Source of the DNA: Meridianimarinicoccus sp. MJW13
GTDB lineage: Bacteria; Pseudomonadota; Alphaproteobacteria; Rhodobacterales; Rhodobacteraceae
DNA: 64,000 bases
Assembly: GCF_014901205.1 (NCBI RefSeq)
Contig: NZ_JACNMU010000003.1
Coordinates: 248,001 to 312,000 of the forward strand
Direction: 5' to 3'
In this document: positions 1 through 64,000 of the stretch, piece by piece
Numbering within the stretch: the first letter of the stretch is position 1
Layout: each line of letters opens with the position of its first letter
Notes under the pieces: model-generated
What the model was told of the DNA's origin: nothing
What the model saw: only the letters and a program-made list of their open reading frames with translations
Database searches by the model: none
Made by a program: the position numbers and the translations under genes

Positions 1-2213
1 CCGACAAACCCCGCGCCCTCGTCCAGATGGCCACGGGGTCCGGCAAGACTTTCACGGCGATCACGCAGGTCTACCGGCTACTCAAACACGTAGGCGCGCG
101 CCGTATCCTGTTCCTTGTCGACACCAAGAACCTCGGTGAGCAAGCCGAACAGGAATTCATGGCCTTCATCCCCAACGACGACAATCGCAAGTTCACCGAG
201 CTCCACAATGTCCAGCGCCTCTCCTCGCCCTCGATTGCCGGCGACTGCCAGGTCATAATCTCCACAATTCAGCGCATGTACGCTACGCTCAAGGGTGAGG
301 AACTGAACGAAGGCGCAGAGGACGAAAACCCAGCCGAGCAGAAATGGCGCCGCAAGAAACCGTTGCCAGTGGTCTACAACGCCAAGCTGCCACCGGAATA
401 CTTCGACGTCGTCGTGATCGATGAATGCCACCGCTCCATCTACAACCTCTGGCGCCAGGTCATCGAGTATTACGACGCCTACCTGATCGGCCTGACCGCG
501 ACGCCCGACAACCGCACCTATGGGTTCTTCCAGAAGAACGTCGTCAGCGAATACACCCACGAAAAGGCCGTCGCCGACAAGGTCAACGTCGGCAATGAAA
601 TCTTCCTGATCGAAACCGAAATCACCCAAGGTGGCGAGACGCTTAAAGCCGAGCAGCTGGTCGAAAAGCGCGAACGCGAAACCCGCGCGCGGCGATGGGA
701 AACGCAAGACGACGAACAGGCCTACGCCGCCACCCAGCTCGACCGATCCGTCGTAAACCCCGACCAGATCCGCACCGTGATCCGCGCTTTCCACGACAAA
801 TGGCAAACTATCTTCCCCGGACGCAAGGAACTGCCAAAAACCCTGATCTTCGCCAAGACCGACAGCCACGCTGACGACATCATCCAGACGGTCCGGCAGG
901 AATTCGGCGAAAGCAACGATTTCTGTCGCAAGATCACCAACGGTGCGAAGAACCCGAAATCCTCGCTCTCGGCCTTCCGCAACGATTATTACCCGCGAAT
1001 TGCCGTGACAGTGGACATGATTGCGACGGGCACCGACGTCAAACCGCTCGAATGCTTGATCTTCATGCGCGACGTGAAATCGAAGAATTACTTCGAGCAG
1101 ATGAAGGGCCGCGGCACCCGTGTTATGAAACCTGACGACCTGAAAAAGGTCTCCCCCTCCGCTCAGGCCAAGACGCACTATGTCATCGTCGATGCCGTCG
1201 GCGTCACCAAGTCACTCAAGACAGCCAGCCAGCCGCTCGACACCAAACCCTCGATACCCTTCAAGGACCTCGCTATGGGGCTGATGATGGGCGACCGGTC
1301 CGAGGAAACCGTCAGCTCGCTTGCCGCTCGCCTGTCCCGCCTCGACAACAAGTTGGGGACCGAGGATCAGGAAAAGATCACCGGCGAGGCAGGCAAAGCT
1401 CTCACCACTATTGTGCGCGACCTCTTCGACGCCGTCGACCCCGACAAGGTGGAGGTCGACGCCAAGGCCGCGGGCCACCCCGAGCCCGACGATGCCGCCA
1501 TGAAGGCCGCACGCGAGGAACGGATCAAACACGCCGCCAACGTCTTCACCGGCCCGCTGATCAATCTGATGGACACGATCCGCCGCGACAACGAACAGAC
1601 CATCGACCATGACAACCTCGACACGCTTTTGCGCGCCGAATGGGCGGGCGATGTGGCGGAAAATGCGAAGAAGATCGCGGAAGAGTTCGAGGACTACCTG
1701 ACCGAGAACCGCGATGAAATCGAGGCGCTAACCATCTACTTCAACACCCCCGCCCGCCGGTCAGATGTCACCTACGCGATGATCAAGGACGTTTTGAAGA
1801 AACTGACCGAGGATCGCCCGCGCCTCGCCCCGCTCACCGTCTGGCGCGCCTATGCGCATCTTGATGACTACAAGGGCAGCAACCCGGCCAGCGACCTGAC
1901 TGCGCTGGTGGCGCTGATCCGCCGGGTCACGGGGCTGGATGAAACCCTCACCCGCCATTCCGAACGGGTGCGGCGCAACTTCCAGAACTGGGTGCTGAAC
2001 CGCCATTCGGGTGCGGGCGAGAAGTTCACCGAGGAGCAGATGGACTGGCTGCGCATGATCCGCGACCACCTCGCCACCTCCTTCACCATCGAGCGCGACG
2101 ATCTGGAAATGGCCCCCTTCGACGGCAAGGGCGGGATGGGGCAGATGTATGCGCTCTTTGGCGACGGCATGGACGAGGTCATGACCGAGATGAATGAGGC
2201 GCTCTCAGCATGA
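1..2213 (+). CDS. hsdR: Type I restriction enzyme HsdR subunit, 5' truncated by window edge
   Basis: Motor and cleavage subunit of a type I restriction-modification system, which translocates DNA with ATP and cuts unmodified DNA. The frame is open to the left edge (codons begin at base 3), so the N-terminal endonuclease domain lies outside the window. Visible SF2 helicase motifs: Walker A ATGSGKT at 30-50, a DECH box at 420-431, motif V (IATGTD) and motif VI (QMKGRGTR). The C-terminal part (about residues 420-728 of the visible protein) is helical and matches the HsdR region that contacts the methylase core. The stop overlaps the hsdS start by 4 bases (ATGA), so the genes are translationally coupled. 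Helicase identity is certain; assignment to HsdR rests on the following hsdS and hsdM. Confidence 0.93.
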   Translation, partial: DKPRALVQMATGSGKTFTAITQVYRLLKHVGARRILFLVDTKNLGEQAEQEFMAFIPNDDNRKFTELHNVQRLSSPSIAGDCQVIISTIQRMYATLKGEELNEGAEDENPAEQKWRRKKPLPVVYNAKLPPEYFDVVVIDECHRSIYNLWRQVIEYYDAYLIGLTATPDNRTYGFFQKNVVSEYTHEKAVADKVNVGNEIFLIETEITQGGETLKAEQLVEKRERETRARRWETQDDEQAYAATQLDRSVVNPDQIRTVIRAFHDKWQTIFPGRKELPKTLIFAKTDSHADDIIQTVRQEFGESNDFCRKITNGAKNPKSSLSAFRNDYYPRIAVTVDMIATGTDVKPLECLIFMRDVKSKNYFEQMKGRGTRVMKPDDLKKVSPSAQAKTHYVIVDAVGVTKSLKTASQPLDTKPSIPFKDLAMGLMMGDRSEETVSSLAARLSRLDNKLGTEDQEKITGEAGKALTTIVRDLFDAVDPDKVEVDAKAAGHPEPDDAAMKAAREERIKHAANVFTGPLINLMDTIRRDNEQTIDHDNLDTLLRAEWAGDVAENAKKIAEEFEDYLTENRDEIEALTIYFNTPARRSDVTYAMIKDVLKKLTEDRPRLAPLTVWRAYAHLDDYKGSNPASDLTALVALIRRVTGLDETLTRHSERVRRNFQNWVLNRHSGAGEKFTEEQMDWLRMIRDHLATSFTIERDDLEMAPFDGKGGMGQMYALFGDGMDEVMTEMNEALSA

Positions 2214-3814
2214 CGGATTTGCCAAGTTCATGGATAACCGCTGAAATTGCGGATCTTGTAGAGTTACAAGAAACCGGCAAACCCTTCCAACAGGGGTGGA
2301 GCCCGCAATGCGAACGCCGTCCAGCAGAAGACAACGAATGGGGTGTTGTCAAAACAACAGCGATTCAGCACGGCGAGTTTTGGTCTCACGAAAACAAGGC
2401 ACTGCCTGAAAAGCTCGACCCTCGCCCTCAGATCGAAATCAAGCCAGGCGACGTCCTTATGACATGTGCAGGACCACGCAACCGATGCGGTGTCGCATGC
2501 CTTGTCAAGAAAACCCGGTCGCGGCTGATGATGTCTGGAAAGATGTACCGCTTTCGGCCACATCCGGAACTGCTCGACCCGCAGTTTCTTTCGCGCTTCA
2601 TTCGCCTTCATGAAACGCAACAGCGTATCGACGCGATGAAGACAGGGATCAATGATAGTGGCTTGAACCTGACACATGCGCGCTTCGGCAAGTTACCTGT
2701 TGTCGTCCCTCCCACCAACGAACAACGCCGCATCGTGGAGAAGATCGAGGCAATGTTCGACGAGATCGACAAGGGGGTCGAGAGCCTGCAAACGGCGCGC
2801 GCCACCCTCGGCCTCTACCGTCAGTCCCTGCTGAAATCCGCCTTCGAAGGCCGCCTCACCGCCAACTGGCGCGCGCAGAACGCGGACAAACTGGAAGCCC
2901 CCGAAACCCTCCTTGCCCGCATCCAATCCGAACGCGACACCCGCTACAAAACCGCCCTCGACGCCTGGCAGGAGGCCCTCGCCAAATGGCATGCGGATGG
3001 CGAGAAGGGCAAGAAACCCGCGAAGCCGAAGCGGCCAGCATGGCCAACCAAATTCGACTACTCGGACCTTCGGGATTTGCCCAAAGGCTGGGTCTACCTA
3101 CCGTTTGAAGCACTGGCTTGGGCCATCCGAAACGGCATTTCGGCCAAGCCTGACGAAAAAGGCCCGTTCAAGATTTTCCGGATCAGTGCCGTCCGACCTA
3201 TGGCCTTCGACTTGGAGGACTTTCGGCGCATCACCGATCCGGACGGCAGTTTCGAGAATTACTGTCTTTCTTATGGGGATCTTGTGTTCACGCGCTACAA
3301 CGGGTCGCGCGATTACGTTGGCGTTTCGGCTATGTATCGGGGTGATGGCAGTCACGTCTATCCCGACAAGCTCATTCGCTGCGAGATCAGGTCCGACATC
3401 CTGAATCCGGCATACCTTGAGGCCGCAACGAACTGCGGCCAAAGCCGTGCCTATATCGAACGCCGCATCCGAACGACGGCTGGTCAATCAGGTGTTTCCG
3501 GAGGCGACATCAAAGCGACGCCTGTCCCGATCTGCTCCCCCGCAGAACAAGCCGAAATCGTCCAACTCCTCGACGCTCAGCTTGAAGCCGCCGCGCGGCT
3601 CGAGGCCGAGGTCGACTCAGCCCTCACCCGTGCAGACGCGCTCCGCCAATCCATCCTGAAAAAAGCCTTCTCCGGCCAACTCGTCCCCCAGGACCCGGAG
3701 GACGAACCCGCCTCCGCCCTGCTGGCCCGCATCAAGACCGACCGCGCGAAGACCCCAAAAGCACGCCGCAAGCGCGTCTCCAAAAAGCAGAAGGAGGCAC
3801 AGCATGGCCTTTGA
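2210..3814 (+). CDS. hsdS: Type I restriction-modification specificity subunit HsdS
   Basis: DNA-recognition subunit of the type I enzyme, 534 aa. It has the classical two-repeat layout: target recognition domain 1 (about 1-165), a conserved helical spacer beginning at PPTNEQRRIVEKIEAMFDEI (about residues 166-225), target recognition domain 2 (about 290-440), and a second helical spacer near the C-terminus (AEQAEIVQLLDAQLEAAARL). The Lys/Pro-rich stretch around residues 255-275 links the two halves. Start ATG overlaps the hsdR stop; the end overlaps the next gene by 11 bases. The recognition sequence cannot be predicted from the protein by eye. Confidence 0.93.
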   Translation: MTDLPSSWITAEIADLVELQETGKPFQQGWSPQCERRPAEDNEWGVVKTTAIQHGEFWSHENKALPEKLDPRPQIEIKPGDVLMTCAGPRNRCGVACLVKKTRSRLMMSGKMYRFRPHPELLDPQFLSRFIRLHETQQRIDAMKTGINDSGLNLTHARFGKLPVVVPPTNEQRRIVEKIEAMFDEIDKGVESLQTARATLGLYRQSLLKSAFEGRLTANWRAQNADKLEAPETLLARIQSERDTRYKTALDAWQEALAKWHADGEKGKKPAKPKRPAWPTKFDYSDLRDLPKGWVYLPFEALAWAIRNGISAKPDEKGPFKIFRISAVRPMAFDLEDFRRITDPDGSFENYCLSYGDLVFTRYNGSRDYVGVSAMYRGDGSHVYPDKLIRCEIRSDILNPAYLEAATNCGQSRAYIERRIRTTAGQSGVSGGDIKATPVPICSPAEQAEIVQLLDAQLEAAARLEAEVDSALTRADALRQSILKKAFSGQLVPQDPEDEPASALLARIKTDRAKTPKARRKRVSKKQKEAQHGL

Positions 3815-4808
3815 CGCCCTCAATGACATCTATGGCGTGTCGCATTGGAAAGGGCTGCCCCTGTCCAGCACCTTCACGCGCAAGACTGTCGCGGCCTCGG
3901 ACCTGCGTGGCGCCCTGCCGGACTTCGCCCTGCGCCCTTTTGGGACGCACCCGAACGACAATCCGCGCTTGCGCAGCATCTGGCGGATGCCCTTCGATGG
4001 CGATGCGCATGAACGCCCGGTCGCGGTCGTGTCGGACCAGTACGATTTGCTGCAACATCGCGTGCTGGGTTCTTGGCTTACCGAAAACCTCTCGAACGCC
4101 GGGCTCAAAGACGCCGGCGCGGAAATCACCATGACGGAATACGGCGAACGGGTGCGCATCTCCGTCCCATTGGTGAATCAGGCATACGATTTTGCTCAGG
4201 ATCTTCTTCAGCCAGATCGCTACCGGCCAGAGATCGAGGTGACGAATTCGGTCGACCGTTCCACGGCCTTCCACGTGGTTCTTCGATGGCGCAGAATGAT
4301 TTGTCTAAATGGCATGTTCACAACCGAGGAAGATCGGATGCGCTCCATCCATCGCGTCGACCTGTCCCGCACAGAATTGGTGCGCGACTTCATCCAAGAC
4401 CGACTTTCTACGACCCCGGACATGGTGACCGCATTGAGTACTTGGAAGAAGCGCAAGACGGACAAGGCAACAGCGCAGGCTTGGTGCGAGGAGTGGCTGC
4501 GGGTTAAGGGGGGCTGGACGGTAGAAAACTGTGCTCGGCTCTGGTGGATTCTTGAGAGCGGCTACGATGGAGCCGTGGCTCCGCCCACCGGGAAGAAAGA
4601 AAAATGGCCGCTGCGTGCTTACCGTGTTGGTCAGCATTGTCAGGTTCCCGGTGACAACTACCCGGTACGAACGGCGTATGATGTTGCGCAACTCCTCACT
4701 TGGATTACGAGCAACCAAAGATCAGTCGAAATGCAATTGGAAGGCACCGAGAAAGTACCCAGCCTGATGGCCGCGTTCCTGAAATTCAATAAGGCGGGGA
4801 ATGCCTGA
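3804..4808 (+). CDS. DUF932 (phage/plasmid-like) protein inside the hsd operon
   Basis: A 334-aa protein resembling the DUF932 family, often annotated 'phage/plasmid-like protein'. Visible hallmarks are an N-terminal segment of the form PVAVVSDQYDLLQH, a central strand-rich region containing NSVDRSTAFHVVLRWRRMICLNGM, and a helical C-terminal half. It overlaps hsdS by 11 bases and its TGA stop overlaps the hsdM ATG, so it is co-translated with the restriction genes. The biochemical role of DUF932 is not established. The position suggests a modulator or accessory subunit of the type I enzyme, or an anti-restriction gene captured into the operon. Family call is moderately sure; function unknown. 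Confidence 0.7.
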   Translation: MAFDALNDIYGVSHWKGLPLSSTFTRKTVAASDLRGALPDFALRPFGTHPNDNPRLRSIWRMPFDGDAHERPVAVVSDQYDLLQHRVLGSWLTENLSNAGLKDAGAEITMTEYGERVRISVPLVNQAYDFAQDLLQPDRYRPEIEVTNSVDRSTAFHVVLRWRRMICLNGMFTTEEDRMRSIHRVDLSRTELVRDFIQDRLSTTPDMVTALSTWKKRKTDKATAQAWCEEWLRVKGGWTVENCARLWWILESGYDGAVAPPTGKKEKWPLRAYRVGQHCQVPGDNYPVRTAYDVAQLLTWITSNQRSVEMQLEGTEKVPSLMAAFLKFNKAGNA

Positions 4809-6280
4809 TGAATACTGCCCCAATCGTCTCCAAAGTTTGGAGTTTTTGCACCACGCTGCGTGACGACGGCGTCGGTTATGGCGACTATCTCGAGCAGCTG
4901 ACCTACCTCATCTTCCTCAAGATGGCCGATGAATACGCCAAGCCCCCCTACAGCCGCGATGTGGGCATTCCGGAAGGATTCGACTGGACCAGCCTGACTT
5001 CGCGCCGGGGGGCAGAACTGGAAGCGCACTACGTCATGCTGCTACGCAAGTTGGGCGAGCAGAAAGGCATGCTTGGCCAGATCTTCACCAAGGCACAGAA
5101 CAAGATCACAGACCCCGCCAAACTCTTCCGCCTGATCGACATGGTGGACGGCACCAAGTGGGTCATGCTGGGTGCAGACGTCAAAGGCGACATCTATGAG
5201 GGGCTTCTGGAGCGCAACGCCGAGGATACGAAATCTGGCGCTGGCCAGTATTTCACGCCGCGCGCTCTGATCCGCGCAATGGTCGAATGCGTCCGCCCAG
5301 AGCCCGGCAAGACCATCGCCGATCCGGCCTGTGGCACCGGTGGTTTTTTCCTTGCCGCCCACGAATTCCTGACAGACCCGGACAACCCTGCGCTCGACAA
5401 GGACCAGAAGGCTTTCCTGAAGCACTCGACTTTCTTCGGCAACGAGATTGTCGCCGGGACGCGGCGCCTCTGCCTGATGAACATGTTCCTGCATGGGATC
5501 GGCGAAATGACTGGCGACACGTTGGTATCACCCGCTGACGCCCTGATTTCTCCGCCTCCCGAGACCTTCGACTATGTTCTGGCGAATCCGCCGTTCGGCA
5601 AGAAGAGCTCGATGAGCTTCACCAATGCCGAAGGCGAACAGGAAACGGACGACCTGACATACAATCGCCAGGATTTCTGGGCGACCACGTCGAACAAGCA
5701 GCTGAATTTCGTCCAACATATACGAACCATGCTGAAGACAACCGGACGGGCCGCGGTGGTCGTACCCGACAATGTTCTGTTCGAGGGCGGCGCGGGAGAA
5801 ACCATTCGGCGGAAATTGCTGCAAACTACCGACCTGCATACCATCCTTCGTCTGCCTACTGGCATCTTCTATGCGCAGGGCGTGAAAGCGAATGTGATCT
5901 TCTTCGACAACCGGGCAGCCAGCCCCGATCCGCAGACCTCCAAGGTCTGGTACTACGATTACCGCACCAACGTGCATCATACGTTGAAACAGAAGCCCCT
6001 AACGTATTCGCATCTCAAGGAATTTGTGTCTTGCTACAGTCCTGAAAACCGTCACGAACGCAGTCCCACGTGGAGCGAAGAATGCCCAGATGGACGCTGG
6101 CGCGCCTTTGACAGGGAAGAACTGCTGGCACGCGACAAGGCGAGCCTCGATCTCTTCTGGCTACGCGACGCGTCAATGACAGACCTGGAAAACCTTCCGG
6201 AGCCAGAGGTGCTGGCGGAGGAAATCATGGAGAACCTTCGGTCTGCTCTAGCGAACTTTGAAGCAGTTTCTGCTGATTGA
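4808..6280 (+). CDS. hsdM: Type I restriction-modification DNA methyltransferase HsdM
   Basis: N6-adenine methyltransferase subunit, 490 aa, which with HsdS forms the modification core. It has an N-terminal helical HsdM domain (about 1-130), the AdoMet-binding motif DPACGTGGF (residues 172-180) and the catalytic NPPF motif (260-263), followed by the target-handling C-terminal region. It is last in the operon (hsdR-hsdS-DUF932-hsdM), an uncommon order because hsdM usually precedes hsdS. Start ATG overlaps the DUF932 stop. No residue essential to the family appears to be missing. Confidence 0.95.
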   Translation: MNTAPIVSKVWSFCTTLRDDGVGYGDYLEQLTYLIFLKMADEYAKPPYSRDVGIPEGFDWTSLTSRRGAELEAHYVMLLRKLGEQKGMLGQIFTKAQNKITDPAKLFRLIDMVDGTKWVMLGADVKGDIYEGLLERNAEDTKSGAGQYFTPRALIRAMVECVRPEPGKTIADPACGTGGFFLAAHEFLTDPDNPALDKDQKAFLKHSTFFGNEIVAGTRRLCLMNMFLHGIGEMTGDTLVSPADALISPPPETFDYVLANPPFGKKSSMSFTNAEGEQETDDLTYNRQDFWATTSNKQLNFVQHIRTMLKTTGRAAVVVPDNVLFEGGAGETIRRKLLQTTDLHTILRLPTGIFYAQGVKANVIFFDNRAASPDPQTSKVWYYDYRTNVHHTLKQKPLTYSHLKEFVSCYSPENRHERSPTWSEECPDGRWRAFDREELLARDKASLDLFWLRDASMTDLENLPEPEVLAEEIMENLRSALANFEAVSAD

Positions 6281-6818
6281 CAGCTGTGTTACGAGCCACA
6301 TGGCTCGGAGACCGTTGGACATCAGTTCCATCTGGCCGCGAGCGACCGGAATCGGAGTGCTCAGCTTGAGCCTCGCAAAACATCTTATTTACAGATGGTT
6401 ACAGGCTATTCACCAAATCGGCGCAGTCATGAGATCCGGAGAATATCGGCCCATAGAGAACGGATTTTGGGCCGTTCCCAGTATGTCCGGTGAACAGCCC
6501 CTCCCGTATAACCCTCGAAAACAACGAGAAAATCCGGCCGCAGCCGGATCGGGAGACACGTTTCGCAAGGGCAAGTGGCGGAGGGGACGGGCCTGACGTC
6601 GAACCTTCTCCGACCCTTAAGCTATTGATGTTATGTGCTTTTATAAGGCATGCCCTCAGGCAACGGGTGTTTCGGACGTACTCGTCTCGCACCGCATGAC
6701 GCCTTCTTGGGAGGGCAGCCTCCGATCCATCTCAATCCGAGGCATCTTGGGGGTGACGCTTTCGCCGCCACGTGTGGTCCGCCATGCCGTGATACCGATC
6801 AGTCCCAAGCATCGGCGT
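6281..6818. other. Non-coding stretch between hsdM and the ABC transporter cluster
   Basis: About 540 bases between converging transcription units: hsdM ends at 6280 and the DUF3299 gene ends at 6819 on the other strand. Short open frames exist, but none has a convincing ribosome site or recognisable product. The part near 6595-6680 is more AT-rich than its surroundings. I see no tRNA, transposase remnant or clear terminator hairpin. Confidence 0.5.
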
Positions 6819-7475
6819 TCATCCGCCGTACACCTCGACCAGCACCGGCTGCATTGAATAGCTGACGGAGACCGGGGCCTGTCCGTCGACATACCCAACG
6901 TCCTGAACCGAACTCTGGGCGACCATGGTCCCGGTGATCCAAACGGGGGTGAAAAGTCCGTTCACCTCGATGCCCTCGGGATAGACCACATGGACGACCT
7001 GGTTGGCGGGCGGCGGCGGGGTGTGGATGCAGGCGCCGATGGTGGGCACAAGCAGGAACTCGACAGCCTTGCGGTCCTTGAATTCGAGGGGCAGCACATA
7101 TCCAGGCATCCGGATGTTCTTGCCGACAAGTGCCTCGTTCACAGCGGAGGCCGCCGCTTCGCGTTTTTCCATGATCGCCAGACGCGCCGCGAACAATCCG
7201 TCGACATCGAGGCCGTCCTTAGCCATTTGTTCGCGTAGCATTTGCGCTTCGGCGCGAGCTTCGACGTCATCGCTCCGCTCGGCCCGTGCCTCGAACCGCA
7301 GGATCTGACGAAGGCCGTCCATCTGGTCGTCGGTGAGGGTCTCGAACGGGTTCTCGATCACGGTGGCCGGAGGTGCAAGCGTAGCCCACGAGATTTCCTG
7401 AGGATCAGCCGCTTGTACGAGACCCGGAGGAACGGCAAGCAAGAATATCAAGACGAGGCGGGCGAACATGGTCAT
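6819..7475 (-). CDS. Secreted DUF3299-family protein
   Basis: A 218-aa exported protein. It has a signal peptide (hydrophobic stretch LVLIFLLAVPPGLVQA, cleaved about residue 22), a Glu/Ala/Arg-rich helical region (about 50-120) and a C-terminal beta domain with IRMPGYVLPLEF, then GACIHTPPPPANQ. This layout is typical of DUF3299 proteins encoded beside MacB/LolE-like ABC exporters. It is the last gene after the ATPase and permease, 20 bases from the permease. It presumably acts in the periplasm as an accessory of that transporter, possibly in metal handling because the permease has a His-rich loop. The enzymatic role is unknown. Confidence 0.75.
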   Translation of the reverse strand: MTMFARLVLIFLLAVPPGLVQAADPQEISWATLAPPATVIENPFETLTDDQMDGLRQILRFEARAERSDDVEARAEAQMLREQMAKDGLDVDGLFAARLAIMEKREAAASAVNEALVGKNIRMPGYVLPLEFKDRKAVEFLLVPTIGACIHTPPPPANQVVHVVYPEGIEVNGLFTPVWITGTMVAQSSVQDVGYVDGQAPVSVSYSMQPVLVEVYGG

Positions 7476-7495
7476 GGAGAATTACCTTTGAATTG

Positions 7496-8845
7496 TCATA
7501 GCCGAACCGACAGCCCGTCGGCCAGCGTCATGCGATAGACCCGGACTGCCGGGACAAGCGAGGCAAGAAGCCCTGCGCAGAAGATGAGGAAAAGGGTGGT
7601 CAGTTCGCGCGCTCCGAAGACATTCAAGCCCAATCGCAGACCGAAACGGGCGGACAGGATCGGGTCGGTCACGAACGTGGCCACCGTAAGCAGAACAAGG
7701 CCCAGCACCAGCCCCGCAGCGGTGAGGACGGCGGCTTCGGTGACGATCAGCGCAAAGATACGGCCGGGCGTGGCGCCAACAGACCGCAGGATCGCGAATT
7801 CACGCCGTCGGGTGTCGAGAGTCGCAGAGAGCATGACCACCATGCCGATCATTCCCGCCAAAGCCACGGCCCACGCCATCAGTCGCATCGCGCGCTCGGC
7901 CGTCCCGGTGATCCCCCAGAGCTCGGCGAGCGCGACAGCCGGGAGGACTGCGCTCAACGCGTCGGAGGGGCGTTCGTTGACGGCCCGCTGCAGACCGAGG
8001 ACATTCGTCCGATCGATCAGCCCGACGTAGACGGCATTGATCCGGTCCGGTTCGTGACCGTGTCCGGCCTCCGTGCCTTCGTGGTCGCCATGATCTTCAT
8101 GGTCGTCGTGCGCGTCATGCGCGTCATGGTCGTCGTGCGCACCATCCTCGCCATGATCGTCGGCGGGCATCGCGGCCGGGTCCAGGGGGTCGGCCAGCGG
8201 CGCGTCTTCCTGCGCATGCAGGGTGTCGAAGCCTTCGAGCGTGACGAAGACCATCCGGTCGACGGCGGTGCCGGTCGGCGCGAGCACGCCCGAGATGGTG
8301 AAGGGCGCGTCGTCGTGCAGGTCGAATGAGACCTCGCCTGAGCCATGGGCGTTGACGATCACCGCACCGGGAGCATAGCCGAGCCGCGCCGCGACTTCGG
8401 CCCCGATCACGGCCGCGTCCGCCGCATCGCCGGTATAGAACGAGCCAGCGGCAAGAGAGAGCGGCTTACCGCCAGAGTGCCGGAAATGCTCGAAATAGGA
8501 TGCATCCGTCCCGATCACCGGATAGCCGCGATGATTGTCGCCCATCTGGATCGGGACCGCCCAGGCCACCTCGGGCCGATCCTCGAGCCACTCGAAGCTG
8601 TCCCAGGTCATGCCGGTCCCGGTGCCGCCGACGCCGAAAACGGTGGCCATCAGGATCTGGACGGAATTGCCGCGCGGCGCCACGATCAGGTCGATCCCCG
8701 ACGCGGAGTTGGCGAAGCTGTCGCGCGCGCCGTCCCTCAGCCGCTCGACCCCCAGGATCAGCGCGACGCTGAGGCCGATGGCCAGCACGGTCAGGCCGGC
8801 GACGAACCGGCGGTTCCACAGGCTGCGCAGGCTGAACCTCAGCAT
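7496..8845 (-). CDS. ABC transporter permease (FtsX/LolE type) with His/Asp-rich periplasmic loop
   Basis: A 449-aa inner-membrane permease. One N-terminal membrane helix (about 13-32) is followed by a large periplasmic domain and three C-terminal helices (about 325-445), the layout of the MacB/FtsX/LolCE family. Residues 229-266 form an insertion of alternating His, Asp and Glu with 10 histidines, a likely divalent-metal binding loop. The start overlaps the ATPase stop (ATGA), so the two are co-translated. The family usually moves lipoproteins or envelope substrates rather than metals, so the loop may be regulatory or metal-buffering. Substrate unknown. Confidence 0.88.
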   Translation of the reverse strand: MLRFSLRSLWNRRFVAGLTVLAIGLSVALILGVERLRDGARDSFANSASGIDLIVAPRGNSVQILMATVFGVGGTGTGMTWDSFEWLEDRPEVAWAVPIQMGDNHRGYPVIGTDASYFEHFRHSGGKPLSLAAGSFYTGDAADAAVIGAEVAARLGYAPGAVIVNAHGSGEVSFDLHDDAPFTISGVLAPTGTAVDRMVFVTLEGFDTLHAQEDAPLADPLDPAAMPADDHGEDGAHDDHDAHDAHDDHEDHGDHEGTEAGHGHEPDRINAVYVGLIDRTNVLGLQRAVNERPSDALSAVLPAVALAELWGITGTAERAMRLMAWAVALAGMIGMVVMLSATLDTRRREFAILRSVGATPGRIFALIVTEAAVLTAAGLVLGLVLLTVATFVTDPILSARFGLRLGLNVFGARELTTLFLIFCAGLLASLVPAVRVYRMTLADGLSVRL

Positions 8846-9531
8846 CAGGCGGCGCCCCCGTTGAGGGCGAGGAAGTCAACGCCACGGTCGAAATGATGCT
8901 CCAGGCTGCGGTCGTGACTGACGAAGAGCAGAGCGGCGCCCGCTTCGGCGCATTCCCGCGCCAGCAGGTCGACGAAGGCCGCCTTTGCCGCCTCATCCAG
9001 CGCCGAGGTCGGCTCGTCCGCCAGGATCAGGTCCGGCTTGCCGATCAGCGCACGCGCAGCGGCAACCCGTTGTTGCTGGCCCACGCTGAGCTCGCTGGCC
9101 GGCTTGGATGCCAGCGACGGATCGGACAGACCCAATTCGTCAAGCAGTCGGCGGGCCGTTCCCGCAGGATCGTCGCCCGCACGCTTGCAGCGACGCTGCG
9201 AGAATGTGCAGGGAAGAAGGACGTTCTCGAGGGCACTCAGCCATGGAACAAGATTGAACACCTGAAAGATCATGCCGACCTGATCCACCCGGAACCGGTC
9301 CCGCGCACCACCGCGCAGGGCGCCAATATCCTGATCCGCTACGCGGATGCTCCCCTTCGGCACATCGACCACGCCTGCGATCGCGGACAGCAAGGTCGAT
9401 TTTCCGCAGCCGCTCGGCCCATACAAGAACAGGCTCTCGCCGGACGCGAGAGACAGCGCGCCAATCTCCAGCGTGCTGCGCTCCGCGCCCGGCCATCGGT
9501 AGACAAGCCGTTCAATCCGCAATGGGTGCAA
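8845..9531 (-). CDS. ABC transporter ATP-binding protein (LolD/MacB type)
   Basis: A 228-aa cytoplasmic ATPase that powers the adjacent permease. Walker A GPSGCGKST (residues 38-46), signature LSVGQQQR (about 146), Walker B LILADEPTSALD (about 168) and the switch histidine in LLFVSHD are all present. The signature has V where the consensus LSGGQ has G, a common variation. It is coupled to the permease by a 4-base overlap. Confidence 0.95.
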   Translation of the reverse strand: MHPLRIERLVYRWPGAERSTLEIGALSLASGESLFLYGPSGCGKSTLLSAIAGVVDVPKGSIRVADQDIGALRGGARDRFRVDQVGMIFQVFNLVPWLSALENVLLPCTFSQRRCKRAGDDPAGTARRLLDELGLSDPSLASKPASELSVGQQQRVAAARALIGKPDLILADEPTSALDEAAKAAFVDLLARECAEAGAALLFVSHDRSLEHHFDRGVDFLALNGGAA

Positions 9532-9553
9532 CTATCGGTCTCCGAGCCATGAA

Positions 9554-9583
9554 GCCGCCCGCCGAGCTTTCGTGCCGGGCGGC
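9554..9583 (-). terminator. Inverted repeat just downstream of the amidohydrolase stop
   Basis: GCCGCCCG (9554-9561) and CGGGCGGC (9576-9583) form an 8-bp perfect stem, 5 bases beyond the stop codon of the amidohydrolase at 9589. There is no good T-run on the minus-strand side (a TTTT lies on the plus-strand side), so termination before the ABC genes may be partial. Confidence 0.5.
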
Positions 9584-9588
9584 CGTTT

Positions 9589-10941
9589 TCACTGAAGCGT
9601 GTTCTTGTAGATGACGCCGTCCTTCATGATCAGGTCGAAGTTGGCCTCGGCGTCCCCGACAAGGTCGAGGTTCTCCAGCGGATTTCCGTCGACGAGGATC
9701 AGGTCGGCATAGGCGCCCTCAGCGATCACGCCGAGCGGGCCTTCCTGGTACGGGTGACGCGGACCGCTCAGCATCAGCAGTTCCGCGTTGTCGGATGTCA
9801 CCATCTTCAGCGCCTCATAGGGCGTGAACCAGTTGATCAGCTTGGTCACCATCTTGCCCTGCCTCGCCGCGGCCGCAGGATCGAACAGCATGTCGGTGCC
9901 GAAGGCGATCTTGACGCCCATCGCCTTGGCCGCCTCGTAATTCCTGCCGGTTCCGTCGGTGGCTTCGATCCACTTCGCGGTGCTGGTGGGATTGTCGAAC
10001 ACCAGCCTGTCCTCGTCGTCGATGAGCGGTTGCGCGCTCAGCCAGACGCCATTGTCCTTCATCATCTGGAGGGTCTCTTCCTCCATGATGAGATTGCCGT
10101 GCTCGATCGTCTTGACCCCGGCCCTGATCGCCCTCTGGATGGCCTTGTCGGTAAAGATGTGCGCGGCGACATAGGTGTTCCAGTTGTCCGCAACACCGAC
10201 GATCGCCTGCATCTCTTCAAGCGAGTACTGGGTGACGTCCAGCGGGTCATAGATCGAGGTCACGCCGCCACCGCCCGCGATCTTGATTTGGTGGGCGCCC
10301 ATCCGCAGGATTTCACGCGCCTTGCGCGTCACATCCGGAACCCCGTCTGCAATCGCGACCACCCCGTTCCGCTCCAGGTAGGGCAGCGGGGCCGATGGAT
10401 CGCGCGGCACGTCGTTATAGGCATACAGATCAAAGTGGCCGCCGGTTTGACCCAGCGGCGGTCCGGCCACCAACATGCGGGGACCGGGGAATTTCCCGGC
10501 ATCGATGGCTTTCTTCACTGCGAACGGGTTGCCCCCGATGTCGCGGACGGTGGTGAAGCCGCGCATCAGCACCTGTTCGTTGCCCAGCAATCCGGCAATC
10601 GTAATGTCACCCATATCAGTGGAGTTCAGCAGCTGCCCAACCGTCAAGTTCGCGAAGTAGGTGTGCCAGTGGACGTCAATCATGCCCGGGATCATGGTAC
10701 GACCACCACCGTCGATGACCGTGCCCCCTGCAACAGCAAGCGGTTCGGCCGAGACTGCGGTGATCAGGTTGTCCGTAACCACGACACTGGCATTCATGAT
10801 CAGGGCTTCGTTCACGCCGTCAAAGACGTTGACATTCGTGAACAGGATCGGCCCCGAGGCGTCCTGAGCAGCCGCCGACAGACCGACACTGACGGCCACG
10901 GCAAGCGCCGCGGTCATGGTCTTTGGGTTCAGTCTTTTCAT
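9589..10941 (-). CDS. Exported metal-dependent amidohydrolase (Xaa-Pro dipeptidase/imidazolonepropionase-like)
   Basis: A 450-aa amidohydrolase-superfamily enzyme with a cleavable signal peptide (about residues 1-26, ending SAAAQ), so periplasmic. Metal-binding residues are visible: HWH after MIPGMID, an EHGNLI motif that supplies a further His, and the conserved Asp in AFGTDM. The family hydrolyses amide bonds in dipeptides or cyclic amides, including exported prolidase-like peptidases. It lies in the minus-strand cluster with two other amidohydrolases and a beta-lactamase-like gene, which suggests shared use of amide or peptide substrates. Exact substrate unknown. Confidence 0.88.
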   Translation of the reverse strand: MKRLNPKTMTAALAVAVSVGLSAAAQDASGPILFTNVNVFDGVNEALIMNASVVVTDNLITAVSAEPLAVAGGTVIDGGGRTMIPGMIDVHWHTYFANLTVGQLLNSTDMGDITIAGLLGNEQVLMRGFTTVRDIGGNPFAVKKAIDAGKFPGPRMLVAGPPLGQTGGHFDLYAYNDVPRDPSAPLPYLERNGVVAIADGVPDVTRKAREILRMGAHQIKIAGGGGVTSIYDPLDVTQYSLEEMQAIVGVADNWNTYVAAHIFTDKAIQRAIRAGVKTIEHGNLIMEEETLQMMKDNGVWLSAQPLIDDEDRLVFDNPTSTAKWIEATDGTGRNYEAAKAMGVKIAFGTDMLFDPAAAARQGKMVTKLINWFTPYEALKMVTSDNAELLMLSGPRHPYQEGPLGVIAEGAYADLILVDGNPLENLDLVGDAEANFDLIMKDGVIYKNTLQ

Positions 10942-11064
10942 TTGGTTGCTCCTATCAGCGTTGCAGAGGGCGCTAAAAAATTCCGTTCTCCTTCGTGCAG
11001 GATCTCCGCTGCACCGGGCGCTTCCGTGTCGTGTGTCGGCGATCAGCCCCTTGGTCTGCGTTTT

Positions 11065-11088
11065 GGGCGCACCGGCAAAGGTGCGCCC
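11065..11088 (-). terminator. Perfect 9-bp hairpin downstream of the beta-lactamase-like gene
   Basis: GGGCGCACC (11065-11073), loop of 6, GGTGCGCCC (11080-11088). It sits between the end of the serine hydrolase gene (11106) and the start of the next amidohydrolase (10941), about 18 bases after the stop. No U-tract follows on the minus strand, so it may be an mRNA-stabilising or attenuating hairpin rather than a strong terminator. Confidence 0.5.
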
Positions 11089-11105
11089 CGGCTAAATTTG
11101 AACGC

Positions 11106-12101
11106 CTATTGCTTGGCCACCGGAGCCAAGTAGAAGTAGTCGAACAGCATGCGGGCGATCTCGGCAATTGCCCGATCCCTGTCCGAAACGGATGTCTCGT
11201 TGCTGTTCGTGTACACGGCGATGGCAAACCGTCGACCGTCGGGGAGCGTGATGAAACCAACGTCGTTGGCAATTCCGCCTGCGGTTCCGGTCTTGTGCGC
11301 GACGGGCGTTCCCATCGGTATCAGTCCCTTGAGACGGCCAGGGCCGCTGCGCGTGCGCGACATGACTCCCAGCAGAAACTCGCGGCTTTCCGGGCTTATC
11401 GCCGTGCCTCCATCGATGGCACGCAGCAGTTGGAGCATCGCAAGGGGCGTTGCGTGGTCACGGGGATCCGCCTCGAAGTCCGGATTGGGATCAACCTGCG
11501 CCTGCACCAGTGCCGGGTTGTTTCTGATAGCCTCGGCGATATCGTCTGGAGTGACCCCCGGCAAGCCGTAGAAATCCATGAGAATCTGGCGGGTAGTCCG
11601 ATCGACCCTGAAATCGGTGATCCCGAGCCTGCGCAGGTACTCGGTCACCGCCGCGGGTCCGCCTGCCAGCCCCATGGAGACGTCGGTCGCAGTATTGTCG
11701 CTTTCCGTGATCATCACCTCGATCAGGTTCGCCACCGAGAGCTGGATCCCGGGGTGGGGGAATGTCTCGGCAAGCGCAACTACGCCGGTGACGTACATGT
11801 CGGGCGGGACTTCGACCAGTTGGTCGAGACTGAGTTCCCCCTTGTCCACGCGATCCAGCACGGCAGCAGCGATCGCCACCTTGTACGTGCTGGCCATAGC
11901 GAAGGACTCATCGCCATTGAACGCGATGACCTCGTCACCGCCGATTTCCTGGGCGGCAAAGCCTATGCGCCCGGCAAGTCCGGTCACGACCCGCTCGATT
12001 GCCGCTCCAACGGACTGTCCTTCCGTTGTCTGACCATATGCCGGGCCGAAGGTGGCCGCTACGGAAACCGCGCAAGCCATGATAAGATTATGGTGTTTCA
12101 T
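11106..12101 (-). CDS. Class A beta-lactamase-like serine hydrolase with divergent omega loop
   Basis: A 331-aa periplasmic protein with a signal peptide (about 1-23, ending PAYG). The three penicillin-binding motifs of class A enzymes are present in order and spacing: S71-T-Y-K74, S134-D-N136 and K270-T-G272. The region that should hold the omega loop (about 166-219) is about 30 residues longer than usual and lacks the canonical ExxxN deacylation motif, resuming at RDHATP. It may be a true beta-lactamase of an extended subgroup or a related esterase/peptidase. The start at 12101 was chosen because it begins the signal peptide; its ATG overlaps the stop of a small upstream ORF. Longer in-frame starts would destroy the signal peptide. 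Confidence 0.82.
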   Translation of the reverse strand: MKHHNLIMACAVSVAATFGPAYGQTTEGQSVGAAIERVVTGLAGRIGFAAQEIGGDEVIAFNGDESFAMASTYKVAIAAAVLDRVDKGELSLDQLVEVPPDMYVTGVVALAETFPHPGIQLSVANLIEVMITESDNTATDVSMGLAGGPAAVTEYLRRLGITDFRVDRTTRQILMDFYGLPGVTPDDIAEAIRNNPALVQAQVDPNPDFEADPRDHATPLAMLQLLRAIDGGTAISPESREFLLGVMSRTRSGPGRLKGLIPMGTPVAHKTGTAGGIANDVGFITLPDGRRFAIAVYTNSNETSVSDRDRAIAEIARMLFDYFYLAPVAKQ

Positions 12102-12232
12102 GTTCGGTTTCTGCTTTTCTTGAAGTGCGTTTCGGGAATGTCCCGGTGTTGTTGAAAAAGCGCGATGGGCGGCGTCGCGCCAGCCACACCTGCGCGGATG
12201 GCTGCCAAGAAGGCGGAGACCAAAAACCACAT
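12098..12232 (-). CDS. 44-aa leader-like ORF coupled to the beta-lactamase-like gene
   Basis: A short ORF preceded by a strong ribosome site (AAGGAGG, 6-7 bases before ATG). Its product starts MWFLVSAFLAAIRAGVAGA, hydrophobic at the N-terminus and basic at the C-terminus (FKKSRNRT). Its TGA overlaps the ATG of the serine hydrolase (ATGA). The downstream gene has little ribosome site of its own, so translation is probably coupled. It could be a small membrane peptide or a regulatory leader; no family recognised. Confidence 0.5.
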   Translation of the reverse strand: MWFLVSAFLAAIRAGVAGATPPIALFQQHRDIPETHFKKSRNRT

Positions 12233-12263
12233 GATCCCGCCTCCTTGCCAGATTGCGTCGCGA

Positions 12264-13895
12264 TCAGTTGCCACCATCCACGGGGAAGGCACCCGTAAAG
12301 TCACCAGGCATCCCGGTCGAGAATTGGGCATTCCACGCCGCTTCCGAGATCGGCTCGAAGCGCGGCTTGTCCTCCGGGTCGAACCGGATCGGCTGACCGG
12401 CGAAAACAGGAAGCAGCACATCGTCCCGCACGGTGACCTGACCGTTGACGATCACGGCTTTCATGCCCGTCGACGGGATGGCGCCGTTTTCGTAGGTCGA
12501 ATTGTCCGTGAAGAGTACGGGGTCAAACACCACGATATCGGCAACCATGCCGGTCTGGATGCGGCCACGCTCTTGCATGAACTTCAGACCGGTATCGCCA
12601 AGATGCTTGGCGGCGGTGTAGCTGAGGATAGACATCAGCTGCATCATCGGGATGTTGTTTTCCCGGCCGAGCCGGATCGTCGCACCACGGGCGCCAGCCG
12701 TGCGGGGGTGGGTGCCGCCCAGCTGGTCAAACGGGTAATCCCACGGGGCGTCGTACGGCGTGGCAGCAGTCGCATCGCTGGCCATGGTCACGCCTTTCAG
12801 CGTCAGCCACTTCGCCTGGTCTTCTTCGGGCATCTTGAACACGACGATCGGCCTGGTGGGTTCGGATGCGATGGTCGCCGTGTAAGTGTCCAGGGTGTAG
12901 TACTCACCCGTCACCGGATCCAGCATCGTATCTTCATAGCGATTGCCAAACTGATCGAGCCAGACCTCCGGCACCAGAAACTCCGCATTGATCGTGGTGG
13001 AACCCGCGGCGTAGGGATAAACTTCGCCCCAGATGTTAAAGCCCCTTTCCTGCAGCCCTGTGATCATTTCGTGCGTCACGCGCCAGCCGGGGTTGTTGAA
13101 GTGCAGAACGATCGCAGGCGCGCCAAGCGCTATTGCGTTTGTGACGAGTTCCTGCGCGCCGTTAACCTCGGATGTGTCGGTGCCGAGCGTATAACGCGTA
13201 TGTGCGCCGGTCGCGCGGCCATAACGGGCGCCGACCTTCTGCACCTCGAACATCTCGCGCGCAGAGACGCCAGATCGCATGTAGCCCACGGTGCTGCCGA
13301 TGCCGACGGCGCCAGCTTGCAGGCCCTTGTCGATCTCTTCGAGGATCGCGTTGCCCTGGTCCAGGGTCGGGCGCGTCGCGCTCCAGCCCGTGTTCTTCCG
13401 GGCTTCCAGGGCGGCCAGGGGGCCTTGTTTCAGGACGTCTGCGTCGTCGAACCCGTCGATAAACATCGCGCGGGCCAACTCATGGCTGACCGCGCAGCCA
13501 TAGTTGGGCCCGGTCACGCCAGCACGGGCTTCGTACCAGTCCCCGATATAGGATCCCGCGCAGCCCAGCTCGAAATCCATGCTGCTGGTCAACCCGTCGC
13601 GCAGCCCGAGGGAATAGCCGATCGGCATCTGAAAGTGGAAGTGCGTGTCGATGAAGCCCGGCGCCACGATCTGGCCGGTTGCATCAATGGTCTCGGCACC
13701 CGTCAGCGGGTCACTGCTGATCGCGACGATGCGCCCGTCCTTGATGCCGACATTGGCGATGTCGTCGAACAGCGTTTCGGGGTCCATGACCCGGCCGTTG
13801 TTGATCACCAGATCAAAGTCTTGCGCGAAGGCTGCCGAAACGGTCAGCAGCCCGACAATAAAGGTTGTAACAAAAAGGGAGGTTGTGGCTTTCAT
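12264..13895 (-). CDS. Exported D-aminoacylase-like amidohydrolase (second copy)
   Basis: A 543-aa amidohydrolase-superfamily protein with a signal peptide (about 1-24, VSAAFAQ). The N-terminal beta-sandwich is followed by the barrel with GFIDTHFHF (HxH metal pair). MDFELGC stands where family members carry a metal ligand, then come VLHFNNPG and SDATAATP (late Asp), and the C-terminal RIQTGMVADIVVFDP typical of N-acyl-D-amino-acid deacylases. The start at 13895 was preferred over an ATG 18 bases upstream because GAGG lies 8 bases before it and it gives a normal signal peptide. It is related to, but clearly diverged from, the next gene. Substrate unknown. Confidence 0.85.
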   Translation of the reverse strand: MKATTSLFVTTFIVGLLTVSAAFAQDFDLVINNGRVMDPETLFDDIANVGIKDGRIVAISSDPLTGAETIDATGQIVAPGFIDTHFHFQMPIGYSLGLRDGLTSSMDFELGCAGSYIGDWYEARAGVTGPNYGCAVSHELARAMFIDGFDDADVLKQGPLAALEARKNTGWSATRPTLDQGNAILEEIDKGLQAGAVGIGSTVGYMRSGVSAREMFEVQKVGARYGRATGAHTRYTLGTDTSEVNGAQELVTNAIALGAPAIVLHFNNPGWRVTHEMITGLQERGFNIWGEVYPYAAGSTTINAEFLVPEVWLDQFGNRYEDTMLDPVTGEYYTLDTYTATIASEPTRPIVVFKMPEEDQAKWLTLKGVTMASDATAATPYDAPWDYPFDQLGGTHPRTAGARGATIRLGRENNIPMMQLMSILSYTAAKHLGDTGLKFMQERGRIQTGMVADIVVFDPVLFTDNSTYENGAIPSTGMKAVIVNGQVTVRDDVLLPVFAGQPIRFDPEDKPRFEPISEAAWNAQFSTGMPGDFTGAFPVDGGN

Positions 13896-13942
13896 GGAGT
13901 ATTCCTCATTCACGGTCTATTCTCTATCCGTTTGGAAGAGTT

Positions 13943-15499
13943 TCATTTAACGACCGCATTACGGATCGCCCTGCCATTCGGGGCATCCAGTACCAGCTCC
14001 CCATCACGCACCGAGAAGCCGCCGTTCACGATCACGGTTTGCACGCCGACAGTGAGCTGATTGGCGTTTTCAAAGGTCGCCAGGTCGGCGACCGTGGCGG
14101 GATCGAAGACAACGATATCCGCGTCCATGCCCACCTGAAGTCGGCCCTTGGTGCGCATCTGCGGCACGCTCTCTTCCAGCGTCTGCGCCGGCAGCAGTGA
14201 CATCTTGCGGATCGCTTCGTTCAGCGACAGCAGCCCGCGTTCGCGCACATAGGAGCGCAGGATCTTGGTATAGGACGCGGTTGACCGCGGGTGACTGAAG
14301 ACACCCTCGGGCAGCGGCCACGCGTCACCGTCGTAGTTCAGAATTTTGCCGTTCTCGTCGAAATAGGACCAGAACACGGAATCCGAGGCGATCGCTGTCG
14401 CGGGATTGGTCACCGAAATATCCAGCAGCGAAAGAGCTTCAGGATTGGCCTCGTCCAGGAAATGCCAGACGATGAAAGTTCCCGGCTTGTTGGCCTGATA
14501 GTCGGCCAACTCGTCCTCGGTCATCCGATCCGCGCCAAGCTGGAAATTGTTGGCCGTCGAGTCCATCCGGTCACGCCAATCCGAGCCGCTGAACATGGCC
14601 GCGCCGACCACCGTGCTGGCCGCGCCAAAGGGATAGGCTTCGGTCGTGACGTTGATTCCCTGGGCCTGCGCCTTTTCCACCAGCGCCATCGTGGCCTTGA
14701 TGTCCGATAGCGAGGTCGAATTGATATGGCATAGGTGCATGTGCGCGCCCGTGATGGCGGCGAGGCTGATCAGCTCCTGGATCGCCTCGAACGAGCTCTG
14801 CGGCTCGGTGTTGCTGGCATAACGCACATGGGTAAAGGTCGGGACGTTGTATTTCTTGGCCAGTTCGGCGAGCGCGTAATACTCTTTATGGCCATACCCC
14901 GGCGCATAGCCGGCATTGACGCCGATGCCGAGCGCACCGTCCTTCAGGCCCTCTTCGACCAGCGACAGGATGCGTTCGGACTGCTCCGCGCTGGCGATGT
15001 CCAGTTTCCAGTCGGTGCGGCCCTGCGCATCCGTAAAAAACTCCACCGTGGCCAATGGATCGGTTTCGCTGAAGGTCGCGATCCGGCTGTGGATCCAGCC
15101 TGCGGAGGCGCCGTAGTTCATCGGCAGGTTCTTCTTCGCCTGCCCGTCATACCAGTCGCCGATCGGCACAAGGCCGGATTCAAGCTCCAGCGCCGTGGTG
15201 ACGCCCTGGATGACCTGCATCCGGTAGTCGCCGATGTTGTTGCCATGAGAATGCAGGTCGATGAAGCCCGGCGACACGACATGGCCCGTCGCGTCGATCA
15301 CCACGTCGCCTTCCAGGGGGAACTCGCTGATCGCCACGATCTTGTCGCCCTCGATGGCGACGTTGCGGATTGCATCGAGACCAGTTTCGGGGTCGATCAC
15401 CCGCCCGCCAGTGATGACGATGTCATTCGCCAGCACGGCCGTGGACGACAACAGCAGAGCCACCATCGTGGTGGCGCCCAAGATCCTAGTTCGTAGCAT
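13943..15499 (-). CDS. Exported D-aminoacylase-like amidohydrolase (first copy)
   Basis: A 518-aa amidohydrolase with a signal peptide (ending STAVLAN, about residue 24). It carries GFIDLHSHG (HxH), a Glu-rich strand ALELESG after QGVTT, FTHVRYAS and HLCHIN histidine motifs, a SDSVFW aspartate motif, and the C-terminal RLQVGMDADIVVFDP signature of N-acyl-D-amino-acid deacylases. The GNCG cysteine motif of classical D-aminoacylases is absent. The start at 15499 has AGGAG 7 bases upstream and begins the signal peptide. It is first in the minus-strand cluster, facing the divergent AraC-type gene, so probably the first gene under its control. Confidence 0.86.
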   Translation of the reverse strand: MLRTRILGATTMVALLLSSTAVLANDIVITGGRVIDPETGLDAIRNVAIEGDKIVAISEFPLEGDVVIDATGHVVSPGFIDLHSHGNNIGDYRMQVIQGVTTALELESGLVPIGDWYDGQAKKNLPMNYGASAGWIHSRIATFSETDPLATVEFFTDAQGRTDWKLDIASAEQSERILSLVEEGLKDGALGIGVNAGYAPGYGHKEYYALAELAKKYNVPTFTHVRYASNTEPQSSFEAIQELISLAAITGAHMHLCHINSTSLSDIKATMALVEKAQAQGINVTTEAYPFGAASTVVGAAMFSGSDWRDRMDSTANNFQLGADRMTEDELADYQANKPGTFIVWHFLDEANPEALSLLDISVTNPATAIASDSVFWSYFDENGKILNYDGDAWPLPEGVFSHPRSTASYTKILRSYVRERGLLSLNEAIRKMSLLPAQTLEESVPQMRTKGRLQVGMDADIVVFDPATVADLATFENANQLTVGVQTVIVNGGFSVRDGELVLDAPNGRAIRNAVVK

Positions 15500-15674
15500 T
15501 TTCAGGCTCCTGCGCTTGCAAAGGTCATGAGCTCCGCGCGTAGGTCGCCAGAATCGCTTCATGTTTGGCCTGAAAACTACCATGCCCGTGAGGTCAGGTG
15601 TTTGCTTCTCATGCCAGCGGTGGCACAATTCGGTCGTCTGGGGTTAACCCCTGAAAGCTGAGGGAAGATTCCGG
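15500..15674. promoter_or_regulatory. Divergent promoter region with GGGGTTAACCCC palindrome
   Basis: Intergenic region between the divergently read amidohydrolase gene and the AraC-type regulator. It contains a perfect 12-bp palindrome GGGGTTAACCCC at 15640-15651, 23 bases before the regulator start, and a shorter GCCAGCGGTGGC inverted repeat near 15613-15624. These are candidate operator sites for autoregulation and for control of the catabolic cluster. Binding is inferred from position only. Confidence 0.5.
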
Positions 15675-16700
15675 ATGAGTAAGCCATCTGCCCCGAAATT
15701 CACGCGAGCGATGTTGGTTCTGTTCCCGCTCGCCAAGGCATTCACCTTGCGGGGCGGCGATATCGAAGCTGTCCTTGCTCGGAACAAGATTCCTCTCGGC
15801 GCGCTGAGCGACCCCGCCATGCTGGTTGAGGCGAGCGCCTGTTATGCTGCCATGGAGGACATGGCCGAAACTCTCGGCGACCCGTATTTCGGCGCAACGG
15901 TGGCGATCGAAACCGCCAGGAAGGGGACGCCCGGGCTCCGGGAGGCGGCGAGCGGTGCGCTCACCTTGGGAGATTTCCTCTCCCGGGTGGTGGTGGAAGT
16001 GTCGAAGCAAGTTGATAATGTACGATATTGCGTATTCGTTTCACCCGACGTTGCAAGCTTGGAGATCCAGCGCACGATCAATGTGTCGAAGCCATCAAGA
16101 CAGTTGGATGCAGTCGGCGTCGCCTTTTACGTGACCGTGATCAGACAGGGTATCGGTGACACTTTTGACCCCAATGACATCCTTGTCACTGTGCCGACCA
16201 CCGCAGGTCTTCCGCCGGAGTTTCTGCCGAAACAGGCGCTTATCACATCCGGGATCAACGGTTTGCGGATTTCATTTCCGTCGCAATGGCTATGGGCGCC
16301 ATTCTCGCTGGATTGGGACCTGGTGGAAGCTACACGAGGGGAATTCGGCACGGACAACGCCAGCGCCAGCGAATCAACCCTTTCCTATTTTCGCAGCGTG
16401 CTTGCGGATAACATCGCTCACCAGAATCTGGCTCTTGAGTCATTTGCCGCAATCTGTGGCCTGCATCCACGTCGTGTACAGCGCATCATACAGGCAAAGG
16501 GCACTTCCTTCAGCCAGATGAAAGACGACGTGCGCCAGAGCGTCAGCGAAGACCTCCTGTCGAACACAACGCTACCCGTCTCGCAAATCGCCCTTCTGGT
16601 AGGCCATTCCGGCCCGGCTGCCCTCGACAGGGCATTCAGGCGATGGACGGGCAAGACGCCGACAGGTTTTCGAGCCGAGTCTGCGGCAGCCCGTAGTTAG
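15675..16700 (+). CDS. AraC-family transcriptional regulator
   Basis: A 341-aa regulator. The N-terminal two-thirds resembles the effector domain of the OruR/ArgR-like AraC subgroup (Arabinose_bd type). Residues about 240-335 form the double helix-turn-helix: LALESFAAICGLHPRRVQRIIQ, then LPVSQIALLVGHSGPAALDRAFRRWTGKTP, the canonical AraC C-terminal signature. It is divergent from the amidohydrolase/beta-lactamase cluster and probably activates it. It is the last chromosomal gene before the prophage. Confidence 0.92.
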   Translation: MSKPSAPKFTRAMLVLFPLAKAFTLRGGDIEAVLARNKIPLGALSDPAMLVEASACYAAMEDMAETLGDPYFGATVAIETARKGTPGLREAASGALTLGDFLSRVVVEVSKQVDNVRYCVFVSPDVASLEIQRTINVSKPSRQLDAVGVAFYVTVIRQGIGDTFDPNDILVTVPTTAGLPPEFLPKQALITSGINGLRISFPSQWLWAPFSLDWDLVEATRGEFGTDNASASESTLSYFRSVLADNIAHQNLALESFAAICGLHPRRVQRIIQAKGTSFSQMKDDVRQSVSEDLLSNTTLPVSQIALLVGHSGPAALDRAFRRWTGKTPTGFRAESAAARS

Positions 16701-16808
16701 TATCCGAGCACGTGGTGTAATTTCTGCGCCTTCGACGGTGTTATCCCGGGTGGCCTCGAACTCGGCGGCGGACATGCGGACGTAGCCCTTGGATCGGGGT
16801 GGTGTCAT
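16572..16808 (-). CDS. Small ORF at the left prophage edge, probably truncated by integration
   Basis: Begins with a strong ribosome site (GGAGG, 5 bases before ATG at 16808), 20 bases after the DUF2793 gene. The first about 30 residues (MTPPRSKGYVRMSAAEFEAT...) look like a genuine small phage protein. The remaining about 48 codons are antisense to the AraC gene and look random. The likely reading is a phage gene whose 3' end was lost at the attachment site, giving a chimeric tail. Confidence 0.45.
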   Translation of the reverse strand: MTPPRSKGYVRMSAAEFEATRDNTVEGAEITPRARILTTGCRRLGSKTCRRLARPSPECPVEGSRAGMAYQKGDLRDG

Positions 16809-16827
16809 TGGATCCTCCCTCTGCCGC

Positions 16828-17904
16828 TCACCCGATCTTCGCGCCCCATAAGGACGTGTGGTCGGCGGCGAAATAGCCGTCCGCGACCCGGAAATACCCC
16901 TGCAGTTCGACGGTATCGCCCGCGGTGAGCGGTACCATCGTCTGCAGCCAGATGGCGGTGGCGAGCGTGACATGGGTGGCGGAGATTTCGCCAAGGGAGC
17001 CGCGGATTTCCGTCGTGCCGTTCACAACGAGGCGGCCGCGCATGCGCGCGGTAGTGCTGGCGTTGACTTTGTACATAAGCGTCGCGCCGAACAGGTAGGT
17101 GCCGTCGACTGGCGCCACGAAGTGGTTGTTCGCGGCGTCGAACGCCCCCTGATCGTTGGTGTCGGTGTTGTTGAGGCCGATCTTCGTCCAGGTGCCGACG
17201 CCGACATAGTTGTCGTAGTTCGTGTATGCCTTGAAACGCGGCAGCCGGGGCTGATCGACGATGCCGTTCGCGTTGTCGACGCTGAGCCCGTCGAAGAAGG
17301 TGCTGCCGTCGGCGGACACCGCGAGGCGGAAGCGGTCGGAGCCGAAGAGCCCGACCAGCGCCTTTGTCACGAAGCCGGTCTGTAACGTCAGCCCGAGGTC
17401 GTCGCCCGCCACCTCCTTGTTCATGGTGTAGAACAGATCGCCCGTGCCGCCCTCGGCAACGGTCTTCGCCGTCCAGAGCGCGGCGTTGAGCTTGGCCGAG
17501 AACGGGTTTGCTGCGTCGGCCGTCGTGCCCAGCCCGAGCAGCGCGAGGTTCTTCAGCGATGCCGGGGTTGTCCCGACCCAGCCAGACCCGTCGTAGACCA
17601 GCAGCAGACCCTCGTCCTCGACCCAAGCCCGCCAGCCCGTTCGTGGCGGCAGGCGCAGCCAAGCGCCATCGGTCCAAAGCGCGATGTTCAGATCCCACCC
17701 CGCCCAGTCGCCCGTCGCGCCCGAGCCGACGATGTAGCGGTCGCCATCGGTGGGGCTGGCGGGCGGCGCGGTCAGATCCCTGTCGAGCACCGAGAGCTGG
17801 ACGAGCCCGTCGAGGATCCGCAGCGCCTCGTTGTGGGTGACGTGCTTCTGAGCCTGCGCCGCCAGGATGTAGGGCAGCAGCAGATGGGTCGTGGCATCGG
17901 ACAT
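16828..17904 (-). CDS. DUF2793 phage tail-associated protein
   Basis: A 358-aa protein whose N-terminus (LLLPYILAAQAQKHVTHNEALRILD) and following PTDGDRYIVGSGATGDWAGWD segment are hallmarks of DUF2793, found at the end of tail gene clusters in Rhodobacterales prophages. The C-terminal half (about 200-358) is beta-rich and resembles a C1q/TNF-like or receptor-binding trimer domain, with aromatic-flanked strands such as GTYLFGATLMYKV. It is probably a virion tail-fibre or adhesion component. It lies 10 bases after the tail-tip gene in the same direction. Confidence 0.8.
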   Translation of the reverse strand: MSDATTHLLLPYILAAQAQKHVTHNEALRILDGLVQLSVLDRDLTAPPASPTDGDRYIVGSGATGDWAGWDLNIALWTDGAWLRLPPRTGWRAWVEDEGLLLVYDGSGWVGTTPASLKNLALLGLGTTADAANPFSAKLNAALWTAKTVAEGGTGDLFYTMNKEVAGDDLGLTLQTGFVTKALVGLFGSDRFRLAVSADGSTFFDGLSVDNANGIVDQPRLPRFKAYTNYDNYVGVGTWTKIGLNNTDTNDQGAFDAANNHFVAPVDGTYLFGATLMYKVNASTTARMRGRLVVNGTTEIRGSLGEISATHVTLATAIWLQTMVPLTAGDTVELQGYFRVADGYFAADHTSLWGAKIG

Positions 17905-17914
17905 GGTATGGCCT

Positions 17915-20900
17915 TCAGAGTATCAGCGTGGCGGTCTTGGACGCGCCCCGCCCCACGAGGGCGGAGAGCTGGTGAATGCGGATGGTGAGCGTGTCGCCGG
18001 GGCCGTGCGGCGCACCCCAGTCGGCGGTCTGCTGGGCGGCGGTGTAGACCGCGCTGGTGGTGGCTGTGCTCAGCACCCGCTTCACAGCAGGGCCGTCGAG
18101 GATCTCGACCTCGTAGGCCTCGAGCTCCTCGGCCAGCGGCACCTCAAGCCCGCCCCAACTGTCTGCCGAGAGTGCACGCGACCTCCGCGTCCAGCTGATG
18201 GTCAGATCGCCGGGCGTGCGGGGCGTGCGCCACGGCTGTTCGACATGGGCGACGGAGAACGGCCGCAGTCCGACGCCCTCGGGCGTGAAGGCCTGCGCGA
18301 CATAGGTCTCGTGGCTGACCAGGCGGCTTGCGGGGCCGATGCGCCAGTTCCACGGGATGCCGAGATCGGCCTCCGCGATGGGCAGTGACGCCAGCGCAGT
18401 GTCCAGCATGACGACTCGCGCGCCCGCCGGCACGGGGTTGCCCATGGCGCCCTCGGTCCCGCGCTGGCCGCGTAAGAGCCGGGTCAGCCGATACCGGCCG
18501 GGCGCGAGCAACTCGGCCGCGCCCGCCTGCACGATCTCCCAGACGCCGGGCGCGCTCTCGATGGCCAGCGCGTTCGCCCCGCCGAAGAGGGTCAGGTCAG
18601 TGACGCTCTCCAGCGTGCCGGTCAGCAGATCGACCACAAGCGCATTGCCGAGGTCAAAGCGCGAGGTGGGCCCCGCGAAGAAGTCCGAGACCAGTGTCCC
18701 GATCCGGGCCCGGCCGCCAAATATCGTCAGCAGCTCGAAGCCATCGGTCGAGGGGCTGCGGAACACCGCCATCTCGCCCGGCCAGGGAACCGCATGCGCG
18801 GCGACCATCGGCCGATGCGCGGGCTGGTCCTCGGTCAGCTGCGGCAGGTCCATCAGCACCGCATCCGGCGCGCCGAACACAACCGCCCGCGTCAGTGACG
18901 CCGCGCGGGGATCGCCAGGCGGCAGATCATAGGTCGCGCGGTTCTGGCGCACCGCCTCGATGCCGCGCGCCTCGGCATCGGCGATGGAGATCAGCCGCAG
19001 ATCGACCAGCCGCCCATCGTGCTGGAGCCGGATCGCGTCGGCAGGATCGAGCGCGAGCCGCGAGGGCGGCAGACGGAACGCCGCCGTCTCGCGCCCCACC
19101 CACGCCTCCATCAGGGCGCGGCGGCAGCGCCGCTCGGCCTCCTCGGGCGGCACGGCCATCGGAAAGGACTCGGAGGCGATCCGGGTCGTGTCCACGGTGA
19201 TGCGCCGCGCCTCGACGAGGGCCGCGTCGTAATCCTCGTCGGCGCGGGCGACCTGCCATTTCAGCGCCTGCGGCAGTTCCGTCTCCTGGCCGCGCGTCAG
19301 CTCCAGCACGTCGCCCTCGCGGGCCGCAACCAGATCGTCGGGCGCGAGGGTGGCGACCGACGCCCGCCCGCGCATCACGAAGCGGATCACGCCCTCGGTC
19401 TCCACCGCGTCGAAGCCGAAGTGGCGCGACAGCGTGGTGATCGAGGCGCGCGGGCTTTCCAGCGCCGTGATGGCGTAGCCCTCGACAGCGCCCCAGAGAC
19501 CGGTGACGTCGATGCGGGCTTCGGGCAGACCAGCGCGCAGACAGAGGTGCCGGACCAGAGCCGCGAGCGACACCGCCCCGAGCCGCCCGGTCAGCCAGTG
19601 GCCGAGCCGCCAGTTCGCGCCGTCGGTCCAGACGTCGGTCAGCGCCGGAAAGAACGGATACGGCCGCGCGTCCCATGTCCAGGCAGCGCATTCGGGGACG
19701 TGCACCATGCGGCCGCCGTATACTGACGAGACCGGGTTGTTCGCGGCCTCGCCCCACCAGAGATATGTCGCCTCGAGATAGGCGCGCTGGATCGCGTCAT
19801 CGCGCCAACCGCGCGAGAAGTGCGGCGTGAAGCTCTCCGACGACTTCGGGTCGAAGAAGACGTTGGGCTGGTTGGTGCCCCGGTCGATGGCCGGACAGCC
19901 GAGCTCGGTGAACCAGATCGGCTTCGACTGCGGCGCCCATGCTGTCGGGGTCGCGCTCTCCACCCCACCCGGGCGGTCGTAATGCGCGTTCGACCACCAG
20001 GCGCGCAGATCCTTGTAGCGGAACACCCACGGCTTGCTGGCGGCGCCATCGGCGATCGGGGTACGGACCTGCGCGGAGCGGTCGGCCGCGCTGGCGTAGA
20101 ACCAGTCGAAGCCTTCGCCGCCCGCGATGTTCCCCTGCAGGTAGGTCCGGTCATGGATCGCGGGCCAGCCCTCGGCCGCGTCCGCATGCTCGAAGCCGTC
20201 CCGCCAGTCCGAGAGCGGCATGTAATTGTCGATGCCGATGAAGTCGGTGTTCGCATCGGCCCAGAGCGGGTCGAGGTGGAAGAACACATCACCGCTGCCG
20301 TCGCCCGGCTGGTGCCCGAAATACTCCGACCAGTCGGCCGCATAGCCGATCTTGGTCCCCGACCCGAGAATCGAGCGCACATCCGCGAGCAGATCCCGAT
20401 ACGCCTGCACGGTGGGATAGGTGCTGGCGCCCGAGCGGATCGTGGTCAGCCCCGGCATCTCGGTGCCGATCAGGAAGGCGTCCACGCCGCCCGCCGCCGC
20501 ACAGAGATGGGCGTAGTGCAGCACCATGCGCCGAAGACCCCAGTCGCCGGGCGCGCCGGTCCACGAAACCGACTGACCCGAAACGCTGAAGCTGGCAGGC
20601 GTGGCCGCGCCGAACAGCGCCGCGACCTGCGCGCCCGCCGTGGCGGTCTTGTCCACGGTCCCTGCGAACCCCGCCGCAGGCGAACAGGTGATCCGGCCCC
20701 GCCAGGGGAATGCGGGCTGACCGGTCTCCGCGGCGTTGTCGGAATACGGGTTCGGCAGGCTGTTACCGGGCGGCACGTCCATCAGGATGAACGGGTAGAA
20801 GGTGACCCGGAGCCCGCGCGCCTTCATCTCCTGGATCGCCTGCACGACGGCGAAGTCGGACGGCGTGCCGCCATAGACGGGGCGGTCCAGGTCGTCGCGG

Positions 20901-21880
20901 CTGACGAGGAAGGCATTGGCGCGGCTGACGCCGTTCACCGACCAGCTGGCGGGCGTGGTCGATTTGGCCGACACCTCGACGCCCGGTCGCACCTTGCACG
21001 ATCCCGCGCGCAGATCGTCGCCGAACCACGCCACCACGAGGCTTACGCTCTCGATCGCAGGCGCCATCGCCTGCAGCCGGTCCAGCGCCTCCACCATGTC
21101 CGTGGAGTCGGCCAGAGCGTTCAGGTTCTCGGGCACCGTCGCGCCGCCATCGGTCTTGCGGATGGCCTGCGTCGCATAAGTGAACTCGCCGGAGGCCGGG
21201 ATCATGGTGACGGCGCGGGTCAGCCCCTCGGCGGTGTCGGGATCGGCGAGCGGGCGGAATACCTCGAACGAGAGCTGCGGCAGCCGGTTGCCATAGGTCG
21301 AGAGCGCCAGCTCCTCGAAGACCACATAGGCCGTGCCGCGATGGGCGGGCGTGCTGGCCGCGCCCATATTCGCCGCGATGAATGGGTCCGCCGTCTGCGC
21401 CTCGTCGCCGGGATACCAGCGCCAGGTGACGCCGGAGAGGTCCATCGGCTTGCCGTCGGCCCAGATGCGGCCGATGCCGGTGATCGGGCCCTCGCACAAG
21501 GCGACGGCGAAGCTCGCATAGTACAGATACTCGGTCGTCTTCACCTTTCCGCCCCCGCCGCCCTTGCCGCCGCCCTGCGTGGTGGTCTTCGTCTCTTCGC
21601 GGAAATCGGTTGCCCAGATGATGTTGCCGCCCATGCGCATGCGCCCGTAGACTCGTGGGATGACGGCGCCCTCGGTGGAGGACGTGATCCGAAGGCTGTC
21701 GAGCCGCGGCCCCTCGATCCGCTGGGTCGGCGCGAGCGAGGACACGATCCAGCTGTCGACCACCGAGCCGATGGTGGAGCCCACGAAGCCGCCGATGGTC
21801 GCGGCGCTCACGCCGAGGATCGCGCCGCCGATCGACCCGCCAATGGCGGCGCCGGCCGCGCCGAGAACAAGCGTTGCCAT
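17915..21880 (-). CDS. Tail-tip/host-specificity protein with GTA TIM-barrel domain
   Basis: Very large (1321 aa) baseplate-hub protein equivalent to RcGTA gp15. The first about 50 residues are a Gly/Ala-rich hydrophobic segment. A central region (about 430-740) has the glycoside-hydrolase-like TIM barrel seen in GTA hubs (aromatic-rich motifs such as FDWFYASAADRSAQ and IWFTELGCPAID). It is followed by phage-tail_3 and C-terminal beta domains, the last resembling fibronectin-like folds. It builds the tail tip and contacts the host envelope. The final gene of the conserved tail operon, 10 bases after the NlpC/P60 gene. Confidence 0.92.
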   Translation of the reverse strand: MATLVLGAAGAAIGGSIGGAILGVSAATIGGFVGSTIGSVVDSWIVSSLAPTQRIEGPRLDSLRITSSTEGAVIPRVYGRMRMGGNIIWATDFREETKTTTQGGGKGGGGGKVKTTEYLYYASFAVALCEGPITGIGRIWADGKPMDLSGVTWRWYPGDEAQTADPFIAANMGAASTPAHRGTAYVVFEELALSTYGNRLPQLSFEVFRPLADPDTAEGLTRAVTMIPASGEFTYATQAIRKTDGGATVPENLNALADSTDMVEALDRLQAMAPAIESVSLVVAWFGDDLRAGSCKVRPGVEVSAKSTTPASWSVNGVSRANAFLVSRDDLDRPVYGGTPSDFAVVQAIQEMKARGLRVTFYPFILMDVPPGNSLPNPYSDNAAETGQPAFPWRGRITCSPAAGFAGTVDKTATAGAQVAALFGAATPASFSVSGQSVSWTGAPGDWGLRRMVLHYAHLCAAAGGVDAFLIGTEMPGLTTIRSGASTYPTVQAYRDLLADVRSILGSGTKIGYAADWSEYFGHQPGDGSGDVFFHLDPLWADANTDFIGIDNYMPLSDWRDGFEHADAAEGWPAIHDRTYLQGNIAGGEGFDWFYASAADRSAQVRTPIADGAASKPWVFRYKDLRAWWSNAHYDRPGGVESATPTAWAPQSKPIWFTELGCPAIDRGTNQPNVFFDPKSSESFTPHFSRGWRDDAIQRAYLEATYLWWGEAANNPVSSVYGGRMVHVPECAAWTWDARPYPFFPALTDVWTDGANWRLGHWLTGRLGAVSLAALVRHLCLRAGLPEARIDVTGLWGAVEGYAITALESPRASITTLSRHFGFDAVETEGVIRFVMRGRASVATLAPDDLVAAREGDVLELTRGQETELPQALKWQVARADEDYDAALVEARRITVDTTRIASESFPMAVPPEEAERRCRRALMEAWVGRETAAFRLPPSRLALDPADAIRLQHDGRLVDLRLISIADAEARGIEAVRQNRATYDLPPGDPRAASLTRAVVFGAPDAVLMDLPQLTEDQPAHRPMVAAHAVPWPGEMAVFRSPSTDGFELLTIFGGRARIGTLVSDFFAGPTSRFDLGNALVVDLLTGTLESVTDLTLFGGANALAIESAPGVWEIVQAGAAELLAPGRYRLTRLLRGQRGTEGAMGNPVPAGARVVMLDTALASLPIAEADLGIPWNWRIGPASRLVSHETYVAQAFTPEGVGLRPFSVAHVEQPWRTPRTPGDLTISWTRRSRALSADSWGGLEVPLAEELEAYEVEILDGPAVKRVLSTATTSAVYTAAQQTADWGAPHGPGDTLTIRIHQLSALVGRGASKTATLIL

Positions 21881-21889
21881 GTCGGGGTC

Positions 21890-22321
21890 TCAGCGTTGCG
21901 GGAACAGGAAGGCGAAGGCGATGCGCCGCCGCCAGGATGAGGTGAGCGGTTCCTCGATCACGCCGAGCCGCTCGTAGGCGTGGAGGAAGGAGTCGGGGCT
22001 CGTCAATATCCCGACATGCTTGGCGATGGCCCGGGGCTTCATGCGGAAGAGGACCAGCGCGCCCGGGCCGGACTCTACGGGAGGCGCCTCGATCATCATG
22101 CGCCGCGCGCCCTCGGCCAGAACCTCGCGCGGCCCGGTCTCGCCCCAGTCGCGGCTGTAAGGCGGGATCGGGAACGGTTCCGGCCCCACCACCTCGCGCC
22201 AGACGCCCCGGGCCAGCCCGAGGCAGTCGCAGCCGACACCGCGCAGGCTCGCCTGGTCGTGATACGGCGTGCCGAGCCAGGAGCGTGCGATGGCGATGAC
22301 GCGCTTCGGATCGGCGTTCAC
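21890..22321 (-). CDS. NlpC/P60-type phage cell-wall peptidase
   Basis: A 143-aa tail-associated peptidoglycan peptidase corresponding to RcGTA gp14. The catalytic Cys lies in VGCDCLGLARG (about residue 32), the His in AKHVGIL (about 100), preceded by the WLGTPYHDQ motif typical of the fold. It opens the cell wall during DNA entry. Start overlaps the DUF2163 gene stop by 4 bases. Confidence 0.92.
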   Translation of the reverse strand: MNADPKRVIAIARSWLGTPYHDQASLRGVGCDCLGLARGVWREVVGPEPFPIPPYSRDWGETGPREVLAEGARRMMIEAPPVESGPGALVLFRMKPRAIAKHVGILTSPDSFLHAYERLGVIEEPLTSSWRRRIAFAFLFPQR

Positions 22322-23202
22322 AGCACGGACCCTTCGTGGCCGCCGTCCTTCGTGGCGTAGCGGAGCACGGCGTCCTGGCCGGGGATGTGCGGGAACCCGC
22401 GGAAGTTGGCGGTGTTCGTGAACTTCGCCCCGCAGGTCTCCATCCGCTTGTCGCAGCCCGCGCGAATGGTGAAGCCGTCACCCTCGGCGATCGCGCGCAC
22501 CGGCGCCTCGAGCAGCGTCAGCACGGCGATGCCATCCGTGAGGTCATGGCCCAGCACCTCGGTGCGCCGTCCCGCGTTCGCGCCACTCGTCCAGTCCAAC
22601 GTGCCGAAGGTGAACCAGCCAGAGGCGAAGCCGCCGAGCCCGGACGCGGTGAAGGCCCGGTCGCGCAGAAGATCGATCACGGCGCCCGCGCCTTTGAACG
22701 CCGGGTTCTCGAGATCGACGCCGCAGCGCGCATCGCCGAGCGCGGCGTCACAGGTTGCCTGGAAGGTCCGCCCGACCGTCTGGCCGAGCACATGCGCGAG
22801 CGAGCGGACCTCGGCGACGAAGGCGAGCCGCCCGCGCCGGATCTGACCGATGGCGCCGCGCCGCATCAGGACGCGCTGGCCCGGGTCGGCCCAGTTCACC
22901 CGCCAGACCTCGACCTCCGCGTTGTCCCAGCGGCCGTCGAGGATGTCGGTCTCGGTTATGCGGTCCGAGGTCAGCACGCCCTCGGCATCTTGCGCATCGA
23001 CGGACAGGTCCGACCCGGAGCGCACCTCGGAGGCCGTCAGCCCGCTCTCGGGCTCGAAGTCCGTCCCGTCGAAGGCGAGCGTCCGGTCGTGGTCGGTGAA
23101 GCCGAAACTCGCACCGTCGGCGCGGGTGATCCGCCAGCACCAGGCGAGCGTGGTCGTGCCGTCGTCGAGATGGGCTTGCAGGGCGGGCAAGAGGGATTTC
23201 AT
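22318..23202 (-). CDS. DUF2163 baseplate protein (GTA gp13-like)
   Basis: A 294-aa structural protein with an N-terminal DUF2163 region (LDDGTTTLAWCWRITRADG, FTDHDRTLAFDG) and a C-terminal phage_BR0599-type domain with conserved cysteines (CDAALGDARCGVDL and CDKRMETCGAKFTNTANFRGFPHIPG). The RcGTA homologue is an iron-sulfur-containing hub protein, and the four C-terminal-domain cysteines here match that idea. The gene follows the Rz1-like gene with an overlapping stop/start, so the lysis cassette interrupts the tail order just upstream. Confidence 0.9.
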   Translation of the reverse strand: MKSLLPALQAHLDDGTTTLAWCWRITRADGASFGFTDHDRTLAFDGTDFEPESGLTASEVRSGSDLSVDAQDAEGVLTSDRITETDILDGRWDNAEVEVWRVNWADPGQRVLMRRGAIGQIRRGRLAFVAEVRSLAHVLGQTVGRTFQATCDAALGDARCGVDLENPAFKGAGAVIDLLRDRAFTASGLGGFASGWFTFGTLDWTSGANAGRRTEVLGHDLTDGIAVLTLLEAPVRAIAEGDGFTIRAGCDKRMETCGAKFTNTANFRGFPHIPGQDAVLRYATKDGGHEGSVL

Positions 23203-23441
23203 CGGCAGGTTCCCGTCATTCGGTCATCGAGATCGGCGATCCAGTCCGCCCAGACCGGCGGAGCCTCCGCGACGGTATCGGCAGCCGGCCGGGCGAGCCT
23301 CGCCTCGGCATAGGAGGCACAGCCGGCGTCACCAGTTCCCATCGTTGCGGCGCAGCCGGTCAGCAGGATCGCCAGCGCCGCGGCCATCGCGAACCGCGTC
23401 GCGCCCGCGCTCGACACGGTTGTTCTTGTCTTCCATGGCAT
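23199..23441 (-). CDS. Rz1-like outer-membrane spanin lipoprotein
   Basis: An 80-aa ORF with a lipoprotein signal (hydrophobic FAMAAALAILLTGC, lipobox LLTGC) and a Pro/Ala-containing mature part. About 113 bases overlap the Rz-like gene in another frame, the hallmark of Rz/Rz1 pairs. The start at 23441 was chosen because it gives a normal short basic N-terminus before the hydrophobic core. Its stop overlaps the DUF2163 start (ATGA). Role: o-spanin, disrupting the outer membrane at lysis. Confidence 0.65.
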   Translation of the reverse strand: MPWKTRTTVSSAGATRFAMAAALAILLTGCAATMGTGDAGCASYAEARLARPAADTVAEAPPVWADWIADLDDRMTGTCR

Positions 23442-23559
23442 CGCGTTCCGCCTCCCGTTTGCCAGCGCGTTCGCCTTCCACACGCCCCCAGACCCGGCCG
23501 AGGACGACACCTCCGACCGCGCCCAGAGCCACGACCAGCCAGATCAGGAACTCAGCCAT
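23329..23559 (-). CDS. Rz-like inner-membrane spanin
   Basis: A 76-aa protein with one N-terminal membrane helix (LIWLVVALGAVGGVVLG) and a charged helical remainder rich in Glu, Arg and Lys (GRVEGERAGKREAERDAMEDK). This is the i-spanin topology. It overlaps the Rz1-like lipoprotein gene in another frame and the 33-aa gene upstream by 8 bases. Confidence 0.65.
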   Translation of the reverse strand: MAEFLIWLVVALGAVGGVVLGRVWGRVEGERAGKREAERDAMEDKNNRVERGRDAVRDGRGAGDPADRLRRNDGNW

Positions 23560-23653
23560 CGTCCCGCTCCCCGTGCGCGGCGGCGACGCAGAGGGCGACG
23601 ATCAGCACGCCAAGGCAGCCGCCAACGACCAGACCTGCGAGGAACTCAAGCAT
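23552..23653 (-). CDS. 33-aa single-helix membrane protein (DUF3789-like)
   Basis: A very short ORF encoding MLEFLAGLVVGGCLGVLIVA and a charged tail (HGERDDG). The form, a membrane helix starting right after a MxEFxxG motif, matches small DUF3789-type phage proteins found in lysis regions. It overlaps the 76-aa gene upstream (8 bases) and the Rz-like gene downstream (8 bases). Possible antiholin or lysis accessory; role unproven. Confidence 0.6.
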   Translation of the reverse strand: MLEFLAGLVVGGCLGVLIVALCVAAAHGERDDG

Positions 23654-23876
23654 CGCCGCGGAACCCGCGCTCGATCCGGTCGCGCAGGCCGATCAGGCCC
23701 AGACCGAGGAACATGAGCCCCGCCGGCGAGGCGTCGCCCGAGCCGGCAAGCATCGCGACGAGGCGGGACAGTTCCCCGAACGGCCCGGTGGCGGGCAGCG
23801 CGAGCGACGCGATGCCGGTGAGCATGGCGAGCAACCCCGCCCACCAGGTGAGCGAGTTGGGTCGGACGTAGCGCAT
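23646..23876 (-). CDS. Small two-helix membrane protein of the lysis cassette
   Basis: A 76-aa protein with two likely membrane segments (WWAGLLAMLTGIASLAL and AGLMFLGLGLIGL) and a charged C-terminus (RDRIERGFRGDA). It lies 3 bases after the endolysin gene. Holin or antiholin is plausible from topology and position; no sequence family recognised. Confidence 0.6.
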   Translation of the reverse strand: MRYVRPNSLTWWAGLLAMLTGIASLALPATGPFGELSRLVAMLAGSGDASPAGLMFLGLGLIGLRDRIERGFRGDA

Positions 23877-23879
23877 GGG

Positions 23880-24536
23880 TCAGGCCCTCCGGATCAGAGT
23901 GGAGAAGAAAGCGGCCAGCCGAACGAGCCAGCCGGTCGGCGCGTCGGGCGCAGGATCGAGGACCGGCAGCGTCGGCGACGGCCCGCGAGCCAAGGCCAGA
24001 GCCTCATCCTCGGTCAGGCGACGGATCGGCCGCGAGAAGTCCACGCGCCCCGTGCGGTCCACGGACCAGACCGGGATCGTGCCGCCGGGATAGCGGCCAT
24101 GTCGGAACAGGTCGCGCTCGGCTTCCCGGCGCGGGATGATCGAGGCCGGTCGCCGCCAGTTCTGAAACGCGTCGGCGGCTGCAACGCGATTGCCGGCATT
24201 GAGGTGCCGGGTCAGTGCAGCCTTGGCGATGCCGCCGGTGTTGTAGTGGAAGCTGACCAGTGCATCGAACTCATGCGCCGCCAGCGGAACCTTCACGGCG
24301 CGCAGGACGGCAGCCTCGTAGCGCGCAAGATCGGCGCGGAAGATCCGGAACGCTTCTCGGATCCCGGCGTCCAGATCAGCGGGCATGCCTCGCAGCATGC
24401 TGGCCGGATCGGGCGGCCCGGCCGCGGCCGTGTGGCCGATGCCGAAGGTCCAGACCTGTTTCACATCGAGATAGGGTCCGGGCACGATTCCCTCGTGCCG
24501 GACGAGGGCCAGCAGGCCCCGGTCGGTCATGCGCAT
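23880..24536 (-). CDS. GH24 lysozyme-type endolysin
   Basis: A 218-aa muramidase. The catalytic E-(8)-D-(5)-T arrangement of phage lysozymes is visible near the N-terminus: HEG (Glu about 15), YLDV (Asp) and GIGHT (Thr). FHYNTGGIAKAALTRHLN and the downstream RREAERDLF motifs are typical of GH24. The C-terminal GWLVRLAAFFSTLIRRA could be a membrane-associating helix. It degrades peptidoglycan at the end of the lytic cycle. Confidence 0.92.
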   Translation of the reverse strand: MRMTDRGLLALVRHEGIVPGPYLDVKQVWTFGIGHTAAAGPPDPASMLRGMPADLDAGIREAFRIFRADLARYEAAVLRAVKVPLAAHEFDALVSFHYNTGGIAKAALTRHLNAGNRVAAADAFQNWRRPASIIPRREAERDLFRHGRYPGGTIPVWSVDRTGRVDFSRPIRRLTEDEALALARGPSPTLPVLDPAPDAPTGWLVRLAAFFSTLIRRA

Positions 24537-24542
24537 GGGATA

Positions 24543-24674
24543 TTACCGAAGAAGCGAGAGGATCAGGATCAGCGCCGCGACGACAAGGCCTACCGCCAAG
24601 CGGTGGCGGAAGGCCTGCCGGGGATCGGCAGGGTCGCAGCGAAGAGAGCGCGCGAGGCGGAGAAGCTCATTCAT
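24543..24674 (-). CDS. 43-aa membrane protein between holin candidate and endolysin
   Basis: A short ORF: a basic N-terminal half (LLRLARSLRCDPADPRQAFR) followed by one membrane helix (LAVGLVVAALILILSLL). It overlaps the upstream holin candidate by 8 bases and ends 6 bases before the endolysin start. No family recognised; a second holin-like or regulatory peptide is possible. Confidence 0.55.
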   Translation of the reverse strand: MNELLRLARSLRCDPADPRQAFRHRLAVGLVVAALILILSLLR

Positions 24675-25017
24675 CGTCGCCGCCTTCGTTGGCGCGGCGC
24701 AGGCGGGCGAGCAGCATCTCGATGAAGGCCGGCCCGAAGACGCCCACGAGATAGGCCGCCGAGCCCGCCGCCCCGCCCGCAGGGATCGCCTCGGGCGGAA
24801 GGCTGAGCCAGGCGGTGATCACGGCCATTGAGAGGCTGCCCATCCCGGCCGCGATCAGCCCGCCGAGCAGGATGTGCCGGATCGCGTCGCGCAGGCGCAT
24901 CCTCGTGGTCAGCGCGTTTGTGGCGCCGCCCAGCGCGCCCCAGGCAGCGAGGATAACCACCGTGGACGTTGCCAGATCCCGCAGGACGGATGCGATGAAG
25001 CCGGTCTCGTCGTTCAT
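24667..25017 (-). CDS. Putative holin (116 aa, multi-helix)
   Basis: A 116-aa protein with three hydrophobic stretches (TSTVVILAAWGALGGA, IRHILLGGLIAAGMGSLSMAVI, GGAAGSAAYLVGVFGPAFI) and a charged C-terminus (LLARLRRANEGGDDE), a classic class I holin profile. It begins by overlapping the stop of the DUF2460 gene (ATGA) and precedes the endolysin. Holin by topology and context; family not identified. Confidence 0.65.
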   Translation of the reverse strand: MNDETGFIASVLRDLATSTVVILAAWGALGGATNALTTRMRLRDAIRHILLGGLIAAGMGSLSMAVITAWLSLPPEAIPAGGAAGSAAYLVGVFGPAFIEMLLARLRRANEGGDDE

Positions 25018-25640
25018 CGCCGGATCTCCAGAAGTGGAATGGAAGTGATCGAGCCGAGCCGCTCGAGGTCGAGCGTCACGTCGAGCGCGTCGGCGTCGAA
25101 GCGGACCGGCACGTCGAACTCGAACCCGGCGGTGATCGCGACGCCAGCGCCCGGCGCGGCGCTGAAGGTGACGACGCCGGTCGTGGTGTCGACCGACCAG
25201 CCGGAGGGCTGCTCGACGCCCGACAGCGCGATGCGCACGCTGCCCGCCACCGGCTTCGCGATGGCGCGCGTCCAGGATTGCGCGCCCGAGGCGTAGCGCT
25301 TCACCAGCTGGAAGGCGGTCGTCGCGCCATCGCCGGTGCCGATCGCCTGGTCGGTGGGCGACGGCGTGCCCGAAGGCAGGCAGGACTTGTGGTCGCCCCA
25401 GTCCTTGAAGCGGAAGCCATGGAGGCGACCGTTCCGGGCCTCGAAGAAGGCGACCACCGCCGCCAGATCGTCGGCGCGGCGGATGCCGTAGGCGACATCG
25501 TAGCGACGGCGCGAGTTCGCCCAGCTGGCGTTGCGTTCCTCGTCGCCCGAGGCGAGTTCGACGATCTGCGTGCGCCGCTCCGGCCCGCCCCGCGCCCCGC
25601 GGCTGATGTTGTCGGGAAACCGGACCTCGTGGAACGCCAT
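25014..25640 (-). CDS. DUF2460 tail protein (GTA gp12-like distal tail)
   Basis: A 208-aa protein with the DUF2460 N-terminal signature (MAFHEVRFPDNISRGARGGPER) and the FRFKDWGDHK motif characteristic of RcGTA gp12-type distal tail proteins. It connects the tube to the hub. Start at 25640 has GGAG upstream (AAGGAGAAACTTC). About 60 bases separate it from the tape-measure gene; it is followed by the lysis genes rather than directly by gp13. Confidence 0.92.
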   Translation of the reverse strand: MAFHEVRFPDNISRGARGGPERRTQIVELASGDEERNASWANSRRRYDVAYGIRRADDLAAVVAFFEARNGRLHGFRFKDWGDHKSCLPSGTPSPTDQAIGTGDGATTAFQLVKRYASGAQSWTRAIAKPVAGSVRIALSGVEQPSGWSVDTTTGVVTFSAAPGAGVAITAGFEFDVPVRFDADALDVTLDLERLGSITSIPLLEIRR

Positions 25641-25701
25641 GAAGTTTCTCCTTGGTTCGTGCTCTGGCCCCCGCAACCGGTTCCCACTTGCGGGGTCGCA
25701 C

Positions 25702-28119
25702 TCACATGCCCCTCCGCCCGAGCGAGACCGCCCGAGCGATGTCGGCGGCGACCTGTGTGCGGGACTGCCGGAAGCTCTCGGCGTCACGCGCCATAATGGT
25801 GACGTTGACGCCGCCGCCCGCGCCGTAGCTCTGCGCCTCTTTCCGCGACAGCACGCGTTCCCCGCGTTGCAGGATCGCGGGCACCTCGTCGTGGCGGAGG
25901 CCCGCCATGCCGCCGCCATGCATCCGGGGCGCGGCGGCGAAGGCCATGGCCGGAACCAAGCGCGAGGGGCCGGCCGATCCGACCATCCCGCCCGCATGCA
26001 GGACGTTGGCGATGATCCCGCCCGCACCGGCGAACACGCCCGAAAGAGCATTGGCGATCGGCCCGAGGATAAATCGCCGCGCCGCGAGCTGGGCGAGATC
26101 GGCCAGCAGCGAGGTGACGAGATCGCGGAAGTTCAGCTTGCCGGTCCGAACGAAATCGCCGACCGCGTTCTCGGCCGACTGGAAGGCGCCGACGAGACTC
26201 TGGCCGATGTCGCCGCCGATCTCGCGCGCCTTGCTGGCGTAGTCCGAAAGCGCCGCCGTGACCGCCTGCCAGCCGGTGACGGCAGCCTCGGTCGCGGGTT
26301 CTGCTGCGGCAGCAGCAGCTCCGGCCGCCGCGCCTGCACCGGTCGCGGCGCGGTCGGCATCGCCAAGCGCCGTCTCCAGCCGCTCGGCAGCACCAGTGGC
26401 CTCGGTCAGCGCATCGGCACTGGCCTCGTCGGTGCCGCGCACCGCATCGCGCAGCGCCTGCCAGCTTTCCAGTGGAGCGCGGGCGCCCTCGGCCAGATCG
26501 CGCGCGGCCCCGCGATAGATGTTCGCGGACTCAAGCGCGCGGTTCGCCGCCTCGGTCAGGCCGAGATCGGGCGCGGTGAGCGGATTGTCCTCGAAGGCCC
26601 GGTCGAAGGCCGTCTGAGCTGCGGTGGTCGCCGCCGTCGCCGCGCCCTCGAAGCGGTTCTCAATCTCGCCGAGGTCGAGGTCGGGCACCAGCGAGATGCG
26701 CCGCTCCGACCCGAGGGCTTCCAGCCCCTGGTTGATGCCGCCGATGAAACCGTTGATGCGCGAAACCACGCCGTTCAACATCGCCTCGACGCCGTCGACC
26801 AGGCTGTTGGCCGCCTGGAACGCGAGATCGCCGATGGCGGCGGGCAGCAGGCCCCAGATCGCCTTGATCGCCTCGTAGGCGCCCTCGAAGGTGTTCGCGG
26901 CGGTGTTGCCGAAGCCCACCACGCTCGCTATGGCGCTCTGCATGCCCGATGCGGCGTCGGCCTTGAGGTCGAAGAACATCGCCGTGGCGGCCGCACCCGC
27001 TGCAGCGGCGCCCATCCTGATCCGCTCCCAGACCTCGACCGCGAGGTCCTTCAGCAGCGACATCGCCTCGCCGAACCCACCCGCGCCGGAGACCAAGCGG
27101 GTGAACTGATAGACGAGCTCGCCCGCGCCGACGATCAGCGCCCCAATGCCGGTACGGATCAGCGCGCCGCGCAGCACAACAAGCGCTGTGGCGAGACCAC
27201 GGACGGAGAGCGCTGCAGCCACCATGCCGGCGACCCAGCGTCCCGCAAGGAAGGCCGCGAAGGTGGCGGCATAGGTGGTCAGGCGGCCGATGTTGTCGAA
27301 GAGACCGCGGATCGCGATGCCCAGCGGGCCGGTGCGGCTGGCGACCGCCGCCATGGCGTCGGCGACGGTCTCCAGCGCCGGAGCCGCCGCGACCGCGAGC
27401 TGGTTCGACAGCCCGCGCCAGATTAGCCCGAGCCGGGAGATGGCATCGTTCGTGCGCTCGATCTGGTCGGCATCCTGCTCGGATACGACGACACCGAAAG
27501 CGAGCACGTCCTCGGTCGCCTGGCGCAGCGTCGCGGTGTCGATCCGCGACATCGCGATGGAGCCTTCCTCGCCGAAGAGCTGGCCCGCGACCGCCGCGCG
27601 TTCGGCGGCAGGCACGAAGCTCTCGATCGCCGCGTTGATTGCGCCGACGCGCTGGTCCAGCGGCAAGGCGATCAGGTCAGTGGCGGACAGCCCCAGCCTG
27701 TCGAGCGCGTCGGCGGCGGGGCCGGTCCCTGCGGCTGCCTGGCTCAGACGGCGCGTCAGATCCTTCGTGGCCTGCTCGATGCCGGACATGGACACGCCCG
27801 CCAGCTCGCCCGCACGCTCCAGCGTCTGGATCGAGGCGACGGTGGTCCCGAGGGATTGCGCGAGCTTGGCCTGCGCATCGACCGTCTGCAGGCCGGAGCG
27901 GACCATCGCCACGCCAGCGGCTGCTGCGGCTGCCACGGCGGCGGCCGCCGCGACCCGGACCCGCCGCGAGAAGGCCGCAAGGCGCGCGTTCGCCGCCTCC
28001 ATCTCGCGGCTGAGCCGTCCGAAGCCGCGCGATCCGGCTTCGCCCACGCCTTCCAGTTCGGCGCGCACCTGCCGTCCGCCCACGGCTGCGAGGCGGACGC
28101 TAACCCGTTTTTCCGCCAT
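25702..28119 (-). CDS. Tail tape measure protein
   Basis: An 805-aa, Ala-rich, largely helical protein. The N-terminus (KRVSVRLAAVGGRQVRAELEGVGEAG) and the following TMP-type core (VDAQAKLAQSLGTTVASIQTLERAGELAGVSMSGIEQ) match tape measure proteins of small-tailed siphophages. Hydrophobic segments around 260-330 and 360-400 fit its role in membrane passage of DNA. It follows the frameshifted chaperone gene, the expected order. Length predicts a tail on the order of 120 nm by the usual 0.15 nm per residue rule. Confidence 0.92.
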   Translation of the reverse strand: MAEKRVSVRLAAVGGRQVRAELEGVGEAGSRGFGRLSREMEAANARLAAFSRRVRVAAAAAVAAAAAAGVAMVRSGLQTVDAQAKLAQSLGTTVASIQTLERAGELAGVSMSGIEQATKDLTRRLSQAAAGTGPAADALDRLGLSATDLIALPLDQRVGAINAAIESFVPAAERAAVAGQLFGEEGSIAMSRIDTATLRQATEDVLAFGVVVSEQDADQIERTNDAISRLGLIWRGLSNQLAVAAAPALETVADAMAAVASRTGPLGIAIRGLFDNIGRLTTYAATFAAFLAGRWVAGMVAAALSVRGLATALVVLRGALIRTGIGALIVGAGELVYQFTRLVSGAGGFGEAMSLLKDLAVEVWERIRMGAAAAGAAATAMFFDLKADAASGMQSAIASVVGFGNTAANTFEGAYEAIKAIWGLLPAAIGDLAFQAANSLVDGVEAMLNGVVSRINGFIGGINQGLEALGSERRISLVPDLDLGEIENRFEGAATAATTAAQTAFDRAFEDNPLTAPDLGLTEAANRALESANIYRGAARDLAEGARAPLESWQALRDAVRGTDEASADALTEATGAAERLETALGDADRAATGAGAAAGAAAAAAEPATEAAVTGWQAVTAALSDYASKAREIGGDIGQSLVGAFQSAENAVGDFVRTGKLNFRDLVTSLLADLAQLAARRFILGPIANALSGVFAGAGGIIANVLHAGGMVGSAGPSRLVPAMAFAAAPRMHGGGMAGLRHDEVPAILQRGERVLSRKEAQSYGAGGGVNVTIMARDAESFRQSRTQVAADIARAVSLGRRGM

Positions 28120-28450
28120 GGGAGTGATCCATCTGTTCGTTGAGTTTGGTGACCATCACCGCTTCGATAACAGGCAGCAGTTCGGCCATGGCGAGCGGCG
28201 GCACGCCGAGGGCGTCACCGAGCGCCAGTGCCGCCGACATGTCCCAGCCGATCACCGTGCCGGGCAGCACACGCAGCTGGCCTCCGAGGCGGCCGACCAG
28301 GTCCCAGACCTGCCAACCCTCCGGTGTATCCGGACGGTTCAGCCGCGCCGGGCAATCCGGGCAGGCTTGCTCGCGGCCCTCGTAGGGTGCGCAGGCTTGG
28401 CAGTAGCGTTCGCCCCCGCCGAAGGACCATTCGGCGAGAGCGCGGAGGCG
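28100..28450 (-). CDS. Tail assembly chaperone, -1 frame extension (gpGT-like)
   Basis: Open -1 frame of 116 codons after the slippery site, ending at a TAG at 28100-28102 that overlaps the tape-measure start. It encodes RLRALAEWSFGGGERYCQ, a CxxC-x9-CxxC zinc-ribbon-like motif, GWQVWDLVGRLGGQLRVLPG and a helical end (AELLPVIEAVMVTKLNEQM). There is no good independent start near its beginning. The expected fusion is about 231 aa (115 + 116). It parallels lambda gpGT, which recruits tape measure and tail tube. Confidence 0.75.
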   Translation of the reverse strand, partial: RLRALAEWSFGGGERYCQACAPYEGREQACPDCPARLNRPDTPEGWQVWDLVGRLGGQLRVLPGTVIGWDMSAALALGDALGVPPLAMAELLPVIEAVMVTKLNEQMDHSHGGKTG

Positions 28451-28794
28451 TTTTTTTCCTGTTCCAGCAGCAGGCCCTTCGAGACGAAGGTCAGCTGGAA
28501 GGCCTCGAAGATCGGCCAGACATCGAGCAGCGCGTCGATGGCCTCGGGGCTCGGATCGATGGGGTTGCCGTCGGCGTCGCCGATGCCGTCCCAGGCGAGC
28601 ACGGCGCGGCGGGCCAGCGCCTTGGCGAAGGCCACCGCGCGTTCCTCGTCGGAGGCGTCCTCGGGCACGGCCTCCACGGCCGGGTCGCTGCGCGTTGACA
28701 CCATCAGCGCCGTGGTCAGCGGGCGGAGCTGCACCCGCACGCCGGGTGCCAGGTCGAGCCAGCGCGGTTCATTCGTCAGGTCGAGCGTCAGCAT
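28339..28794 (-). CDS. Tail assembly chaperone, 0-frame product
   Basis: A 151-aa protein encoded between the tail tube and tape measure genes, the position of lambda gpG. The N-terminal about 115 residues (LTLDLTNEPRWLDLAPGVRVQLRPL..., FQLTFVSKGLLLEQE) form the body. At codons 114-115 the sequence A AAA AAC (28456-28450) is a canonical slippery heptamer in phase. Ribosomes that do not shift continue to 28339, giving a Ser/Ala/Lys-rich tail. Start at 28794 has GAGG upstream, overlapping the tail-tube stop region. Confidence 0.85.
   Translation of the reverse strand: MLTLDLTNEPRWLDLAPGVRVQLRPLTTALMVSTRSDPAVEAVPEDASDEERAVAFAKALARRAVLAWDGIGDADGNPIDPSPEAIDALLDVWPIFEAFQLTFVSKGLLLEQEKNASALSPNGPSAGANATAKPAHPTRAASKPARIARRG
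28450..28456 (-). promoter_or_regulatory. A-AAA-AAC programmed -1 frameshift site
   Basis: Seven A's followed by C on the minus strand place the heptamer A|AAA|AAC exactly in the 0-frame phase (GAA AAA AAC). Slippage by -1 joins the 0-frame chaperone to the 116-codon open frame downstream. This is among the most efficient slippery sequences known in bacteria. Confidence 0.8.
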
Positions 28795-28796
28795 CC

Positions 28797-29738
28797 TCAA
28801 TAAACCTCTATGTCGTTGATCAGGGTTGCGGTGCACATCCGGCCGACGACGCTGTCCCGCGCGGCCTGCCAGTCGAAAGTGGCCTGAACGCCCTGCGGCC
28901 CGGAAATCTCGATGCGCGGGCGCGGCAGGTAGACGGCGTGCACCGTGAAGGTGAAGCTCTCGCCCGAGGGCAGGACATAGGCGAATTCCATCTCGCAAGC
29001 CTCGCCATTGATCGCTTGGCTTACCAGCGTCTGGTCGGCGAAGCGGACCTCGATCCGACCGGTCAGCGCCGCGATGGACGGGTCGGCCCCGTCGATGCGG
29101 CCGTCCGAGCGGATGGTCTCGATCCGGTCGAGGTTGTTGGCGTAGGTGATCTCGGCCGAGACGACGTTGCCGAGCGCCGTGCCATTTCGGCTGATCGCCC
29201 CGTTAAAGTGCCCGAAGCGCTTCAGCTCCAGCGCGACAGGCGTCCCCGCGCTGGTCGTCGTCCCCACGGTCTCGCCCTGCGCCACCAGCCGAGCTGTGGC
29301 GGTCAGGAGCCCCGAGCGCTGCATCTGCCAGGTGATCTGGTCGAGGACGCAGCCGGAATACATCGCATAGCGGGGCACCTCCGGCATGCCGGTCTCGATC
29401 GACATGCTGGGCAGCGTCCAGGACCCCGACTGGAACTCGTGGGTGTAGGGCGCTTCTGCTCCCGTGGTCGTGGGCGTGCCGAAGGCCGCCTTCAGCCAGA
29501 AACCGAAGGCTTCGGCGTCGAGCGGCACCACGACATCGCCGTCCGCCGTCACCGCGTCCTTGATCGGCGCCAGCGGATCGCGGCCGTAGCCAAGGAGTTC
29601 AGAGTTCAGCAGCGGCTGCTCCGCACCGAGCGAGGTGCTGGCGAAGGGCATGCGGGTGAAGCCGCTGGCGGGCGGCGTTCCGTAGGTCGTCTCGAACGCA
29701 AGCGCCATCAGCGCCCGCGCCCCCTGGGCTCGTGCCAT
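28797..29738 (-). CDS. Major tail tube protein
   Basis: A 313-aa protein resembling the phage tail tube family: N-terminal ALMALAFETTYGTPP, FGFWLKAAFGTPTTTG, and the repeated strand motifs typical of tube proteins (EITYANNLDRIETIRSDGRIDGAD). The C-terminal about 80 residues look like an added Ig-type domain (EISGPQGVQATFDWQAA). It polymerises to form the tail tube. It is upstream of the frameshifted chaperone gene with only 2 bases between stop and start. Confidence 0.85.
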   Translation of the reverse strand: MARAQGARALMALAFETTYGTPPASGFTRMPFASTSLGAEQPLLNSELLGYGRDPLAPIKDAVTADGDVVVPLDAEAFGFWLKAAFGTPTTTGAEAPYTHEFQSGSWTLPSMSIETGMPEVPRYAMYSGCVLDQITWQMQRSGLLTATARLVAQGETVGTTTSAGTPVALELKRFGHFNGAISRNGTALGNVVSAEITYANNLDRIETIRSDGRIDGADPSIAALTGRIEVRFADQTLVSQAINGEACEMEFAYVLPSGESFTFTVHAVYLPRPRIEISGPQGVQATFDWQAARDSVVGRMCTATLINDIEVY

Positions 29739-29762
29739 GGTGTTCTCCTCGGGTTGTCGGGG

Positions 29763-30203
29763 TCAGGCCAGTTGGTCGGCCGTGGAATAGTGCAGCACGA
29801 CCGGGATCACGGCGGCCTTCAGGCTCGCCGCGCCCTCGACCGGCAGATCGACCGGGCGCGGCGCCTCCGCCTCGACCCAGTCGCAGAGCCCGCCCAGCGT
29901 GCGGTTGGCCGCGATTGCCGTAGCGATGCTGGCGCACAGCGTGTCGAAGGCCGCATCACGGTCGGCGCCCTGCACGACCGCCTCGATCTCGGCGCGGTGC
30001 TGGTAGTGGTACGTGAGCGGTGACAGAGTCACCTCCGGCTCGCCCGGCTCGCCGTCGCGCAGGATCAGCAGTCCTTCGGCCGGGACACGCTCGGGCAGCA
30101 CCTCTCCGCGCAGGGCGGTGGCGGGCAGCGCCGAGAGCCGCGCATGAAGCGCGGCGAGGATGGTTTCTCGGGGCGTTGGCATCTGTTGTTTCAATACCGG
30201 CAA
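29763..30203 (-). CDS. Tail completion/terminator-like protein (often annotated 'acyl-CoA transferase')
   Basis: A 146-aa protein of a type common between head-joining and tail-tube genes of alphaproteobacterial phages: TPRETILAALHARLSALPA, LTYHYQHRAEIEAVVQGADRDAAFDTL. In databases it is often mislabelled acyl-CoA transferase; position suggests a tail terminator. The longest frame begins with TTG (30203); an ATG at 30182 gives MPTPRETI and is at least as likely. The region just upstream is the cargo insertion, so its original upstream neighbour and ribosome site may have been replaced. Confidence 0.7.
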   Translation of the reverse strand: MPVLKQQMPTPRETILAALHARLSALPATALRGEVLPERVPAEGLLILRDGEPGEPEVTLSPLTYHYQHRAEIEAVVQGADRDAAFDTLCASIATAIAANRTLGGLCDWVEAEAPRPVDLPVEGAASLKAAVIPVVLHYSTADQLA

Positions 30204-30583
30204 CGGACATCAGACCACCGCGACATGAACGCGGCGCACAGCTGTGCATTCTATCGGCGGGATCTGTAGAACCTGGCCTTGCACAGATGCACTCGTTAGC
30301 GCTGTTGGTTTTCCCGTACGACGAGTCCCGCGCCAGTGGATCGCCTGCGGTGGCCTGGCGAAGTGCAGCCGCATCTGGATGAAGCCGCCGCGATTCGCGG
30401 TGCCGATGCGGCCGGTCACAGGTGGCTGGTAGCGGCGCCTTGCTCGGAACGGGCGGTCGCGAGGGCGTTCAGGTGGTACTGGAGGCCGTCGTATTCACCC
30501 ACTCGCTTATTTCCACCGCAAGCCGGGTAGACATGCTAGAATACAATTCTTGGCGCATCTTGTCCGCGCCTTTGGATATCATC
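30204..30583. other. Junction region upstream of the methyltransferase cargo gene
   Basis: About 380 bases between the tail completion gene and the plus-strand methyltransferase. On the minus strand a 69-codon frame (30210-30419, starting GTG) reads without homology I recognise and could be a remnant of a displaced phage gene. No transposase, terminal inverted repeat or target duplication was seen. Confidence 0.4.
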
Positions 30584-31396
30584 ATGTCAACGACCGACGT
30601 CCTGTTTTCGGGTGCCATCCCGGAAACATACGATACTTTCCTCGTCCCCCTGATCTTCCAGCCATACGCCGACGATCTTGCCGGGCGTGTCGCGGCCCGC
30701 GCTCCCGAGGATATTCTGGAAACTGCGGCCGGGACTGGGGTTGTCACGCGGACGCTTGCGCCGCTGCTCGCCACGACTGCCCGCTACATCGCGACAGACC
30801 TCAATCAGGCGATGATCGACTATGCGCAGACGCGCCAGCCAAATGACGGGCGCATCCGATGGGCGCAAGCCGATGCGCTTGCGCTTCCGGTGGGCGATGC
30901 CAGCGTCGATGTCGTCCTCTGCCAGTTCGGCGTCATGTTCTTTCCGGATCGTGTCGCCGGCTTTGCAGAGGCGCATCGCGTGCTTCGTCCGGGCGGTGCG
31001 CTGATCTTCAGCGTGTGGGATGTGCTGGAAGCGAACGAGATCGCAGCCACCGTGGTTCAGGCGGTGGCGGAGGCATTCCCGGAAGATCCGCCCAAGTTCT
31101 TCTCGCGGACACCTCATGGTTACCACGACATCGCCGTCATCCGCGAAGACCTCCTCAAGGCTGGCTTTGACGATGTCACAATCGAGACCCTCGACAAACG
31201 AAGCGACGCCCTGTCCCCGCAAGGCCCCGCAATCGGCATCTGCAAGGGCACGCCGTTGCGCGGCGAAATCGAAGCCCGCGACGCAGGGCGCCTCGATGCT
31301 GTGGTCGATAGCGCAGCCGAAGCTGTCGCAAGAAAGTTCGGCTCTGGCGCCGCGTCCGGGCGCATTCGGGCTCACGTCGTGACGGCCATCCACTGA
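30584..31396 (+). CDS. Class I SAM-dependent methyltransferase (cargo gene)
   Basis: A 270-aa methyltransferase of the UbiE/type-11 kind. The AdoMet motif is LETAAGTGVVT (about residues 45-55), motif II IATDLNQAMIDYAQ, then IRWAQADALALPVGDASVDVVLCQFG and FAEAHRVLRPGGALIFSVWD, all typical. Small-molecule substrate is likely. It runs against the flanking phage structural genes and has no phage homologue function, so it is cargo. An in-frame ATG at 30533 would add 17 residues; neither start has a strong ribosome site. Confidence 0.88.
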   Translation: MSTTDVLFSGAIPETYDTFLVPLIFQPYADDLAGRVAARAPEDILETAAGTGVVTRTLAPLLATTARYIATDLNQAMIDYAQTRQPNDGRIRWAQADALALPVGDASVDVVLCQFGVMFFPDRVAGFAEAHRVLRPGGALIFSVWDVLEANEIAATVVQAVAEAFPEDPPKFFSRTPHGYHDIAVIREDLLKAGFDDVTIETLDKRSDALSPQGPAIGICKGTPLRGEIEARDAGRLDAVVDSAAEAVARKFGSGAASGRIRAHVVTAIH

Positions 31397-31557
31397 GCGG
31401 TTCGCGCGCCTGACAATGTGAAGGATCGTCGGCGTGTAGACTTGTCGCGCATAACGTCGGCGCGTCTCCCGACTGCGAATGTTCGTGGCCCTGCTGCCCA
31501 TTCCTGATGCTCTCACGTCTCACAAGGTCGGAAGGCCTTCCTCGAAAGCCCAAGCAA

Positions 31558-32493
31558 ATGATGAAAGTTGCCGTCGTCCAGGAACCACCCGTCTATCTGA
31601 ACCTGAATGCGTCGATGGAACGCGCGGTCGACCTGATCGCGCAAGCCGCGCCCAAAGGCGCGCGCCTTGTCGTCTTTCCCGAGACCTGGCTTCCCGGATA
31701 TCCGACGTTCGTCTGGCGACTTGCGCCCGGCGCGGGCATGGCCAAGACGGATGCGCTTTACGCCCTCTCGCAGTCCAATTCAGTGGATCGCAGCAGAAAT
31801 GGGCTCGCTCCCCTGCAAGAGGCAGCAAGGGAGCATGGGGTCGTCGTCGTCGTCGGTTATCAGGAAATTGACGGCGCGGTCAGCGGCAGCACCCTGTTCA
31901 ACAGCTGTGCGATCATCGACGCAGACGGCCGCATCGTGAACAATCACCGAAAGCTGATGCCCACCAACCCCGAACGCATGATCTGGGGCTTCGGAGATGG
32001 GTCAGGCTTGAACGTTGTCGAAACAGCGGTCGGACGTGTGGGAACCCTTATCTGCTGGGAAAACTACATGCCGCTCGCACGCTATGCCCTCTATGCCCAG
32101 AACATCGAAATCTACGTGGCGCCGACTTGGGACAGCGGGGACACGTGGCTGGCAACGATGCAGCACATCGCGCGCGAAGGCGGATGCTGGGTGATCGGGT
32201 GTGCCACGGCGCTGGAAGCGGCGGACATTCCCGATGACATCCCGTATCGCGACGAGTTGTTCCCGAACAAGGACGAATGGGTGAACCAGGGCGACGCCGT
32301 TGTCTACGCCCCGTTTGGCGGCATAGTCGCGGGGCCGATGCGCAAGGAGAAAGGCATCCTCTTTGCCGAGATCGACATCGCCAATGCGAGGGCATCCCGC
32401 CGCAAGTTCGATGCGAGCGGTCACTATGCTCGACCGGATGTCTTCTCGCTGCATGTGAACCGCGAAGTACAGGTTCCCGCACTCTTCACCTGA
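31558..32493 (+). CDS. Nitrilase-family carbon-nitrogen hydrolase (cargo gene)
   Basis: A 311-aa member of the aliphatic nitrilase branch. The Glu-Lys-Cys triad is visible: FPETWLPGYP (Glu about 42), NNHRKLMPT (Lys about 132) and LICWENYMPLARYALY (Cys about 166), the last being the nitrilase/cyanide hydratase signature. It converts nitriles to acids plus ammonia, or cyanide to formamide or formate. It follows the methyltransferase by about 160 bases on the same strand and ends 20 bases from the convergent DUF6441 gene. Start at 31558 (or the next codon, 31561) chosen because the family begins KVAVVQ. Confidence 0.92.
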   Translation: MMKVAVVQEPPVYLNLNASMERAVDLIAQAAPKGARLVVFPETWLPGYPTFVWRLAPGAGMAKTDALYALSQSNSVDRSRNGLAPLQEAAREHGVVVVVGYQEIDGAVSGSTLFNSCAIIDADGRIVNNHRKLMPTNPERMIWGFGDGSGLNVVETAVGRVGTLICWENYMPLARYALYAQNIEIYVAPTWDSGDTWLATMQHIAREGGCWVIGCATALEAADIPDDIPYRDELFPNKDEWVNQGDAVVYAPFGGIVAGPMRKEKGILFAEIDIANARASRRKFDASGHYARPDVFSLHVNREVQVPALFT

Positions 32494-32512
32494 CGGTAAT
32501 CCAAGACACCGC

Positions 32513-33154
32513 TTACGACAGCTTCGCGTCGACCCAACTCGCCACGATCAGCCCCGGCACGCTTTCCAGCGCCCGGTCTGCATCCCGCGCGAGGTCCAGC
32601 CGCTTCGGCAGTTTCACCTGCGGCACAAGCAGGAAGATCGGCGCGGTGACCTTGCCGCGCCCGGTCTTCGAGCGCGACACCACCGCCTGACCCTTCGTGT
32701 TCAGTCGCCCCTCCGCCACCAGCAGGCTCGGGCCGGTGCGGCGATAGACGAAGCGCAGGCGCAGCCCGCGTCGCCGTTCCCATTCGCCTGGGGTGATCCG
32801 GCCGCCGCGCAGGGATTTCCCTGCGGCGGGTAGCGGGATGGCCAGCCAGAACCCGTTCTTGGAGCGGATCAGCGGGCCGGTGTCGTGGGCACCGACGATG
32901 ACCGGCGCTTGCGACCAGACCAGCGCGGCAGCGTCGAGGCTCTCGCCAGACTTCGGAAACGTCTGGCTGCGGATCGTGTTGGCGAGGCGTGTGCCAAGCC
33001 CTGCGCCGGTGACCTGCAAGCGCCACGCGGCCTTCAGCCCGGTCCCGGCCTCACGCATGGCGGCCGTCACCGCGCGTTCGCCCGCCGCCACCTCCGCTTG
33101 CATCATCGCGACGATGTCGGGATCGATGTCGAGCTTCAGTTCCATCGCGGTCAC
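32513..33154 (-). CDS. DUF6441 phage protein (head-tail region)
   Basis: A 213-aa protein of the DUF6441 type (AAMREAGTGLKAAWRLQVTGAGLGTRLANTIR, FVYRRTGPSLLVAEGRL). It occupies the place of a tail completion/minor tail gene after the head-joining protein. The start is either GTG at 33154, overlapping the upstream stop, or ATG at 33145. Convergent with the nitrilase gene. Confidence 0.72.
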   Translation of the reverse strand: MTAMELKLDIDPDIVAMMQAEVAAGERAVTAAMREAGTGLKAAWRLQVTGAGLGTRLANTIRSQTFPKSGESLDAAALVWSQAPVIVGAHDTGPLIRSKNGFWLAIPLPAAGKSLRGGRITPGEWERRRGLRLRFVYRRTGPSLLVAEGRLNTKGQAVVSRSKTGRGKVTAPIFLLVPQVKLPKRLDLARDADRALESVPGLIVASWVDAKLS

Positions 33155-33462
33155 GCCGGGCGCAGATCGACGGTCCAGACCAGCCGCTCGCGGTCGCGGA
33201 CAGGCTCGCCCTGGATGAGGAAGGCCTCGCCGTCGATCTCGATGCGGTCGCCGGGGCGTGGGTTCGCCACCTCGGCCACGCGCAGGTCGATCAGGGTGGT
33301 TTCGGACCAGAGCCGCGCATCGCCGAAGTCGGTGACGGCATCGGCACGCCGGGCGACGGCACGCACCAGAACGGGCGCGCCGCCGTCGGCGATGTAGATC
33401 GCGTCCCGGCCAATGCTCGGATCGGCGAAGAGCGCGCCCACGGCGGCGGCGAAGGCGCTCAT
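33151..33462 (-). CDS. Head-tail joining protein
   Basis: A 103-aa small beta-rich protein (FAAAVGALFADPSIGRDAIYIADGG, NPRPGDRIEIDGEAFLIQGEP) resembling lambda FII/Gifsy-2 type head-tail joining proteins. Position between the decoration protein and DUF6441 supports this. It overlaps the stop of the decoration gene by one base. Confidence 0.7.
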   Translation of the reverse strand: MSAFAAAVGALFADPSIGRDAIYIADGGAPVLVRAVARRADAVTDFGDARLWSETTLIDLRVAEVANPRPGDRIEIDGEAFLIQGEPVRDRERLVWTVDLRPA

Positions 33463-33797
33463 CAGAACGTCGCGTTCAGGCGCACCCGGCCGATGGTGTC
33501 GCCCGCGCCGCTGGCCACGGCCGCGACGGCCGCGCCGATGAGGGTGTTGTCGGTGGCAACCGTCGTGCAGCGCTTGTTGGTGTCATCCCAATAGACCTTG
33601 GCGCCGACGGTCCACGCCTGCGAGCCGACCTTGGTGATGTCGAAGACGCCGACGAGCGCGGTCTCGACGCTCTCGCCGAGGGCGGCGTCCCCGGCCGCGA
33701 TGCCGAAGATGGAGCCGACGAGCAGGCCATCGCCGGAGGCGACGGCATAGGGCGCGGTCAGGGTGATGGTGTTGCCGGGCTGGACGTAGTTTTTCAT
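33462..33797 (-). CDS. DUF2190 capsid decoration protein
   Basis: A 111-aa protein with DUF2190 features: NYVQPGNTITLTAPYAVASGDGLLVG and VGAKVYWDDTNKRCTT. DUF2190 proteins stabilise or decorate the capsid after expansion. It directly follows the capsid fusion gene. Confidence 0.85.
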   Translation of the reverse strand: MKNYVQPGNTITLTAPYAVASGDGLLVGSIFGIAAGDAALGESVETALVGVFDITKVGSQAWTVGAKVYWDDTNKRCTTVATDNTLIGAAVAAVASGAGDTIGRVRLNATF

Positions 33798-33874
33798 GAT
33801 CGGGATCCTCGTGGAAAGACGAAGGGCGGCCCGATTGGACCGCCCGCATGTCAGGGTTCAGCATGGGGTGCGGG

Positions 33875-35932
33875 TTACGCGCCCGGGTTCTTGTAGAGAC
33901 CGCGCCAGTCGATCGCCTTGGCGCCGAAGTCGAGGCGGCACTTGATCTCGACGCCATCGACGTCGAAGCCGTTGCGCGTCTCGATGTAGGCGCCCTGCTG
34001 GCCCTCGAGATAGGCGTACTCGATGGTGTCGATCTGGTTCGGGCTGGCCGCCAGGTACCAGGCGGTCTCGCTGGCGGCGTCGAGCCGCGGCTCGCTGATC
34101 GGCGCGAGCGTGCGGATCGACTGCGGCACCACGCTGGAGGTCGCGGCGGGCACGAGGTTCTGGGCAACCAGCTGCTCGGCCTTCAGTTCCAGCGATGCGG
34201 GCACGATCAGGAAAGCGGGGCGGACGTTCAACACCGTCTTCTTGTCGAGCCCCGTCTGCTTGGCCATCGCCGCGCGGGCCGCACCCACGCTGCTCACGTC
34301 GAGCGCCGCGCCGGTGCCCGCGAGGTTCTTGTGCGTGGTGTGGAACAGCGCGTTGCCGTCGGCCATGGCCGGGTTGGCGGTGATGATGCCCCAGACCACG
34401 TCCGACTCCAGCTGGGCGATGGAATTGCCGTACATCGCCGGGATCCGGGTGAAGGCGTCGAGATCGTCGTTGATCAGTGTCTGGCGGGTGATCGCAACCA
34501 CCCGGCCATAGGTCTTGACCTTGTAGCTCTCCTTGCTCTCGCCGAGCGTCCCGCGCTTGAACTCGCCGCTCTCGCCCACCTCCAGCAGTTGCGGCGCTTC
34601 GCCGAGCTGCACCCGATGCATCGCCTTGAAGTCGGTGGCGAGCACCTGGCGGCAGAACAGCATGAAGGTGCGGGGATAGGCCTCATAGGCCTGGCGCAGG
34701 GTCTTGTTGGTGACCGCCGAGAGGATCTCGGGGAAGTCCGAAGTCGAATGCAGGGCCCGCGTCGCCACCTCGTCGCGCGAGAGGCCGCGCGTGTTGACGC
34801 CGGCATTGCCGAGGCTTTCGCGGGCAAGCTCCAGAAGGGTCATGCCGCGATACTGGCGCGCGGCGTCCTCCAGCTGGAACAGCGTCGGGCTGTAGCGGTG
34901 CAGGAGCGCGTTCGCCACAGCATCGCGGCGGGTGATCCGCTCGTCCCGGCCGCCGAGGGGGACGGAGACATGCGGGAAAGTCCGGGTCTCGTCCGACTTC
35001 GCGGCGACCTGGTCGAGGATCAGGCGGCGGGACTCGTCGACGCTGACGCCGCGCTTCACCAGGTCCTCGGCGAAGCCGCGTTCCAGGTTCAGCCGCCCGG
35101 CCAGATCGTAGATGGTGGAGACGCGATCGCGCTCGGCTTCGCGGGCGCGGGTGGCGACCGCCTCGGTGTCGGGCGCGGGAGTTGCCTGCGGCTTCGGCTG
35201 GCTGCGCGTCTCGCTGGCCGCGACCTTCGGGTCGGGCGCAGCCGGTTTGGGCTCGGTCATGGTGGTGTCCTCGGTTTCGACCGGCTCGGTCAGCTGGGTG
35301 GTGGCGGGGGTCGCGGCGTCGAGCGCCGGGGTTTCGGTCTTGTCCGTCATCGGGATCGGTCCTTTCGTGGTGGAAGGGGCGTCCCGGCGGTGGAGGACGC
35401 AGTCGTGAAGGGGATGCTGGGCGCGGAAGCCCGCAGCGGGATCGGCGCCGACCGCGACGGCGGAGACCTCGAAGGGGGTCCAGTCGACCGCGCGCCAGAG
35501 TTCGCGGGCGGCCTCGGGTTTCGAGACCTCGAAGCGGTGGACCTGGTAGCCGATGGAGACCGCCCGGATGTGTCCGGCCTGGATGTCACGCCAGATCGGC
35601 TCGACATCGGCACGCTCGCTGATCCGCACCAAGGCGATGCCCCGGCCGTTCTCGATCCGGGCCGAGCCCGGAACGACCGAGCCGATCACAGCATCGAGCG
35701 TGTCGAGCTCGTGCACCTTCAGGAACGGCGCGCCCGCGTTCAGCCGGTCGAGCCGGACATGGGCGGGGTCGAGGCTCAGTTCCTCGTCATAGGGCTCGCC
35801 GAAGAAGGTGGCGCGGCGGACGCGGGCCCCGGCCGACCAGACCACCTCTACGGTGCGGCTGTCGGCATCGGCCGTGTTCGGCGCAAGCTCCGCCGACCGG
35901 CGCATGGCCGGCAGTTCGATCATCGTGTCCAT
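33875..35932 (-). CDS. Prohead protease/major capsid protein fusion
   Basis: A 685-aa polyprotein. The N-terminal about 190 residues are the maturation protease: VHELDTLDAVIGSVVPGS supplies a conserved His, and the RAVSIGYQVHRFEV segment is typical. A Pro/Thr/Glu-rich delta/scaffold-like linker follows (about 195-270), then the HK97-fold capsid domain (about 290-685; DFPEILSAVTNKTLRQAYE, GRVVAITRQTLINDDLDAF, VPQSIRTLAPISEPRL). Cleavage must release the capsid protein. Such natural fusions are known in alphaproteobacterial phages. Confidence 0.92.
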   Translation of the reverse strand: MDTMIELPAMRRSAELAPNTADADSRTVEVVWSAGARVRRATFFGEPYDEELSLDPAHVRLDRLNAGAPFLKVHELDTLDAVIGSVVPGSARIENGRGIALVRISERADVEPIWRDIQAGHIRAVSIGYQVHRFEVSKPEAARELWRAVDWTPFEVSAVAVGADPAAGFRAQHPLHDCVLHRRDAPSTTKGPIPMTDKTETPALDAATPATTQLTEPVETEDTTMTEPKPAAPDPKVAASETRSQPKPQATPAPDTEAVATRAREAERDRVSTIYDLAGRLNLERGFAEDLVKRGVSVDESRRLILDQVAAKSDETRTFPHVSVPLGGRDERITRRDAVANALLHRYSPTLFQLEDAARQYRGMTLLELARESLGNAGVNTRGLSRDEVATRALHSTSDFPEILSAVTNKTLRQAYEAYPRTFMLFCRQVLATDFKAMHRVQLGEAPQLLEVGESGEFKRGTLGESKESYKVKTYGRVVAITRQTLINDDLDAFTRIPAMYGNSIAQLESDVVWGIITANPAMADGNALFHTTHKNLAGTGAALDVSSVGAARAAMAKQTGLDKKTVLNVRPAFLIVPASLELKAEQLVAQNLVPAATSSVVPQSIRTLAPISEPRLDAASETAWYLAASPNQIDTIEYAYLEGQQGAYIETRNGFDVDGVEIKCRLDFGAKAIDWRGLYKNPGA

Positions 35933-35936
35933 TGGG

Positions 35937-37493
35937 TCAGTCCTGTTGGTCGGCCTGCGCCGGGTCGGTTTCCGCGTCGGCGGAGGAGTCGTCGGTATCC
36001 GGTGCGTCGGCGGCGGGATCGGTCGCCGGATCGCCGGTCTGCGCGCTGCCGGTTTTCGTGACGCGCCGCGGGTCGCTGTCGAGGACCAGCCCCAGCGCGT
36101 CGAGCTTGGCGTTCGTGGCCGCGATCTCGGCCAGCACGGCGTCGGGGTTCCGGCCCTGCCGGGCGATCACCTCGGCCAGCGTCATGGTGCCGGACCGGAT
36201 CGACAGCAGGTTCGCCATCGCGTCCTTCTGCGGATCGACCGCCTCGAACTTCGGCGGCGACCATTCGACCGGCACGGTCGGCGACGGGATCTGGCCCGCC
36301 GCCCATGCGGCTTCCGTGAACCAGCGCCAGACCGGTGCGCAGAACATCGGGATGAACAGCTGCCACTGCACCGCGTCGATCTGGCGGCGGAACTCCACGA
36401 GCCCCGCCCGGATCGAGGAATAGTTGACCTGGCTGAGATCGCCGGTCAGCAGCTCGTAAGGCACGCGGAACCCGGCCGAGATCGTGTGCAGGCTCGCCCG
36501 CTTGTATTCGCCGTAGCCGCCTGTGGCCGAGGGCTGGTTGAACCGGATGTCCTTGCCGCCGCGCGCATAGGCGATCAGCCCCGGTTCGAACTGCTCGACC
36601 CGGTTGCCATCGGCGTCGACTACCGAGGGCGCGATACCCTGCTGCGCCTCGTCGTCGCCGAACACGATGGCGGTGACGCAGGCCTCGGTCTTCTTGCGGA
36701 CCAGCTCGGCGACCTCGTAGTCGTCGAGATCGCGCAAGCTGCGGATCACCGGCGCACCCCAGGGAACGCCGCGGGCCTGCGTGCGCTGCTTCTCGTAGAC
36801 ATGGGCGATCTCGGTCGCCGGGACCGGGCGGCTCTGCAGACCGTTCTGCAAGGCCCCGTAGGCGTCGCCCGGGTGCTCGGCGTGCAGCCAATAGGCGCGA
36901 CGCTTGCCGACCGGATCGAACTCGATCCCCTGCACAAGGCGTCCCGCGCCGAGCGCGCCGGATTTGGTGCCGTCGAGGAAGTCTGCCTCCAGCACCTGCA
37001 GTTGCAGCGGCACCGGCAGGCCGTCGCTCGCCCGCCGCAGGCGGCGCCGCACCAGTACCTCGCCCGCCTCGACCATCTCGCGGCAGATCAGCGTCTGCAG
37101 GCCGTAGAAGTCGAGCTGGCCATCGGCGTCGCAGTCCGCCGTCCAGCGTTCGAAGAGTGCGTCGACCTTGCGGTCGAGCGTGTCGTCCCCACTGGCGGCG
37201 CGCGGCATGATGCCCGCGCCGATGATGTTGTTCACCAGCACCGCCACGGCCTTGGCCGCATGCGGGTTGTTGCGCACCAGATCCCGCATCCGGTCGCGCA
37301 GGAGCGCCCCGGCCACGCCGATCTCGGTGTCGGCGGAGGATCCCGGCGCGCGCCAGCCCTCGGTCCGTCGCCCGCGCGCGGCCCCGTCATAGCCCCGCGT
37401 CAGGGTCTCGAAGGCCTGACGCGCCATCACGCGGCGCGCAGCCATGCGCGGCGCCACAATGGCGATGGCGTGATCGAACCAGGTCGCCGACAT
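35937..37493 (-). CDS. Phage portal protein, lambda family
   Basis: A 518-aa portal. Typical elements are the N-terminal RDRMRDLVRNNPHAAKAVAVLVNNIIGAG, LQVLEADFLDG, VPWGAPVIRSLRDLDDYEVAELVRKK and SQVNYSSIRAGLVEFRRQID, all lambda-portal (PF05136) hallmarks. It has an acidic Asp/Ala-rich C-terminus. It forms the dodecameric DNA channel at the capsid vertex. One base overlaps the gpW-like gene end; 4 bases separate it from the capsid fusion gene. Confidence 0.95.
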   Translation of the reverse strand: MSATWFDHAIAIVAPRMAARRVMARQAFETLTRGYDGAARGRRTEGWRAPGSSADTEIGVAGALLRDRMRDLVRNNPHAAKAVAVLVNNIIGAGIMPRAASGDDTLDRKVDALFERWTADCDADGQLDFYGLQTLICREMVEAGEVLVRRRLRRASDGLPVPLQLQVLEADFLDGTKSGALGAGRLVQGIEFDPVGKRRAYWLHAEHPGDAYGALQNGLQSRPVPATEIAHVYEKQRTQARGVPWGAPVIRSLRDLDDYEVAELVRKKTEACVTAIVFGDDEAQQGIAPSVVDADGNRVEQFEPGLIAYARGGKDIRFNQPSATGGYGEYKRASLHTISAGFRVPYELLTGDLSQVNYSSIRAGLVEFRRQIDAVQWQLFIPMFCAPVWRWFTEAAWAAGQIPSPTVPVEWSPPKFEAVDPQKDAMANLLSIRSGTMTLAEVIARQGRNPDAVLAEIAATNAKLDALGLVLDSDPRRVTKTGSAQTGDPATDPAADAPDTDDSSADAETDPAQADQQD

Positions 37494-37702
37494 CAGCGAT
37501 CCCCGCGGCTGAAGCCCGCGAGCCCGGCCACGGGCAGCGGCCGGGTGGTGCCTGCGATGGCGCGCTCGATGGTGCGGATGCGCGCCAGCAAGTCGTCAGC
37601 CGAACCGTAGTCGACGGACTTGCCGTCATAGCTCACCCGGGTCGTGCCGCTGGCATAGGCCCTGCGCAGCGCCGAGAGTTCGGTTTCCGTCCAGTCCGTC
37701 AT
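37493..37702 (-). CDS. gpW-like head-tail joining protein
   Basis: A 69-aa protein (TETELSALRRAYASGTTRVSYDGKSVDYGSADDLLARI) with the gpW pattern of a helix, short beta hairpin and helix. Position between terminase and portal is that of lambda W. Start at 37702 gives the canonical length; its stop overlaps the portal start by one base. Confidence 0.8.
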   Translation of the reverse strand: MTDWTETELSALRRAYASGTTRVSYDGKSVDYGSADDLLARIRTIERAIAGTTRPLPVAGLAGFSRGDR

Positions 37703-37704
37703 GT

Positions 37705-39708
37705 TCAGAACCATCCTCCGCGCCGCCCGAGCCAGTCGGAGCGGCGCTTGCCCTGCGGGGCCTGTCCCGGCCGGTTGATCTGCCCGGCGGGATCGGTGTC
37801 GGTGGGCGCGGCCCCGAGCTGATCCTCGAGGTCGCGCCATTTCTCATCGGGCCAGCGATCCGCGCCCGCGATCCAGGCGGCGGCGCGGGCATAGACCCGG
37901 CAATCCAGCGCCTCGTTGCGCTCGCGGAGCTTCTGCCATTCCAGCCGGGCGAAGCCGCGTTTCGTGCGCACCGTCACCAGCTGCTCGGCCACGAACTGCT
38001 TCAGCCATTCGTTCTCGACCCAGTGCGGCAGGTGCACCGAGCCGGGCGGGAATGCGGCACCGTCGGCCATCTCCTCATCGGTCGGCCGCCCCAGCCGCAG
38101 GAAGCGGTAGGTCTCGGCTTTGAAGGTCGACACCGCGACCGTCCAGAGCCGCGCGCCGCGCCGCAAACGCTTGCCGCCCTCGGTCGCGTCCACGAAGGTC
38201 GGGCCCGAGACCGGGCTCGAGCGGTTGAACCCCTCGACGCCCTTGACCGGCGACACCTGCGCGAACCCCTGCGCCCGCGACCAGGAATAGACGGCCGGAG
38301 CCTCGTAGCCGGTGTCGATGGCGAGCCGCGCGATCCTGAGATGCGCGCCGCGTTCGTGTGGCCAGGACCGGTCCAGCAGCGCGGTCAGCTCCGACCAGGC
38401 GTCATGCCGATCCGGCCCGCCCTCGATCACGACATGGTCGACGAGCCAGCTTTCCAGTCCGCGACCCCAGGCCCAGACATCGACCTCGATCCGGTCCTTC
38501 TGAACGTCGGCTCCAGCGCTCAGGAACAGCCCGCCCGCAGGCACCGTGCCGGATGTCCAGCGCTCGCGCCGGTCATAGAGCCGCTGCCAGTCCGGGGCTT
38601 CGCCGGTCTCGACCCATGTCTCGCCGAGGATCGTGTTGCGGAAGGCCTTGATCGCCTCGTCCGACCCCTGTGCCGCGTCCCATGCCCGCACGATCCGCTC
38701 CCAGCTCAGCCAGCCGATCGGCGAATAGAGCGCCGAGAGGTGATACCCGACCGTGGTCGGATCGGCGGCCGAGGCGGTCGCCCGCCATTCGCCACCCTCC
38801 AGCATCGCCGTCTTGTGGTGCTCCGCGATGGGCCTCTCGCAGCCCTCGCAGTGATATTCCGCCGTCTCCGGGCGGCCCTTCTGCCAGCGCAGCCGGTCGA
38901 ACTTCAGCCATTGCGCGTGGCCACAATGCGGGCACGGCACGAAGAACCGCCGCTGGTCGCTGGCCTCGTATTCTCGTTCGATCCGGCTCAGCCCCCGGAT
39001 GGTCGGGGTCGAGACCAGCAGAACCTTGCGCCGGTGGGCGAAGGTCAGCGACCGCGCCTCGGCCAGCGTGACCGGATCGCCTTCCTCGTCGGCCGAGGCA
39101 GGATAGGCGTCGACCTCGTCGAGGAAGATGTAGCGCGCCGGGGTCGAGCGCAGCCCGACCGCCGAGTTCGCGCCGGTCATGATCAGGATGCCGCCCGCGA
39201 ACTCCTTCGACAGCATCGTGTTACCCGCGTCGCGGGATCGCGCGGGCTTCACCCGCTCCCGCAGCTCGGGGCTCTCGTCGATCAGCGGGTCGATCCGCTG
39301 CCGCGAGTTCCGCTTGGCCAGTTCCACCGTGGGCTGGACCGCCAGCATCGGACCCGGCGCCTGGTGGATCGCGAACCCAATCCAGTTGTTTCCGGCTTCC
39401 GTCGCGCCGACCTGCGCGGCCTTCATGAACACGATCCGCTGCGTGGGATCGCCGGGCGACAGCCGGTCCATGATCTCGCGCATGTAGGGCGTGCGCAACG
39501 TGCGATACCGCCCGGGTTCGGCCGAGGCGCGGCCCGAGAGCATCCGGTGCCGGTCCGCCCATTCCGAGACAGTCAGGTCCGGGTCGGGCCGCAGCCCGTT
39601 GCCCCAGGCGCGCAGGATCTCGCCCGCGCCGTCGAAGTCCGTCAGGCCATCATCATCACCGAAAGTCGGGCCGGACCTCGGCGAGTTCGTCGAGGTGGGC
39701 GCGTACAT
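37705..39708 (-). CDS. Terminase large subunit (GpA family)
   Basis: A 667-aa packaging ATPase/nuclease. N-terminal SEWADRHRMLS is the GpA signature. A Walker-A-like loop (MKAAQVGATE, about residue 95), Walker B (YIFLDEVDAYP, about 190), coupling motif LLVSTPT and a zinc-type CPHC...CEGC pair are visible. The C-terminal nuclease acidic residues include SAGADVQKDRIEVDV and AIDTGYEA. It overlaps the small subunit gene by about 53 bases. It cuts concatemers at cos-type ends. Confidence 0.95.
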   Translation of the reverse strand: MYAPTSTNSPRSGPTFGDDDGLTDFDGAGEILRAWGNGLRPDPDLTVSEWADRHRMLSGRASAEPGRYRTLRTPYMREIMDRLSPGDPTQRIVFMKAAQVGATEAGNNWIGFAIHQAPGPMLAVQPTVELAKRNSRQRIDPLIDESPELRERVKPARSRDAGNTMLSKEFAGGILIMTGANSAVGLRSTPARYIFLDEVDAYPASADEEGDPVTLAEARSLTFAHRRKVLLVSTPTIRGLSRIEREYEASDQRRFFVPCPHCGHAQWLKFDRLRWQKGRPETAEYHCEGCERPIAEHHKTAMLEGGEWRATASAADPTTVGYHLSALYSPIGWLSWERIVRAWDAAQGSDEAIKAFRNTILGETWVETGEAPDWQRLYDRRERWTSGTVPAGGLFLSAGADVQKDRIEVDVWAWGRGLESWLVDHVVIEGGPDRHDAWSELTALLDRSWPHERGAHLRIARLAIDTGYEAPAVYSWSRAQGFAQVSPVKGVEGFNRSSPVSGPTFVDATEGGKRLRRGARLWTVAVSTFKAETYRFLRLGRPTDEEMADGAAFPPGSVHLPHWVENEWLKQFVAEQLVTVRTKRGFARLEWQKLRERNEALDCRVYARAAAWIAGADRWPDEKWRDLEDQLGAAPTDTDPAGQINRPGQAPQGKRRSDWLGRRGGWF

Positions 39709-40252
39709 GTTTCTCCAGCACCTTCTGCATCGCGGCTGGCTCCACAGTGATCTGCTGGCCCGTCGCGTCGCTGCACGAGGCCGAGAGCTCGGCCGCCATC
39801 AGCGCCGCCGCGCGTGCAGGCCAGTTCACCCACGCGTCCCGTTCCTCCCGCGCCAGCCGGAACACCAGCGCCAGCGCGCGGGCCCGCTCGATCAACTCCC
39901 CCTTCAGCTTCTGGAGCCGGATGCGCCGCTCCTGCGCCTTCAGCACCTCGTTCGCGGTCTTCGCCTGCAGGAAGGTCGTGCCGCCGCCGACGGCGGGAAC
40001 CGCCAGACCCTGTTCGCGGAGCGTGTCGCCGACGGCCGCCACTGCCGCCTCTGGAACGGGTTTCAGCTTCGGCGCGGGCGGCTTTCTCGTCTTCGACGGG
40101 TCCGTCGTCTCGGCACGTCGGGCGTCGCTGGCGGCCGCGTTGATGCTGCCGTCGGGATAGAGAACCAGGCGCTCGGCCGTCTTCGCTTTCTGGATCGCGC
40201 CCCGCGACAGGCCGACATGGGCGGCGTACTGGCGCTCGCTCATGCCCTGCAT
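39656..40252 (-). CDS. Terminase small subunit-like protein
   Basis: A 198-aa protein with an N-terminal helix-turn-helix (SERQYAAHVGLSRGAIQKAKTAERL), a basic Pro/Lys linker (KTRKPPAPKLKPV) and a C-terminal helical region. It matches Nu1-type or DUF1441-like small terminase subunits by place and layout. Either ATG 40252 or ATG 40243 could start it. First gene of the late minus-strand operon. Confidence 0.75.
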   Translation of the reverse strand: MQGMSERQYAAHVGLSRGAIQKAKTAERLVLYPDGSINAAASDARRAETTDPSKTRKPPAPKLKPVPEAAVAAVGDTLREQGLAVPAVGGGTTFLQAKTANEVLKAQERRIRLQKLKGELIERARALALVFRLAREERDAWVNWPARAAALMAAELSASCSDATGQQITVEPAAMQKVLEKHVRAHLDELAEVRPDFR

Positions 40253-40365
40253 CGACGGCTCCGATTATCATTCAGAATCATGTGCTTATCGAGTTGATAA
40301 GCGCCCCGGATAGAGCGAACGTCACTCCAACGAAGCGATGCAACTCGACCTAAGGAGCCAGCACG
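40253..40365. promoter_or_regulatory. Divergent promoter region between packaging genes and plus-strand genes
   Basis: Intergenic region upstream of both the terminase operon and the plus-strand 90-aa gene. It contains an inverted repeat GCTTATC (40284-40290), 5-base spacer, GATAAGC (40296-40302), and is more AT-rich than its surroundings. It is a candidate operator or late promoter; an AAGGAGC ribosome site for the plus-strand gene lies near 40352. Confidence 0.5.
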
Positions 40366-40638
40366 ATGACCACGCGCCTGAACCCGATCACCACCCCGCG
40401 CCACGAACTCCGCGCCGAGAAGGCGCGCCGGAACAAGGAAGCCGCGCTCGCCGCCTTCATCGGCAAGAAGGCCGAGATCGACGAGATGCTCGCCCGCCTG
40501 CAGGCGCTCAGCGACGACCATTTCAACTGCGCCCCCGACGAGGCGGGCTGGGCCATGGTCGGCACCCTCGAACACTACGCCAGCCTCCTGAAGCGCATTA
40601 CCGACAGCGCCTTCGGCGAGGGCGAGCACGCCCGCTGA
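40366..40638 (+). CDS. Hypothetical 90-aa protein
   Basis: A small, helical, charged protein (LRAEKARRNKEAALAAFIGKKAEIDEMLARLQALSDDHF). AAGGAG lies 9 bases before the ATG. Coiled-coil content suggests a small regulator or DNA-associated factor; no family recognised. First of two plus-strand phage genes. Confidence 0.7.
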   Translation: MTTRLNPITTPRHELRAEKARRNKEAALAAFIGKKAEIDEMLARLQALSDDHFNCAPDEAGWAMVGTLEHYASLLKRITDSAFGEGEHAR

Positions 40639-40733
40639 TCTCCGGCCCCGCCGGAACTCCCGCCGCGCGCCATGCGCGGCTCGGGGTCGTAGGAGGTACC
40701 GCATGACGCGGGCCCGAATACGGAGACGACCCC

Positions 40734-41306
40734 ATGACCAAGATTTCCGATACCCAAGCCATCATCCTCAGCGCCGCCGCCCAGCGCGACGACCGCATCG
40801 CCCTGCCGCTGCCCGAGAGCCTGCGCGGCGGCGCCGCCGCCAAGGTGGTCGGCGCGATGCTCGCCAAGGGCTTCCTCGAGGAGGTCGACGCCGACACGCG
40901 CAAGGGCGAGCCCGTCTGGCGCGAGACCGGCGACGGACACGGCGTCACGCTGATCGCCACCGACGCAGGCCTTGCCGCCATCGGCATCGAGCCCGAGGAC
41001 GCGAACCCCGCGCCGGCTGGCGCGACGGACGCGCCGAGTGAGGAGCCCGCGCCGGACACCCCGACCGAACCGAAGGCCGCGCCCAAGGCGCGCACGCCGC
41101 GCGAGGGCACCAAGCAGGCAACGCTGATCGCCATGCTGCGCGCGCCGGACGGCGCGACCATCGAGGAGATCATGGCCGCGACGGGCTGGCAGTCGCACAC
41201 GGTGCGCGGCGCGATGGCCGGGGCGCTGAAGAAGAAACTCGGGCTCGAGGTGACCTCGGAGAAGATCGATGATCGGGGGCGCGTGTACAAACTCCCCGCC
41301 GCCTGA
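40734..41306 (+). CDS. DUF3489 domain protein
   Basis: A 190-aa protein. The N-terminal region (SDTQAIILSAAAQRDD, LTLIATDAGLAAIGIEP-like) and the C-terminal TPREGTKQATLIAMLRAPDGATIEEIMAATGWQSHTVRGAMAGALKKKLGL correspond to DUF3489, a winged-helix-like domain. An acidic/Pro linker lies between. It probably binds DNA and may regulate phage genes. It ends about 100 bases before the LysR gene. Confidence 0.85.
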   Translation: MTKISDTQAIILSAAAQRDDRIALPLPESLRGGAAAKVVGAMLAKGFLEEVDADTRKGEPVWRETGDGHGVTLIATDAGLAAIGIEPEDANPAPAGATDAPSEEPAPDTPTEPKAAPKARTPREGTKQATLIAMLRAPDGATIEEIMAATGWQSHTVRGAMAGALKKKLGLEVTSEKIDDRGRVYKLPAA

Positions 41307-41403
41307 CGCGAGCGACCCCGACAAGTTGATGACCGCCGTCCCGCATGGGGCGGCGGCTTGGTCTGTCATTAGGGATCCTCAGGGGTCAAGTTCGAAATCC
41401 GTG

Positions 41404-42297
41404 CTATCCGACCAATGCCTTCCGAAGGGCCGGGATGTCTTCAAGTACCTGATCGACGAAAGCCGCAATTCGCGGCGTCTTCCGCAGATCAGCCGGGGTC
41501 AGCAGATACCAGCTGCGCGTGAGTGCATCGACGGGCGGAAGGACCTGAACCAGAGCGTCCTCAGCATCCCCCAGCGTGGTTGGCAGCGGTGCAATGCCGA
41601 CCCCCGCCTTAACTGCCGACAGCGTTCCGAGCATACTGTTGTTCCGGCTGACGATACGCGCGTTTGGAACCGCAGTCGGAAGCCATTTCGCTACCCGGTG
41701 GTTCTGCATAATGCCGTCGAAACCGATCAGGGCATGATCAGCGAGGTCGGAGATGCTGCCGGGGCGCCCATAATGCGCGACGTAGCTCTTGCTGGCATAG
41801 ATCGCCCAGATCGAGTCGCAGATTTTGCGGCCCACGAGGCTGTCGTCCATGGGCTCGCCCGAACGAAAGGCGACATCCGCCTCACCCCTGGTCAGGTCGA
41901 GATACTGATCGCTGGTGACGAATTGAACCTGAAGGCCGGGATAGCGGGAGTGGAACCGGTCCAGTAGCCCGGTCGCCATGATGCGCGGCACGGTAGGTTC
42001 CGGGCAGGTTAGGCGGATGGTCCCCTTCAGGTCCAGTTTCAAGGTCCGGATGTGCTGTTCCAGCGTCACCACCGCGGTTTCCACTGCAAGAACATGGTCG
42101 ATCAACACCTCGCCCAATTCCGACAGGCGGTAGCCCGTTGGATACCTCTTCATCAACGTCAGCCCGATGCGTTTTTCCAGTTCCGCAAGTCGGCGATGAA
42201 CCGTTGACTGGTTCACGCCCAGCGTCTTCGCGGCGGCAAGGGTGCTTCCCTGCCGGGACACGGCAATCAGGTGGCGCAGGTCGTCCCAGTCGAACAT
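41404..42297 (-). CDS. LysR-family regulator (cargo gene)
   Basis: A 297-aa regulator: an N-terminal helix-turn-helix (STLAAAKTLGVNQSTVHRRLAELEKRIGLTL) and a C-terminal effector domain (IRLTCPEPTVPRIMATGLLDRFHSRYPGLQVQF..., GVGIAPLPTTLGD). It is divergent from the cupin gene, the typical LysR-target arrangement. An alternative ATG at 42312 adds 5 residues. Full-length LysR regulators are unusual in prophages, so this pair looks like chromosomal cargo. Confidence 0.92.
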   Translation of the reverse strand: MFDWDDLRHLIAVSRQGSTLAAAKTLGVNQSTVHRRLAELEKRIGLTLMKRYPTGYRLSELGEVLIDHVLAVETAVVTLEQHIRTLKLDLKGTIRLTCPEPTVPRIMATGLLDRFHSRYPGLQVQFVTSDQYLDLTRGEADVAFRSGEPMDDSLVGRKICDSIWAIYASKSYVAHYGRPGSISDLADHALIGFDGIMQNHRVAKWLPTAVPNARIVSRNNSMLGTLSAVKAGVGIAPLPTTLGDAEDALVQVLPPVDALTRSWYLLTPADLRKTPRIAAFVDQVLEDIPALRKALVG

Positions 42298-42393
42298 GCC
42301 TATGTTATGCATTTTTGCAGCGCGTTTAGCCAGACTTGCTGCTGCCGCTGTCGCGGGCCCGCTGGTAGCCTGACCACAGAGATGGAGGCTGAC
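42298..42393. promoter_or_regulatory. LysR-cupin divergent promoter region
   Basis: About 96 bases separate the two divergent starts, enough for a shared LysR operator. No classic T-N11-A box could be picked with confidence. Confidence 0.4.
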
Positions 42394-42819
42394 ATGCACG
42401 AGAGAACCGATGTCGAAACTATGACTGCTGGCCTGACGGTCGGCGTGACACGCAGTGCGCAGGACAACGGTATGGCAAAGCTGACACCGCTTCACCGAGA
42501 GGTGGTCAAGGGGCTGCCAACGTCCGCCGACCAGGAAGTGCGCGTGCTGTTCGCAACCTTGCTGCCCGGCGATGTCACCCCTTACCATTCCCACCGGTTC
42601 CCGGTGACGGTGTACATGATCGAGGGCGCATTCACGCTCGAGCTGGATGATCGGGACCCGATCCTCATCGAGGCCGGGCAGGCCTTTGTCGAGCCTTCTG
42701 GCGTGAACATGACCGGGAGCAACAGGGGCGATGCCCCTGCGCGCATGGCCCTGTTCTATGTCTGCGAACCCGATGCGCCATTCGCCGACCCGGTGAACCG
42801 GAATGCGGAAGCGCACTAA
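42394..42819 (+). CDS. Cupin-domain protein (cargo gene)
   Basis: A 141-aa single-domain cupin. The first motif is visible as GDVTPYHSHRFPVTVYMIEGAFTLEL (His-x-His metal ligands plus Glu) and the second as EAGQAFVEPSGVNMTGSN. A GGAGG ribosome site lies 6 bases before the ATG at 42394, which decided the start. It may be a small metal-dependent enzyme or sensor controlled by the adjacent LysR. Its TAA overlaps the convergent stop of the DUF7220 gene. Confidence 0.85.
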   Translation: MHERTDVETMTAGLTVGVTRSAQDNGMAKLTPLHREVVKGLPTSADQEVRVLFATLLPGDVTPYHSHRFPVTVYMIEGAFTLELDDRDPILIEAGQAFVEPSGVNMTGSNRGDAPARMALFYVCEPDAPFADPVNRNAEAH

Positions 42820-43106
42820 AGGACCCTGCGGATAGCATCCTTCGACCTTGCCTCGCCAGCACCGTGGTCCGCAGCACTTTGTGGTGTGGGTGCGCGCATC
42901 CGGATCGCCTCGAACACCCGCCGCAAGGCGAAGGAACGAGCTATCGACACGATGGTGAAGATGGCGCCCATCTTCAGGTTCTGCGCCAGCGTCGTTTGCA
43001 GCCCGAAGACCGGGAAGATCAGGATCTGCGTGACGACCGCAACGCCGTAGCCGACGATCACGTTGGCGACGGATTCGACCAGCGACATGAGGCGGGACTG
43101 CTTCAT
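42816..43106 (-). CDS. DUF7220 small membrane protein
   Basis: A 96-aa protein with two membrane helices. MKQSRLMSLVESVANVIVGY and the FGLQTTLAQNLKMGAIFTIVSIARSFALRR segment are characteristic of DUF7220 phage proteins. The last about 27 residues are polar and do not look like the family; the stop overlaps the cupin stop, suggesting that the 3' end changed when the cargo was inserted. Role unknown. Confidence 0.75.
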   Translation of the reverse strand: MKQSRLMSLVESVANVIVGYGVAVVTQILIFPVFGLQTTLAQNLKMGAIFTIVSIARSFALRRVFEAIRMRAPTPQSAADHGAGEARSKDAIRRVL

Positions 43107-43115
43107 GCCGCTGCT

Positions 43116-44213
43116 TCATCCATCGGCCAGCAATTCAGCCGCCAGAGTTCGCAGCGCATGCGCTGCAACCAGCGGGACCACTCCGTTGCCACAGAGGCGA
43201 AGCCGGTCCACCCGGTGGGCCAGCCCATCAGCGCCTCGACGAACAGCGGGTTCAAGGTCCGGCGCAGCTCGGAGGTATCGCTCCCAGCCATTGGCGTCAC
43301 CAGGACCTGGCGGCCAAGCAGGCCGTTCACCGGCGTGTTGGCAAGGCTCGTCGCGCCATCCTTGTGATCGCGGGCCGTCGGCGTCATCCACATCCCAGCC
43401 GAATGGGTCAGGTCCGCTGTCCGCCGGTTGCCCGCGCTCGGCTTGCACCCATCGTTCGCCATCGGCGTGGGCCACATCGCGGCCGTCGTCGCGAGGTTCA
43501 TGCCGTGCTGCCCCGCGGCCTGCGATGGCGTGGGTTTGGTCTGCCGGTTCTCGTTGGCGCTGGCGCGGGGCGTCGGCCACAGCTGCAGCAGCTCGGTCCG
43601 GTTCCCGCCGCTCGACCGGGTACCAGAGCAGGCGCGCGGGGTCGGCCAGCTCGTCCCCCTCGCGGATGGCGAGGATGAAGAGCCGCTCGCGCTTGTGGGG
43701 CGCGTCGACTTCCGCCGCCGTGAAGAGGCCTGCCGCAAGCTTGTAGCCCATGCCGACCAATCCGCTGGCGACTTCGGGGAAGCCGAGGCGGAGATGATGG
43801 GCGACATTCTCGAGGAAGACGAAGGGCGGCTCGACATCGCCGATGATGCGGGCGACATGCGGCCAGAGGTGGCGCGGGTCGTCCGCGCCCCGGCGCTTGC
43901 CCGCGACGGAGAACGGCTGGCACGGATAGCCCGCAGTGACGATGTCCACCGCGCCGCGCCAAGGGCGGCCGTCGAAGGTTCCAACCTCGTCCCAGACAGC
44001 AGCCTGATCCAGGGACGCGTCTTCCATCCGCGCCACGAGAGTGGCTGCGGCGAAGGTTTCCCGTTCGACATGGCCCACAGCACGATATCCGGGGATGGCG
44101 ATAGTGAGCCCGAGGTCGAGACCACCTGCGCCGGAGCAGAGGGAGAGGCCGAAGAGGCATGCGTCTCCGGCTCCGGAAGCGCGTCCGGAGGAAGGTAAAG
44201 CCAGGCCATGCAT
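43116..44213 (-). CDS. C5-cytosine DNA methyltransferase
   Basis: A 365-aa Dcm-type methyltransferase. Motif I is LSLCSGAGGLDLG, motif IV GYPCQPFSVAGKRRG with the catalytic Cys at about 98, motif VI ENV (135-137), motif VIII HKRERLF, and motif X GNGVVPLVAAHAL near the C-terminus. It modifies phage DNA, probably to resist host restriction; no partner nuclease is nearby. It lies 1 base after the ParB-like methyltransferase stop and 9 bases before the DUF7220 start. Confidence 0.92.
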   Translation of the reverse strand: MHGLALPSSGRASGAGDACLFGLSLCSGAGGLDLGLTIAIPGYRAVGHVERETFAAATLVARMEDASLDQAAVWDEVGTFDGRPWRGAVDIVTAGYPCQPFSVAGKRRGADDPRHLWPHVARIIGDVEPPFVFLENVAHHLRLGFPEVASGLVGMGYKLAAGLFTAAEVDAPHKRERLFILAIREGDELADPARLLWYPVERREPDRAAAAVADAPRQRQREPADQTHAIAGRGAARHEPRDDGRDVAHADGERWVQAERGQPADSGPDPFGWDVDDADGPRSQGWRDEPCQHAGERPAWPPGPGDANGWERYLRAAPDLEPAVRRGADGLAHRVDRLRLCGNGVVPLVAAHALRTLAAELLADG

Positions 44214-44214
44214 G

Positions 44215-45591
44215 TCACGCGGCGGTCTTGCGCTTACGCGCGGGTTCGGGGGCGGCGTCTGGGTCCGGCGTATCGGCCGGGGGTTCGGCGTCGTTGCCCA
44301 GCCGCTCGGTCCTCACCAGCGCGAAGGTCCGTCCGTCGCCGTCAAGGATCGCTTCGCGGCCCGTCTCGGCCTGCCAGCGTTCGACGGCGACATCGACGTA
44401 GGCCGGGCTGATTTCCATCGCGAAGACGCGGCGGCCATTGGCTTCGCCCGCCATGATCTGTGAGCCGGAGCCCGAGAACGGCTCGTAGCAAAGCCCGCCG
44501 CGCGCCACATGCTGGCGCATCGGGATGCCGAAGGCGTCGAGCGGTTTCGGCGTCGGGTGGTCGGGGCGCTCGTCCTTGGCGAAGGACGGCATCTCCCAGG
44601 TCGAGGGCAGCGTCTGCTCGGCGACCTTCGGCGGGCGGTTCGGGCGGCGCCAGCCCATGAAGCAGGGCTCATGCTTCCAGAGGTAATGCGAGCGGGTGAG
44701 AACCCCACGATCCTTCACCCAGATGATCTGCTGGTGCACGAAAGCGCCCGCCTTCTCCCAGCAGGCTTCGAGCATCGCCTGGCGGCGCGAGGCGTGCCAG
44801 CAGTACCATGCCGCGTCCTCGGTGATCGCCTCGGCGACGGCGGCGGCGATGAAGCCGTCGTAGAGTTCCGCGCCTTGAGAACTGTCGTCCCAGGTCGTGC
44901 CGTAGGACGCCGACCAATCCTTGTTCCGGGTCGGGTGGTTCGAGCCGTCGTAATCGACGAGATACGGCGGATCGGTCGCGAACAGGATCGCCCGCTCGCC
45001 ATTCATCAGACGGCGCACATCGACCGCGCTGGTGCTGTCGCCGCAGAGCAGCCGGTGATCGCCGAGGATCCAGAGATCGCCAGTGCGCGACGCCGGGTTG
45101 CGCGGCGGTTCGGGGATGGTCACCGGCGGCACTGAGCCCCCGGCGCCACCTTCTTCCCCGTCGTCTTCCGCGACGTAGGCCAGCAGGTTGTCCAACTCGC
45201 CGTCGGAGAACCCGACCAGCGACAGGTCGAAATCCTCGGCCAGCAGATCGTTCAGTTCCGCCGACAGCAGCGCCTCGTCCCAGGTGCCGAGTTCGGTCAG
45301 CTTGTTGTCCGCGATCCGGTAGGCCCGCCGCTGCGCCTCGGTCAGGTGCCCCAGCACGATCACCGGCGCTTCGGTCAGCCCAAGCTGCGTCGCGGCCAGG
45401 ACGCGCCCGTGGCCCGCTATCAGCTCTCCGCCTTCTGCCACGAGGCAGGGCACGGTCCAGCCGAACTCGGCCATGCTGGCGGCGATCTTCGCGACCTGGT
45501 CCGGCCCGTGCGCCTTCGCGTTCTTCGCGTAGGGCTGCAGGCGCGCAAGCGGCCAGGTCTCGATCGCGTCCGGGGCGAAGCTCAGCGTCAT
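44215..45591 (-). CDS. ParB-like/N6-adenine DNA methyltransferase
   Basis: A 458-aa fusion: an N-terminal ParB/Srx-type domain (ARLQPYAKNAKAHGPDQV, ELIAGHGRVLAATQLG) and a C-terminal amino-methyltransferase domain with DPPY (207-210) and the AdoMet motif FSGSGSQIMAGE (about 388). It methylates adenine or cytosine amino groups. An open frame extends upstream to 45879, but the ParB domain begins at 45591, so that start is preferred. Phage orphan methylase, likely anti-restriction or packaging-related. Confidence 0.9.
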   Translation of the reverse strand: MTLSFAPDAIETWPLARLQPYAKNAKAHGPDQVAKIAASMAEFGWTVPCLVAEGGELIAGHGRVLAATQLGLTEAPVIVLGHLTEAQRRAYRIADNKLTELGTWDEALLSAELNDLLAEDFDLSLVGFSDGELDNLLAYVAEDDGEEGGAGGSVPPVTIPEPPRNPASRTGDLWILGDHRLLCGDSTSAVDVRRLMNGERAILFATDPPYLVDYDGSNHPTRNKDWSASYGTTWDDSSQGAELYDGFIAAAVAEAITEDAAWYCWHASRRQAMLEACWEKAGAFVHQQIIWVKDRGVLTRSHYLWKHEPCFMGWRRPNRPPKVAEQTLPSTWEMPSFAKDERPDHPTPKPLDAFGIPMRQHVARGGLCYEPFSGSGSQIMAGEANGRRVFAMEISPAYVDVAVERWQAETGREAILDGDGRTFALVRTERLGNDAEPPADTPDPDAAPEPARKRKTAA

Positions 45592-45997
45592 GGTGGGCAA
45601 GGTTCCTCGGTCGGGTGGATGCCGGTGGCTTCCGGACTCCGGATGCCGGGCCGGACTCCACACGGGGTCCAGCGGGCACCAGCGGTGTCCGGTCGGAAGG
45701 CCAGCGTTCATTGGTGTTTGCGCGGGGTGCGCGTCGCTCCGGCTTCCGGGTGGCTTCCTAAAAAATCCGGCCCTGTCGCTGGCGATGTCCCGCGCTTCGC
45801 CCGCCAGCATACGAATATCACGAGGAAGGAACCAAGAACTCAATGGGTTAGCCCATTGGACCCCGGCTGGACCCTTCACTGGACCCCGGAAGCCAGCGGC
45901 GCGGCGTCTGCCTGCGCGCTCCTCTCCCGAGCATATTGGTTTTCTAACGGCCTCGACGAAATGTGTAAGGCCCTGCGATGTACACCCGAAAATTTCC
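45592..45997. promoter_or_regulatory. Intergenic region with inverted repeat and TGGACCC repeats
   Basis: About 400 bases with no credible gene. CAATGGG (45841-45847) TTAG CCCATTG (45852-45858) is a perfect inverted repeat. Three TGGACCC units follow at 45857, 45868 and 45880 (11- and 12-base spacing), and a fourth in reverse orientation (TGGACCCC complement) lies at 45664-45671. It is a likely operator/promoter array for the methyltransferase operon. Confidence 0.55.
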
Positions 45998-46444
45998 TCA
46001 AAGGACGATTTTTCTTGACAGGCGATTGGCGTTCTCGATGACGAACTGCTGCGAGCGCCGGGGCGACGGTATGCGACCGTTCAGCCGCCAGGTGATCACC
46101 GCAAGGCCGTACTGCCAGCGCTTGGTCGCGGCCGTGCGCGACAGACCGAACTGCCAGCAGATCGGCTTCCACGCCATGCCGTCTGCGCGGGCCCAGACCA
46201 GGCGCCCATCCTCGGGCTCGAGCCAGCGCAGCCAGAGCATCGCTTCCTCGGCCTGCGTGATCTGTCGCGGGCTGGGCCTCGGGCGACGCATCTGCGGCTC
46301 CTGGCCGACCTTGTCGGCGAAGCTGTGGAAGTACTCTGGCCATGCGTTGAAGAAGCCCTGTGGCATCACGCCCGGCATCTGCCGCATCACGCCCGCCGCA
46401 AGTTCCAGCCGATCCTGCACCTGTGCTGTGGTCCACTCACCCAT
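45998..46444 (-). CDS. DUF6362 phage protein
   Basis: A 148-aa protein (EAMLWLRWLEPEDGRLVWARADGMAWKPICWQFGLSRTAATKRWQYGL) of the DUF6362 type, with a helix-turn-helix-like segment in that stretch. It may be DNA-binding. Its start overlaps the end of the 67-aa gene (8 bases). Confidence 0.78.
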   Translation of the reverse strand: MGEWTTAQVQDRLELAAGVMRQMPGVMPQGFFNAWPEYFHSFADKVGQEPQMRRPRPSPRQITQAEEAMLWLRWLEPEDGRLVWARADGMAWKPICWQFGLSRTAATKRWQYGLAVITWRLNGRIPSPRRSQQFVIENANRLSRKIVL

Positions 46445-46640
46445 GACGCGCCTCCCGTTCCCGCTTGCCGTAGAGCCGCTCGCCGAGCTGGCGCACCAGT
46501 TCGCGCTCGGGCCAGGTCAGGCGGTCGTCATCGACGGCGACGGCCAGCAGCCCCTGTTCCTTCCAGCCGTCGCGCTTGACCTCGTCGGGATTGCGACGGT
46601 GACCGCCGTATCCCTTCGGCGTGAACCGCATGCCGTTCAT
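46437..46640 (-). CDS. Hypothetical 67-aa protein
   Basis: A small basic protein (MRFTPKGYGGHRRNPDEVKRDGWKEQGLLAVAVDDDRLTWPERELVRQLGERLYG). It overlaps the RuvC-like stop (4 bases) and the DUF6362 start. No family recognised. Confidence 0.65.
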   Translation of the reverse strand: MNGMRFTPKGYGGHRRNPDEVKRDGWKEQGLLAVAVDDDRLTWPERELVRQLGERLYGKREREARHG

Positions 46641-47155
46641 TGCACACCTCCCCGGGTCTCCAGCGCCCAGAGCAGGATCGCGATGGCGTCGGCCTCGTTG
46701 TCGTCGGCGGGCGAGAAGCCGCGCGCCCGGGCGGCCGCCATCATGGCGTCCTTGTTCGCGTTGCCCTTGCCGGTGGCGTGGCGTTTGATGGTGCCGACCG
46801 GCACGCCCTGATAGGCGACGCCCGCGGTCTCCGCCCACGACGTCAACGTGGCGAGCAGCCCGCCATAAACATGGGCCGCGTCGGTGCCGACGTGCCTGCG
46901 CACCTCCTCGAAATGGATGGCGGTGATGGCGCCGGCGTCGTTGGCCAGCTGCTCGAGCCAGCCCCGGAACCGCAGGTAGCGCATGCCTCCGCCGTCGTAG
47001 CGGCTGGGCCGGAAGGACACGGTACCGCTGGTGATCAGACCGTCCGCCGCCTGCAGGGCCCAGCCAGTCGTGGTGCCGAGATCGAGGGCGAGGACGACCG
47101 GCACGCCCGGGAACGGGGCGCTCATGGGTGTCGGGGTCAGAGATGCGTGGGCCAT
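46637..47155 (-). CDS. RuvC-like Holliday junction resolvase
   Basis: A 172-aa RNase H-fold nuclease. Acidic active-site residues of RuvC-type resolvases are visible: Asp25 in LALDLGTTTG, Glu83/84 in IHFEEVRRHVG, and a C-terminal Asp/Glu cluster (ADDNEADAIAI, about 150-160), with a Lys (about 124) in VGTIKRHATG. It probably resolves branched intermediates before packaging. Start at 47155 chosen because the fold begins shortly after; upstream frame is non-coding repeat DNA. Confidence 0.85.
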   Translation of the reverse strand: MAHASLTPTPMSAPFPGVPVVLALDLGTTTGWALQAADGLITSGTVSFRPSRYDGGGMRYLRFRGWLEQLANDAGAITAIHFEEVRRHVGTDAAHVYGGLLATLTSWAETAGVAYQGVPVGTIKRHATGKGNANKDAMMAAARARGFSPADDNEADAIAILLWALETRGGVQ

Positions 47156-47514
47156 GATCGGCTCCTTTCCGGGTTGCTGCTCGATGGGGTGACGGGCGGG
47201 GCATCCAGCCCGCGAGATTGCCCAGGGGTAGGTGGTGACCCTCCCGCGCTTGGCGGGGAGGTCACCTACCCCTTTAGGGGGGCGTTTTCCGAATTCTGAA
47301 ATCTGCTCCAAGGCATTGATCAGAAACAGAACTTCCAGACTCCGGAGCAGAATCCGGAAAGGCCCTTCCGGATTCTGGGAAGCACCTTCCAAGCCACTGA
47401 AATGAAATCGGAAAAGCCAGATTCCAGAATTCGCGCGGGGAGCAGAATCTGCGGATTCTGGCCAGAATCCGGGGCTGCGGAGCCAGAATTTGCGGCGCGG
47501 AACGGTGTGAATTG
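47156..47514. repeat. Iteron-like CAGAATCCG repeats and hairpins, candidate replication origin
   Basis: About 360 bases without genes. Eight copies of a CAGAATCCG-type unit occur in both orientations (47289-47298, 47348-47357, 47368-47377, 47424-47433, 47443-47451, 47452-47460, 47463-47472, 47484-47492). Two copies form a 26-bp near-perfect palindrome at 47350-47375. A large imperfect hairpin lies at 47224-47273 (AGGGGTAGG ... CCTACCCCT). Location beside the primase-helicase gene fits an iteron origin; an operator array or termination region is the alternative. Confidence 0.55.
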
Positions 47515-49809
47515 TCATGCCTCGTCCTCCTCCTGATAGACCCAGACGGAGGGGTTCTCGACGGGCAGAACGGCCCCGGTCTGCGGGCATTTGTAGTGGC
47601 TGGGCAGCGCCGGGATCAGCTCCGGCTTGACCTCGCCCGTGTCGGGATCGACGGTCTCACCGCCCGTGCCGAACAGCATTCCCTCGACGCAGAGATAGCC
47701 GTACTTGCTCCGCTCCGCGGCCAAGCCGATGCGCGTGGCGGCGGGGCCGCGGATGAACTTGACCTTGCCCTTGGTGGCGAGAACGCTGAGTCGGTCGTGG
47801 ACGATGGTCCGCCCGCCGAGGCCCCCGGTATTCTCAAAAGCTTCGGAGAACTGCGCCAATGTGTAGAGCTTGCCGCGTCGCGCCTCCTCGTAGAGCAGGC
47901 CGAGGATGACGTCGTGCTTGCGCATGCGCTCGGCGTCATGCTTGGCGCCCACCTCGGCGCGCACCAGGCGCTCGTTCATAGGGTTGATCTCGACCCATTG
48001 GCCGTCGCGCTTGTCGATCAGCTTCGAGGGCAGCGCGGGGCCGTTGCGCAACTCGATCTCCAGCTTGCGCTCGGACGCGTCCTCGTCCGGGCGGTGCAGG
48101 ATCAGCCCGGAGGTGTAGAAGCCCCGCAGGGCGCTGGCACCCGAAAGCGCGAGGAACGGATCCTCCTTCACCTGGTGCTTGCTCAGCTTCTTGGTGTGGT
48201 GGATCAGGATGATTCCGCAGTCGGGGTTCACGTGGTCGCGCAGCACCTCGACCCGGTCCTTGAGAAAGAACATCATCGCGGCGTTGTCGTTCTCGCCACC
48301 GCCGTCAGGTCCTCCGTCGAACAGGTTGCGGATCGGGTCGATGCACAGGATGTCGACGGGTTCGGCCGGGAACGCCTGCTGGATCGCCTGCGCGACGAGC
48401 GCGCTGCCACCCTCATCGAGCAGCAGTTTCAGCTTCGGCGTGACCACAAGATTTTCGCGGGCGGCGGCCATCACCCCGGGCGGCAGGCCGATCTGCTGCA
48501 TCCGTTCGCGCAGATAATGGTACTGGATCTCGGCCTGCAGATAGAACACGCGCAGCGGCCGTGGCGGCGTGAAGCCAAGGAACGGCACACCGGCAGCCAT
48601 CTGCACCAGCCAGCTGATGACGAGATCGCTCTTGCCGACCTTGGGCGCGCCGCCGAGCACCAGCATGCCGCCCGGGGTCAGGACGCGCGGGCCGATGATG
48701 TCGTCGGGCATCGGAGTGCCGTCGTCCAGCAGCGCGCCCAGGGTGAAGGTGGCGATCTCTCTTGCCGCAGGAGCGCCGTCGTTCCGAATGAGCGGCGGGC
48801 CGTTCCTCACGATGTGTAGCGACCAGAGCCGCTCGTATTCGACCCATAGACGGTCTTCCGGCCAGTTCGGCCGGATCATCGCCGCGTTGTATTCGCCGAT
48901 CGCGCGCCAGGCTTCCTCCCGGCTCATCCGCCCCTCATGGGCCATTCGGACATAGTGTCCGATGGCCATGCTGACGCCTTCGAACCGCGTCCAGGCGTCC
49001 TGGCCGCCCTCGCGGACCGGTGTGGTAAGGGCTACGTCCACGCAGGGTTTCTCACGCGGCTCGGCCGTCGCCATGCCGACGCCGGGCATGGGCGGCATCT
49101 CGCCCGCGCGCTCGAGCATGTCGGCCAGATCGAACTCGAGATCGCTGGCTTCACGGATCAGGACGAGCCGTTCCTGTCCGCCCTTGTGATACACCGTGCC
49201 GGGCACGCGGATGGGCTGGTGCGCCGAGCGGAAATGCATGTCGCCGCCGACCTTGAGCGCGATATCGCCCCGCAACCGGCAAAGCCGCGCGAGATCGGCG
49301 CCTTCGGCGGGCTCGGTCAGCTTCCACCAGACATGGAGCTTGGTCGCGCCATCGGCTGTGCGCCCGCCGCTCTCGACGATCAGCGTCGGTCGCCCGATAT
49401 GGTGGACGAGGTGATCGAGCTTGGCGGGGATGTCGCCCGCGTCCAGATCGACGACGACGCTCTGCATTTGCAGGACATCGACGGCACGCGCCTGTCCGGT
49501 CTCCGCCACCGTGCCGGGAATGACATAGACCGCCGCGCCCTCGCGCGCGCCCCAGGCGGCGAAGGTGGCGAGCTTGTCGGGCGCCGTGCCGTTCGCGTCG
49601 ATCCAGATGTTGTGGGGCCGGCCGTCCTTGCCCTGACCCTTGTCGACGAAGCCACGGACCGGGATCAGTCCCTCGGAATAGCCGAAGACCACGTCGACGA
49701 AGCGCGCGATCTGCGCGGAGTCCGGTTCCACGGCGAAGGGATCGGGCAGCGGCGCCGCATCGTTGAAATCCCGCCACGGGTTGAAGTGGATGATCTTGTC
49801 GTCGCTCAT
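47515..49809 (-). CDS. Primase-helicase (RepA-like AAA ATPase with RepB-like primase N-domain)
   Basis: A 764-aa replication protein. The N-terminal third (about 60-260) resembles RepB-type/archaeo-eukaryotic primases: SVVVDLDAGDIP acidic pair and FRSAHQPIRVPGTVYHKGG. The middle (about 370-600) is a RepA-like hexameric helicase with Walker A GGAPKVGKSDL (about 385) and Walker B DILCIDPIRNLF (about 488), then ILIHHTKK. The C-terminal about 130 residues look like winged helix plus a metal-type tail. Likely drives phage replication from the repeat region next to its 3' end. Confidence 0.9.
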   Translation of the reverse strand: MSDDKIIHFNPWRDFNDAAPLPDPFAVEPDSAQIARFVDVVFGYSEGLIPVRGFVDKGQGKDGRPHNIWIDANGTAPDKLATFAAWGAREGAAVYVIPGTVAETGQARAVDVLQMQSVVVDLDAGDIPAKLDHLVHHIGRPTLIVESGGRTADGATKLHVWWKLTEPAEGADLARLCRLRGDIALKVGGDMHFRSAHQPIRVPGTVYHKGGQERLVLIREASDLEFDLADMLERAGEMPPMPGVGMATAEPREKPCVDVALTTPVREGGQDAWTRFEGVSMAIGHYVRMAHEGRMSREEAWRAIGEYNAAMIRPNWPEDRLWVEYERLWSLHIVRNGPPLIRNDGAPAAREIATFTLGALLDDGTPMPDDIIGPRVLTPGGMLVLGGAPKVGKSDLVISWLVQMAAGVPFLGFTPPRPLRVFYLQAEIQYHYLRERMQQIGLPPGVMAAARENLVVTPKLKLLLDEGGSALVAQAIQQAFPAEPVDILCIDPIRNLFDGGPDGGGENDNAAMMFFLKDRVEVLRDHVNPDCGIILIHHTKKLSKHQVKEDPFLALSGASALRGFYTSGLILHRPDEDASERKLEIELRNGPALPSKLIDKRDGQWVEINPMNERLVRAEVGAKHDAERMRKHDVILGLLYEEARRGKLYTLAQFSEAFENTGGLGGRTIVHDRLSVLATKGKVKFIRGPAATRIGLAAERSKYGYLCVEGMLFGTGGETVDPDTGEVKPELIPALPSHYKCPQTGAVLPVENPSVWVYQEEDEA

Positions 49810-50573
49810 GCCGCCAACCCCCAGCACCGTTCGGCATGGGCGCAGAACCGGCATTCGAAGAAGTCGCGGCTTGCGGCGATGCGGGGCAGCAGCTCGCCCG
49901 CGTCGGTGGCCTGCAGGATCCGCACCGCGCGGTCGGACATGCGCTGCGCCAGATCGGCATCGAAGGCGACCTGCTCGTGATGCAGTTCGGCCGTGTCCTT
50001 GTTGATCGCCGTGAACAGCGCCGGGGCCGAGGAAATGCCTGGCACCGAGGGCTCCATGTAAGCCTGGTAGATCGCGATCTGGGCGGCATAGACGGGCTTG
50101 GAGACGGCGACCCCGTCCTTGACGCAGGCCCGCCAGTTCTTCGCGTTCATCGTCTTGCATTCCCAGAGCGCCGGGGTGCGAAGACCGAGCGCGGCCGGGG
50201 CGCCGGCCACGATCCCGTCGACATGGCCACGAATGCGACCGCCCGCGACGGAGAATCCGAACTGATCCCCATCGGGCCGATTGCCCTTGCGGGTGTAGAG
50301 GTCGAGCCCCGCCACCCGCAGCCAGCGGATCGCCAGATCCTCGAGCTGATGGCCGATGGCGAAGATGCGCAGCGTCTGCCCGCCGAAATCCGCGCCCTCA
50401 TCCTTGGGCGCGCCTGCGAACTCGAACTGCAGCGCGCGTTCGCAGGCATGCCCCAGACGGGACGCGCCGAGATAGGTCCGGGGCGGCGTGGCCTCCCGCT
50501 CGGCGATGAGTGCTGCATCGACCAGCGCGTTGATCCGCTCGGCCATGGAGGGGCGCGGGTTGAAATCCAGCAT
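49806..50573 (-). CDS. PD-(D/E)XK nuclease, Cas4/RecB-like with cysteine cluster
   Basis: A 255-aa nuclease. The catalytic core is visible as GHVDGIV (Asp) and LWECKT (Glu-x-Lys). Cys residues in RLGHACERALQFEF and in the C-terminal FFECRFCAHAERCW give the four-cysteine pattern of Cas4/AddB-like iron-sulfur exonucleases. It is co-translated with the primase-helicase (4-base overlap). Likely a recombination exonuclease supplying 3' ends for annealing. Confidence 0.85.
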   Translation of the reverse strand: MLDFNPRPSMAERINALVDAALIAEREATPPRTYLGASRLGHACERALQFEFAGAPKDEGADFGGQTLRIFAIGHQLEDLAIRWLRVAGLDLYTRKGNRPDGDQFGFSVAGGRIRGHVDGIVAGAPAALGLRTPALWECKTMNAKNWRACVKDGVAVSKPVYAAQIAIYQAYMEPSVPGISSAPALFTAINKDTAELHHEQVAFDADLAQRMSDRAVRILQATDAGELLPRIAASRDFFECRFCAHAERCWGLAA

Positions 50574-50998
50574 CAGAACGGCACCTCGCTCCTGGCGGCG
50601 ATGCGGGACATCTCGGCGCTGTAGCCTTCCAGAACCTCCTCGATCAGCGCGGTGACCTCTGTCGCATCCAGGTCCCGCAGCCGCTTGTCCCAGCCGATCT
50701 CGTCCATGGTCGTGCCGAGCCGCTTCATCACCAGAGCTATGGCGAGGCGTTCTTCTTCAGTGGTTCCCTGCATGGTCAGTCCTTTCCGGTGGCGAGCCGC
50801 GAAGAACGCCTGGCAGTGCATCGAGCAGAACCAGCGGTGTTCGCGGGGGCGGGGTTTGATGGGGTTGAAGAAACCGAAGCCGCGCGCGGGGCGCAGACAG
50901 ACGGCGCAAGGCTTGAGGCGCGGGTGCCAGAGCCGAATACGCTCCGGGCAATCCGCAGGCGCTGCGGGCGGGGATGGGACTTGCGCGACATGATTCAC
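50573..50998 (-). CDS. DUF6511 zinc-finger-like protein, GTG start
   Basis: A 141-aa protein. Residues about 30-70 carry CAVC and WFCSMHCQ pairs, a treble-clef-like zinc site, with ARGFGFFNP between, matching DUF6511. The C-terminal part (about 80-141) is helical (MDEIGWDKRLRDLDATEVTALIEEVLEGY). Start is GTG overlapping the helicase stop (GTGA); the usual ATG would lose the zinc domain. Ends overlapping the nuclease start (TGATG). Confidence 0.75.
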   Translation of the reverse strand: MNHVAQVPSPPAAPADCPERIRLWHPRLKPCAVCLRPARGFGFFNPIKPRPREHRWFCSMHCQAFFAARHRKGLTMQGTTEEERLAIALVMKRLGTTMDEIGWDKRLRDLDATEVTALIEEVLEGYSAEMSRIAARSEVPF

Positions 50999-52659
50999 GC
51001 CGCCCTCCGCTCGGGCTCGGCCGCCGTGACGAGGCGCCGGATGTCGCGCTTGTTGAACTGGAACGAGATCAGCGCGGAGGCGCGATATCTGGTAAGGCCG
51101 TAGTCGCGCCGGAACTCGGGCGGCAGGCAGTTCAGCTGCTTTTCCGTCGCGTCCTGCTTCAGCCAGCCCTTCGACTTGAAGGCGCTCTCGTCGGTCTCGT
51201 GGGTGTTCAGCCAGTCGTCGGCCTGCGCGAGACAGACGATGCGCTCGCCCACGCTCAGGAGCCGCGTCGCCTTGCCTTTGGCGCCCCCGACCGCGTGCCA
51301 GCGGCCCTCGAGGAAGAACACGCCGCCCCAGGCGTGGAAGCCGTTGGCCATCAGCGCGGCGTCGTCGCCGAACAGGTCCACCCACGCGAAACTCGATTGC
51401 TCGAGAAGGTCGAGCTCGGTCATGACGAAACTGTCGATGGGCTCCGCGCCTTCGCGCGGCAACTCGCACCCGCAGATCGGGCATTCGGTGACCGCGATCG
51501 GGATCTCGGCCTTGCATTCGGGGCAGAGCTTCGTGGGGGCTTCCCCCAGCGTCGGAACGCGCCCGTCGAGATCGACATCCTGTTCCAGCGTGCCGTGGAT
51601 CAGGCTCGAGGTGCCGAAATCCAGAACCACGCAGTCGGTTTTCACGACACCGGGGTATTCCTCGGGATCGACGATGCGCAGGCCGCGCCCGACCATCTGG
51701 ATCATGGTTGACTTGTAGGAGCTGGGGCGCAGCAGCACGACGCAGGAGGTGGGCGGGTGGTCCCAGCCCTCGGTCAGCACCGCGACATTGACGACGACGC
51801 GGAGATCCCCCGCCGCGTAATCGGTGAGGATTGCCTTGCGGGTCTCGGCCGCCAGATCGCCGTGGATCAGCGCCGCGGACACGCCCGCCGCCCTGAACGC
51901 ATCGGTGACATGCTCGGCATGGGCGACGGTGGAGCAGAACACCACGGTCTGCCGGTCGCCCGCCTTTTCTTTCCAGTGGCGGATCACCTCGTCGGTGACG
52001 GGGGCGCGGTCCATGATGCCCGCCACCTCCGCCATGTCGAAATCCGACATGGTCTTTCGGACCGAGCGCAGTTCGTCCTGCACGCCCACGTCGATGACGA
52101 AGGTGCGCGGCGGCACTAGGTGACCCGAGGCGATCAGCTCGCCCAGCCGCACCTGATCGGCGACATTGTCGAAGACCTCGCGCAGACCTTTCCTGTCGCC
52201 CCGGTTCGGCGTCGCCGTGACCCCGAAGATGCAGGCGTCGGGATTGGCATTGCGCACCCGGTCGATGATGCGGCGATAGCTGTCGGCGACGGCATGGTGC
52301 GCCTCGTCGACGACCAGCAGGTCGAGGCGCGGCATGTCAGCAAGGTTCGAAGCCCGCGCCAGCGTCGGCACCATGGCGAAGGCGACCTGGCCGTTCCAGG
52401 ATTTCTCGGTGGCATCGATGACCGAGGTTGCGACGCCCGGCACCACGCGCTGGAACTTGGCACGGTTCTGCGCCGTCAACTCGTCGCGATGGGCCAGCAC
52501 GCAGGCCTTGGCGCCGTCGCCGATCATCTCGCCGGTGACCGCCGAGAGCATGATGGTCTTGCCCGCGCCGGTGGGCGCCACGCCCAGCGTGTTGCCGCGG
52601 GAGGCGAGCGCAGCCACACTGCGCTCGACGAAAGACTTCTGGCGGGGGCGCAGGCGCAT
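50995..52659 (-). CDS. DEAD/DEAH-box (SF2) helicase
   Basis: A 554-aa helicase: Q-motif region MRLRPRQKSF, Walker A APTGAGKT (about 28), DEAH (about 117), VTATPNRGD, then helicase C with IHGD and QMVGRGLR (about 325). A C4 zinc ribbon (CPEC...CPICGCELP, about 385-405) and a C-terminal domain follow. This gene type is common in alphaproteobacterial phages and may aid replication or recombination. Confidence 0.92.
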   Translation of the reverse strand: MRLRPRQKSFVERSVAALASRGNTLGVAPTGAGKTIMLSAVTGEMIGDGAKACVLAHRDELTAQNRAKFQRVVPGVATSVIDATEKSWNGQVAFAMVPTLARASNLADMPRLDLLVVDEAHHAVADSYRRIIDRVRNANPDACIFGVTATPNRGDRKGLREVFDNVADQVRLGELIASGHLVPPRTFVIDVGVQDELRSVRKTMSDFDMAEVAGIMDRAPVTDEVIRHWKEKAGDRQTVVFCSTVAHAEHVTDAFRAAGVSAALIHGDLAAETRKAILTDYAAGDLRVVVNVAVLTEGWDHPPTSCVVLLRPSSYKSTMIQMVGRGLRIVDPEEYPGVVKTDCVVLDFGTSSLIHGTLEQDVDLDGRVPTLGEAPTKLCPECKAEIPIAVTECPICGCELPREGAEPIDSFVMTELDLLEQSSFAWVDLFGDDAALMANGFHAWGGVFFLEGRWHAVGGAKGKATRLLSVGERIVCLAQADDWLNTHETDESAFKSKGWLKQDATEKQLNCLPPEFRRDYGLTRYRASALISFQFNKRDIRRLVTAAEPERRAA

Positions 52660-52673
52660 GGCCGGTCTCCCCC

Positions 52674-53303
52674 TTACTGCGCCCAGCTCGGCCGACCGGC
52701 GGCGCCGGGGGCGGACGCGGGCTGGCCGGGCTGATGTGCGGGTGCCGCAGGGGCGGTCTGCTGCGGGACATGCCCGGCTGCACCGTGTCCGCCGAACTGC
52801 AGCGGCGCCGTCCCCATGATCTGCGCGTAATCGCGATGATCCGGCGTGACCGCGCTGCGGATCTCGTTCTTGTCGTCGCCGCTGGCGTCGGTGCCGATAT
52901 CGATGCGGGCGATGAACTCGATTCCGTCGAGATCGGCGAAGCCGTTGATCCGCCGCGCCGCCTGCGCCTCGGCCGACATGTCTTTGTCGGAAATCCCGCG
53001 GGCCGAGTTCAGCATGCCGCGCACGAGGCTGCGGCCCATGTTCGCCCAGTCCGGCCCCTTCGGGCTGTAGAGCCCGATCAGGGTGAAGATCTTGCGCCGG
53101 GCGTACTGGCCCTCGGTCACGGTGAACTCGCCGTTGAGGTACACAGCACCCGTCGAGCCGCGCGTGGCATAGCCCCCGGTCCAGCCTTGCGAGGCATCGT
53201 CGAAGCCGCCGGGGCGGATGGTCAGGCGCACCTTGGCCAGCGTGCCCTTGGGGATCAGGTTGGTGTTGCTCTGCGCGTCGTTGAAATCGTTCCAGGAACC
53301 CAT
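52674..53303 (-). CDS. Putative ssDNA-binding/recombination accessory protein
   Basis: A 209-aa protein conserved beside Sak4-type ATPases in related phages: MGSWNDFNDAQSNTNLIPKG, VRLTIRPGGFDD, SPKGPDWANMGRSLVRGMLNSARG. The core looks beta-rich, followed by a Gln/Pro/Ala-rich tail, a layout seen in SSB-like proteins. AGGAGG lies 6 bases before the ATG at 53303, which set the start. SSB function is inferred from layout and neighbour. Confidence 0.6.
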   Translation of the reverse strand: MGSWNDFNDAQSNTNLIPKGTLAKVRLTIRPGGFDDASQGWTGGYATRGSTGAVYLNGEFTVTEGQYARRKIFTLIGLYSPKGPDWANMGRSLVRGMLNSARGISDKDMSAEAQAARRINGFADLDGIEFIARIDIGTDASGDDKNEIRSAVTPDHRDYAQIMGTAPLQFGGHGAAGHVPQQTAPAAPAHQPGQPASAPGAAGRPSWAQ

Positions 53304-53322
53304 GGGGAACCTCCTTTTCTGA

Positions 53323-54195
53323 TCAGGATTGCGGTTGGGATGGGGCGTCGGCCGCCGCATCGGCGGGCGGCGGGGTGTAGGTCAGGCGCCTGGGCGCTGG
53401 CGGGACGGGGGCGCGGATCTTCGTCATCAGGCGGCCGAGGTGAGGCTCCTCGACCTGATCCAGCCGACCGGAGCGGTCCTTGGCCGGAAAGCCCCACAGG
53501 TTGATCGTCTGGCAGACGAAGGCGCGATAGGGATCGCCATCGGCCTTCAGCTCGGCCATGGTGATCACCTCGTCGACGATCCCCGGCAGCTCCAACCCGG
53601 TCTTCGAGCCGTCGATCTGCGGCTGGAACACCTTGCGATTGAAGTCGTCGAGCTTCTCGTCGAGGATTCCGACGAACCAGACGTTCTTCGCCCGTGTGTG
53701 CTGGAGATGGGTGAGCCAGCCGATCATCTCGCGGCCGTGCAACCCGTAGGCCCCGCGCACATCCGGCTTGCCGGTCTTCTCCGACAGCGCCTCGGGCTGG
53801 CCCTTGCACCAGCCGAAGCACAGCCGACCCGCCACGGTGATCGAGTCCACGAAGATCGTGTCGTAGCGGTCGAGCGCGGCCGGATCGCCGAAGCGGTCGC
53901 AGACCGCCCTGTAATGTGCCGGGCTGTAGGGCTGCTCGTCGCGCAGCGCCGGGTTGGGCCCGCCGATGAACACCGCGAAATCCCGGCATTCCGTCCAGGT
54001 TCGCGGCCGGATGCTGTCACCCGCCCAGCCCTCGATGGCGAGATCGCCCGCCTCGAGATCCATGAACAGGGTCGTCGATGCGTTAAGGGTCCAGAGGAGC
54101 GAGGTCTTCCCGATGCCGGACTTGCCGAAGATGCAGCCCTTGATCCCGCGCGGTTCGGCCAGTCGCTGGTCGGCGCTGATGATCGGAAGGCTCAT
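53323..54195 (-). CDS. Sak4-like RecA-fold ATPase
   Basis: A 290-aa AAA_24/Sak4-type protein: Walker A GKSGIGKTS (about 24-32), TTLFMDLEAGDLAI, Walker B YDTIFVDSI (about 110). Phage Sak4 proteins promote single-strand annealing with an SSB partner. A Pro/Ala-rich C-terminus follows. It overlaps the upstream gene by 4 bases and lies 19 bases before the SSB-like gene start. Confidence 0.85.
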   Translation of the reverse strand: MSLPIISADQRLAEPRGIKGCIFGKSGIGKTSLLWTLNASTTLFMDLEAGDLAIEGWAGDSIRPRTWTECRDFAVFIGGPNPALRDEQPYSPAHYRAVCDRFGDPAALDRYDTIFVDSITVAGRLCFGWCKGQPEALSEKTGKPDVRGAYGLHGREMIGWLTHLQHTRAKNVWFVGILDEKLDDFNRKVFQPQIDGSKTGLELPGIVDEVITMAELKADGDPYRAFVCQTINLWGFPAKDRSGRLDQVEEPHLGRLMTKIRAPVPPAPRRLTYTPPPADAAADAPSQPQS

Positions 54196-54725
54196 TGATC
54201 GCCCCCCTGCGGGACGATCTCGATCTTCAGCGTGCCGGGCCGGACGGTGCGCGCGGGCTCGAAACCAGCACGGATCGCATCGGGCCAGGCGGCGTATTTG
54301 CGCTCAGGCACCTTGAACGCGATGTCGACATACTGCGCGGGATCGTCCCCGGCGGCGCTGATGCGCTCGACCATGGCAGCGAGACGGTCCTGATCCCAAT
54401 CCACCCGCTTCGGCAGATCGGCGACCACGGTGAAATCACCGTCGTCAAAGCGGACTGTGCCGGTGTCCTTGCCTGCGGCCTGCCGCTCCTCGGTGGCGCG
54501 GGTGGCGTAACGGACCGTTAGCGCGCCATCGAGGCGGGCCTTCGCGGCCTTGTCCCGCTTGATGCGCTCATCGACGTCGCGCTGCAGGATGGCCAGCAGT
54601 TCGACGGGCAGCTGGGCGATGTCCTGCAGGCCGAGGCCCGGCAGGTCGTCGACGGTGGGAGTGTTCGCGGGGAACGGCATGTAAGGGTCTCCATGATCGG
54701 CAAAAAGGGATTGGAAGGCGGTCAT
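54192..54725 (-). CDS. Hypothetical 177-aa protein in recombination operon
   Basis: A helical N-terminal half (LPVELLAILQRDVDERIKRDKAAKARLDGALTVRYATRATEERQAAG) with a beta-containing C-terminal half (VDIAFKVPERKYAAWPDAIRAGFEPARTV). Start ATG overlaps the upstream stop. No family recognised; co-occurrence with Sak4 suggests a recombination accessory. Confidence 0.65.
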   Translation of the reverse strand: MTAFQSLFADHGDPYMPFPANTPTVDDLPGLGLQDIAQLPVELLAILQRDVDERIKRDKAAKARLDGALTVRYATRATEERQAAGKDTGTVRFDDGDFTVVADLPKRVDWDQDRLAAMVERISAAGDDPAQYVDIAFKVPERKYAAWPDAIRAGFEPARTVRPGTLKIEIVPQGGDQ

Positions 54726-55078
54726 CACGCGGCCTCTCGCTCGGCGAGCAGGAGCGCGGACAACGACACGGCTGCGGCCTTCGGCTTGGGGCGGGCGACG
54801 GCGATGTAGGCGAACTGGTCGGGGCCCGTGCGCTCCTGCACCAGGTGCACGAGGCCCTGTTCGGCGGCCCAAAAGGCGCGGGACCCGAGCCGGGCCAGTT
54901 CCGCGCGCTGTTGATCCGGGAGCCGGGCGAACATCGGGAAGATGTCGAGGACCAGAAAGCCGCGATGGTATTCCAGCCGGTCGCCCGGCACGGCCTGCGC
55001 CACCCAGGCGCAGAACTCGATCTCGGTGAGCGGTCGGCGGGCGCGGACCGTGATGAAGGGTGTGGTGCCCATGAACAT
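54725..55078 (-). CDS. Hypothetical 117-aa protein
   Basis: Small alpha/beta protein (FITVRARRPLTEIEFCAWVAQAVPGDRLEYHRGFLVLDIF, LGSRAFWAAEQGLVHLVQER). A GGAGGAG ribosome site precedes the ATG at 55078. The form resembles small phage proteins beside sigma-like regulators; function unknown. Confidence 0.65.
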   Translation of the reverse strand: MFMGTTPFITVRARRPLTEIEFCAWVAQAVPGDRLEYHRGFLVLDIFPMFARLPDQQRAELARLGSRAFWAAEQGLVHLVQERTGPDQFAYIAVARPKPKAAAVSLSALLLAEREAA

Positions 55079-55100
55079 GATCTCCTCCTTTCGCCTCTAC

Positions 55101-55694
55101 TCAGGCCGCCGCGAGATCGTCCCAGGCGGGACCAAGACCGTGGGCGGTGAGGACGTGACGAAGATCGGCGAGGCGGCGGTAGAGCGCGGACCGGCTGCCG
55201 AAACCCTCGGCCGCGAGCGCGGTGACGGGGCGATGCGCCAGCGCCGCGCAGAACCGGCGATCCTCGGCCGGCAGCCGCGCGAGGGCGGCCTGCAGGGCGT
55301 GGTGAAGTTCGGTCACAGCCGCGGCGCAGCAGGTCTGGCCGTTCCAGGCGGCAAGCCCGTCGTTCTCGGTCAGCGTGTTGCCGACCGGCTCGCGGGCGCC
55401 GGCCAGCGGCACCTCGAGCGAGAACAGCGACCCACCCTGCGCACGGCGCTGGCGGTGGTGGCGCATCGCGATCCGCGAGGATTGGTTGCGCAGGACGATG
55501 TTGGCGAAGGCGCCGATGCTGCCGCGCGAGGGATCGTAGGCGGGCAAGCGGCGCAGCAGATCGACCAGAAGGTCCTGGCCCAGATCCTCGCGTTCGAAGA
55601 CCGGCAGACACAGCTTGCGTCGGAGCCGCTGTGCCGCCGCATCGGCCTCGCGGATGATGGTTTCAATGTCGTCGGGGGAAAGTTCGATCTGCAT
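55101..55694 (-). CDS. Sigma-70-like regulatory protein
   Basis: A 197-aa protein with a region-2-like helical block (REDLGQDLLVDLLRRLPAYDPSRGSIGAFANIVLRNQSSRIAMRHH) and a reduced region 4 (LARLPAEDRRFCAALAHRPVTALAAEGFGSRSALYRRLADLRHVL). It could redirect transcription to early or late phage promoters. First gene of the replication/recombination operon in reading order. Confidence 0.75.
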   Translation of the reverse strand: MQIELSPDDIETIIREADAAAQRLRRKLCLPVFEREDLGQDLLVDLLRRLPAYDPSRGSIGAFANIVLRNQSSRIAMRHHRQRRAQGGSLFSLEVPLAGAREPVGNTLTENDGLAAWNGQTCCAAAVTELHHALQAALARLPAEDRRFCAALAHRPVTALAAEGFGSRSALYRRLADLRHVLTAHGLGPAWDDLAAA

Positions 55695-56016
55695 CGCTGT
55701 GCGCCTCGGTCATCGTTTCTGATGAGCCCAAGGTGCCGGATGCGGTCGCCGCGCAGGTGGGAACGGGGTGGGAATAAGGTGGGGGTTTGGTGGGCCGCGC
55801 CGGTCTGGCTAGCCAGTCACCGTAGGCGAAGACACTGCCTGTTCAGAAAAGGGAGCCCACGCGTTCAGCGATACTCGACTTAAGCAGCATACGGTCGATC
55901 AGCGGGCAGGCGGCGGAAGAGCTTGACAACACGGCTCACCCGTTTGCACATGTAATCCGCGACTGACAGCGCATTGGTGCACAACCTTGCCAGTCCTCAC
56001 GGACGTCGGTCGCAGT
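55695..56016. promoter_or_regulatory. Promoter region of the recombination operon with G-run motif
   Basis: About 320 bases without a gene. Runs GGG-GGGG-GGG-GGGGG at 55759-55785 meet the G-quadruplex pattern and sit 65-90 bases upstream of the sigma-like start on the template-strand side. A further GGTGGG follows at 55789-55794. No clear -35/-10 could be assigned. Confidence 0.45.
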
Positions 56017-56733
56017 TCAACGATACCACATTTTTTCGGTCGGCCATGTTCTCGACTTCGCGCAAATGTGTATATTGGACGCCCGGATGACATCTTGTAA
56101 GCGATTGCGCCATGGAGCCGAATTGTCGCCGTATATGAACTGCAGGCAGTAAAGGAATATGTCTGCCAGTTGAATCATGCGACTGTGGTGCGATTTGGCG
56201 AAATGCACAGTATCAATGATCCGATCTATTTCCTTTGCTCGGCTCCACTCAGTGCCCCCCCTTCGGAAGCGACTTAAGCTCGCTACCGAAGTGCCAATAG
56301 CAGGCTCATCATAATCCCCAAACATCATTCCAATCGTGTCATGCTCATGAAGTAAACTGTTGAACTGCTCTGTCAGGTACATGAAGGCAATCTCGTCGTG
56401 AGGTTTAGAAGAGTGTGTAATGTTGCCTGGCCTGATCTCAATGTGTATTCTAAGAACATCATCTCTCGCTATTATTTCGAGTAGACGCTTCAAATATGAA
56501 ATTCGGATATCTTCCGAAACACCTTTGAAATGACCGTTTCCACGGCAAATCTCCTTACCGTGAAACTCGGTGTTCTTCCTGAGAAGACTGCTGCCGAACG
56601 CATCCTGAGAAACAGCATTTACCATATTTTCAACCTCAGCAACAATTGCGCTCGATACCGCGATACCTCCCAACCAAAAACTATCTTGTTGAGGCGGATT
56701 ATATTTCACTTCATCATAATAAAACAAAATCAC
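56017..56733 (-). CDS. DUF3800 protein (AT-rich accessory gene)
   Basis: A 238-aa DUF3800 protein with an RNase H-like layout: N-terminal FYYDEVK (Asp/Glu), FHGKEICRGNGHFKG, and the C-terminal HHSRMIQLADIFLYCLQ motif that places the family's conserved Asp. Base composition is distinctly more AT-rich than every neighbour, indicating recent acquisition. DUF3800 genes often lie in defence or mobile regions; nuclease activity is plausible but unproven. Confidence 0.8.
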   Translation of the reverse strand: MILFYYDEVKYNPPQQDSFWLGGIAVSSAIVAEVENMVNAVSQDAFGSSLLRKNTEFHGKEICRGNGHFKGVSEDIRISYLKRLLEIIARDDVLRIHIEIRPGNITHSSKPHDEIAFMYLTEQFNSLLHEHDTIGMMFGDYDEPAIGTSVASLSRFRRGGTEWSRAKEIDRIIDTVHFAKSHHSRMIQLADIFLYCLQFIYGDNSAPWRNRLQDVIRASNIHICAKSRTWPTEKMWYR

Positions 56734-56896
56734 TGCAAGCTCTCGCCTGATTTCCGAGTGTCATTTAGCCGGCCCATCACACCAATAAATCCTATCATGT
56801 AGTACCGTGTTCGTTGTAGCGATCATGCGCAGGCAGACGTCTATCGGTCCACAGTAAGTTACTGATCGTAGCGAAATCCGGATAGACCGAGAGGGG

Positions 56897-57847
56897 TCAA
56901 CCGTCGGCTACGATCTCTGCAGCCTGAACGCCAAGCCGGTAGCCCCTGTTTCGCACTGTCGCAATCAGGGCCTTGCTCTCGGCATCGGTAAACCCTGCCG
57001 CCTTGAACGCGTCGCGCAGCTCGCGGATCAAATCCTTGGCCTCGCGCGCCGTCGTGCCTTCGACATGGGCTCCGGAGGCGACCTGATCGCGCGACATCGC
57101 TTTCTCCAGCAGGCGTTCGAACACGGGGAAAATCTGACGCGACAGAATGACGGAGCGACCGTCCCATTGAACCTCGGCCGTTGCCCTTCGCACACGAAGC
57201 ACGGGCGCCAGCGGAACCGGCGCCAGAGCCGCGACATCGATTGCGACGCCGAGGCCATCCGAGGCAGGAATCAGTACCGCGAGGGTTTCGACCAGATGAA
57301 AGCCCGCATCCTGGTGTCGCCGGACAATCTCTTCGGGCAACTGCGGCGCGAGGATCGTGACGTCCGAGCCCTGCGCCGCCTGGCGCAACGATACGATGAT
57401 GCCGTCGCCGGTCATGGCTGCAGGCTCCAGTGAAAGAAACACCGCCCGACCCGTTGGCGTATCGCCGAGCCGCCAGAAGTTCGCCGCGGCGCGTTTCGGA
57501 GCCGCCCGGAATCCCGCCGCCGCGCCGATCACGGATGCCAGCGCGTCACCACCAATGCGGAACACGCGCAGATCGTCCTCGGTGAGATCGATGTCCTGCC
57601 GGCGGTCGAGCGGACATTCAGCACGATATCCATCGCCAGCTTTCCGGATCGACCGACAGGGGAGCCCGCATTCACAGGCATCGCAGACGTCCCAATCGGC
57701 GAGCGGCGCCTGTTCGACAAGGACACGTTTCGCCAGCAGCCGGTCGAAGACCGGACCAAAGAACGGCGCGGCAAGCTCGCCGGGCAGGATTGCGTCGTCG
57801 CCAGCCTCACTCAGCCGCGTCAACAACCTCAAAATCGTCTCGGTCAT
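56897..57847 (-). CDS. Unrecognised protein with Cys cluster and C-terminal OmpR/PhoB-type winged helix
   Basis: A 316-aa protein. Residues about 50-80 carry CDACECGLPC and a further Cys, a possible zinc site. The middle is an alpha/beta region without known motifs. The C-terminal about 100 residues (VQWDGRSVILSRQIFPVFERLLEKAM..., IRELRDAFKAAGF, LIATVRNRGYRLGV) match the PhoB-type winged-helix DNA-binding domain. Its start overlaps the 413-aa gene by 41 bases, so the two form a pair. It may be a sensor-regulator of the module. Confidence 0.65.
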   Translation of the reverse strand: MTETILRLLTRLSEAGDDAILPGELAAPFFGPVFDRLLAKRVLVEQAPLADWDVCDACECGLPCRSIRKAGDGYRAECPLDRRQDIDLTEDDLRVFRIGGDALASVIGAAAGFRAAPKRAAANFWRLGDTPTGRAVFLSLEPAAMTGDGIIVSLRQAAQGSDVTILAPQLPEEIVRRHQDAGFHLVETLAVLIPASDGLGVAIDVAALAPVPLAPVLRVRRATAEVQWDGRSVILSRQIFPVFERLLEKAMSRDQVASGAHVEGTTAREAKDLIRELRDAFKAAGFTDAESKALIATVRNRGYRLGVQAAEIVADG

Positions 57848-59048
57848 TCATCAGCCCGTTCCGTTCGATCAGCTTCATCACCCGCGCCTCATGTTGGGTA
57901 CGGCGGAACTGCACGACGCCCGGGGGCCGCAGCTTGACCGTGACCTGCGGCTGGCGCTTGCCGTCACCCTTGAACAGGATCCGGAACACGAGCTCGCCCA
58001 GCCGCCAGGCGCCGCCGAAAGAGACCGGCGTGCTGCCGAAATGCTGGAGCGCATCACCGCCGAGATCCCGCGAGCGCAGCGTGCGCACCACACGGGGATA
58101 CCCCTTCTTGCCGGGTGCCATCAGGTCGGCCGCCGCCTCGATGATCAGCACCTTGTCGATCAGTGGATCGTAGGCGGCGTCGAAGGCGAAGCCCGGTCCG
58201 GCCAGTTCGACCGGGCGCAGGGTATAGAGGTCCTGCGCATCGTCGCCGTCGAAGAAGCCGGGCCTGTCGAGGATGATCGAGGCGAAGAGTTCCGCGATCT
58301 CGGGCTGATGCGCCTTCCGGATGCGGGCCAGTCGCAGCATGCCGGTGTTCTCGGAGTATCGCAGCACGGCGTGGGAAATCTGGCGCACGCTGATGACCCG
58401 TTCGACCTGGCCCTCGACGACCGGCATGGTCGAAACCATGGAGCCGTGGCTGACCACGAGGTTGATCTCGTCATCGTCGTCGTAGTCGCCCACCCGGCAG
58501 TAGTCCCCGAGAAACGCGTCACGGAAGAGCGCAGCAACGGCCGTCCGGAACGCCTCGACCTTCTCCGCCGTCAGATCGATCGCGACGCCACGTTCCCGCC
58601 CGGCATATTCATGGAGGCGGTCGGCGGTGAGCATCGCCATGTGATCGGCGGCCGCGTCAAACAGATCGGGATGCTCCAGAAACACCCGGACGGCGATGTG
58701 CTTGGGATCATGCGCCTTGTTCGGCGAGTCCTCGTCGCCGGTCTTCATGTCGGGGAACAGATCGACGCCCTGACGGGCAGCCTGCGCCTGGATGATCTCG
58801 AGGCCGCGGGCATCGCCCAGTTCCGCGATGCGGTGCAGATCGCCGCGCAGCCCCTCGGGATAGCTGTCCTCGGCACCGGTCAGCAGCTTCTCCAGCGCTT
58901 CGCGGGCGGCATCCTCCTCCTGGTCCAGCAGGTCGACGGAGAAGCCTTTGTACTTGCCCTCGTGCCGCGCCAGCAGCGGCCTCATCAGGGCGAGATCGAT
59001 TGTCTTGATGAACCGGGGGTTCACGAACTTTTTCAAATTGCCGGCCAC
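57807..59048 (-). CDS. Unrecognised 413-aa protein, partner of the winged-helix gene
   Basis: Starts with basic VAGNLKKFVNPRFIKTIDLALMRPL; a helical, charged middle (ALEKLLTGAEDSYPEGLRGDLHRIAELGD), DYDDDDEINLVVSHGS near the centre, and a C-terminal half with GYPRVVRTLRSRDLGGDALQHFGSTPVSFGG. No catalytic family recognised. The frame reaches a TTG at 59069, but GTG at 59048 has AGGAAAGGGG 6-7 bases upstream and is preferred. Overlap of 41 bases with the next gene shows coupled expression. Confidence 0.6.
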   Translation of the reverse strand: MAGNLKKFVNPRFIKTIDLALMRPLLARHEGKYKGFSVDLLDQEEDAAREALEKLLTGAEDSYPEGLRGDLHRIAELGDARGLEIIQAQAARQGVDLFPDMKTGDEDSPNKAHDPKHIAVRVFLEHPDLFDAAADHMAMLTADRLHEYAGRERGVAIDLTAEKVEAFRTAVAALFRDAFLGDYCRVGDYDDDDEINLVVSHGSMVSTMPVVEGQVERVISVRQISHAVLRYSENTGMLRLARIRKAHQPEIAELFASIILDRPGFFDGDDAQDLYTLRPVELAGPGFAFDAAYDPLIDKVLIIEAAADLMAPGKKGYPRVVRTLRSRDLGGDALQHFGSTPVSFGGAWRLGELVFRILFKGDGKRQPQVTVKLRPPGVVQFRRTQHEARVMKLIERNGLMNDRDDFEVVDAAE

Positions 59049-59185
59049 GACGAATCCCCTTTCCTGCAAGACAAGTGTTCCTGTTACGTTCTTTTGATCG
59101 ATTCTTCAACCTGTGCGGGATCGCTTGGGACGCTTTCCGACATCAACGAGTAGAGGCCAGAGGAGACGACTGCTCCGAGGCATGC

Positions 59186-59389
59186 ATGAAACGCCCCAAT
59201 CCGCTCCCGCCCGACCAGATGACGCCCGCAGAGCGCCGTGCCGAATTATGCGGTCTGTTGGCGCTCGGGCTGGTTCGGCTACGGATGCGGGATGGGGGCG
59301 AAGTATCTGAGGATACTGGAGAACGTTGCCTACACTATCCGCCCGACCAATGCCGTCATGCAACTCCAACGCACCGGAGAAATGCATGA
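59186..59389 (+). CDS. Small 67-aa protein preceding DUF2924
   Basis: Residues such as PLPPDQMTPAERRAELCGLLALGLVRLR form a short conserved helix typical of small genes found just before DUF2924/recombinase genes. GAGG lies 5-6 bases upstream of the ATG. It overlaps the DUF2924 start by 4 bases. Role unknown, probably linked to the integration module. Confidence 0.7.
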   Translation: MKRPNPLPPDQMTPAERRAELCGLLALGLVRLRMRDGGEVSEDTGERCLHYPPDQCRHATPTHRRNA

Positions 59390-59841
59390 ACAAGCCCGAT
59401 CCCATCCCCGCGCGCCTAGCCGCGCTCAAGACCACGCCGACGCCCGACCTGAAGAAACAGTGGCGCGACCTGTTCGACAGCGAGCCGCCGCCCTTCAACC
59501 GGCGCTACCTTGAATCACGCCTAGCCTATCGCATCCAGGAACTCGCCTACGGCGGGCTGAAGCCCGAGACAATCAGGCGGCTGGAACGGCTGGGCGACGA
59601 ACTGGACGGCGGCGATCGGGCGAAGCGGAGCATCCGCGCCGATCGCGACCGCCCGATCACTGGCACGCGGCTGCTGCGCGAGTGGCAGGGCGTCGAACAG
59701 ATCGTCACCGTCACCGCCGACGGCTTCGAGTGGCAGGGGCGACCCTACAAGTCGCTGTCCGCCATCGCCCGCGCGATCACCGGCACGCGCTGGAACGGCT
59801 GGATCTTCTTCGGGCTCAAGAACCACAGGGGGCGGACATGA
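59386..59841 (+). CDS. DUF2924 protein of the integration module
   Basis: A 151-aa basic protein: LKKQWRDLFDSEPPPFNRRYLESRLAYRIQELAYGGL and PITGTRLLREWQGVEQIVTV, FEWQGRPYKSLSAIARAITGTRWNGWIFFGL. DUF2924 genes regularly precede large serine recombinases in alphaproteobacteria. It overlaps the recombinase start by 4 bases. Confidence 0.9.
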   Translation: MNKPDPIPARLAALKTTPTPDLKKQWRDLFDSEPPPFNRRYLESRLAYRIQELAYGGLKPETIRRLERLGDELDGGDRAKRSIRADRDRPITGTRLLREWQGVEQIVTVTADGFEWQGRPYKSLSAIARAITGTRWNGWIFFGLKNHRGRT

Positions 59842-61163
59842 CAAAGCCGCCCGAAAAAACCAAGATCGTCCGCAAGCTGCGCTGCGCGGTCTACACCCGC
59901 AAATCCTCCGAGGAAGGGCTGGAGCAGGAGTTCAACTCGCTCCACGCCCAGCGAGAGGCCTGCGAGGCGTACATAGCCAGCCAGCGCTCCGAGGGCTGGG
60001 TGCTTGTCCGCGATCAGTATGACGACGGTGGTATCTCGGGCGGCACGTTGGAACGCCCGGGATTGACGCGCCTGCTGGAGGACATCGAGGACGGGCTGGT
60101 CGACGTGGTGGTGGTCTACAAGATCGACCGCCTCAGCCGCTCGCTGGCGGATTTCGCCAAGCTGGTGGAGGTGTTCGACCGGAACGGCGTAACCTTCGTG
60201 TCGGTCACGCAGAGCTTCAACACGACCACGTCGATGGGGCGGCTGACGCTGAACATCCTGCTGTCCTTCGCCCAGTTCGAGCGGGAGGTGACGGCCGAGC
60301 GCATCCGCGACAAGGTCGCCGCCAGCCGGAAGAAGGGGATGTGGATGGGTGGAGTGCCACCCTACGGCTACCGGGTGGAAAACCGCAAACTGCTGGTGGA
60401 CGAGGAAGCCGCCGCGCACGTCCGCTGGATCTTCGCCAGATTCTCGGAGATCGGGTCCTGCACGGAACTGGCGCGGGAGGTTGGCGTACGCGGGATCCGG
60501 ACGCCGCGCGGCAACCGGATAGACAAGAAATACATCTATCGGATGCTCAGCAACCGCGCCTACATCGGCGAGGCGGTCCACAAGGGCGACAGCTATCCCG
60601 GCGAGCACGACGCCATCATCGACCGCGAGATATGGGACCGCGCCCACGCCATCCTGCAGGAGAGCCCCCGCAAGAGGGCCGCCCGCACCCGCGCCGAGAC
60701 GCCCGCGCTGCTGAAAGGGCTGCTGTTCGGGCCGGACGGCGCCGCCTTCTCGCCGACGCACACCCGAAAGGGCGACCGGCTGTACCGCTACTACGTCAGC
60801 CAGACGGTGCTGAAGCACGGTGCCGGGTCGTGCCCGATCGGTCGTGTGCCCGCAGGCGAGATCGAAGCGGCTGTCATCGACCAGCTGCGGACTGTGTTCC
60901 GCCAGCCCGAGATCGTGGCGGGCACGTGGAAGGTCGCGCGCGCTCACGCCGACGACATCACCGAAGCCGACGCTCGCAGGGCCCTGCAGCAGCTCGACCC
61001 ACTTTGGGACGAACTCTTCCCCGCCGAGCAGGCCCGCATCGTGGCGCTGCTGGTCGAGCGCGTCGACATCGGCGTGGATGGCTTGAACGTCCGGCTACGG
61101 GTGGACGGCCTTCGTGGCCTCACGCGCGAGTTTCTGGCCGGCGAAATCGAGGCCGCAGCATGA
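59838..61163 (+). CDS. Large serine recombinase (integrase)
   Basis: A 441-aa site-specific recombinase. The N-terminal resolvase domain has the nucleophile motif YTRKSS (Ser about 23), VYKIDRLSRSLADF and LLSFAQFEREVTAERIRDK. The recombinase domain (PPYGYRVENRKL..., GIRTPRGNRIDKKYIYRMLSNRAYIGE) and a zinc-ribbon-like C-terminal region follow. This enzyme likely integrated the prophage. It overlaps DUF2924 upstream and the HTH gene downstream by 4 bases each. Confidence 0.95.
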   Translation: MTKPPEKTKIVRKLRCAVYTRKSSEEGLEQEFNSLHAQREACEAYIASQRSEGWVLVRDQYDDGGISGGTLERPGLTRLLEDIEDGLVDVVVVYKIDRLSRSLADFAKLVEVFDRNGVTFVSVTQSFNTTTSMGRLTLNILLSFAQFEREVTAERIRDKVAASRKKGMWMGGVPPYGYRVENRKLLVDEEAAAHVRWIFARFSEIGSCTELAREVGVRGIRTPRGNRIDKKYIYRMLSNRAYIGEAVHKGDSYPGEHDAIIDREIWDRAHAILQESPRKRAARTRAETPALLKGLLFGPDGAAFSPTHTRKGDRLYRYYVSQTVLKHGAGSCPIGRVPAGEIEAAVIDQLRTVFRQPEIVAGTWKVARAHADDITEADARRALQQLDPLWDELFPAEQARIVALLVERVDIGVDGLNVRLRVDGLRGLTREFLAGEIEAAA

Positions 61164-61543
61164 CACTCGGCGCACCGATCCCCGACACCGTGACGCTCCA
61201 CGTCCCATTTCGCGTCGCGAAGCGCGGTGGGCGGAAGGAGATGCAGATGCCGGACGGTGCCGTGCAGCCGCGCCGGACCGAAAACACGCTGATCAAGGCT
61301 CTGGCGCGCGCGTTCCGATGGAAGCGGATGTTGGAGTCGGGTGAGTACGCAACAATCGCCGAGCTCGCGGATCGCGAAGGCATCGCGCTCTCCTACATGA
61401 CGCGCGTCCTGCGCCTGACACTGCTCGCGCCCGACATCGTTGAGGCGATCTTGGACGGCAGGCAGCGGCCAGAGGTAACGTTGGCGCGGATGTTGGAGCC
61501 ATTTTCAATGGGGTGGATCGAGCAGCTACAGAACCTCACCTGA
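61160..61543 (+). CDS. Small HTH protein downstream of the integrase
   Basis: A 127-aa protein with a helix-turn-helix (YATIAELADREGIALSYMTRVLRLTLLAPDIVEAILDGRQ) similar to ParB/KorB-type DNA-binding segments. The start overlaps the recombinase stop. It is regularly found next to serine recombinases; it may act as directionality factor or repressor. Last prophage gene on the right. Confidence 0.78.
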   Translation: MTLGAPIPDTVTLHVPFRVAKRGGRKEMQMPDGAVQPRRTENTLIKALARAFRWKRMLESGEYATIAELADREGIALSYMTRVLRLTLLAPDIVEAILDGRQRPEVTLARMLEPFSMGWIEQLQNLT

Positions 61544-61684
61544 TTGCCGTGGCAGCCTCCGACGAGATGGCAGCTTTCTGAAGCTGCCAGATCCCAGCTG
61601 GACGACCGAATTTATGGCTTGAAGCGGACATCGACCAGGTGGTGGTCGAGCGGCCACTCTGAGCAGCGGCTCGAGCTGCGGGTT

Positions 61685-64000
61685 TTATTCAATCGCATCG
61701 ATCTCCGCTTGATCGAGTCGGATGCGTAGCAAGCTGACCAGCAGCATCAGTTCCGCGACCTCGCGACCATTCATGGCCGAATGCGAGGCGTCAATGTAGT
61801 TCATCTCGCCGAAGCGGATCTCATCAATGCAATTCGCAGCCGCTTCCGCCAGGTCGGTGCCCAGCAGTGCGGTCAATGAGGCCAGTTCGTCACGTCCGCT
61901 TGCGAGTTGATCTTCAAGCGCTGCACGCGCATCGATCTCTGCACTCGGCCGACCGTCGATGCCAAGGCTGAGGTGGTCCATTGACTGCAGTGAAGCAGCG
62001 GATGCAGCGACGGCGTCGAACAAGGCGGAAGCGATCGGCATGAAGGCCGGCATCCCGAGGCGGGCAGGCCATTCCGCGGCACGGTCGAAGAGGTTGACCA
62101 TGAGACTGTGGCCCGACTTGCCCCAGGTCGGTGCGAGGCGGCCTCCAATCACCGGGATGGCGGTGACGTTCATATATTCGTGGGCGGCGGCGCGGGCAGC
62201 GTTAGCCGCGACGTCGAAAACCTCAAGCTCTTCGAGACTGTCGATCGGGATCAGCACGGCCATCTCGCTCGGCGGCCAGGGAACGATCGCGTCCGTTGCC
62301 TCGAGCGCTCGGACCTGCGCCGTGATACCTTGGTCGGCGAGAGCATCCCTCAGCTCGTTCGCGAAACGAGTGCGACCGGCGCCCATTGCAGCAGCGAAGC
62401 GGGTGCCGATGAGGCGCAACGCGTTGTTCGGCCGCGCCTGACCAATCAAGGCGCGGTGCTTCAACGAAGGAGGGTAGGTCCCGCCAGCTACATCGCCGGC
62501 AATATTCCTGATCGCCACGAGCATCTCCCGCAACCTACCGAGCGACGCTGGGGGGCCACCGATCAGATGCCAGGGCTCGTTCGCATAGGCGTTGTCGACG
62601 TTGTCTATCAACGAGGCCATCCAGCCAATGAAGGCCGGTGCTCCGTTCGGCAGTTGATGGAAGCGGCGAATTACGTCGGTGCTCGCCGAGAAAAGAACGT
62701 TCTGAAGCGGCGTGACGTGAACCCCCTGCGTGTCCTTTTCTGCACCGACGGCTACCACGTTCGGCGGAGTGAGTTCGCGCGCGGCATCGTGAACGGCATT
62801 CGCGGAGGTGAGCTGGGCGTTTACCACGCTCTTGCCGATCAGGATCGTGTTGATGATGCGCTGTAGTGCCGGGACAAGTCGGTCGAGTAGCTGTGAGGCA
62901 GCCGCGAGATAAGCCGTCTGGCTCGTCGTCGCGATGCGTGCTCCGATGGTCTCGCCCCAGAGACGGTTCCACGCCGGCAGCGCTGCCGGAGGTAGGTTGG
63001 CGCGGGGTATCCGTTTCTCGGCAAGGTTATGGCCTGCGAAACTTGCGAGCTCTCCGTTAGGAAGAATCGCCGACGAGGCGGCAACGTCGGATCGAGGGGA
63101 CAGGGCAAGCGCCGCTTCGCAGAGCCGCACGACCTCGTCGTGGGCGTTGTCGGCGCCGGGGATGCCGAGGTGGTAGTGGTCGACTCGTATCAAGCTTCCT
63201 TCCGGTGCATCCTCCAACAAGGGCTGGACCGCCCAAGGGATCTCAGAGGGTATGCGGGCGATCAACGCTTCTGCGCCGGCGGCGTCGACCCAGGCGACTG
63301 CCCGTTCGCGATCGATGGCCGCCAGCGAGCCTAGCAATCGCACTACCGGATCGAACGGTGCCCCGAGAAGGTCCGCAGGCCTGGATGTCAGCGCGTCAGC
63401 GAGTTTGGGGTGGAGAGGCAAGCCCATCAGAGCCGACAGCAACTGATCCAGTCCTACGACATCGGCCACGGGCGTGATCACGGCGGCCAAGGTGCTTTGG
63501 GGCAGCGCTTCAAGCAAAGCCGTGCGCGGATCGTTGACATACTCCTCGCGTAGCTCGGCGAGCCGAGCTCCAGCCTCCGTCGCGCGCGCTAGATTCTCGT
63601 TAATGCCGGAGAGCGAGGTGCCAGCGAAGCTCAGCATCATCGCGGTACCGATCTGCGTTGCCGGAAGCGCCCGAACCTCGGGAGTCTCGAGCCACAGGTC
63701 GACCGCTGTCGCGATCCGAACGGTTCCGAACCCGCGCAAGGCGGCCGAAAGGGTAGCAATGCTAGGGCTCTGCCGAATGTACTCGGCAACAATCCCCACA
63801 GCGTCTGCCGTCGATACGCCCCGGTGGCGCACGGAGTCAGCGATCAGTTGCTCGACGTTCGCAGCGGGCACCGAGCGCACCGCCTGTGCAAAGGTGTCAC
63901 TAATGAAGGGTGGTACATTACGGTGCGTAAGACGGACGAGTTCGGCGGAGCGAAGCTGGTGTAGGCCTGTGAGGAGGCTGTCCCCACCGTCGCGCACAAG
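61685..64000 (-). CDS. Large unrecognised protein, 5' end beyond the window
   Basis: At least 770 aa of a minus-strand gene whose frame runs off the right edge (an in-frame GTG at 63997 is not a credible start). The visible part is mostly helical, Ala/Leu-rich, with short motifs such as GMPAFMPIASALFDAV and a C-terminal VAELMLLVSLLRIRLDQAEIDAIE. No Walker, nuclease or membrane motif was found in this part. It may be the C-terminal region of a large helicase or NTPase, possibly defence-related; unresolved. Confidence 0.7.
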   Translation of the reverse strand, partial: LVRDGGDSLLTGLHQLRSAELVRLTHRNVPPFISDTFAQAVRSVPAANVEQLIADSVRHRGVSTADAVGIVAEYIRQSPSIATLSAALRGFGTVRIATAVDLWLETPEVRALPATQIGTAMMLSFAGTSLSGINENLARATEAGARLAELREEYVNDPRTALLEALPQSTLAAVITPVADVVGLDQLLSALMGLPLHPKLADALTSRPADLLGAPFDPVVRLLGSLAAIDRERAVAWVDAAGAEALIARIPSEIPWAVQPLLEDAPEGSLIRVDHYHLGIPGADNAHDEVVRLCEAALALSPRSDVAASSAILPNGELASFAGHNLAEKRIPRANLPPAALPAWNRLWGETIGARIATTSQTAYLAAASQLLDRLVPALQRIINTILIGKSVVNAQLTSANAVHDAARELTPPNVVAVGAEKDTQGVHVTPLQNVLFSASTDVIRRFHQLPNGAPAFIGWMASLIDNVDNAYANEPWHLIGGPPASLGRLREMLVAIRNIAGDVAGGTYPPSLKHRALIGQARPNNALRLIGTRFAAAMGAGRTRFANELRDALADQGITAQVRALEATDAIVPWPPSEMAVLIPIDSLEELEVFDVAANAARAAAHEYMNVTAIPVIGGRLAPTWGKSGHSLMVNLFDRAAEWPARLGMPAFMPIASALFDAVAASAASLQSMDHLSLGIDGRPSAEIDARAALEDQLASGRDELASLTALLGTDLAEAAANCIDEIRFGEMNYIDASHSAMNGREVAELMLLVSLLRIRLDQAEIDAIE

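Follow-up and report, generated by a model that had tools for sequence, protein, structure and literature searches.

Tail assembly chaperones made by frameshifting

Frameshifted tail assembly chaperones are a classic of phage biology. In systems of the lambda G/GT type, slippage is low-level, the ratio of the short to the long product is needed, both products are absent from the virion, and the T part binds the tail tube. The G and T sequences of lambda are known to diverge. As described in PMC5009743, the G-T frameshift is conserved across long-tailed phages, and in E. coli the heptamer A AAA AAC slips less strongly than A AAA AAG.

Frameshifting is also presented as usual in these genes in part of the genome paper on the RcC-cluster phages of Rhodobacter capsulatus, among them RcFrancesLouise and RcKai (PMC8601537), whose main text never uses the word zinc. 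In Acinetobacter phage Loki, the sequence AAAAAAC beside the stop of the chaperone gene has been proposed as the frameshift site of gp12/gp13; the relevant portion of the Loki report (PMC5313236) mentions no zinc motif for this pair, and the zinc ribbon protein of Loki, gp35, is another gene. The locus described below very probably encodes a tail chaperone of the lambda G/GT type with hairpin-aided -1 slippage, in which the fusion product carries a four-cysteine domain of the DUF7697/DUF1799 type.

A lambda-like arrangement in Meridianimarinicoccus

The window (the whole 64,000-nucleotide stretch of Meridianimarinicoccus sp. MJW13 DNA that was analyzed) contains a small chaperone ORF with a tail tube gene upstream and a tape measure gene downstream, as assigned by profile matches (Table 1). 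The locus appears to be part of a prophage. An earlier note, made by reading the letters of this DNA, had proposed that the chaperone is lengthened by -1 frameshifting. Its description of the locus holds: the PF18906 and PF09718 matches confirm the flanking tail tube and tape measure genes, the A AAA AAC heptamer was verified in exact 0-frame phase on the minus strand, and the 151-aa product, the open -1 frame of 116 codons, and the 231-aa fusion were all reproduced. The 0-frame ORF begins with an ATG at 28794, ends with a stop at 28341-28339, and supplies 115 residues up to and including the AAC of the heptamer. From 28450, the -1 frame adds 116 residues before a stop at 28102-28100, and its end overlaps the start of the tape measure gene.

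Table 1. Features of the chaperone locus (window coordinates)
Feature	Position	Strand	Basis
Tail tube gene	28797..29738	minus	PF18906 Phage_tube_2, 5.1e-60
0-frame tail assembly chaperone ORF, 151 aa (lambda gpG counterpart)	28339..28794	minus	phrog_313 Tail assembly chaperone, 2.1e-25
Slippery heptamer A AAA AAC, exact 0-frame phase	28456-28450	minus	Sequence; at the aligned place in 177/178 loci
-1 frame extension, 116 codons plus stop (T-domain counterpart)	28100..28450	minus	Reading frame; pN/pS
13-bp stem with 6-nt loop, 7 nt past the heptamer, probable frameshift stimulator	28411..28442	minus	z -3.29; pair counts; profile over 137 loci
Four-cysteine, zinc-ribbon-like C-x2-C-x9-C-x2-C, extension residues 17-33	28352..28402	minus	Four Cys invariant in 56/56
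DUF7697 segment, extension residues 61-112, first codon GTG 28270	28115..28270	minus	PF24752, 1.3e-28, profile positions 1-52 of 52
Tape measure gene	25702..28119	minus	PF09718, 3.4e-20; phrog_8462, 1.2e-217

The earlier note had likened the arrangement to lambda gpG/gpGT, and the comparison is sound for the layout, the conserved in-phase heptamer, and the overlapping -1 frame. Both loci place a small 0-frame chaperone between tail tube and tape measure genes, with a -1 slip site near its 3' end and an extension that overlaps the start of the tape measure gene. For the extension itself, no resemblance to lambda T was detected (probability 1.6 when hhalign compared it with one lambda T sequence). 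Such resemblance does not define the type, and the relative of the -1 product is instead DUF1799. The heptamer also differs, being G GGA AAG in lambda. The claim that the cysteine motif is foreign to the lambda protein is correct as well: the lambda T frame is without any cysteine, whereas the CxxC-x9-CxxC reported for the extension is present as described.

Conservation of the slip site, the hairpin, and the -1 frame

Of 178 loci matched by tblastn, 177 have a slippery heptamer at the aligned position, as do all 36 further viral loci and 26 of 28 places in a phylum-wide search, although these counts are not independent events because many of the loci are close relatives. The near sample comprised 179 loci, including the window itself (L001), and one (L012) was excluded for want of a tblastn match. 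The phylum-wide search expression required K or G before K and is therefore biased toward heptamers, and at least two of its 28 places had already been sampled (the window, and L004 under the handle L246). Two loci outside the strict expression (L258 and L263) were read separately, and both have the heptamer. Across all three samples, the cases without a heptamer are two decayed copies and one chance match. The decayed copies are L009, beside a transposase-like gene, and L260, left by a deletion; the chance match is L252. The variant G GGA AAC occurs at four loci of the tblastn sample, 12 of the further viral loci, and one phylum-wide locus.

Codon usage at the slip site is uniform. All 120 distinct near loci have AAA followed by AAC there, whereas AAA accounts for 41 of the 272 lysine codons upstream in the same gene. 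When the window was scanned for in-phase slippery heptamers preceded by 60 or more codons of their ORF, A AAA AAC turned up three times, and the other two instances open -1 frames of 40 and 51 codons. We do not claim a conserved element ahead of the heptamer: CAG and CTG codons there are invariant in near loci where the residue is kept, but divergent loci differ.

The hairpin that follows the heptamer is conserved and is a probable frameshift stimulator. Folding of the mRNA, one of the checks suggested in the earlier note, was favorable for the 13-bp hairpin with its 7-nt spacer (z -3.29) but not significant for the 80-nt fold behind the heptamer (z -0.99). Two further results speak against it. 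The energy profile over 137 loci has a mean of -25.6 at the hairpin, nearly equal to the -25.1 of the profile segment at -192. In the actual stem register, five pairs and seven cells have changes on both sides; a stem shifted by +1 has more of both (six pairs, eleven cells), though only 48% of cells then pair. One group of relatives in the phylum-wide sample has a hairpin that is weak or 11 nt away.

Substitution patterns show that, from the slip site onward, selection acts on the protein encoded by the -1 frame, with pN/pS of 0.024-0.025 in the stretch from the 0-frame stop to codon 60. Between the upstream stop and codon 60, the -1 frame of the window has no ATG, GTG, or TTG, and such codons are absent before the cysteines in 154 of 177 loci. 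Ribosomes thus appear to enter the -1 frame from the 0 frame and not at a start of its own. The earlier note had proposed an alignment of homologues, and had named as contrary evidence a heptamer that is not conserved together with a downstream frame that has its own start. The opposite was found, with a slippery site conserved in nearly all loci and a -1 frame that is conserved as protein and, in most loci, startless before the cysteines, which supports the note's interpretation.

Relatives of the -1 domain

The C-terminal half of the extension is already in databases as DUF7697. The extension passes the gathering cut-off of PF24752 (99.1 versus 27 bits), and 55 of the 56 aligned members match this profile at E up to 1. 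It also matches phrog_11212 at 2.5e-23, starting at residue 59. These families are short (52 positions for PF24752 and 55 for phrog_11212), and because their profiles begin at extension residues 61 and 59, they miss the helix and the cysteines that precede. Only the tail end of the four-cysteine domain is therefore represented in databases, and both families look like truncated gene calls of the frameshift extension.

Profile comparison reveals a homologous core shared with DUF1799 (PF08809; hhalign probability 95.6, E 1.2e-8), and on this basis the extension is a distant homologue of that family. It is not filed as a member because it scores 13 bits against a gathering cut-off of 26. DUF1799 and phrog_680 domains occupy the same place as the window's extension, and in 19 of 19 loci they too begin in the -1 frame of a heptamer, with KKL or GKL. 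Unlike the window's extension, none of these 19 loci has a CxxC, and in 16 of them the 0-frame stop comes immediately past the heptamer.

The RcC-cluster phages carry the same -1 domain, 49% identical and with the four cysteines kept, but use G GGA AAC as the slip site. The prediction that gene callers would report only the short product and miss the fusion was too broad, because two Rhodobacter phage records, those examined among eleven matches, carry it as a joined CDS. Three matches came from plasmid records, none with usable annotation of the gene call.

Among solved structures, no convincing relative was found by sequence search or by Foldseek; the best viral structural matches carry the name tape measure chaperone, at E values of at least 0.08, and VIA-align gave a low, mixed set of rows for the -1 domain. 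For the chaperone fold of the 0-frame part, Foldseek gave no significant match, and the three VIA-align entries are 3klu (Z 5.5), 5ir0 (Z 4.9), and HK97 2ob9 (Z 3.8).

Alternative origins for the extension and alternative roles for its cysteines

RNA polymerase can slip on runs of seven A residues, and the window has such a run at 28457-28451, so the fusion might arise by transcriptional rather than ribosomal slippage. This route is disfavored because relatives with G GGA AAC have no A run at the same place, and the hairpin, its 7-nt spacer, and the exact phase of the heptamer are consistent with tandem ribosomal slippage; we regard it as very unlikely. Even less credit is due to a separate gene that starts internally at GTG 28270 and makes only the DUF7697 segment, with an incidental heptamer. 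This GTG, codon 61 of the extension, is the sole plausible internal start and has a GGAGG 10 nt upstream, which qualifies the earlier statement that the frame has no good start of its own: the statement is right for the cysteine part. Moreover, the DUF7697 and phrog_11212 profiles start within two residues of this codon, and a separate downstream ORF is annotated in two cyanophage records. Internal initiation was nevertheless rejected because neither the GTG nor its Shine-Dalgarno sequence is conserved. Among 119 sequences (four more did not match the search pattern and were set aside), the aligned codon is GTG in only 58 and GTC in 49, and the glycine codon that forms the GGAGG is GGA in 10 of 119, versus 69 of 1381 at other glycine codons. 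In addition, the 60 codons that precede the GTG show protein-level conservation in the -1 frame.

If frameshifting is real, the four cysteines still admit more than one role. The term “zinc-ribbon-like” is used here as a label for the cysteine pattern only. Four invariant cysteines with a CxxC in a cytoplasmic protein are the usual sign of structural zinc, and here all four are invariant in every aligned member, within a presumably cytoplasmic assembly factor; the segment is probably a zinc site on these grounds. Ten of the 56 members also have a weak match to Zn_ribbon_6 (E up to 1), which points the same way. The cysteines might instead serve a redox, disulfide, other-metal, or purely structural role, as might be suspected from the variable spacing of the last pair among relatives (from x2 to more than 10 residues). 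The curated families give the same hint: no zinc family passes its cut-off in the window extension or in the 56 members, and the extension scores 14.1 versus 25 bits for Zn_ribbon_6 and 12.2 versus 27.1 bits for zf-UDP. Weighing these observations, we consider a role other than zinc binding improbable.

Proposed mechanism and implications

In the proposed mechanism, which is set in a prophage with a GTA-like tail tip, the majority of ribosomes would stay in the 0 frame and yield the 151-aa chaperone. A minority would slip back one base on A AAA AAC, aided by the hairpin 7 nt downstream, to yield the 231-aa fusion; we infer both this slippage and its rate. The -1 domain would consist of a KKR-led helix, the probable zinc site, and a core of the DUF7697/DUF1799 type. 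By analogy with lambda, the tape measure protein is the presumed partner of the common N-terminal part, and the tail tube protein that of the -1 domain, which would recruit tube subunits to the tape measure protein.

A more specific reading, which we offer tentatively and consider doubtful, is that the four-cysteine module is a zinc-dependent adaptor for one tail tube subfamily: within this branch of T domains, the metal site would replace the variable segment of DUF1799 and grip the tube subunit. The tube comparison covered ten loci of each kind, out of 11 with four cysteines and 12 with DUF1799. Those beside four-cysteine domains score 116-210 bits against PF18906 (10 of 10), whereas those beside cysteine-free DUF1799 domains score 27-81 bits (9 of 10, the other being without a match). 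If this reading is true, tail assembly would depend on zinc.

Neither the four-cysteine domain nor the link between DUF7697 and DUF1799 was found described in the literature searched on tail assembly chaperones, tape measure, frameshifting, and zinc; the names DUF7697 and DUF1799, or their accessions, turned up in a single paper. If the overall interpretation is true, two families of unknown function are explained at once: DUF7697 would be a piece of a frameshift extension cut off by gene calling, and DUF1799 an identically arranged relative of it without the cysteines. Relatives are encoded in 578 stretches of viral contigs and 279 of genome contigs (overlapping sets), so the annotation correction would touch many records. 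Of the two halves of a lambda-type tail chaperone, T is the less understood, and the locus also offers a tractable and well-conserved example of it that probably has a metal site.

Layout of the chaperone locus

Between a PF18906 tail tube gene upstream and a tape measure gene downstream lies an ORF whose protein matches the tail assembly chaperone family phrog_313 (2.1e-25). Its frame cuts the heptamer in the classical phase for −1 slippage. The open frame behind it gives a predicted fusion of 231 amino acids (115 + 116). The layout described in an earlier note is confirmed in the sequence. The claim that the extension has no good start of its own holds only in part: from the upstream stop of the −1 frame to codon 61 there is no ATG, GTG or TTG, but codon 61 is itself a GTG (28270) with GGAGG 10 nt 5' of it and could pass as a start.

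Features of the locus and of neighboring genes in the window
Feature	Position	Strand	Details
0-frame ORF	ATG 28794 to stop 28341-28339	-	151 codons
Heptamer A AAA AAC	28456-28450	-	Frame cuts A|AAA|AAC
−1 frame	28450 to 28100	-	116 codons open
Hairpin	28442-28411	-	13-bp stem, 6-nt loop; 46 nt folded from 28445, z −3.29
Phage lysozyme gene	23880-24536	-	PF00959, 2.4e-23
Methyltransferase gene	30422-31396	+	PF08241, 2.1e-21
Nitrilase-like gene	31507-32493	+	PF00795, 9e-50
685-aa ORF	33875-35932	-	PF25209 (capsid) at residues 373-682 only

Beyond the tape measure gene there is a GTA-like tail tip (DUF2460, a phiJL001 gp84-like protein, NlpC/P60 and the GTA megatron), with the lysozyme gene placed between the DUF2460 and gp84-like genes. 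The methyltransferase and nitrilase-like genes sit between the tail terminator and DUF6441 genes, opposite in strand to the head-tail block around them, and resemble cargo carried within a structural operon. The 685-aa ORF has no Pfam match in its first 370 residues; a fused capsid and protease have been reported for RcC phages (PMC8601537).

Conservation of the slip site

Searching with the −1 product gave 578 relatives from viral contigs and 279 from genome contigs (the best 80 of each set were retained), 13 phage records (four examined) and, within the class, 15 places spread over 14 of 385 genomes. Among the 179 loci assembled, including the window itself, 178 have a tblastn match, and 177 of these (140 of 141 distinct segments) carry the heptamer at exactly the aligned position: 171 as A AAA AAC, four as G GGA AAC and two as A AAA AAA. 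This set takes in members just 29-39% identical. The lone exception, L009, is a decayed copy in which both frames are broken and a transposase-like gene lies next. Four viral scans with divergent queries yielded 36 loci, all with the heptamer. A phylum-wide profile search found 28 places in 15 of 398 genomes, at least two of them already in the earlier locus set; 26 have the heptamer, the exceptions being one deletion remnant and one chance match. In the L260 remnant (about 1374-1749), tail-tube sequence stands directly 5' of the DUF7697 core, and chaperone, heptamer and cysteines are missing. Because many loci are closely related, the heptamer counts are not independent events.

The downstream frame could also be reached by internal initiation at GTG 28270, and the earlier note held that a lost heptamer together with a downstream start would speak against frameshifting. 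Of 119 sequences, 58 have GTG at the 28270 position and 49 have GTC, and in 154 of 177 loci the −1 frame has no ATG, GTG or TTG before the first cysteine. Internal initiation is therefore not what selection maintains.

Frameshifting at the heptamer also agrees with codon usage. In 120 distinct near loci the codons AAA and AAC are each invariant (120/120), and the codon before them is GAA in all 119 loci with Glu there; upstream in the same gene, AAA provides 41 of 272 Lys codons and GAA 244 of 1017 Glu codons. Seven of 65 conserved columns are invariant in codon, three being the GAA, AAA and AAC of the slip site. Crude pairwise counts give the −1 frame a pN/pS of 0.024-0.025 from the 0-frame stop to codon 60 and 0.077-0.080 over the DUF7697 part, and in the overlap 0.26-0.42 versus 0.91-1.22 for the 0-frame tail. 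The −1 frame is therefore kept by selection from the slip site onward; the 30 or 36 additional 0-frame codons look nearly neutral by these counts.

A hairpin behind the heptamer

Folding of the mRNA, a check suggested in the earlier note, places a stem 7 nt 3' of the heptamer, but the z-score is −0.99 when an 80-nt stretch is folded instead. Across 137 loci (50-nt windows, 640-nt profile) mean energy is lowest at the slip site, at −25.6 kcal/mol, with a region at −192 reaching −25.1. In 29 of 32 distinct near segments, pairing starts 7 nt past the heptamer. The 14 divergent loci all fold into a hairpin that begins 0-7 nt past the heptamer (energies −13 to −36 kcal/mol, computed without a shuffled control), and one group of relatives has a weak hairpin or one that begins 11 nt downstream. 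Among 41 aligned sequences 92.9% of stem cells pair, with two-sided changes in five pairs (seven cells), and none of 500 shuffles reached any of five stem measures. When the stem is slid, no more than 57.4% of cells pair; the +1 slide has more two-sided changes than the unslid stem (six pairs, eleven cells).

Structure of the two products

Numbered from the first K, residues C19, C22, C32 and C35 are invariant in alignments of 22, 36 and 56 members, as are K2, R3, G15 and Y18; in L258, a locus outside those alignments, F replaces Y18. Spacing of the last two cysteines varies, and the feature is therefore a four-cysteine pattern, looser than a strict double CxxC. For the −1 domain, no zinc family exceeded its cut-off. 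AlphaFold2 predicts this domain confidently (pLDDT 87.4, pTM 0.78; cysteine stretch 71-83). The best viral structural matches of the model include tape measure chaperone entries of phages F20, Solomon and W011D (probability 0.95-0.98, E 0.08-0.39) and an unnamed entry (probability 1.00, E 0.10), none reaching E 0.001, and comparison with the PDB gave nothing convincing. The 0-frame model (pLDDT 85.7) had no significant Foldseek match. VIA-align did list three entries: YqbN (3klu, Z 5.5), which is a tail assembly chaperone, a PICI-like ORF19 (5ir0, Z 4.9) and the tail assembly chaperone of HK97 (2ob9, Z 3.8).

Related families and tube partners

PF24752 (DUF7697) matches extension residues 61-112 over profile positions 1-52 of 52, and the match to phrog_11212 (55 positions) starts at residue 59. 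Because residue 61 is the internal GTG, both look, from their match coordinates, like truncated gene calls cut off without the helix and cysteines. Gene callers had been expected to miss the fusion. Two cyanophage records (L098, L099) indeed annotate a separate ORF in the same frame, starting behind the cysteines, but a joined CDS is present in the two Rhodobacter phage records examined, of eleven related.

By profile comparison, the −1 core is a distant homologue of DUF1799 (hhalign probability 95.6, E 1.2e-8). PF08809 (DUF1799) finds 27 of 56 members at E up to 1 (best 0.0021), with the −1 domain of the window under the cut-off. For comparison, 19 DUF1799 loci (18 distinct; L180-L198) were taken from 17 of 385 genomes. 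All 19 domains open with KKL or GKL, read in the −1 frame of a heptamer (17 A AAA AAC, one A AAA AAT, one G GGA AAC). A 0-frame stop immediately behind the heptamer in 16 of the 19, e.g., AAAAAACTGA, marks these as a predicted variant of that slip site, coupled to a stop codon. CxxC occurs in none of the 19 −1 domains, and the cysteine module therefore distinguishes one branch within a broader family. In two DUF1799 loci the variable stretch that separates the KKL helix from the core holds short tandem repeats with much Asn, Gln and Cys, the units being about QENCL in L183 and QNTC in L188.

In a small sample picked by hand, the two branches correlate with different neighboring tube proteins: the adjacent tube scores 116-210 bits against PF18906 in 10 of 10 four-cysteine loci and 27-81 bits in nine of 10 DUF1799 loci, the remaining one being without a match.

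Implications for tail assembly

It is textbook knowledge that tail chaperones use programmed frameshifting (PMC5009743), such sequences are described as usual in a Rhodobacter phage genome paper (PMC8601537), and a similar AAAAAAC has been proposed in phage Loki (PMC5313236). The frameshifted chaperone itself is thus known; a four-cysteine T domain, DUF7697 as the probable cut-off half of that domain, and the DUF1799 link were not found described in the literature searched. The tape measure protein of lambda is bound by many copies of G and the tail tube protein by T, and a 30:1 molar ratio is crucial (PMC5009743). By analogy, slippage on the heptamer would set the ratio of short to long product in this phage, and the −1 domain, with its putative metal site, may deliver tube subunits through a putative contact with the tube.
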